Below are positions 1-64,000 of a DNA stretch of 64,000 bases, piece after piece. The stretch is from Sorex araneus (taxonomy: Eukaryota; Chordata; Mammalia; Eulipotyphla; Soricidae), in NCBI RefSeq assembly GCF_027595985.1, contig NC_073304.1, forward strand, positions 213,496,500-213,560,499, read 5' to 3'. How positions within the stretch are numbered: the stretch's first letter is position 1; each line of letters starts with the position of its first letter. The position numbers and the translations under genes are program-made. Under the pieces are notes generated by a model, which was not told where the DNA came from, ran no database searches, and worked only from the letters and a program-made list of their open reading frames with translations.

Positions 1-854
1 CGCCATTCGTTACCTCCCAGCCCGAAGATGGGGCCCCTCGACCAGAGGGACAGCTTGTACCTGAAGCAGGGTGGGGGTCTTGATGAAGAGCAGAGCAGTG
101 CCGTTGCTGGCATGCGACTGAGCGGGCAGCTGAGGGGGAGGGGACGGCCCTGCTGGACTTGGGGGCAGGCGCCAGCTGCTCAAGGGTGGGCTTGTTTCCT
201 TAGTCATTTGCTGTATTGCCATGGAGCTGCACTCAGTGCTGGCTCACTCCTCTTTTTTAATTATATTTTTTAATTTATTGGGGGTTTTTTGGCATTTATG
301 TTATTTATTTGGGGGAACATGCTCCCAAGCAGTATTCAGGGGGCCCAGAGCCACCCCCAGCGCTACCATGTGGACCTAAAGTTTCAGTGTTTTGGCCTCA
401 TGACACACAGAGCTGCTCAGGCCTGGCAGTGGGGGGCCACCGGGGCCACTCAGCAGGGTGGTGGGAGGCTGGGACTCAGGGACTCGGTGCTGAAGCTTGA
501 TCTTGTCGCCAGTGGCTGGGTAAAGTGGGAGCAAGGGAGGTTGAAGAGGATGTTTCCACCTCTCTGTTCAACCCACTTCAGCCCTTGGTGCTCAGGGAAA
601 TGCCCGCCGAGCCGGGGTCGGTCCCAACCTCAGCGTGAACCGCCCAGGGCCATCACAGAGAAGAACTTCAGGGGGAGGCAGAATGGTGACCAAGAGAACT
701 TTTATTGAAACTTACCTAGAAAGATATGCAGGGAGAGAGTGAAGTCGTGTTCAGGAGACACGGGGTTTTCCAGAGTGGAAACAGGCACAGAAGCGCCGAG
801 ACCAGCGAGATCCGTGTTCAGGGGAGAGCACGGCCTCACGCGCTTCTCTTCTAG

Positions 855-922
855 GTGACTACGTGCATGCTGGCAACATCCTTGCGACTCAGCGCCGCCT
901 TCGCTGGCACCCAGGCGCCCAC
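855..922 (+). CDS. MRPL27: MRPL27 penultimate coding exon
   Basis: The acceptor CTTCTAG ends at 854 and the donor GTGAGT starts at 923. The exon is 68 nt: two bases complete a split Gly codon, then 22 codons run from DYVHAGN to PGAH. Phase agrees with the next exon. Confidence 0.94.
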
Positions 923-3227
923 GTGAGTTCTTCCGCAGCCTTCCCCCACTTTTTTTCTTTTCCTGATACCTCCTCTTCGTGCTCCTCTGTAGAGCAAGAG
1001 TGACCACTGTTGTGTCTGTTGTCTTCTGTCTGGTCCTTTGGGCTACACCTGGCCGTGTGCTCTGGGGATACTCCTGACTGCTCCAGAATCACTCCTGGCG
1101 GTGCCCCGGCCCCGTAATGGCAAATGCCTGGACTATCTCTCCAGCCCCTGCAGACCTGTGGTTATTTTTGTAAATGCTAATTTCATGTGAGTTGATTGTA
1201 CATATAGTTGCTTTATTTGTTTATAATTTGAGGCATTGTATTAACTCTTGACACTAGCAAAATAATCAAACAGTAAAAATGAACATGCTTTGGGGCTGGA
1301 GCGATAGCATAAGGGGTAGGGCGTTTGCCTTGCATGCGGCTGACCCGGGTTCGAATCCCAGCATCCCATATGGTCCCCTGAGCACTGCCAGGAGTAATTC
1401 CTGAGTGCAGAGCCAGGAGTAACCCCTGTGCATCGCCAGGTGTGACCCAAAAAGCAAAAAAAAAAAAAAAAAATGAACATGCTTTGAATGGTTTTCTCAG
1501 CTCTTCGGAAGTTAACTCTTGAGGAATTAATCCTCACAATGACCCTATGAAAAAGTTAATGTCATCCATATTTTGCAAGTGAAAAAACAGATGCGGTGAA
1601 GTAAAGGTGATTGCCAAAGTCACACAATAATAAGTCGTTGTCCTGGACATGTCTCAGACATCCTGGCTTCAGAGCCCTCCTTTTTAAAATCAGACAAATC
1701 TGAGATTGTGCTCGACTTCCTGGGCAGAAATTTCCAGGTATCCAAATTCAAATTCTAAAAGGTTAAAATTGATATATCTTCAAACTGTATGTCCTGTTTA
1801 TAATCTCGTGGCAGGAGAAATAGTACAGCTGGCATGGTGCTTGCCTGGCACGCAACTGGCCCCTCTAGTCTCATCCTTAGCATCCCAGATGACCCCATGG
1901 CCTGCCAGGAATGAACCCTGAGCACAGCCAGGTGTGAGTGGCCCCATAGCAAGGCAAAACAAAAACTATATACGCTTTGCTCATATTTCTGGCATGAAAA
2001 ACAGGATTAGAAATATTACGTATGGGGCCGGAGCGATAGCACAGTGGGTAGGGCGTTTGCCTTGCATGCGGCCAACCTGGGTTCGATCCCCGGCATCCCA
2101 TATGGCCCCCCAAGCACCGCCAGGAGTAATTCCTGAGTGCAAAGCCAGGAGTAACCCTTGAGCATCGCTGGGTGTGACCCAAAAAGAAAAAAGAAAAAAA
2201 GAAATACTACGTATTTCACCAGATAGAACAAAATGGGTTAACATCTAGAAAAAGGCCTCGGCCAGGAGCCAGAGTGATAATATGGTGGGTGGGGCACTCA
2301 GCCTTGCACGTACCTTGTACCTTGCACTCAGCCAACCCCGGTTTAATTTCCGGCATCCCTTGTGGTTTCCCAAACACTGCACGGGAAGCGATTCCTGAGT
2401 ACCGAGCCAGGAGTAATCCCTGAGCATCACTGGATGTGGCCCCCAAACCAGAAAAGGGTGTGTGGGGGGGGAGGCTTTGAACAGTGTTTGTATGTACACA
2501 TAGTATGTACTATCTCAGCAGTAGCAGATGTTGTTTGACCTGGATGTATATATCCAAAGCCCTTTGCAAATAGTAGAGATATCAGTCATGATACAGGTGA
2601 AAATGGGTGTTTCGTATGGCAGATGTGTCTAGTGTGGCAACTGGACTAAAAGCAGCAGTCACATGGCTCGTGACTGTGACAAGGCCTGTCTCCCTGGGTC
2701 TGTGTGGCTGTGTGAGGCTTGTCTCCCTGGGTCTGTGTGGCTGTATGAGGGCTGTCTCCCTGGGTCTCTGTGACTGCGAGGCCTGTCTCCCTGGGTCTCT
2801 GCAGGAGTGGATTGGGTGTGACTTCCGGATAGCTCCACGGTCCTAAGTCCAGGTTTGCCATGTAAGTGAGCCACCACTCAGATCAGCTCTTGGGGTTTTC
2901 TTTTCCCCATTGCCGCAGTAAAAGCCAGGGATGGGCCACGCAGAGGCAGAGAGGCCGGACTGAAACCTTCCCTGTCATGGCCTGAGCTGTGGCCCACTGT
3001 GTGCTGCCTCTGTGTTACAGGTGGGGCTGGGGAAGAGGAAGTACCTGTACGCCCTGGAGGAGGGCACCGTCCGCTTCACCAAGGAGGTCTACGTGCCCAA
3101 CCCCAAAGACGCAGACGCGGTAGATCTGGTCACCAGGCTGCCCAAGGGCGCTGTGCTCTACAAGACCTTCGTCCACGTGGTCCCCGCCAAGCCCGAGGGC
3201 ACTTTCAAACTGGTGGCCTTGCTTTGA
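855..3227 (+). CDS. MRPL27: MRPL27, mitochondrial ribosomal protein bL27m (3' part; two coding exons)
   Basis: Large-subunit mitoribosomal protein of the bL27 family, which sits near the peptidyl-transferase centre in the matrix. Two coding exons are present, 855-922 and 3021-3227, joined by a 2.1-kb GT-AG intron. The joined reading gives about 90 C-terminal residues including [29 protein letters not shown] and [17 protein letters not shown], which match mammalian L27m closely. The family is about 148 residues, so roughly 58 N-terminal residues (import signal and first exons) lie left of the window. The gene converges on XYLT2, as in the inverted human arrangement. The intron has collected five SINE copies, a MIR and a 33-bp tandem repeat. 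No damage is seen in either exon. Confidence 0.96.
1035..1146 (-). mobile_element. Old SOR-type SINE with internal deletion
   Basis: GGGCTACACCTGG at one end and ATCTCTCCAGCCCC at the other; the central ATATGGGATG part is missing. Confidence 0.65.
1292..1470 (+). mobile_element. Full-length SOR-type SINE, subtype A
   Basis: Head GGGGCTGGAGCGATAGCA, B box GGTTCGAAT, long A tail. Target duplication AAATGAACATGCTTT at 1277-1291 and 1471-1485. Confidence 0.95.
1520..1680 (+). mobile_element. MIR SINE
   Basis: Shows the MIR-like order: AATCCTCACAATGACCCTATG, then a GATGxGGTGAAG-like stretch, then CAAAGTCACACAATAATAAG and CTGGCTTCAGAGCCCT. Moderately diverged. Confidence 0.7.
1811..1960 (+). mobile_element. 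Old SOR-type SINE
   Basis: AGAAATAGTACAGCTGG head and CCAGGTGTGAGTGGCCCC end, strongly diverged. Confidence 0.7.
2024..2199 (+). mobile_element. Full-length SOR-type SINE, subtype B
   Basis: CCGGAGCGATAGCACAG head, GATCCCCGGCATCCC, CCCCCCAAGCACC. Target duplication AGAAATATTACGTAT at 2009-2023, with one mismatch at 2200-2214. Confidence 0.95.
2263..2456 (+). mobile_element. Old SOR-type SINE
   Basis: Contains a local duplication, TTGCACGTACCTTGTACC then TTGCACTCAGCC, in the head. Confidence 0.75.
2693..2805 (+). repeat. 33-bp tandem repeat, about 3.5 copies
   Basis: The unit begins GCCTGTCTCCCTGGGTCT and repeats in the MRPL27 intron, copies differing by a few substitutions. It gives the spurious repetitive open frames here. 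Confidence 0.85.
3021..3227 (+). CDS. MRPL27: MRPL27 last coding exon
   Basis: The acceptor TGTTACAG ends at 3020. The exon opens with GTG GGG CTG (VGL) and closes with TGA at 3225-3227. It encodes 68 residues ending KLVALL. Confidence 0.96.
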
Positions 3228-3393
3228 GTTCCTGGCGAAGGCCTTTGGACAGATGACAGGAGAAGGTGGACCAGTCATCAGGGGTGGGTGCCGACAAGGC
3301 CTCCCGAGGACGGACGGCGTTCGGCGTTCACCCCGGACAACAGAGACTGGGCTGGCTCCAGGGAAGGCCTCTGGGCCCTTGACCTGGGCTCCT

Positions 3394-3399
3394 AATAAA
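3394..3399 (+). terminator. MRPL27 polyadenylation signal AATAAA
   Basis: A canonical AATAAA lies 167 bp after the MRPL27 stop, with GT-rich sequence 40-60 bp further on. This suggests a short 3' UTR ending near 3410-3420. Confidence 0.8.
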
Positions 3400-3932
3400 G
3401 CTCACTGCAGCCCTGGGACCAGCCTGGCTGGCACTGCTCACTGTCGCTTGGTGCTGTTCACTAATGCATCCCAGGGGGGCTCGCTGCTGCCCAGAGGACT
3501 GTCGAGATGAGGAAGGGGAAAGGGAGAAGGAAGAAAGCTGCTGCCCCTCAGGGAGCCCTCCCCGGCTGGATTCCCACTCTAGAATCAGGGTGCGAGGGGA
3601 AACTCAGGCACAGCAGCTCCTGGGGGCAGAGTCCGGGGAAGTGAGGGCTGTCAGGAGGAGCAGCTGGAGGGGAAGTGGAGGGAAGGGTCTGAGCTGAGAG
3701 CCCTGTGGCGTGGTGGCAGCACCCAGGAGCTGCCCTCTGCTGCCCAGCCCTCTCCTGCACGGAAGATGCGGTTCTGACAGGCACCGCAGACTGACCCTCC
3801 CGTGGCCTGTTTCCAGAGGTGAGGCATACTGCTCCCGTCCGCCTGGGAGGTGCTGCTGGGGACACTGTTTGTTCCCCTAAAGATGGGAGGGGGGCAGCTG
3901 CGGTGTGAGGTGTCTGAGGGAGCCGCGGGCCG

Positions 3933-4148
3933 GAGCGTGAATACCAGTGAAGAAAGCCAAGGGCCTGGCTGACCCCGAAACTCAGATCACAGCTGGTCCT
4001 CTCCAGTGACCATACTCCAGGGAGGTGACCGTGTGTGGAGCGTGAATACCAGTGAAGAGGGCCAAGGGCACCCTGGCTGACCCCAGAACTCAGATTGCAG
4101 CTGGTCCTCTCCAGTGACCATGCTCCAGGGAGGTGACGGCATGTGGAG
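3933..4148 (+). repeat. Tandem duplication, two copies of about 105-108 bp
   Basis: Copies at 3933-4037 and 4038-4145, both beginning GAGCGTGAATACCAGTGAAG and containing GGTCCTCTCCAGTGACCAT. Identity is roughly 90 percent. It lies between the convergent 3' ends of MRPL27 and XYLT2. Confidence 0.9.
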
Positions 4149-5857
4149 CCGTAAGGACAGCCAGCAGGTCACGGGATCCCGTGCCACCTTCATCCCAGAA
4201 CCTGGGCCCAGGGTAGCTACTGCCTGAGCCAGGCTCCTGACTTGTCCTGGTAGTGCCGTGCCTGCCCCTCCTGCCTTCAGAAGGGACTGGCAGGGACAGC
4301 CTGGGGACTCCTGTACTTCATACTCCCACACCCGGCCTCTGCCCACCCCCCGCCACCTCCCACAGGCCCAGCTACTGGGCTCTGCTCAGGGCTCCCTTCT
4401 TAGAACGAGGAGTCTCTGGTTGCCCTGGAAACCGGGCCCATGGGCCACAAGCTACAAAAGCCACTGCCGGGGCCCTCCACCTCCCTCTCAAGGAATGACT
4501 GCAGCCTTGGGGGCCCATCAAGCCCCCCCCACCCCATTGTTCTCTTTGGTCCGAATCCTGATCTTGACCTCAAAGCTCTGAAGTCTCAGAAAACCCCAGC
4601 TTCTGGCTGAGTGGAACCCAGCAGGGCTGGGGTACTCAGCCTGGACTGGGGCGTGGTGGGGCGGGGCAGGGCAGAGGAGGGCCTCACCCCCATCTGTCTC
4701 CTGATATCCTTGGCAGGTCCGGCATCCTGCAACGGCTCAGGTCACCACGGGATGGTGGGTGGGTGGGACAAGTTGTACTGCAGCATCCAAAGGAGCAGCA
4801 CTGGGGGGCCCTGAGCCGGCCTGTCTAGGAGGCAGAGCCCCAACCCACACCCTGGATTCGGGGCCAGAAGGGCTCCCTGCAGGCAGCACTCAGTGACTGG
4901 GCGTGGGGTACAGGGCCAGGGGGTGGCTGAAAGCGGGAGCGAATGGCCTGCCAGGAAGCTGGCGAGACACCAGAGCAGGCACCGTTACCAGCCTGGGCTG
5001 AACCTTCGTGCCAGGCGGCTGTTTTGATTACTACTAGGCCTAATATGCCAACCCCAGGTGTTGTCCTTTTCTTAATTGAAGAGGTAATGCTGAAAAAACG
5101 ACAGCGCTGCAATCAGAGCTGGAGTCAGCTGCCGACACCTCCCTCCCTCGGGGCTGCTGTGTTGGCTCCTCCAGGGCACCTGCTACGGGAGGGGCCGCGC
5201 TAGGAAACAGGCCGCCAGGCCCTACTTCACAGCTAGGACCGTGGCCGTGTTGATTCTCTGCTTTCCACCTTTCCCCAGGTGCTGAGTGAAGGCAGTCGAG
5301 GCCTAGGTAGACCCCATGCTGCATGCGGCTGGGGGCGGGGCCGCCCTCTCCTGGCTTGGAGTGACAGGCGGCAGCTTTCCAAGCCCAGACAAGGGCTGAG
5401 TGATGCTGAAGGTCTGAGCAGCCACTCTCCCCTCAGCGTGGGGTGATTGCCGGGTGCTCGTGCTGGCCGGGCAGGATGGGGGACTGTGGGGTGGGGCCCT
5501 TCCAGGCCTTGGCTGCTCCCGCTTCTCAAGAGACAAGCTCCAAGGGCTTCCAAGCTGTGGCTGGGATTGTATATTCTTGAGCTCTCTGGGGCTGGGTGGG
5601 AGGGGAAAGAAGGGGTGGGGGGTGGGCGGGGGAAGTCCTCTGGGGTCAGATAGTACAGAAGGTAATGTGCTTGCCCACGTGGTCCCTAGAACCCCCTGCA
5701 CACTGCAGGGGCCACTTCTGAGCAGAGAGTAGGCCCTAACACCGAAGTGGCTTAACAGACCCCCTCTCCCGCCCCGCCAGGTCAGGATAAGGGGATCTCT
5801 GGCATTGCCAATCAGGAGGGAGCTACGTGGTGTGTCCCTCTGGCTTCTGTGCTTTTG
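4149..5857. other. Intergenic, no gene recognised
   Basis: GC-rich, unremarkable sequence between the convergent genes. The one contrast is an AT-richer patch at 5020-5110 (TTTTGATTACTACTAGGCCT, TTCTTAATTGAAGAGGTAAT) that could be conserved noncoding sequence. Confidence 0.6.
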
Positions 5858-6016
5858 GGGGGAGAAGGGTGCACACCCAGCAACGCTCAGGGTTTACTCC
5901 TGGCTCTGTACTCAGGAATCACTCCTGGCAGTGCTTGGGGGACCATATGGGATGCTGGGGATTGAACCTGGGCCGGCTGCATGCAAGGCAAAGGTCCTGC
6001 CTTCTGTATTATTGCT
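5858..6016 (-). mobile_element. SOR-type SINE, older copy
   Basis: CACACCCAGCAACGCTCAGG through GGACCATATGGGATGCTGGG to a decayed head. It lies downstream of the XYLT2 3' end. Confidence 0.85.
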
Positions 6017-6503
6017 CTGCTTCCCGGACTTCTGGATTTTTAAAAATTCCTTTTCCCTTGGCGTAGTAACAGTGGAGGTTACAATGACCAGGGGTGCTCA
6101 CCGGGGCAGGCACAAGAGACTGCAGTGCTCAGAGGCTCACACATGTGCTGGCGAGGGCCACACCAGCACTGCTGCTTGCGTATCTTTCTAGCTACAGTGC
6201 TCACGGAGGGCGGGGTGGGGTTACTGTCACCTCCCTCTCCCGTGGCACTCACACCTCTAGCTTGGTGCTGCCAGAAATCACTTTATGTTGCTGGAATCAC
6301 AGAGCTGTTGGGCTCATGCTCACACGCAGAGGGCTTGAAGGCAGGTGCGCTGAGCTCCTGCCCGGCCCTCTGGAACCCAGATGGATTCTAAGCCAGTCCC
6401 ACCGGGCGGGGTTGGAGCCATCCCCTTCTCACGGCCAAGAAAGGCCCAGCGGCAGTGACTCCCGGCTCCAGGAGAAAAGAGAGGCCCGTTAGAGAGATAG
6501 AGA

Positions 6504-7240
6504 TATATTTCCTCTGTTGCATATTTCAGACTTCACACTGGGCTTCAGGCACGATGCTGCTCCAGGTTTGTCAGAGCGTCGCGGCAGGGTCGTCCCCCCC
6601 TGCCCGGGAGCCCGGCCCTGGCAGTCCTGGGGTCCCGTCTCCCAGTGAGGGCCAGGGGGTGCTGGAAAGCCCTCAAACCAGCCCTGTCCCCCCTCTTCTT
6701 TGATCCCCTGGACAAGGGAAGCTGTCCGCTAGAGCCAGCTCTGCAGTGCTCCCCTGGGCCGGGAGCCTGGCATGGCGTGTGCACCCAGACGAAGCCTCGG
6801 CCCTGAGCACCACAGGCACCAGCCAGGGAGGGCCCTGAGGGCGAGGCGGGCCAGGCCTCCCCCGGAGTCGCTGCAGATGGGCACGCCGGCCCCTGACCTC
6901 CGGAGCCACGGCCCACTTCTGGGGCTGCTGAGCCCTATTGCACATCTTTGTTCCCGAGCCTCCCCCCGCCGCCTGCTTTCCTTTGCAGAGAAAGAACACC
7001 TAGAGCAGGAGGCGAGGAAGAGCAGGGCGTGAGTGCTGGGCCCGTCTCCCCGCCGCCCTGCCCTCCCCGGCTCCCGGCAGGCCCTGAGTCGGGCCTTCCT
7101 TCCCTGCCGTCTGCGCGGTTCTCCATGGCTTGCGTGGTGGGCTGCCTGCCCTCTGGCTCTCGCCGGCGTGGGGGGCCACCACCCCTCCGCGGCCAGTAAG
7201 GTGCGATTCCCCGGTCCTCCGAGGTGCTGGCTCGGCCCTG
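6504..7240 (-). other. Likely XYLT2 3' UTR
   Basis: Sequence downstream of the XYLT2 stop. I found no canonical AATAAA on the minus strand here; a weak variant AATATA sits at 6509-6504. The true 3' end is unresolved. Confidence 0.35.
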
Positions 7241-23059
<15,819 letters not shown>

Positions 23060-23233
23060 TTTTTTTTTTTTATCTTTGGGGCACAACCAGCAGTGCTCGG
23101 GACTTACTATTGGCTCTGTGATCAGGGATCAGTCCTGGCAGGGCTTGGGAGCCATATGCAGTGCCGGGGATCAAATCCAAGTCAGCCATGTGCAAGGCAA
23201 GAGTCCTACCTGCTATACTATATCACCAGCCCC
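23060..23233 (-). mobile_element. Old SOR-type SINE
   Basis: GGGGCACAACCAGCAGTGCT to GCTATACTATATCACCAGCC. Confidence 0.8.
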
Positions 23234-23290
23234 AGAAGTGGAATCATATCAGATACTTCTCCCTATTTTGCTAATATATCTCTCTCTCTG

Positions 23291-23460
23291 TCTTTGCTTT
23301 TGGGCCACACCCAGCGATGCACAGGGTTTCCTGGCTCTGCACTCAGGAATTACCCCTGGCTGTGCTCAGGGGACCATATGGGATGCTGGGAACCGAACCC
23401 GGGTCGGCTGCATGCAATGCAAGGCAAAAGCACTACCTGCTGTGCTATTGCTCCAGCCCC
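23291..23460 (-). mobile_element. Full-length SOR-type SINE
   Basis: GGGCCACACCCAGCGATGCA to TGCTATTGCTCCAGCCCC, with a duplicated GCATGCAATGCAAGG. Confidence 0.92.
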
Positions 23461-23987
23461 TTGCTTTTCTCTCTTAACCATTAATACACAGTACAGTTTC
23501 CCTAAGTCTGTTGGATTAGATTTACTGCATTCTTTTTACTGGATCTATAATATTCCTCATCCTTATTGAATGGGCATTCACTTGGTTTCTAGTTTTTACC
23601 ATTATCACAAGGTTATAATGATTTTTATCTCGATGGTTAGTGGTTTCTCTAGTTTCCCCCATTACTGGAGAAAGGGGGAATTTGCATTTTAACATTGTAG
23701 TTATAGTGACACTTGCCATGTTTATCTCCCCAAATGCTGTGACTGTGCTTTTCCACAGCAAAATCTAGCCAGTGTTTGAGGATTGTTTTTTTGACATCCT
23801 TTCCAGCAATGGGTGCTCTTGCTGTTTTTAATTTTTGCTGATATGCTAGTGATAAAGAGCCTCCTTAGTGTTTTAATTCAGCAGCTCTCTGCATGAATTG
23901 GTCTCTTCATGGGGCTCTACCCCTGAGCCACATCTCTGGCTTCAATTATTTACTTTTTTCTAAATATCCAATTTAGAACATTTCTAT

Positions 23988-24155
23988 TTGGGGGGACAGA
24001 GAGATAGCATACATTTGCCTTGCCCTCACTCGACCTGGGTTGGACCCCTGGCTTCTCATTTGCTTCCCCAGATACATCCAGGAGTGACCTCTGTGTGAAG
24101 AACCCTGAGGGGGGAAGCCCTGAGTACTGCAGGGTGTGCCCCCAAAACTCAAAAA
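23988..24155 (+). mobile_element. Old SOR-type SINE
   Basis: GACAGAGAGATAGCATACAT, CGACCTGGGTTGGACCCCTGG, GGGTGTGCCCCC. Confidence 0.75.
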
Positions 24156-24304
24156 GCAGAAACAAAATTTGTTATTGGGTATGACAAACATACATTGTTT
24201 TAGAGTTGACCACATGAAGGGTCACAGTCATTGCCCCTACTCTGCTCCTCAGATTCCTCCAACACTTCCTTTGTGTCCCCCTTCCCCCACTTATCCTAGA
24301 ATGT

Positions 24305-24468
24305 ATTTGTTTGTTTGAGGGGAGGTCATACCTAGTGGAGTTCAAAGCTTCCTCCTGGCTCTGTGCTCAGGCAGTTCCAGGGAACCATATGCAATGCCAG
24401 GGAGTGAACTGGAGTTGGGTGCACACAGAGCGAGCACCTTACCTGCTCTCGTCTCTCTCTGGCCCTGT
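24305..24468 (-). mobile_element. Old SOR-type SINE
   Basis: GGTCATACCTAGTGGAGTTC to GTCTCTCTCTGGCCC. Confidence 0.75.
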
Positions 24469-24496
24469 CATAGAAAAATCTTAAAACTATATCATG

Positions 24497-24697
24497 GGAC
24501 CACCAGAGCGGTAGTACAGTGGACAGGGTGCTTGCCTTGCATGTAGCCGACCCGGGTTCAATTCCCAGCAACCCATATGGTCCCCTGAGTAATGCCAGGA
24601 GTAATTCCTGAGTGCAGAGACAAGAGTAACTAACCCCTGAGCATTACTGGGTATGACCCAAAAAGCCAGAGGGAAAAAAAAAAGAAAAGAAAAAAAC
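24497..24697 (+). mobile_element. Full-length SOR-type SINE
   Basis: Target duplication CTATATCATGG at 24487-24497 and 24698-24708. Carries a 4-bp TAAC duplication in AGTAACTAACCCC. Confidence 0.92.
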
Positions 24698-25208
24698 CTA
24701 TATCATGGCTCCTCAGCAGGACAGAAAAGGAAAGCCAGCTTAAGCTGGTGCCCCGGGTTCCTTGCTTAATATGCAGGTGGGCTGTCATAATAGTGCATGT
24801 GCAGGTGCTATCGATTTGGGATGTCTTGGCCACTGAATGTTCCACTGTCTTGTCTGCAGCTGGAGCTCAAACTTGCTTCTGGACCAAAGGGCATGAAGGG
24901 TCCCTGCAGCATCGCCCCTAGCTGCTTCCCAGCCCCTCGGAGCCCTTCCTTGCCTTCTCCTGTGTCCACTTCTATCCAGCCGGATTCACCCTGTGCTGGG
25001 CTAACTGCTGACCCTGCTTCTGACTCATAGCCCCTGGGGACACTCTGTGCCAGGCCGCACCTGGCCAGGCTCTGGATCCCCAGCCTTCTGCTTGTCTAGA
25101 AGGAAGTCCCAACCCCTGCGGCAATGATCCGGTGGGTCTTCTTTGGTGACTTATTAAGATCATGGATTATTTAAAGAAGCAAAACATTTTTGTAACTCTT
25201 AGAGTAAA

Positions 25209-25417
25209 TGTAATTTTGTCTAAGTAGATTTTTTTTTGTTTGCTTTAGGTTTGCTTTTTGGGTCACACCCAGCGATGCACAGGGGTTATTCCTGGCTCTG
25301 CACTCAGGAATTACTCCTGGCGGTGCTTGGGGGACCATATGGGATGCTGGGAATCGAACCCTGGTCAGCCGCATGCAAGGCAAACACCCTGCCTGCTGTG
25401 CTATCGCTCCAGCCCCC
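25209..25417 (-). mobile_element. Full-length SOR-type SINE
   Basis: GGGTCACACCCAGCGATGCA to CTATCGCTCCAGCCCC with a T-rich tail side of about 45 bp. Confidence 0.93.
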
Positions 25418-25439
25418 TATATTTTCTTCAATTTTACTA

Positions 25440-25607
25440 TAGGGACCAGAGAGGTAGTCCATGGGTTAAGGAACAGGTCTTGTATATGACTGACCCTGAT
25501 TTGAATCCCCAACGTCACATAAGGTCCCCTGTGCCCCACCAGGAGTGATCCCTGAGCACTGAGTCAGGAGTGAGTCCTAACCACCCACTGGATGTATCAC
25601 AAAACCA
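25440..25607 (+). mobile_element. Old SOR-type SINE
   Basis: GGGACCAGAGAGGTAGTCCA, CACCAGGAGTGATCCCTGAG. Confidence 0.75.
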
Positions 25608-25673
25608 AAATACAAAATGAAATTGTACTATAAAGAGCCCTGGGGAGGGCCCAGTGGCTGAAAGTGCCTACCT

Positions 25674-25841
25674 GGGGCCAGAGTGGTAGTACAGCGGGTC
25701 AGGATTTGCCTTTCATGCTGCTGCCAACCCAGGGTCAGTTCCTGGCATCCCCCTGCACCCAAGCACTGCCAGAAGGGATTTTTGAGTGCAGGGTAGGAGT
25801 AACCCTTGAGCATCACTGGATGTGCCCCTGCCCCCAAATAA
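25674..25841 (+). mobile_element. Old SOR-type SINE
   Basis: GGGGCCAGAGTGGTAGTACA, ending GGATGTGCCCCTGCCCCC. Confidence 0.8.
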
Positions 25842-25983
25842 AGTGCTCAGGAGTTACTTCTAGCTCTGTGCTCAGGAATCACTTCTAGCAGGGCTCTGGG
25901 GACCATGTGGGGTGCCAGGGATCAAACCCAGGTCAGCTGTATATAAGGCAAGTGTCCTACCCACTGTACTATCACTCCGGCCC
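25842..25983 (-). mobile_element. Old SOR-type SINE, 3'-truncated
   Basis: Opposite orientation to, and directly abutting, the copy at 25674. Runs from GTGCTCAGGAGTTACTTC to CTATCACTCCGGCCC. Confidence 0.8.
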
Positions 25984-26084
25984 AATATTTCATTATCCTT
26001 CAAAATTCTTTTGCAATACAAGATGTCAAACCCAGAGCTGCATACATGCTTTGCTGCTGAGTCCCACCCCCAGGCCTTCTTTGA

Positions 26085-26190
26085 TATATATTTGTTTCGG
26101 GCCACATAGTGCTCAGGGCTTACCCTTGGCTCTATGCTCCATTATCACTCCTTGCTGCGTTCAGGGGAACACATGTGTGAGCTGGGCTGG
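26085..26190 (-). mobile_element. Old SOR-type SINE, partial
   Basis: GGGCCACATAGTGCTCAGGG onward; its right end runs into the left arm of the inverted repeat. Confidence 0.65.
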
Positions 26191-26354
26191 TAAACCAGAA
26201 ACAGAGAAAGAGAGACAGAGACAGAGAGTCCAAGAGACAGAGAGGTGATCTTTTGTTTGGGGAACTATCCACAATATAAACAAAATAACTGAGGAAGAAA
26301 AAAGAGAGCGAGTCATAGAAGAATGCTTAAATTCTCCAGGAAAAGATGCACGAA

Positions 26355-26443
26355 GGGCCAGAGAAGGTAGGGTACTAACCTAGCATGCACCCAATCTGCA
26401 TTAAATCCCCAGCACCTTGTATGATCTCCTTGAACACCGCCTG
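26355..26443 (+). mobile_element. SINE fragment inside inverted-repeat left arm
   Basis: GGGCCAGAGAAGGTAGGGTAC to GAACACCGCCTG, complement of the head half of the copy at 26965-27127. Cut off exactly at the arm end. Confidence 0.75.
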
Positions 26444-26518
26444 TTCGAACAGAGTTAGCCTCATGCAAGGCAAGCACTTAACTCTTGCACTCTCTTTCCT
26501 CCCCTTTGCTGAAATTTT

Positions 26519-26710
26519 CTTTTATTTATTTATTTATTTATTTTTGCTTTTTGGGTCACACCTGGTGATGCACAGGGGTTATTCCTGGCTCATGCACTCA
26601 GGAATTACTCCTGGCGGTGCTCAGGGGACCATATGGGATGCTGGGAATCGAACCCGGGTCGGCCGCATGCAAGGCAAACGCCCTACCCGCTGTGCTATTG
26701 CTCCAGCCCC
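26519..26710 (-). mobile_element. Full-length SOR-type SINE in inverted-repeat spacer
   Basis: Exact duplication TGCTGAAATTTT at 26507-26518 and 26711-26722, subtype A. Confidence 0.95.
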
Positions 26711-26964
26711 TGCTGAAATTTTAATGGTTAATTTAAAAATCAAACTTACGTCAGCCAGCTCACAACATTAAGTGAGAAACTTTTTATTATGATGACCTCT
26801 GTTCCTTGGCAACAAAGTCTTGATAGCAGACAGTAACAGGGGGACCTGTTGGGGAGTTCATTTTGGGTAATCACTTTTTTTCCTTTCTTGCCTATTGGTC
26901 TATCCAAAATTTTGTGCTTCTTGTTTTGAAGGGCGGGGTTTGATATTGAAAACTTTCGAATTGT

Positions 26965-27127
26965 TGTTTTTGTTTGTGGGCCACATTCGAGGTGTTCAGG
27001 GATTACTGCTAGTTTTTTTTTGCTCAGTGATAACTTCAGGCGGTGTTCAAGGAGATCATACAAGGTGCTGGGGATTTAATGCAGATTGGGTGCATGCTAG
27101 GTTAGTACCCTACCTTCTCTGGCCCTT
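26965..27127 (-). mobile_element. Old SOR-type SINE spanning inverted-repeat right arm edge
   Basis: GGGCCACATTCGAGGTGTTC through GGGGATTTAATGCAG to TTCTCTGGCCC. More complete than its mirror fragment at 26355. Confidence 0.75.
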
Positions 27128-27326
27128 CGTGCATCTTTTCCTGGAGAATTTAAGCATTCTTCTATGACTCGCTCTCTTTTTTCCTCCTCAGTTATTTTGT
27201 TTATATTGTGGATAGTTCCCCAAACAAAAGGATCACCTCTCTGTCTCTCGGACTCTCTGTCTCTGTCTCTCTTTCTCTGTTTCTGGTTTACCAGCCCAGC
27301 TCACACATGCACCGTTAGCTTTCTTG

Positions 27327-27507
27327 TTTTTGTTTGTTTGTTCATTTTTTGGGTCACACTCAGCGATGCACAGGAGTCACTCCTGGCTCTGCACTCAGGA
27401 ATTACTCCTGGCGGTGCTCAGGGGACCATATGGGATGCTGGGAATCAAACCCGGGTCGGCCGTGTGCAAAGCAAATGCCCTACCCGCTGTGCTATTGCTC
27501 CAGCCCT
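27327..27507 (-). mobile_element. Full-length SOR-type SINE
   Basis: Target duplication GCACCGTTAGCTTTCTTG at 27309-27326 and, with one change, 27508-27525. Inserted at the outer edge of the inverted-repeat right arm. Confidence 0.95.
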
Positions 27508-27525
27508 GCACTGTTAGCTTTCTTG

Positions 27526-28521
27526 GTGGGCTTCAGAGATGTCTAAAAGCCTGCAGTGGGCACAAGCAACTCACAAAACCAGAAGTAGGGGTGGGGTGGG
27601 ATACTCTGAGAGCACCTCCAGATGGGAGCACATTTGGGATGGAATATTCTGTGCAAATGATCTTAAGGCTATCTGGAAGTAGGTATGTGTATTTACTAAA
27701 GGGCAGCTGTGCTCTATCTCTCCAGCACTTCCCCGACCCCAGGAAGGCTGATGGCGATGGGTAGATGAAGGAGGAAATGAGGGCCAGGCTAGTCGGTGTC
27801 AGTTGCCATTTATTCCATTCCCATCTCCGTTCTCCTCTGATTCGCCTCCTGCTTCTTCCTCCCCATGCTACTTCATTCTCGTTCTGGATCCCCCTTCATT
27901 CTCCTTCTCTGCCCCTAGCCCACTCTTACAGCCTAGTTAAATCTCAAAGCATTAGGGGTTGGGGCTTACACATAGGTGTGGTCATATGATCAACAGAGGT
28001 AAAATCCTTCCCTCAGTGGAAGCTTCTTATAGGACAGATTCTTATCCAGCAAGAGGACTTTCCCAAGACTGAAATTCCAATTATGGGTGTGTTTCTCCTT
28101 TCCTTAGTCCAACAAACGTACATGCATAATATTAGTCATTTTGTACAGATACGGTAAGAGATACATTAAACTTATAGAATTGCTCTTCTATAGTCAGGGA
28201 CCATCTCACTATAGATCTCAGACTATAGTGCTCAGGCCAGATTAGTTTTTCCTAACCCTAGCAGGGTCCTAATCTTGTCGTTACTTTTTGGATCATGACA
28301 GCATTTGTCCATGACCATGCTCTTAAAGTATTTGGCGCCTTGGCCTGCCTGGTCCATTTTGATGCTAGGTAGGGTAGCTCACAGCTTGCCCTGGGTCCAC
28401 TCCGTCCCTCATCTGGACCCTGCTTTGGGGGTGCTAGGAACTAAGGGCAACTGTGGCTTAAGTTGAGAAAGCAGATGCCTGGGAGTGAATATTATTCATA
28501 GTCAATTAACTCCCAAGTTAC
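27526..28521. other. Intergenic unique sequence
   Basis: A pyrimidine-rich stretch (27820-27930) and otherwise no repeat or gene signal. Confidence 0.6.
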
Positions 28522-28535
28522 AAAAGCATAATATT

Positions 28536-28707
28536 TTGTATCTTTTTGGGTCACACCGGGCAATGCTCAGGGGTCACTCCTTGGCTCTGCACTCAGGAAT
28601 TACCCCTGGTGGTTCTCAGGGGACCATATGGGATGCTGGGAATCGAACCCAGGTCGGCCACATGCAAGGCAAACGCCCTACCTGCTGCGCCATCACTCCA
28701 GCCCCAG
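28536..28707 (-). mobile_element. Full-length SOR-type SINE
   Basis: Exact duplication AAAAGCATAATATT at 28522-28535 and 28708-28721; the T-rich tail is nearly absent. Confidence 0.93.
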
Positions 28708-28776
28708 AAAAGCATAATATTAACTCTCTTCCTGTGTCTATACAAAAAGGGCATTACTTTAAAGTAAACTATTCAG

Positions 28777-28965
28777 GGGTCGGAGCGATAGTACAGCGGG
28801 TAGGGCGTTTGCCTTGCACGCGGCCGACCCGGGTTCGATCCCCGGCATCCCATATGGTCCCCCAAGCACCGCCAGGAGTAATTCCTGAGTGCAGAGCCAG
28901 GAGTTACCCCTGAGCATCGCTGGGTGTGACCCAAAAAGCAAATAAATAAATAAATAAATAAAATT
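28777..28965 (+). mobile_element. Full-length SOR-type SINE
   Basis: Exact duplication AAGTAAACTATTCAG at 28762-28776 and 28966-28980, (AAAT)n tail, mixed subtype A/B diagnostic bases. Confidence 0.95.
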
Positions 28966-29130
28966 AAGTAAACTATTCAGAAGACATAAGGAGAGGAGAA
29001 AGACATTATTTCATTCATAAATATAAAATCATAGATTTCTGAGGAATCTGACCTTACAAGTTAACAGAGTCTGATTGGGGGGAAAGGTGATAGACTGGTT
29101 GGGGAAGAGAGCACAGAGAGGTGTTTACAG

Positions 29131-29365
29131 ATAAACACAGAGGAATGGAAGTGCCTCAGGAGCACTGTGATAAACCTAAGCTCCCTATGGCAAGAGAAAC
29201 AGGACATACGGATGTTATCCTAAAATGTTCAGAGCTACATTCCAATAAACACAGAGGGATGAAGGTGCTTCAGGAGCACTGTGATGGGTATCACCCGATG
29301 AACCTAAACTCCTGTGGCAGAGGAGAAAGCACAAACCAATGTTATCCTACAGGGGTGCTGACAGC
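29131..29365 (+). repeat. Diverged tandem duplication, two copies of about 115-120 bp
   Basis: Both copies start ATAAACACAGAGG and share CAGGAGCACTGTGAT, a CCTAAxCTCC segment and ATGTTATCCTA. Source unknown. Confidence 0.75.
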
Positions 29366-29520
29366 AGGGGGTTCGGAATCAGAAGGGGTCCAAAGGAGCT
29401 TTTACTGATCCATCTGCAGCTCCACCGAGCCCACTCAAGTCACTGAACTCAGTACACAATTCTTGAGATTTTAGGTGAGTTTGCTGCAAAACAGAGCGTG
29501 TCACCATTTTGTGAAGACTT

Positions 29521-29692
29521 TTGTTGTTGTATTGGTTCTAGAATCACACCCAACGGTGATTAAGTTTCTTCCTGCCTCTGTGAATCAGGATCACTTCTGG
29601 TGGGGCTGGGGGACCATGGGGTGCTGGGGACTGATCTGGACTCAGTCCTGTGCAAGGCAAGTGCCCCACCCGCTGTACTATTGGTCCAAGCT
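29521..29692 (-). mobile_element. Old SOR-type SINE
   Basis: GAATCACACCCAACGGTGAT to GTACTATTGGTCC. Confidence 0.75.
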
Positions 29693-29818
29693 TAAACATA
29701 AACAAGAGAAAGATTGAACCCAGGGCTTCACACATGCAAGGCTGGTCTCTGCTTCTGAGCTACACTTCCCCTTCCCTCTCCCCCCCCCACCACCTCAATA
29801 CCCCTCACTCAGTTTTTT

Positions 29819-29981
29819 TGGGGGGAAGGTCACACCTGGTGATGCACAGGGGTTACTCCTGGCTTTGCACTCAGGAATTACTCCTGGCAGTGCTCAGGGG
29901 ACCATATGGGATGCTGGGAATCAAACCCGGGTTGGCCGCCTGCAAGGCAAACGCCCTACCCGCTGTGCTATTGCTCCAGCC
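29819..29981 (-). mobile_element. Full-length SOR-type SINE
   Basis: Exact duplication CCCTCACTCAGTTTTTT at 29802-29818 and 29982-29998. Confidence 0.95.
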
Positions 29982-30037
29982 CCCTCACTCAGTTTTTTAA
30001 TGTATATACCCACTTAATGCATTCTGGCCCCATTTTA

Positions 30038-31143
30038 TTTTTATTTATTTATTTATTTATTTTTATTGAGTCACTGTGAAAACAGTTACAGGGCTTTCAG
30101 AATCAAGTCTCAGTCATACAATGATCGTTTGATTGTAACGATCCCTTCACCAGTGCACATGTTCCACCATCAGGAACCCCAGCAAACCCCCCTTTCCACT
30201 GCCCCCCTGCCTGTGTGGAAGATGATTTTCACTTTACTCTCTCTTTACTTTGATTACATTCAGTTTTCGACAGAAACCCACGATTATTATTTGGAGTCCA
30301 GCCCCCCGCCCAACAATTAGACCTGTCGAAATGGCATCATTAGATCATATGTTTTCTATTGCTGATAACAAAGAGCATGTGATGTTGCATGGTTGTGAAA
30401 GTGGCCCCCCAGTTTCGGGATTCTGGTATTTTAGTAATTAAGTCCAGAGGTATTTCTGCCAGCAGCTGCTGCATTCCGACATTGGTGGCTGTTCAGGAGC
30501 CGAGGAACTGTTTATGGGCGGCCACTTGGGGTCACATTTGGGCGGGGAGCAGGGCCGGTTCTGCCCCCCACAACGCTAGATTCCCCGTGCACCCCATCAC
30601 TGCAAGCTCCTACCTCTCTGTCCAATTGGCTCTGAAAGGTGATGGTCGCCATACTGCCGCCAAGGGGAAAAGGCCGAGGGACAAACACCCTTCCCCTCCT
30701 GGGGCTGCACGGGGCAGGAGCTTAGTTCACAGTTGTGGAGTACATCTGCGAGCAGCCACTGCGTCCCGAGATTGGTTTCTGTGCCTCTGGGATAGTGGCT
30801 GCTCCGGGGTGGCGGAGCCGTTCCTGAGCGGCTTTTTGTATATTAGGTAAGGTCAGTTTGGAGAAATAGTCCCAGTCCCACATGTTAGCAGAAGCTAGTG
30901 TTGCCGGGACTCCATCTGGAGAAGGTGGGGTGACTGCACCTTCTCCGTCTGGCACCCCGGTGTTGTTTGCCCAGTCTGGGGTCCAGAGCATTCTCCGGAT
31001 TGTGATGCCCGCTGGTCCGGGTTCTGCCTCCCAGTTCCAGTGCCCCCACACGGTTTGGAGAAATTGTCCCAGTCCCACATACCGGAGCCATGTTAGTAGA
31101 AGCTCAGTGTCCCCGGGACTCCATCTGGAGAAGGCGGGGTGGC
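30038..31143 (-). mobile_element. 1.1-kb composite retroelement: tandem 5' monomers plus L1-like 3' end
   Basis: Bounded by an exact 16-bp duplication TTCTGGCCCCATTTTA (30022-30037 and 31144-31159), so it is one insertion. Read on the minus strand it starts with about 1.5 tandem monomers of about 210 bp (each with GATGGAGTCCCGG, CTTCTRCTAACATG and TGTGGGACTGGGAC). A unique middle of about 600 bp follows, then an L1-3'UTR-like end (CAxTGTATGACTGAGACTTG, TTCACAGTGACTCAATAAAAA) and a (TAAA)n tail. I see no reverse transcriptase or other long ORF. It could be a non-autonomous L1-dependent family or an internally deleted L1. Confidence 0.8.
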
Positions 31144-31354
31144 TTCTGGCCCCATTTTACAAAAGAGAGATACATAGAAAGTATTCAACTGTGTCAATTG
31201 TAGCAGTGAAAATTCTAACAGGGGTGTCTGAAGAGTCTGAGTAAAGGGAGGTTTGCTTGTTCTTTTTATATTATTACCCTGTCAGAAAATACATATTGTT
31301 ACAAAGTAAAATGGTATTTCTTGTGAAGAATTAAGGTTAAAAATAAGTTCAGGG

Positions 31355-31420
31355 GCAGGAAATGTGGCTCAGCCAGTAGAAGCAACGCTTCTCATGTGTC
31401 AGGCTCTGGTATTTGGATCC
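31355..31420 (+). mobile_element. Possible tRNA-related SINE fragment
   Basis: GGGGCAGGAAATGTGGCTCAGC resembles a tRNA A-box region but not the SOR head. Too short to classify. Confidence 0.35.
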
Positions 31421-31444
31421 CTGTTTTGTTTTAATTTAGGCTCT

Positions 31445-31643
31445 TTTTAGGGTTTTGGATTTTTGTTTTGGTTCCTTTTGGTTTTGGGGTCACACCCGGT
31501 GATGCCCAAAGGTTACTCCTGGCTCTGTGTTCATGAATTACTCTTGGTGGTGCTCAGGGGACTGTATGAGATGGCAGCGATCAAACCCAGGTTGGCCCCA
31601 TGCAAGGCAAGCTCTTACCCACTGAACTATCTCTCCGGGCTCC
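31445..31643 (-). mobile_element. SOR-type SINE
   Basis: GGGGTCACACCCGGTGATGC to GAACTATCTCTCCGGGCTCC. Confidence 0.88.
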
Positions 31644-31704
31644 AAATTTGGACTCTTTCTCTACATTTGTCTGTTAGATGTTTATTTATTCCCCAATTTA
31701 AATG

Positions 31705-32162
31705 TGTGTGGTTTGGGTTCTTTTTTTTCTGGGTTTTGGTTTTGGTTTTATTTGGCTACACCTGGCTGGGCTGGAGCAATAGCACAGCGGGTAGGGCATT
31801 TTGCCTTGCATGCGGCCAACCCGGGTTCGACTCCTCCATCTGTCTCGGAGAGCCCGGCGAGCTACCAAGAGTATCCTGCCCGCACGGCAGAGCCTGGCAA
31901 GCTGCCCATGGCGTATTCAAAATGCCAAAAACAGTAACAACAGGTCTTACAATGGAGACATTACTGGTGCCCGCTGGAGCAAATAGATGAACAACGGGAA
32001 GACAGTGCTACAGTGCTACACCTGGCTGTGCTCAGGTCTTACTCCTGACTCTACACTCAGGGCTCCCTCCTGCCAGTGCTGGGGAACCACATGTGGTGCC
32101 AGGGATGGGACTTGGCTGCCACATCAAGGCAAGTGCCCTGGCTCTGTTATCGCCCCAGCCCA
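31705..32162 (-). mobile_element. Old SOR-type SINE, split by a composite SINE
   Basis: Halves at 31705-31768 and 32015-32162 join across the 31769-32014 insertion at GGCTACACCTGGCTG. The far end reads CTGTTATCGCCCCAGCCC. Confidence 0.85.
31769..32014 (+). mobile_element. Composite SINE: SOR head, different body, (ACAGTGCT)n tail
   Basis: The first 70 bp match the SOR head (GGAGCAATAGCACAGCGGGT, GGGTTCGACTCC). The body is then new: CTCGGAGAGCCCGGCGAGCT, CCTGGCAAGCTGCCCATGG, CAATGGAGACATTACTGGTG. It ends GACAGTGCTACAGT with no A tail. Exact 14-bp duplication GCTACACCTGGCTG at 31755-31768 and 32015-32028. Confidence 0.9.
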
Positions 32163-32508
32163 GGCTGCAGGTACCCTCTCGGCTTCTGCCCTTGGAGCCG
32201 AGTGTGTGCCTGAGTGCTGTGCTCCTCGCCTGCTGTAGCTGGGGGCTCTGCAGCCTGTCTCGGGGGTCTCCCAGGCAAGCTTCCTCACCGCCTTCCCCGT
32301 ACCCGTTCTTTCTGTTCCTCCCTGGCCAGAATTCCTATTATAACTGGGTCCCATTGCCCGAGCCTGGCTACCTTCTCTTTCCATCTCATTCCCTGATCAT
32401 TTCCTCCTTGATCATGTTAATGCTATTTTTCTCTGGTGTCTGTGCGCTATTTACAGCTGCATGGTAAGTTTTAACCAGCTATTGTGGTTTTCTGCCTTCC
32501 TGCCACTT

Positions 32509-32512
<4 letters not shown>

Positions 32513-32575
<63 letters not shown>

Positions 32576-32742
32576 CCCTATCTTTCTCCCCACCCTCTGT
32601 CTCTCTGCCCTCTCTCACCACTCTCTCTCTCTGTCTCTCTCTGCCCTCTCTCTCCCCTCTCTCTGCTCTCTCTCTGTCTCTATCTCCCCCATCTCCTGCA
32701 CCCCCCTTTCTGCCCTCTCTCTCTGTCTCTCTGTCTCTCTCT
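32513..32742 (+). repeat. (TC)n dinucleotide and pyrimidine-rich tract
   Basis: Pure CT repeat to about 32573, then interrupted CTCTCT/CTGTCT/CCCTCT for another 170 bp, ending at an old SINE. Confidence 0.95.
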
Positions 32743-32743
32743 C

Positions 32744-32868
32744 ATACTTGAATGTGCTCAGGGCTTCCTCCTGCCTCTGTGCTCAGGGATCATTCCTGGT
32801 GAGGTTTGGAGAACCATAGAGGGCACCATGGATTGAACCTGGCTCTGCTACGTGCAAGACAAGTGTCC
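32744..32868 (-). mobile_element. Old SOR-type SINE, partial
   Basis: GCTCAGGGCTTCCTCCTGCC to CAAGACAAGTGTCC; its head was displaced by an L1 insertion. Confidence 0.7.
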
Positions 32869-32984
32869 TGTGCACATTGTGCACTGGTGGAGGGATGGGT
32901 GTTTGATCATTGTGTGATTGCAACCCAAACACGAAAGCTTGTAACTATCTCACGGTGATTCAATAAAATAATAAAAAAAAAAAA
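32869..32984 (+). mobile_element. 5'-truncated L1 3' end, about 115 bp
   Basis: GCACTGGTGGAGGGATGGGT through TCACGGTGATTCAATAAAAT and an A tail, the same end as the L1 at 49384. Duplication AGACAAGTGTCC at 32857-32868, one change at 32985-32996. Confidence 0.88.
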
Positions 32985-33026
32985 AGACAAATGTCCCTTT
33001 TTGTCTCTTTTTTAAATGTGTGGGTT

Positions 33027-33219
33027 TTTTTTTTTTGGCTTTTGTTGTTGTTGTTTGCTTTTTGGGTCACACCCGGTAATGCACAGGGTTTATTACTGGC
33101 TGTGCACTCAGGAATTTATCCTGGTGGTGCTCCGGGGACCATACGGGATGCTTGGAATCGAACTCGGGTCAGCTGCATGCAAGGCAAACGCCCTACCCGC
33201 TATGCTATCACTCCAGCTC
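33027..33219 (-). mobile_element. SOR-type SINE
   Basis: GGGTCACACCCGGTAATGCA to CTATCACTCCAGCTCC. Confidence 0.92.
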
Positions 33220-33319
33220 CTCAAATGTTTTTTAAAAAGGATATATGTGTGTATGTAGTTTCTAATATTTTCAAGAGCCTCCAACAACACTCCAGAACCA
33301 TTAAAAAGTTGAATAATAT

Positions 33320-33463
33320 TGGGCTGGAGCGATAGCACAGCGGATAGGGTGTTTGCCTTGCATGTGGCCGACCCAGGTTCAATTCCCAGCATCCCATATG
33401 GTCCCCTGAGCACTGCCAGGAGTAATTCCTGTGCACTGCCGGGTGTGATCCAAAAAGAAAAAA
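33320..33463 (+). mobile_element. SOR-type SINE with repeat-mediated internal deletion
   Basis: Exact duplication AAAAGTTGAATAATAT at 33304-33319 and 33464-33479. About 35 bp between the two internal CAGGAGTAA motifs is missing, leaving AGTAATTCCTGTGCACTGCC. Confidence 0.94.
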
Positions 33464-33658
33464 AAAAGTTGAATAATATATTTATGTTCTTTTGGGGGTG
33501 GGCATGCGAGACTGTTTCCAGCTCTGTGCTGGTGGCGGGGGAGGGGTGCTCTCGGCAGTGTGCAGGGGTTGAACCTGGGCACCTGTATGCAGGGCCTATG
33601 CTCAGTGCATAGAACACCTCCCCGAACCCTCTTTCCCTTTGTTCTTCAGTACCTTTCT

Positions 33659-33805
33659 TTTTTGGTTTGTTTGTTTTGGGGCAAATCTGGCAGTGCTCAG
33701 AGACCACTCCTGGTAGGCTCGGGGGAGCATATGGGGTGTCAGTGATTGAACCCCAGTCAGGCACATGCAAGGCAAGAGCCCTACCCACTGCACTATCAGG
33801 TCCCA
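33659..33805 (-). mobile_element. Old SOR-type SINE
   Basis: GGGGCAAATCTGGCAGTGCT to CTGCACTATCAGGTCCC. Confidence 0.75.
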
Positions 33806-33868
33806 TGTGCTCCAGTACATTTTTCCTCCTGAGAGGCAGCTGCCGCAGAACTTTCCAGGGAATCTGCT

Positions 33869-34064
33869 TGGTTGGTTGGTTGGTTGGTTGGTTGTTGGTT
33901 TGATTCTGGGCCATGCCCAGCAATGCTCAAGAATTACTCCTGGCTCTGCACTCAGGGATATTTCTGGAGGTGCTCAGGGAACCATATGCGATACCAGGGA
34001 TTGAACCCAGGTTGGCTGTGTGCAAGGCAAATGCCCTAACTGCTGTGCTGTTGCTCCAGCCCCC
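33869..34064 (-). mobile_element. SOR-type SINE
   Basis: GGGCCATGCCCAGCAATGCT to TGCTGTTGCTCCAGCCCC. Confidence 0.88.
33871..33896 (+). repeat. (GGTT)n short microsatellite
   Basis: About six TTGG units grown from the T-rich end of the adjoining antisense SINE. Confidence 0.8.
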
Positions 34065-34378
34065 AAAAGTTTCTGTTGTCCTGTGGCGTCTCCCTGGACC
34101 TTCTGTGTTTCCTTCGCCCCTCCCACAGAGGAGTGCTCTGTCCAGTCCAGTTTGTCAGTCAAGTTAGCGTCTTGCTCGCCCTGGTCTTGCTACTCCTGGA
34201 GAGTGAGATTGGGGTGAGGACAGCATGGACTTTGGCCACAGGCTCTCTGGAGTTCACTCTCCACTCCTCAGAGGAAGGTTGGATATCATGGGTTTGGTCT
34301 TGGGGCCAACCCCAGTGGTGCACACTCCTGGGTATGGGCCCTGAGCACCGATAGGTATGGCCCCCAAACAAACAAAAA

Positions 34379-34527
34379 AGTTTTTTTTTTCCCTTTTTAG
34401 GTCACACCCAGCGATGCACAGGGGTTACTCCTGGCTCATGCACTCAGGAATTACTCCTGATGGTGCTCAGGGGACCATTCGGGATGCTGGCAAACGCCCT
34501 ACCCTCTGTGCAATCGCTCCAGCCCCC
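34379..34527 (-). mobile_element. SOR-type SINE lacking the B box
   Basis: About 30 bp including the B-box segment are deleted: GGGATGCTGG joins directly to CAAACGCCCT. Confidence 0.9.
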
Positions 34528-34552
34528 AGGTTGCTGTATTTTTAAATTTTTT

Positions 34553-34711
34553 AATTTTTTTTGTTTTGGGGTGATTTTCAGAGATTACTCCTGGCTCTGC
34601 ACTTGGGAATTACTCCTAGCATGCTCAGGGGTCCATACGGGATGCTGGGGATTGAACCCAGTTGGTACATGCAAGGCAAACACCCTCCCATCTGTACTCT
34701 GGCTCTGGCTC
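34553..34711 (-). mobile_element. Old SOR-type SINE
   Basis: ATTACTCCTGGCTCTGCACTT, ATACGGGATGCTGGGGATTG. Confidence 0.82.
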
Positions 34712-35304
34712 AAAAAAGAGTTTTCTGAACCCCGTCTCTGCCTGTACTAACGCGCTTGGCTCTGCAGGAGGCAGTGTCTGAGGAGCGGGTGGGCACTGAT
34801 CCCACGTCTGTCTAACCCCAGTGTGAAGGCCTCACCGGTCCATTAGTCTGAGGGGCGTCAGGCACACTCCCCGCCCCGCTTTCTCAGGGAGAATCTGAGA
34901 ATGATGCTGACAGTTTGCTCTCCAGCTGACTAGTTCTTGGCCTAGTTCTCCAGTGGCCCCTGCACATATGTGGGGGAAAGAGGATATCAATTTTGGTGTT
35001 TTTTTTTTTTTGGTTGTTCTGTTTTTGTTTAGTTTTTACTGATCTATCAATGCTGTCTCCAGGAGGTACCAAGTTACCTTTTACGAGAGGTGGACGGGTT
35101 CCTGCCTGGGTCTTCCTTGAGAGTCATTTGGGCTCAGTGTTCCAGGGCAATCAAAGAAAACTGACAGCACACAGCAGGAAGTGATCATCCCGGCAGGGAG
35201 TGATCCCAGCAGGAAGTGATCATTTCAGACCTCCAGCTGCCTAGGGCAATGGGAGACGGCAGGAGTCCGAGGATCCCCGGATCCAGCTCCATGGATGGTT
35301 GTTG

Positions 35305-35715
35305 TTTTTTTTTAATTTTTTATTGGAGAATCACTGTGATGTACAGTTACAAATTTGTGAACTTTTGTGTTTGCATTTCACTCAACAGTGATCATTTACC
35401 CATCCCTCCACCAGTGCCCATTCATCTCCACCAACGATCCCAGTATCCCTCTCAACACCCCTGCCCTATCCCCCACCACCCCACTTCACCTCTGCAGCAG
35501 GGCATTCCCTTTTGTTCTCTCTCCTTTGGGGTGTTGTAGTTTTTAATAGAGGTATTGAGTGGCCTTCATGTTCAGTCTATAGTCTATTTTTAGTTTGCTT
35601 TTTCCAACCCAAATATGTCCTCCCAACATCCTCTACTTGGTGTTCCCTTCTCTATCTGAACTGCCTTTCCCCCCAGCATGAGGCTGGTTTCTAAGCTGTG
35701 GGGCAGACCTATTTT
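35305..35715 (-). mobile_element. L1 3' end
   Basis: Reverse complement of the 51150-51545 L1 3' UTR: TTATTGGAGAATCACTGTGATGT at the tail, then CACCAGTGCCCATTC, and GAGGCTGGTTTCTAAGC near 35690. Confidence 0.88.
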
Positions 35716-36140
35716 TTTATATTTTATATATTATTTTATATATTATTATATTTATATTATTTTATATATATTATATTTATATGCCTTGCCTTGCCATGTT
35801 TGTAGAAGCTCATGGTCTCCTGGGGTTCTATCTGGAGAAGGCAGGGAGACTGCACATGCTCCATCTGGGGCAACCTGGTGTTATCGGCTTGGTTTGGGGT
35901 CTGGATGCGGTGCCCACCGGCCAGGATTCTTCACTGCTGATGGCACCAGGGGCGGGTTGAGGGCGTGACTCCTGGGGGCAGGGGCAGGCTGGAAGCTGGC
36001 ATGCAGCTTCCCAGTTCCAGTGCCCCCATGCAGTCTGGAGAAACAGTCCTGGTCCCCACATACGGAGCCATGTGAGTAGAATCTCAGGGTCACCGGGATT
36101 CCATTTGGAGAAGGCGGGGAGACTGCACCTTCTCCGCCTG
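35716..36140 (-). mobile_element. Second copy of the composite-element 5' monomers
   Basis: After an AT-rich stretch (35716-35785), two diverged monomers match those at 30850-31143: TATCTGGAGAAGGCAGGGAG, CAGTTCCAGTGCCCCCATGC, CACATACGGAGCCATGT. It lies directly upstream, in element sense, of the L1 3' end at 35305-35715. Confidence 0.75.
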
Positions 36141-36145
36141 TCAGT

Positions 36146-36255
36146 GCTTGGGGATTATTCCTGCCCAGTGCTCAGGGCACGTGATGCTAGGGATTGAACA
36201 GCCGCACTCAAGGCAAATACGCCCTACCCACCTACTATCTTTCAGTCCTGCCCCT
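36146..36255 (-). mobile_element. Old SOR-type SINE, partial
   Basis: CAGTGCTTGGGGATTATTCC to TACTATCTTTCAGTCC. Confidence 0.65.
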
Positions 36256-36711
36256 TTAGAATACTTTAATTGCTTAATTTATTCTGTTGAGTTTATCATA
36301 AGTCACATGATATGATAGTCATAGGTCAGAACATTAGAACGCTAAAAGCCTTTATCTTACATTTGCTGCACTGCTACACCAATCCCTTCCCCACCCAGTC
36401 ACTCCCCCACCCCTGTCCCGGAGCTCTGCCCCCCCCAACTCCCAGGGCCCCCTCAGTTCCCAGATCATGTCTCAGGGTTTCTCCGCACTGGAGCTTGTCT
36501 AATCCCTTTCTTTGTTTCACTATACTACAAAGAGTGAGATCACTGAGCATTTTTTTTTCTTTCCGGTTCACATCCTTTAGCGGGACACCCACCAATTTCA
36601 TCTAAATTGCAGTAAACTGTTAAGGTCTCATCTCTTCTCCTGGCTGAGTAATATTCCATTTTGTGTATAGACTAGTTTCTTTCTTCTTTCTTTCTTTCTT
36701 TCTCCTTTTCT

Positions 36712-37085
36712 TTTTTTCACTTTTTGAGTCACACCCAGCAATGATCAAGAGTTACTCTACACATGGGGCCGGAGCGATAGCACAGCGGGTAGGGCGTTTG
36801 CCTTGCACGCGGCCGACTCGGGTTCGATCCCCGGCATCCCATATGGTCCCCCAAGCACCGCCAGGAGTAATTCCTGAGTGCAAAGCCAGGAGTAACCCCT
36901 GAGCATTGCTGGGTGTGACCCAAAAAGAAAAAAAAAAAAAGAAAAAAAAAAAAAGAGTTACTCTACACTCTGCACTCAGGAATTAATCCTGGAAGTGCTT
37001 GGAGGACCATATGGGATGCTGGGTCTCGAACACAGGTTGGCTGCATGCAAGGTGAATGCCCTCCCTGCTATACTATCATCTCCCA
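36712..37085 (-). mobile_element. Older SOR-type SINE, split by a young copy
   Basis: Halves 36712-36762 and 36953-37085 rejoin at AAGAGTTACTCTACAC, from GAGTCACACCCAGCAATGAT to CTATACTATCATCTCCC. Confidence 0.9.
36765..36952 (+). mobile_element. Full-length SOR-type SINE, subtype B, nested
   Basis: Exact 16-bp duplication AAGAGTTACTCTACAC at 36747-36762 and 36953-36968. Long A tail. Confidence 0.96.
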
Positions 37086-37425
37086 CCCCACACTAGCCTC
37101 TTTCTTTTTCTCTTTTGTTTTCTCCCCAGGCTAGGTTTCTTGACTCACTCAACTACTAGGACACTTATCTTGGCTATTGTCAATAAGACTGCAATGAACA
37201 TGGATGTGCATCTTCCTATGAACTTTTTTGTGTGTACTTGGGGTAGAGAACCAATGGTGGACATTGAGCCAGGTGGAAGTTCTCTTTGGAACGTTTTGAG
37301 AAGTCTCCAGTGTCCACAGAGGCTACTCAGGCCGCAGTCCCACCTGCAGTGAGTGAGATTTCCGTTTCACCACACCCCTAGCAGCGCTGATGGTTTCCAA
37401 GGACCAGCCTCCTTCAGGGAACCAA

Positions 37426-38100
37426 GGTTTGCGACCAGCGCTATGTGATCCCCCAGAAGAAGCCCCTCCCCCCAGGGATTGATCCCCCAGCATCATGGGG
37501 GGTGGCCCAAAGACCCAGGAGCGTCCCAGTTCTGTATTTCATGTGCTTTATCTGTGTGCATTGCCCACCAGTGGGTGCCCACCAGTGGCTCCTCCATCTC
37601 ACTCGGGGTCCTGTGTCCCACGAGAGGCTCTGTGGCACCCCTCCAACCTGTTCTACTTCCTTGGCTGAGCTCCCACCTATGCCTCTCTCCCCCAGGGTCC
37701 CACTTGTTCTGTGCCCTGAAGAGCTGAGATCTATGGACCGCGGCCCCGGGGGCTCCTTTCCTTGCCACATCTGGGGGCGGGGGTGTTGCTTCAGAAGGTC
37801 CAGCCTGATGGACGGGCTGAGTCCCTTCAACCACGGTCGCGCTGATCCCTCCCTTGCCCTTGTCCCTCAGGCACCTGGGAGAGATCAGCTCCCTGTGGAT
37901 GCCCACGGGAGGGTGCCTTGCTAACTCTGGTTGGCATCCCTCCCAATCGCCCACTCTTGCGCATTATCCCATCAGTGTGGAGCGCTTTTGCTCCTTTGCG
38001 CCCCCTAGTGGGGGACTCTCACAAAGCCTCCACCTCCCTGGAGCCCCAAATAGCTCTGGGATAGAGCCTCATTGTTTGTTTTGTTTTGTTTTGGAGGCCA
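37426..38100. other. Intergenic, unidentified
   Basis: GC-rich; a 153-codon minus frame at 37954-37493 and a 159-codon plus frame overlap, neither resembling a known protein. Could be an unclassified old repeat. Confidence 0.5.
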
Positions 38101-38131
<31 letters not shown>

Positions 38132-38141
38132 GTCGTCGTCG

Positions 38142-38170
<29 letters not shown>
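38101..38170 (+). repeat. (CAT)n trinucleotide array with central CGT units
   Basis: CAT repeats interrupted by three CGT units. It adjoins the body of an old composite SINE copy. Confidence 0.9.
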
Positions 38171-38172
<2 letters not shown>

Positions 38173-38179
38173 GTGGATC

Positions 38180-38405
38180 GTAGAATTTCTTGAGGGGTCT
38201 CAGTAACGTCTCCATTCGTCCTAGCCCTGAGATTTTAGAAGCCTCTCTTTATTCATCCTTCCCAACAGTGCTGCATTGAAGGCTCTTTCAGGGTCAGGGG
38301 AATGAGACCCAGCATTGTTACTGGTTTTTGCATATGAAAACGCCATGGGGAGTTTGCCAGGCTCTCCCATGTGGGCAGGAAACTCTCAGTAGCTTGCCAG
38401 GTTCT
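38180..38405 (-). mobile_element. Old composite-SINE body
   Basis: AATGxxACGCCATGGGGAGTTTGC-type order with GGCTCTCCCATGTGGGCAGG and GTCTCAGTAACGTCTCCATTC matches the body of 31769-32014 in reverse, with about 60 bp inserted. The head is not recognisable. Confidence 0.65.
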
Positions 38406-39429
38406 CCCAAAGGGAGAACTAGGCTATAAGATGTTGCGCTTCTGGGAGCTTAGTTTTATAGTCTCTGGATGTTGTCCATTGATGGGATTACACGGGGCGG
38501 GGGGGGGGAGGGGGGAGGGGGCACTTTCTGAGTGTGACCACATAGCTACTGGAAATGAGGGATCTGGGCAGACCGAAGAGGCCCAATCCTGATCCGAGCA
38601 GGCTTGGAGATCTCAGCCTTGGGTTCCTCTGTTGGTTCCTTCATGCATGAGGCTCGTCCAAATGTGTGGAGAGGGGACTTGAGCATGGCTGTGGCTGGGT
38701 TCCGGGGGTCTTCGACTGCCGGGGCTGGCTCTGCTCAGGAGGCCACATACAGCCGGGATTGACATCGCATCCTGCCACTTCCCCAAGGACAATGTACTTA
38801 GTATGCGGTCCCGCGTGTCTCCCCAACTCTGGCCACATGGGGGCAGCACAGAGCCCTTGCTCCTGAGTGCCCTTCCCGGCCCAGAAAGGAGAGAGCTGCA
38901 GATTCCCCGGACAGGCAGGAATCCCCCTTTGGAATCCAAGTCCCCGGGCAGCTCTGTCCCACCTCCAAGGGGCGCCCCTCATCCTTACCAGCAGCCTCTG
39001 GTTCCTTCTAAGGCAGTAGAAAAGTGAGCACTTGCTCAGCACCCGTCTAGCCTGGCCTCTGCGCTGTTTTCAGGATTCTCCTCCGCATCCTGAACTGTGC
39101 TCAGACTGACTTGCCTTCCCCGGTCAGTCCCAGGCTCCATCCCGCCTTTGAACAGCTCCTGGGAAGCCCAGGGGGCATGTCAGAAGAGTACAGAACGCTC
39201 AAGGTGCGTCCAGCCCAGGGAAGGGACTTGCCGTGCACAGGAGGGACGAGTCCCGTGTGCAGAACTTGGGCTTTCCGAGGATTGGTCCCTCGCTGGGCAC
39301 CAGGCTCAGGGGAGGCTGGCCGCCCTCCCGGGCAGCAGTGTTACGTGTGCACGTGAGATGCAGCGGGGGCACGTCCAGAGACCACCTGAGCGAGATGTGT
39401 CTGGAGGAACTGCAGGGGGACCCAGACCT
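38406..39429. other. Intergenic, no gene recognised
   Basis: Poly-G/GGGAGG tract at 38495-38522. Open frames of 100-130 codons on both strands lack recognisable motifs. Confidence 0.5.
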
Positions 39430-39556
39430 GGACCCAGAGCGGTGCTCAGGGCTTACTCCGGAGTCTGTGGTCACTGCTGGCAGTGCTCAGCAGACCATGT
39501 GGGGTGCCAGGGATTGAGCCCCATATGCAAGGCAAGCGCCCACCTGTTCTGGCCCA
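39430..39556 (-). mobile_element. Old SOR-type SINE, partial
   Basis: CGGTGCTCAGGGCTTACTCC to CACCTGTTCTGGCCC. Confidence 0.7.
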
Positions 39557-40013
39557 TAGAACTCCCTCTCGACGCTGAGCTATTTCTGGATCCTGAAATA
39601 GGCCTGGCACCCAGATTTTCTAGTCACACACAGTCTCTTCCTGCAAAGGGCCCTGCTGGTCTCTTGTGGGAGGTTCTGTGCCCCCTACTTACTTACCAGG
39701 GGGATGCTTGGGTCCTTCAACGCCCCCTCCTCAAAGGGTTCCGGTACTCTGTTTCTGCAGTTCCTCGTATTTACAGGAGATGGCAGCAGAGGACAAGGAA
39801 TCCCAGAGGGCGGCTCCTGCCAACTGTGGGTGACAAGTGGACCCTTGGGTGCTGTTTCCCATGTTCTTTAAATGGTTACAAGACCCAACTGTGTAGGGCC
39901 CATTTCAGCTGTTTGTTTAGGCTTTAGGCACCAGGTTTAAGAACATTGTTTTTCTTTTCTCAAGAAGATTTGGAGTATTATACTGAGAGAATTCAAGATT
40001 AGAAATAGAACAG

Positions 40014-40195
40014 AGGGCCAGAGAAACAGTAGAGAGGAGATGGCTTTTGTCTGACACGTAACTGACCTGGGTTCGATCCCTTGCATCCCATATGGTTCAC
40101 AGAGCACCACCAGGAGTAATTTCTCAGCGCAGAGCCAGGAGTAACCCCTGAGCAACATTGGATAGGACCCAAAAAGACAAAATAAAATAAAAGAA
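40014..40195 (+). mobile_element. SOR-type SINE
   Basis: GGGCCAGAGAAACAGTAGAG, GGGTTCGATCCCTTGCATCC, ATAGGACCCAAAAAGAC. Confidence 0.88.
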
Positions 40196-40260
40196 CATAA
40201 AACACACACAAAAAAGCAGAGAACCTAGAGGGACAGTAGAGCAGGTAAGGCACTTTTCTT

Positions 40261-40435
40261 TCGCTTTTTTTTTTGGGGGGGTCACACCCGGCGATGCTCA
40301 GGGGTTACTCCTGGCTCTGCACTCAGGAATCACTCCTGGCAGTGCTTGGGGGACCATATGGGATGCTGGGAATCGAACCCAGGTCGGCTGCATGAAAGGC
40401 AAATGCCCTACTCGCTGTACTATCGCTCCAGCCCC
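40261..40435 (-). mobile_element. Full-length SOR-type SINE, first of a same-site pair
   Basis: Flanked by AAGGCACTTTTCTT at 40247-40260 and 40436-40449. Confidence 0.95.
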
Positions 40436-40449
40436 AAGGCACTTTTCTT

Positions 40450-40628
40450 TTTTTTTTTCTTTCTTTTTGGATCATACCTGGTGATGCACAGGGGTTACTC
40501 CTGGCTCTGCACTCAGGAATTATCCCTGGCGGTGCTCAGGGGAACATATGAGATGCTGGGAATCGAACCCCGGTTGGCCGAGTGCAAGGCAAACGCCCTA
40601 CCCACTGTGCTATTGCTTCAGCCCCCCC
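40450..40628 (-). mobile_element. Full-length SOR-type SINE, second of a same-site pair
   Basis: Flanked by AAGGCACTTTTCTT at 40436-40449 and 40629-40642. Confidence 0.95.
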
Positions 40629-41153
40629 AAGGCACTTTTCTTACAGTGGCTGATCCAGGTCCAGTTCCCACCACCACAAACGGTCCCTCAAACCCCGCCC
40701 GCAGTGATGCTCAAGCACAGAGCCAGGAGTAAGTCCTGAGCATTGCCATGTGTGACCCGCACACTCCCAAGCAAATAAGCAGAAACAAGGAAAGAACAGA
40801 AATCATGGGAAGATCCTACTGTGTCCCCTCGCTGCTTCAGCTGTTTTGAGGTGCAGGGTAGATTGGGGTGAAGAAGTAGCACCCAGGGGCTGAAGGTTCG
40901 GCCACCGAGTGGGGTCTGGACAGCCCCAACCCTGCAGTTCCAGGGTTGGGGGGAGCAAAGTGCTCAAAGACCAGAGGAGCAGGAAGAGCGACAGTCGGTC
41001 TAGATGCAGAGATGCAATTCTGACTCCCTCCCCTCCAGCCTTGGGGGCTGCCCCTTGCATTGGGCCCCACCCACCTGCCAGGCCAGCCCTGCCTCCAGGC
41101 TGTTCCTCTGCCTAGAACAATCACCTAGTACTGTTAACACTCCTCAGGGGCCC

Positions 41154-41300
41154 TATTTGTTTGTTTGGGGGCACACCCACCAGTGCTCAAGGGTTACTCC
41201 TGGCTCTGCACTCAAGGGTTGCTCCTAGTAGTGCTCAGGAAACCAGGCGATGCCCGGGACTGAACCTGGGGTTCCTGCATGCAAAGGCCACGTGCTTCTT
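41154..41300 (-). mobile_element. Old SOR-type SINE
   Basis: GGGGCACACCCACCAGTGCT to GCAAAGGCCACGTGCTTC; head lost. Confidence 0.78.
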
Positions 41301-41732
41301 TAGAGAAGTCCTGGATGACAGCAACTGCTCTGAGTGTGCCTGACATTTCAGGAGTCTGGCAGGGCACCAGGACATGACTCCCAGGGGGCTAGACCCACAG
41401 GCACCTCGGGGCAGGTGACCATGAGTGGCTGTTGCTGATGGAGCCCATCGACCTGGCGGGGGGGGGGGGGGCTGGTCCATTTGCGGCGGGGGGGTGTGCT
41501 ACATGAAGATCTATGAGGATTTTAAGAAGGGATCTGAAGAGGGGAAGGCCCCGGGGACCAGATCAGCCCAAGGGAGCATGTGGGGACTCAAGTCTGCTGG
41601 GCCCCTCGGTCCCTGGGGGTTCTCACCCTCTGCTAAGAGGATCCTCCACCTGATTCTCAGCTGCCCGAGGCTTCCCCACGTGGTAGGACTCTGAGAAGCT
41701 ACTGTGGAGACCTGACCCCTCCCCATGTGAGG

Positions 41733-41810
41733 AGATGCCAAGGCTCGAACCCCAGTAAGCTGCCTGCAAGGCAAATAAGTCCCTGAACCTCTGAGTCATT
41801 TCTCCCACCT
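41733..41810 (-). mobile_element. Old SOR-type SINE head fragment
   Basis: GATGCCAAGGCTCGAACCCC to GAGTCATTTCTCCC. Confidence 0.6.
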
Positions 41811-41828
41811 GATATGCTCCTCTTTCTT

Positions 41829-42058
41829 TAGCACTGTAGCGCTGTCATCCTGTTGCTCATCGATTTGCTCGAGCGGGCACCAGTAATGTCTCCATTGTGA
41901 GACTTGCTGTTACAGTTTTTGGCATATCAGATACGCCACAGGGAGCTTGCCAGGCTTTGCCGTGCGGGCTGGCGGGATTTGCCGGGCTCTCCGAGAGGGA
42001 CGGAGGAATCAAACCCGGGTCGGCTGCATGCAAGACAAACGCCCTGCCCCGATGTGCT
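41829..42058 (-). mobile_element. Composite SINE, second copy
   Basis: In reverse: decayed SOR head (CGACCCGGGTTTGATTCCTC), CTCTCGGAGAGCCCGGC, the GGAGACATTACTGGTGCCCG body and the tail GACAGCGCTACAGTGCTA. No A tail. Confidence 0.85.
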
Positions 42059-42482
42059 CCAGTTGGTGGAGCGATTTGTCTGGTTCAATTCCTCTTTCCT
42101 TACAGGAGTGAAAACTAGGAGACAGCTGATTTTCACGTGTCAGATGAATATTTAACCACACTCAAATGCCAATTCCAGTGTACTGAGTGTGTCCGATCAA
42201 TTCTTCACGATCTTCATGCCATTCCTCTGCTTTCCGTCCCTTCCCTTTTATTTTCCATCTTGTGTTCTGAATCACAACTCCCACAGGCTCAACTCATTTT
42301 CTGGCTAGTAGTTTTTCGAGAAATGAGTCAAGAGGGGGTGATGCTGCTGATCAGCCTCATCGGCAGAGCCTGCATTTCTGGGTCCTGCTGGCGGGCCAGC
42401 TTCCTCTGCTGCCAGCGGAACAGGCCAGTGGACTTGTATTACCGTTCATGCTGTCTTCTTTTAGCTCCTGAGTGATGCTCGG

Positions 42483-42622
42483 AGGGGCCTGGAGAGACAG
42501 TGCAACAGGTAAAGGCACTTGCTTTGCATACCGCTGACTCTGGTTCTATCCCAGCCACCAGATATGGTTTTCTGAGCCCCACCAGGAGTGATACCCGAGC
42601 ACAGAGCCAGGAGTAAGAGCCA
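42483..42622 (+). mobile_element. Old SOR-type SINE
   Basis: GGGGCCTGGAGAGACAGTGC, CACCAGGAGTGATACCCGAG. Confidence 0.78.
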
Positions 42623-42777
42623 GACAATCTCCTGAGCTGCACTGATCTGAGAACAAGGAGATGGGTGCTGAGAGGAGCCCCACATGCGTGCTGTTAAGTG
42701 AAATGAGCAGATGAAAGAGCCTTCCCAGCCTCTGATGAACCTGGGGGAAGTGTAGGCACAGTTAAGATTTCTAAGAG

Positions 42778-42952
42778 GGGCCGAAGTGATAGTACAGCGG
42801 GTAGAGCATTTGCCCTGCAAGTGGCTGACCCGGGTTCGATTCCCAGCATCCCATATGGTCCTCCAAGCACCGCCAGGAGTGATTCCTGAGTGCAGAGCCA
42901 GGAGTAACCCCTGAGCAATGCTGGGTGTGACCCAAAAAGAAAAGAAAATTTT
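42778..42952 (+). mobile_element. Full-length SOR-type SINE
   Basis: Exact duplication TTTCTAAGAG at 42768-42777 and 42953-42962. Confidence 0.94.
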
Positions 42953-42962
42953 TTTCTAAGAG

Positions 42963-43120
42963 TATGGTTAGAGAGATAATCCAGCAGGTAAGGGACTTGC
43001 TGGGCACACAGCTGATCCGAGTTCAAACCATCACTGTACAGGGGCCCCAAGCAGCGCCAGGGGTGATCCCTGAATGGAGAACCAGGAATAAGCTCCCAGC
43101 ACTGCCGGGCATGACCAAAC
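42963..43120 (+). mobile_element. Old SOR-type SINE
   Basis: GGTTAGAGAGATAATCCAGC, AGCGCCAGGGGTGATCCCTG. Confidence 0.75.
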
Positions 43121-43309
43121 CTCACTGACATACCAGGGAACCCCTCATCTGTTCATTTAGTCACCGCCCGCCCCCAGCAGGAAAAGACATATAGTTCCTG
43201 TACGTAAACACAAGATGGCTCTTCCGTATTGCTCTTTATTTTTAGATGGTCTTGGAGAGATAGCATAAGCAGCTATTTAAAATAAAATGGGAAGAGAAGA
43301 CGCAGGAGT

Positions 43310-43650
43310 CCTGATGCTTCTGAAATCTTTATTTCTGAAATGTCTATTTTTTTTCTTAAACATTCAACCGCAAAGCAGGTTCCATCCATTCCACTGTAAG
43401 TGAAAGCAAACACGAAGGCAGGCCCTAGCGGCGCATGGACAGCTGTCGACGGAAGATGCCAGGAGACGCTTCACAACCATCAGTGGGCCCGTTTTCAAAA
43501 CAGAACCTCGAAGAAGAACTCGCATGTCGCTGAGCACATACAAGAGGCCCCGAGCACGCCGCCCTGCCCTCCGCCTGCGTCCCCGCCTGCACACGGCTTG
43601 CTCGCCAAAACCTCACTCCGCCAATGGCGCGGGTCTGTTCCCCCGCCTGC
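43310..43650 (-). other. CpG-rich segment with AATAAA: candidate intronless transcript or pseudogene
   Basis: On the minus strand a CCAAT motif (reverse of CCAATGG near 43622) is followed by about 250 CpG-rich bases, then AATAAA at 43333-43328. A 76-codon open frame (43594-43364) is Arg-rich and unrecognised. It may be a short noncoding transcript, a processed pseudogene 3' end or chance. Confidence 0.35.
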
Positions 43651-43689
43651 GATACGCGTGGCGCGCTTTGTTTTTGTCAAGACCATGTG

Positions 43690-44035
43690 ATTGGAGCCAG
43701 AGCGAGAGGTCTGTGGGCTGAGGTCATACTTTTTTTTTTTTTTTTTTTTTTTGCTTTTTGGGCCACACCCAGCAACGCACAGGGGTTACTCCTGGCTCTG
43801 CACTCAGGAATTACTCCTGGCGGTGCTCGGGGGACCATATGGGATGCTGGGAATCGAACCCGGGTCGGCCGTGTGCAAGGCAAATGCCCTACCCACTGTG
43901 CTATCGCTCCAGCCCCGCTGAGGTCATACTTTCCATGCTGGTGGCCTGGGTTCGATCCCTGGCACCAAGAGCACCAACACTGGGCAAAGAGAGCTGGATG
44001 TGCGCCTCCCAGCCCCACCAACAAAACACAAAGAA
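43690..44035 (+). mobile_element. Old SOR-type SINE, split by a young copy
   Basis: Halves 43690-43732 (GATTGGAGCCAGAGCGAGAG) and 43917-44035 (TGGGTTCGATCCCTGGCACC). Confidence 0.75.
43733..43916 (-). mobile_element. Full-length SOR-type SINE, nested
   Basis: Exact 16-bp duplication GCTGAGGTCATACTTT at 43717-43732 and 43917-43932. Confidence 0.96.
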
Positions 44036-44235
44036 CCCTCTGATCCAGGCACGCATAACAACGCAGCTAGGAGCCTCACAGCATCGCATCTTCCCTCTGA
44101 AACGCTCGCTGAGGCACCTGGACCCCCCTCAATTCTCTCTCTCAAGGCGGGTGTTGAGCCACTTCCCCGAATGGCTTTTCCTGTCATGAAGTCACGCTGT
44201 GAAATCATGAACAGGGATAACTGAGATGCCCTTTA

Positions 44236-44404
44236 TTGGTTTTGGGCCACACCTATCTGTGCTCAGAGCTTCCTCCTGACTCTGTTTTCAGGGTTCATTC
44301 CTGGAGGGGCTCGAGGGACCATATGGGGTGCCGGGGATCAAGCCCAGGTGGGTTGCGTGCCAGGCAAACGCCCTCCCTGCTCTCCTGTCTTATCACTCCG
44401 GCCC
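44236..44404 (-). mobile_element. Old SOR-type SINE
   Basis: GGGCCACACCTATCTGTGCT to TTATCACTCCGGCCCC. Confidence 0.85.
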
Positions 44405-44789
44405 CATCCACAGTCTCTTTTTATCTCTTCCCTTCATTTCGTAGATCAGAGCGGATGGCTGTCTTTCCCTCGCTGAGGACCACGCGGGACGCCCCTCTGG
44501 TGTGGGCAGGGTCACACGGTGCTGCAGTGCGGACCCCATGAAGTGGACGAGGATGGATCCCAGCCCAGTGGCTCACAAACCTTCCACTTTGTGTGGGAAG
44601 TTACGGATGTCAGAAGCGGCTTCTCATGTGTAAATGGGTGCATGGGCTACAAGACAGTTAAGCGCACTTTGGGCTGCAAGTAATAGTAACCGAATTCCCA
44701 CTAGCTTGAGAAAAACAGGGGATGTATTTTGGTAGCCAAAGAAGCGTGGAGTAGCCGGGCTGGACTGAGGAAGACGTGGAAGCAGGGTC

Positions 44790-44955
44790 CCAGAGAGAGA
44801 GAGTACAACAGAGAGGGGGGTGCTTGCCTTGCACACATCTGATTGGGATTGAATCTCTGGCACCCCAGAGGGTCCCCTGAGCCCAACCGGAGTGATCCCC
44901 AAGTGCAGAGCCAGGAGTAACTCCTGAGCACTGCTGGATAGAGTCCAAAAACAAC
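44790..44955 (+). mobile_element. Old SOR-type SINE
   Basis: GTGCTTGCCTTGCACACATC, GAGCCAGGAGTAACTCCTGA. Confidence 0.8.
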
Positions 44956-45341
44956 CAACCAATCAAACAACCTCCCCAAACCAGAAACAGACCTTTGGGG
45001 ACCATCAGGACTTTGTCTCCTGCCTCAGCTTTTCTCTGAACCTCACCAGGCTTCCTCATGGAGCAGCTAACATGCTTCCTCGGAGCCCCTGGGGTGACCC
45101 TAAGAGCCTTGCTGCCCCAGCCGCCTGGAGGGGCACACTCACTGGCCCCAGCCCAAACTCCCCCTGGGCAGCTCCGCTACGGCCCCAGAGGCCGGGCTGC
45201 CCGTGGCGGCTGCCAGCCTGCACCCCACACCTACGGTTCTTCCCTTATGTGGGGTGGGGAGGAGGAAGCAGAAGTAGTTCCAAGGAATTCAGGAGACAGA
45301 AGAGATGGGGACATGTGTGCACCACCAACAAATTTAATTTT

Positions 45342-45462
45342 AAAAAATTTGTTTTGGGCCACACCCGGCAGTGCCCAGGGGTTACTCCTAGCTCCTAACT
45401 CATACGGGATGCTGGGAATTGAACCCTCATGTCAGCTGCGTGCAAGCTACTGCCCCAGTCCC
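45342..45462 (-). mobile_element. SOR-type SINE with internal deletion
   Basis: GGGCCACACCCGGCAGTGCC, then CTCATACGGGATGCTGGGAA; the middle of the body is missing. Confidence 0.85.
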
Positions 45463-45839
45463 AACAAGCTTAATTTTTTAAATTATTTTTATTTTTTTGA
45501 AGCAAAACATTTTATTTGGAGGTTTTGAAGGGAAGGAGGAAGAGAAAGTGGGAGAGAGTGGAGAGTAACGCACTCAAGAGAAAACCTGGGCTTCTCCAAG
45601 GGCGGAGAGGCCCCGACACACATCCTAGCATTAGACAGGAGAGCATGAAAGTCCACATCTCAAGAGGGGAGATGTGGGCAACACATGTGCTCAGGCACCA
45701 CATGTGCTCAGTCACATAGGTACAAGCAGCACATGGGCTTGGGCAACATATCGCCCCAACAAGCTTAATTTTTAAAAATTAGAGAAGCAAAGTAGTTTTT
45801 GTTGAATCAAACTTACTTAGAAAGACATGGGGGCTGGAG

Positions 45840-46203
<364 letters not shown>

Positions 46204-46489
46204 GAAGGGAGAGAAAGAGAGGAATAGATGCTCAAGAGAGAACACAAGTTTCTCCTGAGTGGAAAAAAAGCCCCAAGTTAAATCGTGGACGAAGGTTCTG
46301 GAACTGCCGTGTGGAAACACCCAAGCGGTCTTCTCTAGCCTCTGATCAAAGTTATTCACAGTCTGTGTTCTGAGGAAATGTTGGCAGGAAACTAAGACAT
46401 GTTTTGGATGAATTATCGGTCAAGTGTCTCCTGACACCGCTGAATTTTCTCTAACGGGCATCGTCGACCTGTCACCGCGTGAGAGGATG

Positions 46490-46680
46490 CTGCGAGGGGC
46501 GGGACCGGAAGTCCTGCGTCTGCGCAGCAGTTCAGGAGGAAACTGTTTCAGTTTTCAGGAGGAAACTGTTTCAATTTTCAGGAGGAAACTGTCTGCTGCT
46601 CATTCTCGGGACCCTGGAGCCCGCGGAAGGCTCGCAGCTTGCTGCCGGTGATGGTGAAGGGGGCCACTGGGAAGGCAAGT
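46490..46680 (+). promoter_or_regulatory. Candidate unannotated promoter with 3 x 23-bp repeats
   Basis: An ETS-type ACCGGAAGT at 46504-46512 and an NRF1-like CTGCGCAGCAG at 46520-46530 sit in a CpG-containing stretch. Three 23-bp repeats starting TTCAGGAGGAAACTG follow (46531-46599). GGGAAGGCAAGT near 46670 could be a GC-type donor. No known gene is recognised. Confidence 0.4.
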
Positions 46681-46880
46681 AGCAGTGACGTTTGGTCAAG
46701 TCCAGCTTCCCGCACAGGGTTGGCCGAAACGCTCCCCCTGCCCCACCGTGTGGTAGGCAGCTGTGCGTGTGCCCCCGGAGCCAGGGGCGGGAGCCTGAAT
46801 GGGCATGAAGGACCCGCCTCTCTCCTCCCCCTGAATGTTGGAGATGGGTCTCTGATCACTGCACCTCAGGGGTGCAGACG

Positions 46881-47050
46881 GGCCAGAGAGATAGTACAGT
46901 GGGTGGGGTGCCTTCCTTGCACGCAGCCCACCCAGGGTTGCTCCCGGACATCTCAGATGGTTCCCAGGTAAGCACCGCCAGGAGTGATTTCTGAGTGCAG
47001 AGCCAGGGGGTCACTCCTGAGCACTGCTGGGTGTGGCCCTAAAACCAACC
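46881..47050 (+). mobile_element. SOR-type SINE
   Basis: GGGCCAGAGAGATAGTACAG, GCACCGCCAGGAGTGATTTC, GGGTGTGGCCC. Confidence 0.9.
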
Positions 47051-47699
47051 AGAGGTGCAGACAGAGGAGGGCTGCCAGGGTGGTCGCTTCCTGCCTCACC
47101 CTCGTCATCGTCATCTCCCTGGAGAAATGATGCTTAGGGGGCCAAAAGGCCCTTGTCCTTTTTCTTCCGTTTATTCTTTTCTCTTTTCCCCCTTGGGAGA
47201 CAGATCTAGAGAACTAGCAGATTCAAGGGCAACTGCGTTCACAGGAAACTGCACACACAGCTGAATCATTCCAGTTCCACAGCTCCTGGAGCTCGCACCC
47301 CAGTACCCCCTCATTTCAGGAAACTGCATCACAGAACGTGACGGCATGTGCCTGGAAAAAAGACCTTAAAAAGACCTGAGAGGGATTTCAGTGTCTACCT
47401 CTGTCTGCTTCTCAACAGAGTCGGCAAATAGCAAGAAGCACGACCACCACCTCACCCAAGCCCAGAGAGAGGGAGACTCTGATATATCATATTTTTAGAT
47501 TCATCTGCTTGGTTTCCAGTGAAAGCTCACATGGCACAGTCAACACCCACGGGAGGCTTAGAGTGCCCCTGGTTTCAAGTTTGTGTGAGGGCGCTGTCTG
47601 TTCTCTACCCCTGCACGGAAGGAATTCTCCTCTGAAGTGTTCAGAAGGTCAGCACATGGTAAAAAAAAGAAAAAGAAAAAAAAAAAAAGAAAAGAAAGG
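47051..47699. other. Intergenic; shares a segment with 48830-48960
   Basis: CCAGTTCCACAGCTCCTGGAGCTCG near 47270 recurs almost exactly near 48880, suggesting an unclassified dispersed repeat. Confidence 0.5.
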
Positions 47700-47985
47700 T
47701 CTGCAAAGAAACTGAAAGGTGTTCACAGGGAGAAAAATTACTTTACAGAAACATGCCATAAAAAACACCTGATGTCAGATGCACTGGACAAAGATTTGAA
47801 ATCCTTGTCTGAAAGAGGCAAAGCAAGAAAGCCAACAGTGAAAAATGAATGAAAGACCTGGAGAGAATCAGGGAAATTAAGTATGAACATAATGAAATGA
47901 TCGATAAAGACAGAGAAATCCTCGACTATAGGAAAACATGAAATTCTGAAGATGAAAAGTGCAATAATTAAAATTAAAATGGTCT
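47700..47985 (+). mobile_element. Possible LINE-derived A-rich segment
   Basis: A-rich, Lys-rich open stretches similar in composition to the first part of L1. No domain recognised. Confidence 0.35.
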
Positions 47986-47986
47986 A

Positions 47987-48150
47987 GGTCAGGCACTGGA
48001 GTCATAGGTTGGGCGCTTGCCATGCACACAGTCAGTCTGGGTTCAATCTCTGGCACCTCATATCTTCCCCTGTGTCTTCCAGGAGTGATTCTTGAGCACA
48101 GAGCCAGGAGTAAGCCCTGAGCAGACTGGGTGTGATCCCCCCAAAACCAA
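47987..48150 (+). mobile_element. Old SOR-type SINE
   Basis: GGGTTCAATCTCTGGCACCT, CCAGGAGTGATTCTTGAGCA. Confidence 0.8.
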
Positions 48151-48217
48151 CAGCAATAGAACAATGCCTCAGTCAGTCAGTCAGTGGTTCTCAGCATTTT
48201 TCTTCTTTTGTCTTTCT

Positions 48218-48405
48218 TTTTTTTTTTTTTTTGCCGGGGGGGGGGGGAGGTTCACATCTGGTGTTGCTCAGGGGTTACTTCTGGCTCTGCACTCAGGAAT
48301 TACTCCTGGCAGTGCTCAGGGGACCATATGGGATGCCGGGGATTGAACTCAGGTCGGCCACATGCAAGGCAAATGCCCTCCCTGCTGTGCTATCACTTCA
48401 GCCCT
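48218..48405 (-). mobile_element. SOR-type SINE with poly-G insertion
   Basis: TTTTTTGCC followed by about 12 G, then GGTTCACATCTGGTGTTGCT to CTATCACTTCAGCCC. Confidence 0.9.
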
Positions 48406-48419
48406 CCTCGTTTTTCTGA

Positions 48420-48660
48420 CTGTGGCCCCATTCCAAGAACTCAGTGAACTACAAGTGAGAGTACCTGTTTTGGGAAGCGCCTACAATAAATTTGTTATAA
48501 TCAAGCTTCCAAAAGGCAAAGATGAGAAGAGAGGAGCAGCTCGTTACACACAAGGACCCTTGGTCATAGGCAGTGGGTTTCACATCAGAAACTGGAGGCC
48601 AGAGGGCAGCAGGCTGATGGATTCAGCAAGTTAAAAGAAAAAAAAAAAGATTCAATCAAG
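48420..48660 (+). mobile_element. Possible L1 5'-region or other retroposon fragment
   Basis: CAATCAAGAATTCTGTACTTG followed by CTTTAAAAG resembles a segment known from older L1 elements. Low certainty. Confidence 0.35.
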
Positions 48661-49124
48661 AATTCTGTACTTGATAAAAGTGCTCTTTAAAAGTAAGGGA
48701 GGGACTAATCTTGCACCACTGAACCATCACAGGTAGTCCAGTCTCTGGGCTTTGGTCTCTGGGGCTTCTCGGTCAGAGAGGCCCCAGGGCCCACCCACAC
48801 CCCACACCCTCCTGCATATAAATGGCTCAGTTTCACAGCTCCACCACTGATCCCCAAGAGACGCCAAGCTGCTGAATCACTCCAGTTCCACAGCCCCTGG
48901 AGCTCGAACCCTAATGCTTCCTAATTTCTAGTACTGACAGGCCGGTAGGAATATAGCAAATTAGAAGGGAAAACTGCATAGACGCCCACGAAGCTCAATG
49001 AACAAAAGCAGTAACACTGAAGGCTCAGCTAGCCCCAAACAGCTCAGGACACCCTCAGACAACGGCTTTGGCAACACCATTGTGAGAGATACCATGTAAC
49101 AGGCAATATAAAGTAAATTATTTT

Positions 49125-49310
49125 GTGCCTGCTAAAGGGTCAGGCGTGGGCATTGGAAACTGGCAACATTGGTGGAGGAAAGATGGCACTGGGGGAGGGA
49201 ATGTTGTTGGAACATTGAATAATAGAAACAACTTTAGTATAAGCAACTTTGTAAATCACGATGCTTAAACCAAGTTTCAAACATAAAAATTATAAATTTA
49301 AGGGAGAGAT
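49125..49310 (+). mobile_element. LINE-like 3' end fragment
   Basis: GTTGGAACATTGAATAATAG then CAACTTTGTAAATCACGATG matches the common 3'-end pattern of the L1 copies here, but diverged. Confidence 0.5.
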
Positions 49311-49383
49311 TAAAGCATCCTCCAACAAAAGCTGATGAAACAAATTACCGCTAAATATACCTTGAAAAAATGCTCCAGTGAGG

Positions 49384-49914
49384 AGTATCATGCTAAGTGA
49401 AATGAGTCAGAAAGAGAGGGACAGACTAGAGGGACTGCATTCATTTGTGGAGTATAGAATAACATCACATGAGTCTGACACTCAAGGACAGTAGATACGA
49501 GGGCCAGGGGGATTGCCCCATAGCTGGAAGACTGCTTCATGAGCGGAGGGGAGAAGGCAGATGGAATAGAGAAGGGATCACTAAGAAAATGATGGCTGGA
49601 GTAACCAGTTGGGATGGGAGATGCATGCCGAAAGTAGATAATGGACCAAACATGATGACCTCTCAGTGTCTGTGTTGCAAGTCATAATGCCCAAAAATAG
49701 AGAGAGAGTATGGGGAATATTGTCTGCCATAGAAGCAGGGAGAGGGTGGGAAAGGGGGGGTATACCCGGGATATTGGTGGTGGGGAATGTGCACTGGTGG
49801 AGGGATGGGATTTGGTTATTATGAGATTGTAACCCAAACATGAAAGCTTGTAACTATCTCACGGTGATTCAATAACATTATAAAATAAATAAATAAATAA
49901 ATAAATAAATTTTT
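49384..49914 (+). mobile_element. 5'-truncated L1 (3' UTR only)
   Basis: Begins AGTATCATGCTAAGTGAAATG, ends TCACGGTGATTCAATAACAT with an (AAAT)n tail. Exact 16-bp duplication AAATGCTCCAGTGAGG at 49368-49383 and 49915-49930. Confidence 0.94.
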
Positions 49915-50082
49915 AAATGCTCCAGTGAGGTCTCCAGGGAGAAATTGGACCAAGAGAGTAATTCAAACCCATTTTTTAAAAAAGTCCTAATAGGAGTGAA
50001 TACAGTAATAAAACCTAGCATTATTGGACCAATAATTTGTAACTTTTTTTTCTTTCTGCATGATTCAGAAGTCTAGTGTACT

Positions 50083-51545
50083 TTGCCAAGCAAGTGAAAA
50101 CAGAGATAAACAAATGGGACTACCTTAAACTAAGACGCTTCTGCACCTCAAAAGAAACAGTGACCAAAATACAAAAACAGTCTACAGAATGGGAAAAGAT
50201 ATTCATCCAATACCCATCTGATAAGGGGTTGATATCAAGGATATACAAAGCACTGGCTGAACTCTACAGGAAGAAAACTCCCAACCCCATCAAAAAATGG
50301 GGAATGGAAATGAACAGAAATTTTTCTCAAAGAAGAAATCCGAATGGCAAAGAGACACATGAGAAAATGCTCTATGTCACTAATCATCAGGGAGATTCAG
50401 ATTAAAACAATGAGATATCATTTCACACCACAGAGACTGGCCCACATCCAAAAGAACAAAAGCAACCGGTGTTGGCGTGGATGTGGGGAGAAAGGGACTC
50501 TCCTACACTGCTGGTGGGAATGCCGACTGGTTCAGCCCTTTTGGAAAACAATATGGATGTTTCTCAAAAAATTAGAAACTGAGCTCCCATTTGACCCAGC
50601 AATACCACTCCTGGGAATATATCCTGGAGAGGCAAAAAGGCATAGTAGAAATGACATCTGCATTTGTATGTTCATTGCAGCACTGTTTACAATAGCCAAA
50701 ATCTGGAAAAAAACAGAGTGCCCAAAAACAGATGACTGGTTAAAGAAATTTTGGTACATCTACACAATGGAATACTATGCAGCTGTTAGAAAAGATGAAG
50801 TCATGAAATTTGCATATAAGTGAATCAACATGGAAAGTATCATGTTAAGTGAAATGAGTCAGAAAGAGAGACATAGAAAGATTGCACTCATCTGTGGAAT
50901 ATTAAATAACAGAGTGGGAGACTAACACCCAAGAGTTGTAGAAATAAGGATCCGGGGGCTGGTGTGATAGCACAGCGGGTAGGGCGTTTGCCTTGCACGG
51001 CGGCCGACCCGGGTTCGAATCCCAGCATCCCATATGGTCCCCTGAGCACCGCCAGGAGTAATTCCTGAGTGCAGAGCCAGGAGTAACCCCTGTGCATCGC
51101 CAGGTGTGACCCAAAAAGCAAAAAAAAAAAAAAAAAGGATCAGAAGGTCTGCCCCACAGCTTGGAAACTGGCCTCACATGCTTGGGGAAAAGGCAGCTCA
51201 GATAGAGAAGGGAACATCAAGTAGAGGATGTTGGGAGGACCCATTTGGGTTGGAAGATTCGAACTAAAAGTAGACTATAGACCGGACATGAAGGCCACTC
51301 AACACCTCTATTGCAAACTACAGCACCCAGAAGGAGAGAGAACAAAAGGGAATGCCCTGCTGCAGAGGCAGGGTGGGGTGGTGGGGGATGGGGTGGGGGT
51401 TGTGAGAAGGATACTGGGATCATTGGTGGAGGAGAATGGGCACTGGTGGAGGGATGGGTAAACGATCACTGTATGAGTGAAATGCAAACACAAAAGTTCA
51501 TAAGTTTGTAACTGTACATCACAGTGATTCACTAATAAAAAAAAT
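50083..51545 (+). mobile_element. 5'-truncated L1: end of ORF2, 3' UTR and tail, broken by a SINE
   Basis: Open frames show L1 ORF2 C-terminal hallmarks: [58 protein letters not shown] and YTMEYYAAV. At least one frameshift near 50345 separates the first and second frames, so it is dead. 3' UTR 50823-51545, interrupted at 50953-51134. Weak flanking match GTCTAGTGTACT and GTCTAGCATACT. Confidence 0.94.
50953..51134 (+). mobile_element. Full-length SOR-type SINE nested in L1
   Basis: Subtype A; short duplication AAGGATC at 50946-50952 and 51135-51141. One inserted G in CACGGCGGCC. Confidence 0.94.
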
Positions 51546-51628
51546 TTTTAAATGTCTAGCATACTCAAAACTGATAGTCTAAAATCTAGTGTGATTATAA
51601 CTCTGTTATATAAATCCACTTTTCTTTT

Positions 51629-51705
51629 GCTTTTTGCTCATTTCTGGGTCACGTCTAGAAATGCTCAGGGCCTACTCCTGGCTCTGTGCTCAAGGCTCTC
51701 CCCAT
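51629..51705 (-). mobile_element. Old SOR-type SINE, tail half only
   Basis: GGGTCACGTCTAGAAATGCT to TGTGCTCAAGGCTCTCC. Confidence 0.65.
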
Positions 51706-51755
51706 CAGTAATTACTTTAAATGGGACAGAACTCAGTTATCAAAAGACAGATTAG

Positions 51756-52183
51756 GACTATAAAATAAAGCTCCCGGGAGAGAGTGACACAGAACGTCCT
51801 GACCCCAAGCCCAGCTGTCTTCACCAGGGCAACTTGGAGTGGGGCAGTTGAGTTTCCCTCCCTACCCCAGCAGAAACCTGGCAGCCGAAAAACTCCAGAA
51901 CCCAACCGCACAGCCATGCTCAAGGCCACTCTCTCTCCACAGGCTCGGACGAGCCTCACCTATGGGGGAACCTGCAGAAAAACCCAGGTATGCAGAACCC
52001 GTGACTGAGATCTCCAAGCTCGCTCAGAACAGGACTGGGCCTTCTACCCCCAGCTCCCCAGTTTTCCAGTACCTTAGCAGTCACACCCACAAACTGCCTC
52101 CGGTGCCATATAATCTCATCAACGGCCAAGATCCAGAGACTATAAAATAAAGCTTCCGGAAGAGAGAGAGACAGAATGTCCTG
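51756..52183 (+). repeat. 46-bp direct repeats flanking 336 bp
   Basis: 51756-51801 and 52138-52183 both start GACTATAAAATAAAGC and match at 41 of 46 bases. The motif contains TATAAA and AATAAA. Confidence 0.8.
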
Positions 52184-52445
52184 GGCGTGCCTGGCATTTG
52201 TGGCCGCATGACCTCTTATACTCTAGCCCACTGATGTACCAAAAGTAGTGCACATTTGCCTGAGTTTAACATATATGTTTGTAATCTCTTATACTACAGC
52301 TTAAATGGCTCCAGGATGAAAATGCAACAATCTTCACACACTTTTCCCTTGGTGGGAAGGTGCATGGTGGTGGGATTGGTGTTTGAATATTATCTGTAGT
52401 GAACTACTCTGAACAACTTTATAAAAATAAAAATAAAATGTAAAA
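52150..52445 (+). mobile_element. LINE-like 3' end fragment
   Basis: GTGGTGGGATTGGTGTTTGAA then CTCTGAACAACTTTATAAAA and an AAAAT tail. Confidence 0.5.
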
Positions 52446-52617
52446 AGAGACACACTAGCAGAATAGATCTTTTAAAAAGAAGAAAAAAATAAAATAAAAG
52501 CACTTGCAGCAAGGGTCAGAAACTATATGAGGTATTTAAAATAGTCAGACCCAAGTGGTTCTGGTCCAGTCCAGGAGGTCAGACACTGCTCTAGGCAAAC
52601 ACCTCTTTGATCACCAC

Positions 52618-52705
52618 CCCTGTTGGGTGCCCAGTACTGCGTATGGTTCCCTGAGCACAGAGCCAGGAATAATCCCTGAGCCCCGCCCCCACCTGCCAAT
52701 AATAA
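52618..52705 (+). mobile_element. Old SOR-type SINE, tail half
   Basis: CTGAGCACAGAGCCAGGAATAATCCCTGAGC. Confidence 0.6.
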
Positions 52706-53460
52706 AGTGGCTGGGAGGTGCTGCGGAGGGCATCAGAGGGGACTGCCCTGTATGAAGCGGTCAAGGAGGGCTGCTTTGGGGAGGAAGAGATACTAGAATA
52801 AAAGCCTTAATGATGAAAAGGCGACAGCCCAGGAGACCTGGGGGAAGGGAGGTGTGTGCCCTGTGGGGGCGGGGAGGGCGGCATCTGAAGCAGAAAAACC
52901 TTCACAGGACAGAGCTGGTCTGGGACAATCCCGGAGAGCAGCTGTATGCGGGGACAGGAGGAGCCTCACCGGAAGGCTCCCCAGGCCGGAGTTTAATCCC
53001 CAAGGACTCCCTCCCGCGGCTTTTCAGCGGCAAAGTGAGGGGTCCCCGTTAGGCATCCGGATCTCCGTGACTGCAGTGCCGAGAATGAACGGCAGGGGGC
53101 AGGGGTGAGGCGGGAAGCCGCGCGGGAGGCCTGGGTTCCCTTCCCTGGGATTCAGGAGAGGGCTAAAATCAGGAATGATTAAAAAGTGGACATGGGGCTG
53201 TTGTGAAGGAAGGACGCCAGGGAGGAGAGAGGAGGAGAGACCAGAATTACTCCTTTTGTGTGTGTGGGGGACTGAACTGCTGGCTGGCAGCAACATTGAT
53301 TTATGACGGAGCAACTCCGGAAGGACCCGGTGAGGGGTGGTGCTCAGGGAACTTTGCCTCTTGTGGGGAGTGGAACATGCCGTAGACCCCCAATGCAGCT
53401 GTTGGGTCGCTAACTGTCGGTTAAACAGGTAAGTCTTGGTCAAGGAAAGCCTTGGCCAGA

Positions 53461-53560
53461 GGGGTTCCGGAGAGACAGTGCAGGGGGGCAGGGCACTTGC
53501 CTTGCACGTGGCTGGCCCAGGCTTGGTCATAGGGGCCCCTGAGCACTGTCAGGAATATTG
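53461..53560 (+). mobile_element. Old SOR-type SINE, truncated
   Basis: GGTTCCGGAGAGACAGTGCA, GCACTTGCCTTGCACGTGGC, CTGAGCACTGTCAGGA. Confidence 0.7.
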
Positions 53561-54375
53561 GCTAGGGAAATATTTGAGATTTGTAGGACAACTGATGGTC
53601 TCTGGGGCCGCAGGATGCTTGGGCCTCGTTATGGCACAGTGAAGACAAGGAAGGGCCTAAGAGGGCGCCTCCGCCATCAATGGAAGAAGGTCTGCGGGTT
53701 AGAGATGGTGGTGGAGGAGGAGGGAGGGGAGGAGCCCAGAAGGAGGAGAACCAGGCACCCGGGCAGCAGAGTCCTGCCAGGAGAAAGTGGCTGAGGCATC
53801 ACAGGCCGTTGGAGACTAGCGTGACCTCGGGTTCTGGGGGTGCAGACAGACAAGGCCACGTCACGGGCTGATGGGAGCAGGCTGGGAAGACCAAGGGGTG
53901 AACGGTGAGAGAATATCGGGGGCCCTGGGAGGAGTGATGAGGAAGGTCTGGGTAAGAGGGAGGCTTGGCTGGTGCTGAGCCAGCTCCCCGGGGAGACCCC
54001 AGGGCTGGGCTGAGTCCCCCTGGAATGATGGGCCAGGGAGCCCTCAGGAGGGCGGTTTTGGGACTGGGGAGAGAGTCCCGGGACTGGTGCCTGAGGGGGT
54101 CACTTCCTGCCACTGTCCGGGCACCGCTGGGAGTAGCCCCTGCCCATGAGTGGGGGTGGCCTCCAAACGCACGCACTGGAACTCCCCAGGATGGAGCGAC
54201 TGGCAGGCTGGGGTCCTCCACCCCCCCGCCAGTGCCCCTCTCCTCCGCCCTCTGTGCCCGCTTCTGCCTTGCCCCTGGCTGCAGAGCTCCCTCACCTGCT
54301 TTCCTCTGGGGCATCCCTGGGCACAGCTGAAACCCACGGCCTCGAGGAGCACCGTTGGGGAGGAGTCTCTTGTGG

Positions 54376-54495
54376 ACCTAGCTGTGCTCAGGGATCACTC
54401 CTGGCCGTGCTCGGGGGACCTTCTGGGGTGCCAGGAATAGAGCTGGGCTTGGCTGCATGCGAGACCAAGTGCCCTCCCCCCGCACTCTCCGGCCC
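54376..54495 (-). mobile_element. Old SOR-type SINE, partial
   Basis: GCTCAGGGATCACTCCTGGC to GCACTCTCCGGCCC. Confidence 0.8.
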
Positions 54496-55051
54496 AGGAG
54501 CACCTTGGTAACACCGAGCTGTGCATATCTTGCCAAATGTTTGATATTAATTCTCTCACTCACTCACTCATTCATTCATTCATTCATCAAGCGGCTCCAT
54601 CTTCCACGAGGCTGTCACGGGGGACGCCCGAGGCCCAGGCTGGGGAGAGGAGCTGGAGGCAGGTCCTCATGGGTCTGACTCCCAGAGAGGGTGCACGGCT
54701 CCCGAGTGCACCAGAGGCCTGGGCTGTCCCACACGCGCTCTGTCAACTCCTGGAGTGCATGCGACAGCACGACAGCACGGGCCTGTCCCCTGCCAGAGTC
54801 CGCTTCCTCATAGCAGGGAGGAAAAGGAGGAATTGCTGTGGACCAAAGTCCACGGGGTGGATCTTCAGCGCTCTGACCCCGCCAACTGCTCCCAATTATG
54901 CGGAAGTCAGGCGTGCTGATTGAAAAACAACAACAACAAAAAATCCCCACAGACAATGACAGAGCACACAGTAAAGCCCCTGCCCAGTGCTGGCCCCTCT
55001 GAGGGGGCCCCCGCCACACCCCATGCCAGCCGGTTCAAAGTGCAGTGAAGA

Positions 55052-56195
55052 GGGCTACTTCCTCTCTCCACAGTGCACAGAGAAACTTTAGGTGCCGACC
55101 CGCAGACCCGGCTTCCAGAAACTTCCCTCAGGGCCACCCGTCCCAGAGGACTCAGGTGGGCCCGGCCAACGTGGTTCTCTCCAGGCTGGCATCTCTCCTT
55201 GGCTCCACTCCTGTCTCCTAGGTCACTTCTACTCAGGCAGGTGTCACTGATGACGATGGAGCTCACATCTGAGAAAGGCGTTCTTGGCGCTTTCATTGGT
55301 GTACACACGTCAGTGTCGTCCCCAAACCTCAGTGAGATAAGCCACGCCCCCCAGGGTGAGTGTACGGGGTGCTGGGACCACCACTGCATCCGCCTCCGCC
55401 ACAGACAGGGGGCCACTGAGCGGCGTATGACAAGAGCTTGCAAAAGGGAACAGAGCTGTGTGATGTGCATGCTACTGTGCCTGGTGGCAGTTAGGCCTTC
55501 TAACGGGGACCCTGTGTCGGTGCAGGGGTGAAGGTGCTTGCCCTGTGAGCAGCCAACCCTGGCTTGATCCCCGTCGTTGTGTGTTCCCTGAGCACCACCG
55601 GGAGCGAACCCGGAGCACACAGATGAGATTAGCCCCTGTTCCCCGTTACAACAAATGTTGGGCATGGTGCTGGGTTAGTGCTCAGTCTTGCACCTTCTTT
55701 TATTTTTGTGGGGGCTACCGAGCACTGGTCCTTGGAGCCAGCTCCCCTGGATTATTTTTCAAGGCTGTGTAGCATTCCCCCAGGACCTGGAGGAACGTGC
55801 TCCCAGCAATGCACGTTTTGAGCATTTTCACTCACCCCCAGCTACAAAGCTGCGGTGCCAGATTGGGGATGGAGGGCATCTCTGCAGGATGACTCCTCCA
55901 GGTGCCGTTGCTGGCTCACTTGCAGGTTAAAACGTTCATGGCCCCACCCCCACCCCTTCCCTATCCTGGACATGGTGCTGGGTGCCCAGCAGGGGCTGGG
56001 TAAACCCCGAGGCATGTGTGTAGACGCCTAGACCCCCCCACCCAGGAAGGGGGCTACTTCCTCTCCCCACAATGCACAGAGAAGTTTTAGTTGCCAACCC
56101 ACTGACTGAGCTTCCAGAAACTTCCCTCAGGGGTACGGAAGTTTCCGGGTCCTGAGCTCGGAGGGTAGGCCCGGCCCACGCGGTTCTCTCCAGGC
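55052..56195 (+). repeat. Direct repeat pair of about 145 bp, 1 kb apart
   Basis: 55052-55196 and 56050-56195 share GGGCTACTTCCTCTC, CTTCCAGAAACTTCCCTCAG and GGTTCTCTCCAGGC, about 80 percent identical by eye. Confidence 0.8.
55505..55625 (+). mobile_element. Old SOR-type SINE, partial
   Basis: GGTGCTTGCCCTGTGAGCAG, CTGAGCACCACCGGGAGCGA. Confidence 0.7.
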
Positions 56196-57475
56196 ACGCG
56201 AGCTCGTGGCTGTGCATCTGCTCGCTGAGTTGAGAGGCTGCCACGGCGATGGCAACCTCAGTCCTGAGACTTCCTTCGCGGGAGCCGGTCGTGTGTAGAC
56301 AGAGCACCCCTGTGTCTCATCTCTGCACCCCAACACTCTGCAACTGAAGGAAAACGTCCGAGGGCCGACTCTTTCCATGCCCACTCCCCAGCGGCACACG
56401 GTGGCAGAACCCCAGTTCCGAATACCGGCACCACCTCCCCACTCCCAGCCTCGCCACCTGCCCCGGTCCAGTGCTCACAGCGTGGGCATAACTGGAAGGC
56501 ACCCCCACGGGCACCCCGCCCAGCGCCCTTGCCCACCCTGGGAGCTGTGACCCTGTGACTGCTGGCTGGTGCCACGAGAGGTGCGTGGCGGCTGGGACGC
56601 TGGCATGGGGGCATCTATAGCCACGGCAAGTGCCCTGCCAGCCTCCCAGCTCCACGCTGTGGAAATGGGGGTGCTTCTTTCTTTCCCGAGGGGTGGTGAT
56701 GAGGACGGGCAGAAGCAGCTAGTCAGAGTGAGCTGGCCCTGTTTCCTGCGCCGCCAGAAGGGCCCTGGGCATGGCTGACAGCGCCCCCCCCCCCCCCCCC
56801 CCGCCCAAGCCCTGCAGTTCCCAGGATGAGCTTGTGGGACCAGGAGCTTGTGAACACAGTTCTGTGGGACAGGTGGAAGAAGGAGGCCTGGGGAAGGGGG
56901 GCCACACCCCCTCATCTCACCCTCCCCAGGCCTCCCCAAGCAGGTCCATGCATCTGCCCCACCTGTGTCCTACGGGATCTGTCCGTCCAGCCGGGGGTGG
57001 GGGGCCTACGCGCCCCCAGAGGACTCACCAATGGTGGCATTTAGGGGGGGAGCCCCGGTCTCCACAAGCACGCCCACTCACCTCCCCACACAGCCAGAGA
57101 CCAGCCCTCAGTTCCAATCAGCTGCAATTTAGTGAGCTCCAGTGGTGGGGGGCAGGGGCCCCTGCAGGGCAGGGCGGGGCTCCGCTGTCCAGGCAGCACG
57201 CGGTGTGCCTCAGTCCCCCCGGCACAACAGTGCCCACTTCTCACACTGGGGTGACCCAGAGACCGGCTTCTCCCCAGGCCCAGAGCAGGCAGAGCCTCAC
57301 TGAGGCGCCCACCCGCACCCTCCCCGCGGACGGCCTCTCACCGCCGCTCTGGTCTCAGAGCCAGGGGTGCCGGGGCAGGCGAGGCAATGAGTTCAATCCA
57401 AGAAGGGCAGCGATGCGGCAGGATCCAGGGACATCGGAGCCCACTGGCCGGCCCAGCGGCTTGGCAAGGCCTGGC

Positions 57476-62200
<4,725 letters not shown>

Positions 62201-62239
62201 CCTACAGTGTGGCTCCCGAGCGTCTGGGAGTCGGGGCAG

Positions 62240-62460
62240 GGTACAGGGGCGGGGCCCGGCCGCTCCCTAGTTTTTCACCTGTGGGGCCCCGCCTAGAGAG
62301 GGGGCGGAGCCCAGGCCCCGGGGGGCGGGCCCAGGGCCGCTCCCACGATTCTCCACCTATGGGGTCCCACCTGTGGAAAGGGGCGTGGCCAATTCCCCTG
62401 TAGGGCGGGTCCAGGGCGGGAGGGGCGGGGCCAGGGCCGCCTCCTCGTCTTTCCAGAGGA
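62240..62460 (-). promoter_or_regulatory. TMEM92 candidate promoter with GC boxes
   Basis: Upstream of the TMEM92 ATG. At least four GC-box-like motifs are visible (62246-62255, near 62299, 62322 and 62422), plus an inverted CCAAT box near 62388 and a CACGCCCC motif. The stretch is built of about 2.5 diverged repeats near 90 bp, each with a CACCT(G/A)TGGGG segment and a GC box. Confidence 0.5.
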
Positions 62461-62673
62461 CTGGAAACGCGGCAGGTATGTAGCTTGGGCCTTGGGAATT
62501 GGGAGGTAGACACCAACGGATAAAAAAGAATTGTGGGGTTCCTTGAAAGCGGCCAAGCGATACCTTCCCCACCCCCCAACCCTTCTACCTCTTCATAGGT
62601 GCTAGTATTAAGGAAGGGGGTGCTCGCTCACTGGGAGGAGAGCCACTGAAGTCCCTGCTCACCTCGGACTTTT

Positions 62674-62847
62674 TTTTTTTTTTTGCTTTTGGGTCACACC
62701 CGGCCATGCACAGGGGTTACTCCTGGCTCTGCACTCAGGAATTACTCCTGACGGTGCTCAGGGGACCATATGGGATGCTGGGGTTTGAACCCGGGTCAGC
62801 CGCGTGCAAGGCAAATGCCCTACCCGCTGTGCTATCGCTCCAGCCCC
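62674..62847 (-). mobile_element. Full-length SOR-type SINE
   Basis: Duplication CTCACCTCGGACTTTT at 62658-62673 and, with one change, 62848-62863. Lies about 210 bp beyond the TMEM92 candidate promoter. Confidence 0.95.
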
Positions 62848-62863
62848 CTCACCTTGGACTTTT

Positions 62864-63552
62864 AGGAGGCAGGGACGGACCCTCGAAAGGACTGCGTTGC
62901 CCCCTTTGGTGGGGGGAGGAAAGGTGACAGGACGGGAGGGCGGAAGGGACCCCTGGTCGACTTCAAAGTGGCAGGCACATCACTCTCACCTCCCTTGAAA
63001 GCCTGGAAGGAGGTACTGGTACACTTCTTCCACTTGATTTACAGGCGAAATGGAAGGCCCCGAGGCTCAGGGACTTGTCCCCGGGCTCTTCCGCCAGGAG
63101 ACCTGGGGCATGGGCGAGCAGGCCTATCCAGATTCCAGGGAAGACCCCGCGCGGGCGGTGGCCCCGGGAGGAGCCGGATTCCGAGCCTGGCTGGGCCGCC
63201 ACGCCCCTGCGCTCGCAGCGCGCGGGCACTTCCCGAGTCCTGCCGGCAGGTGGCAGCATCGCTCAACACGGGAGGCCCCCGGAGAGGGGAGGCGCCCAGG
63301 CGGGGACCCGGGCTGGGTCTCCCCGAGCTCTGTCCCAGCAGCTGGCTCGGCCTGGGAGGCGGGCTGGGTGGGTGACAGGCGCAGGGGGAGAGCCTGCCGG
63401 TCAAGCCGGAGGCCGCGCTGGAGCCGGAGTGCACGGAGCTCACAGCTCTGGGGAGGGGGCCGAGTGGAGACCGCGGGGTGGGAGCGCTCCCGGGGGAGCT
63501 CCGGTCTTCAGAATGAGACACCTCCTCCCGTTCAAAGGGGGCCCGGGTCTCG
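62864..63552. other. GC-rich region right of TMEM92, no gene recognised
   Basis: CpG frequency is raised at about 63040-63520. Long GC-driven frames exist on both strands without known motifs. Confidence 0.5.
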
Positions 63553-63731
63553 GGGTCCGGAGTGATAGCACAGCGGGTAGGGTGTTTGCCTTGCACACGG
63601 CCGATCTGGGTTTGATCCCGGGCATCCCATATGGTCTCTCCAGCACCCAGGAATGATTCCTGCGTGCATGAGCCAGGAGTAACCCCTGTGCATCGCTGGG
63701 TGTGACCCAAATAGAAAAAAAAAAAAAAAGT
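63553..63731 (+). mobile_element. Full-length SOR-type SINE
   Basis: Flanks GGCCCGGGTCT at 63540-63550 and GGCCCCGGGTCT at 63732-63743. A deletion changes the middle to GTCTCTCCAGCACCCAGGAA. Confidence 0.93.
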
Positions 63732-64000
63732 GGCCCCGGGTCTGGCTTGGCCACTGAAAGTGCCCCAGCTTGGCCGCAAAGGAGGCTCCGTGCTCCGGCC
63801 TGCTTTTTCCTGCGTCGCACCCCCTCGCCCCACCCCCTCGCTCCTCTCCCAGCACCTCTGCTTCTCATCTCAGGCTTATCTCTGCCGATGTTTCACGTCC
63901 AGCCTCCCCACTCCGCCAGGCCCCCGTCTTCCGGTTCCAGCCCTCCCGTCAGTCCCCACGGGTCCGCTCCCCGTTGTCACACCGCCCCCCCCCCCGGCTG

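Follow-up and report, generated by a model that had tools for sequence, protein, structure and literature searches.

The window analysed here, a stretch of 64,000 nucleotides from the Sorex araneus genome, holds on its minus strand a composite element of exactly 1106 bp (30038–31143). It is flanked by an exact 16-bp target duplication, TTCTGGCCCCATTTTA, at 30022–30037 and 31144–31159; both copies were found where the first-pass annotation had seen them, and the whole unit lies between them. Read in its own sense, the element opens with an upstream monomer and an incomplete second one; then come the middle, the L1-type 3' end, the AATAAA and the (TAAA)n tail. The parts, together with a second group of monomer fragments in the window, are as follows:

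31144..31159, no strand: target-site duplication, 5' side in element sense; 16 bp, exact, duplication score 13.2
30929..31143, minus strand: upstream monomer and a few bases of the preceding one; monomer positions 1–112 and 199–295, the 86 bp between them missing
30854..30928, minus strand: last monomer, 3'-partial (positions 1–87), abutting the body
30621..30853, minus strand: 5' body, homologous to the 5' region of sister family B
30596..30620, minus strand: start of the L1 3' UTR homology by alignment; in L1, about 10 bases past the ORF2 stop
30476..30595, minus strand: insert, present neither in family B nor in L1; aligns to the 5' end of family B (partial core duplication)
30062..30475, minus strand: remaining L1 3' UTR, closing with AATAAA (30062–30067)
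30038..30061, minus strand: (TAAA)n tail, A-rich, running down from the AATAAA
30022..30037, no strand: target-site duplication, 3' side in element sense; 16 bp, exact
35793..36142, minus strand: fragments of monomers like those above, with no body; 85% over 115 bp, no composite copy

The five open frames of the window copy matched no Pfam family at E ≤ 1, which speaks against a protein-coding middle and agrees with the earlier description of this part as non-coding. The Rfam collection includes models of tRNA, 7SL and 5S RNA, and a search of 29900–31250 on both strands gave no match at E ≤ 0.5, by which a SINE head or a structured RNA was ruled out as well. When the element was compared with itself only the monomer repeat was seen, while the comparison across copies revealed an internal repeat of about 85 bp.

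A dispersed family with target duplications

The element belongs to a dispersed family, here called family A, in which whole units have target duplications and some copies are truncated at the 5' end. The search covered the 2.4-Gb genome of the window species, and the loci described are the best-scoring matches, not a random sample. With the whole unit as query, 40 of 9,504 candidates were scored, and 39 places beyond the window copy matched at least 740 of the 1,106 bases at 77–84% identity. After four duplicate fetches had been removed the locus set comprised 74 distinct loci, and the chain of monomer, body and tail is present in 63 of them, the window copy and 62 others. The remaining 11 consist of five loci that begin within the body and six that are broken, incomplete or monomer-only.

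Searches with single parts of the element, a fairer test than the whole unit, gave the same picture among their best matches. For the monomer, 30 of 40 places were fetched, giving 29 non-window loci; the body follows the monomers in 28 of these and the tail is reached in 25, the exceptions being L021, L028 and L035, with body only, and L030, with monomer only. The tail alone led to seven non-window loci, all with the middle and five with monomers. Two loci from this search, L042 and L043, start within the body and have a duplication at that start, and look as 5'-truncated insertions do. Three other family A copies (L018, L019 and L034) are without the body between the two internal repeats (reference positions 220 to 428–465), a gap as expected from recombination or template jumping between the repeats, and they possibly form a subfamily. 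A diagnostic 27-mer from the body, with up to three mismatches allowed, has 1,835 matches genome-wide and none for its reversed control; since the word is present in 55 of the 74 loci, the region appears to be preserved in some two thousand copies or more.

To test for duplications, the sequence found at the 5' boundary was set against the one that follows the tail. This covered 68 of the 74 loci; in the other six the chain was broken or the 3' end missing. A score of at least 8 was reached by 32 of the 68 copies as compared to 24 of 1,020 flank-swapped pairs, and a score of at least 11 by 16 copies as compared to one pair; 36 of the 68 had no duplication above the threshold. Among the 32 duplications the median length is 14 bp, and A makes up 66% of the first four positions. 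The L1 endonuclease has a matching base preference, which this A-richness fits, with the reservation that the start of a duplication may be blurred by an A-rich tail. One copy, L006, sits in what on reading appears to be L1 ORF2 sequence, with the duplication on each side. Thus, dispersed copies with L1-type duplications and an A-rich tail are found in family A. The mean K2P distance of 58 copies to the column majority was 0.090, or 0.067 without CpG sites, and the window copy was at 0.080 without CpG; these distances imply that the family is not a recent one.

The first-pass annotation had left two options, a non-autonomous family built on an L1 3' end or an L1 with a monomeric 5' UTR and deleted ORFs. 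The recurrence of the unit, with the same junction in many copies that have duplications of their own, supports the first, and neither the unit nor its monomer-to-tail order is unique to this locus.

Monomers and the 5' UTRs of shrew L1s

The monomer period of family A is about 295 bp. Monomer starts are 292–299 bp apart in 16 of 25 cases, and three of the other nine belong to the window copy, where the spacing of 209 bp results from the lack of monomer positions 113–198. The first-pass annotation, which counted about 1.5 tandem monomers of about 210 bp, was correct about the tandem 5' units, but the period that it gave reflects this 86-bp deletion. The copies contain from part of one unit up to about 2.4 units. 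A monomer-only fragment of about 280 bp was also observed (L030:1473–1753), which has a near-exact 18-bp duplication (one mismatch) and is without an A-rich tail.

Of the 29 duplication-backed 5' starts, 12 fall at monomer positions 174–213, a cluster that depends on BLAST boundaries and was equalled in 47 of 5,000 random sets. Another nine fall at positions 1–6, and this group may be partly an artefact, because the reference monomer was cut there. A CCATCTTG word at position 175, which we take to resemble a YY1 site, is retained in 28 of 35 monomers; the intervals around it lie at the 61st to 89th percentile of monomer conservation, and the word is no better conserved than much of the monomer. 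The cluster of starts may be taken as a hint, no more, that transcription starts within the monomer.

The tandem monomers at the 5' end are reminiscent of L1, and the 3' part of the element is L1 3' UTR from about 10 bases after the ORF2 stop. It is therefore conceivable that family A is the 5' UTR of an L1 subfamily, comprising the monomers and the middle, which was joined to the 3' UTR after the loss of ORF1 and ORF2 and spread by means of L1 proteins in trans. Both young L1 lineages that were sampled do have such arrays: L079, which lies at C1:181.99 Mb and has an intact ORF1 frame of 351 aa, and L111, a long copy of the L1 lineage that matches the tail, carry tandem GC-rich monomers spaced 143 and 146 bp apart, and these are different from those of family A. 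A GGGGCGTGGCC-type stretch before ORF1 is common to the two (L079:1612–2277, L111:921–1497), while their monomer sequences differ from each other.

The 5' UTR sample, taken directly before ORF1, consisted of L079, L111 and L082–L086, the last five with shorter ORF1 frames than L079. L111 came from 20 non-self plus-strand junction matches probed at the expected start of ORF1, of which four had ORF1 and one was read; an eighth stretch, L081, is an inverted L1 without a 5' UTR and stands outside the count of seven. Neither the monomers nor the middle were found in any of the seven 5' UTRs, a small sample. What did match in their vicinity was, upstream of the 5' UTR of L084, a family B copy in antisense and, in the flank of L079, an older L1 3' end; all other matches were short, with E values of 0.1 or more. 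Descent from the L1 at C1:181.99 Mb itself was rejected, its 5' UTR being unmatched and BLAST aligning just 43 bp of its 3' UTR (81%) to a piece of the tail. Furthermore, the monomers run into the body in all but one of the 29 monomer-search loci, none of which matched the ORF1 N-terminus (probe from one young L1), and family B has the middle and the tail yet no monomers. An origin of family A by deletion within an L1, the second option of the first-pass annotation, is for these reasons unlikely, though an unsampled or extinct L1 may have been the source.

The L1-derived 3' end and sister family B

Judged by alignment, the 3' end of the element is homologous to the L1 3' UTR, and the body is shared with family B, a second piece of it aligning to the 5' end of B. 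The L1-derived part begins at about element base 524, and bases ~524–548 and ~669–1080 align to the L1 3' UTR, about 440 bp that are split by the insert at ~549–668. The first-pass annotation had described a tail like the L1 3' UTR with (TAAA)n; the likeness and the (TAAA)n were confirmed, but the extent had to be redrawn. One locus, L072, holds an L1 insertion with the end of ORF2 and, behind it, a 3' UTR whose alignment with the element covers bases 675–1060. When its ORF2/3' UTR junction was used as query, all 40 scored matches were full-length, itself and 39 others at 98%, which implies that this L1 represents a real and young lineage and rules out that it is an old subfamily. To one L1 copy of this lineage, the tails of ten A copies are on average 73% identical and those of five B copies 85%. 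The L1 3' ends in L072, in L080 and in the window at 49384–49906 and 50798–51546 have a common ORF2 end and share the last 100–170 bp variably, and the 3' UTR between the shared parts differs, so that replacement of the 3' UTR seems to be common in this L1 lineage.

Family B was discovered through the antisense copy in L084. In the B search the scored places other than the query copy start close together, 34 of the 39 at query positions 218–235 and the rest at 201–268, and from this bunching it follows that the 5' end of the family is a defined one, without monomers. The four copies read, L087–L090, are about 650 bp long, with a 5' region of about 230 bp followed by L1 3' UTR, and target duplications were readable in two of them, L087 and L090. 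A word typical of B has 1,465 matches in the genome, and its reversed control has none. Families A and B thus have the 5' region of the body and the L1 3' UTR in common, but B is shorter and has no internal duplication.

The middle of A is homologous to the 5' region of B (BLAST up to E 7e-24), with an identity of 60% as compared to 77% for the L1-derived tails. The tails are closer than the 5' parts, as if the L1 end were constrained or had been renewed from L1. The insert could be tested in three of nine A copies, six being without the anchor words; in all three it aligns to the 5' end of B, and none of 200 shuffles scores as well. The simplest reading would be that family A grew from a B-like core through partial duplication, and that the monomers were gained later, probably not from the L1 5' UTRs that were sampled but from elsewhere. 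The reverse order, A before B, is also possible, since the B copies that were read, few and selected, are not more divergent than the A copies.

Mobilisation, relatives and meaning

Taken together, we regard the unit, with a probability of about 0.85, as an old copy of a non-autonomous composite family mobilised by L1, with monomers of about 295 bp, a modular body, an L1 3' UTR and an A-rich tail. RNA polymerase II would start within the monomers, the transcript would be polyadenylated at AATAAA, and target-primed reverse transcription by L1 proteins would insert it elsewhere in the genome, a step in which the L1 3' UTR possibly helps. Duplications of L1 type and an A-rich tail would also be expected of an ordinary SINE or a processed pseudogene with an L1-like end, composite in looks only. 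This is highly improbable, as a SINE has a pol III head from tRNA, 7SL or 5S RNA, for which the window copy gave no Rfam match; the element is moreover longer than 1 kb, its tandem 5' units vary in number, its L1 3' UTR homology lies well upstream of the tail, and no coding frame was recognised.

That separate insertions came to lie side by side by chance, as does occur at 35300–36142, is hardly credible for the composite element, because the unit recurs in the same order at 62 other loci and a single exact duplication surrounds the whole of it. At 35300–36142 a TA-rich stretch (35711–35792) lies between the monomer fragments and an L1 3' end that is a repeat in its own right, of another subfamily. 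With this region as query, the 39 further places that were scored, one of them in the window at 51145–51542, all start at positions 430–438, past both the TA-rich stretch and the monomers, and none spans the junction between monomer and L1. The second copy of the monomers, which the first-pass annotation placed beside an L1 3' end at 35305–36140, is thereby ruled out as part of a further full unit; the monomers there merely adjoin an L1 end.

The VNTR composite retrotransposons (SVA, LAVA, PVA and FVA) are described as hominoid-specific (PMC4432496). Family A is similar to them in being a non-coding composite with tandem repeats, an A-rich tail, L1-type target duplications and, apparently, a stepwise assembly from older parts, and L1 mobilisation in trans, a property of the SVA group, would apply to family A too. 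The parts themselves are different. Where SVA has (CCCTCT)n hexamers at the 5' end, the window element starts in a monomer of the 295-bp type; the Alu-like, 7SL-derived region of SVA has no counterpart here as far as compared via Rfam; the GC-rich VNTR of SVA is central and built of 35–50-bp units, whereas the tandem units of family A stand at the 5' end; and the 3' part is a retrovirus-derived SINE-R in SVA but aligns to the L1 3' UTR in family A. The label SVA-like given to the element earlier is thus apt for how it works but not as a statement of membership.

HAL1, described along with SVA, is also a non-autonomous derivative tied to L1, which arose several times in mammals and encodes ORF1p (PMC5753468), a coding region that the five frames of the window copy do not resemble in the Pfam search. 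In the mouse L1 5' UTR, tandem monomers thought to carry the promoter are followed by a non-repeated stretch, the tether (PMC9022269). Family A has the same succession of tandem units and non-repeated stretch, but in the mouse the monomers precede ORF1 of an autonomous L1, while here the array enters a non-coding body. An L1 deletion derivative should have L1 3' UTR as its 3' part, as family A does, and L1 5' UTR as its 5' part, for which the sampled L1s gave no match. Among the literature matches listed, no such shrew family appeared in titles or in the beginnings of abstracts; the main text of PMC13174262, which treats LINE-1 chimeras, does not contain the word shrew, and PMC1764860 mentions elephant shrews and shrew tenrec, not Sorex, in the part consulted. 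Family A may already bear a name in Repbase or Dfam.

It is about an even chance that families A and B constitute a modular system parasitic on L1 and independent of the hominoid SVA, in which a B core would have been duplicated in part and would have captured promoter-like monomers of non-L1 origin to give A, both families spreading to one or two thousand copies or more. Composite elements that depend on L1 are best known from the hominoid SVA and its relatives. An unrelated second series, in which one family (B) is simpler and the other has its core duplicated in part and a 5' array added, would be a testbed for what such an element needs: a 3' end of L1 type, a tandem array that carries a promoter, or the two together. 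The contrast with two young L1 lineages of the same genome, each with monomers of its own, would also allow one to ask where 5' promoter arrays come from.
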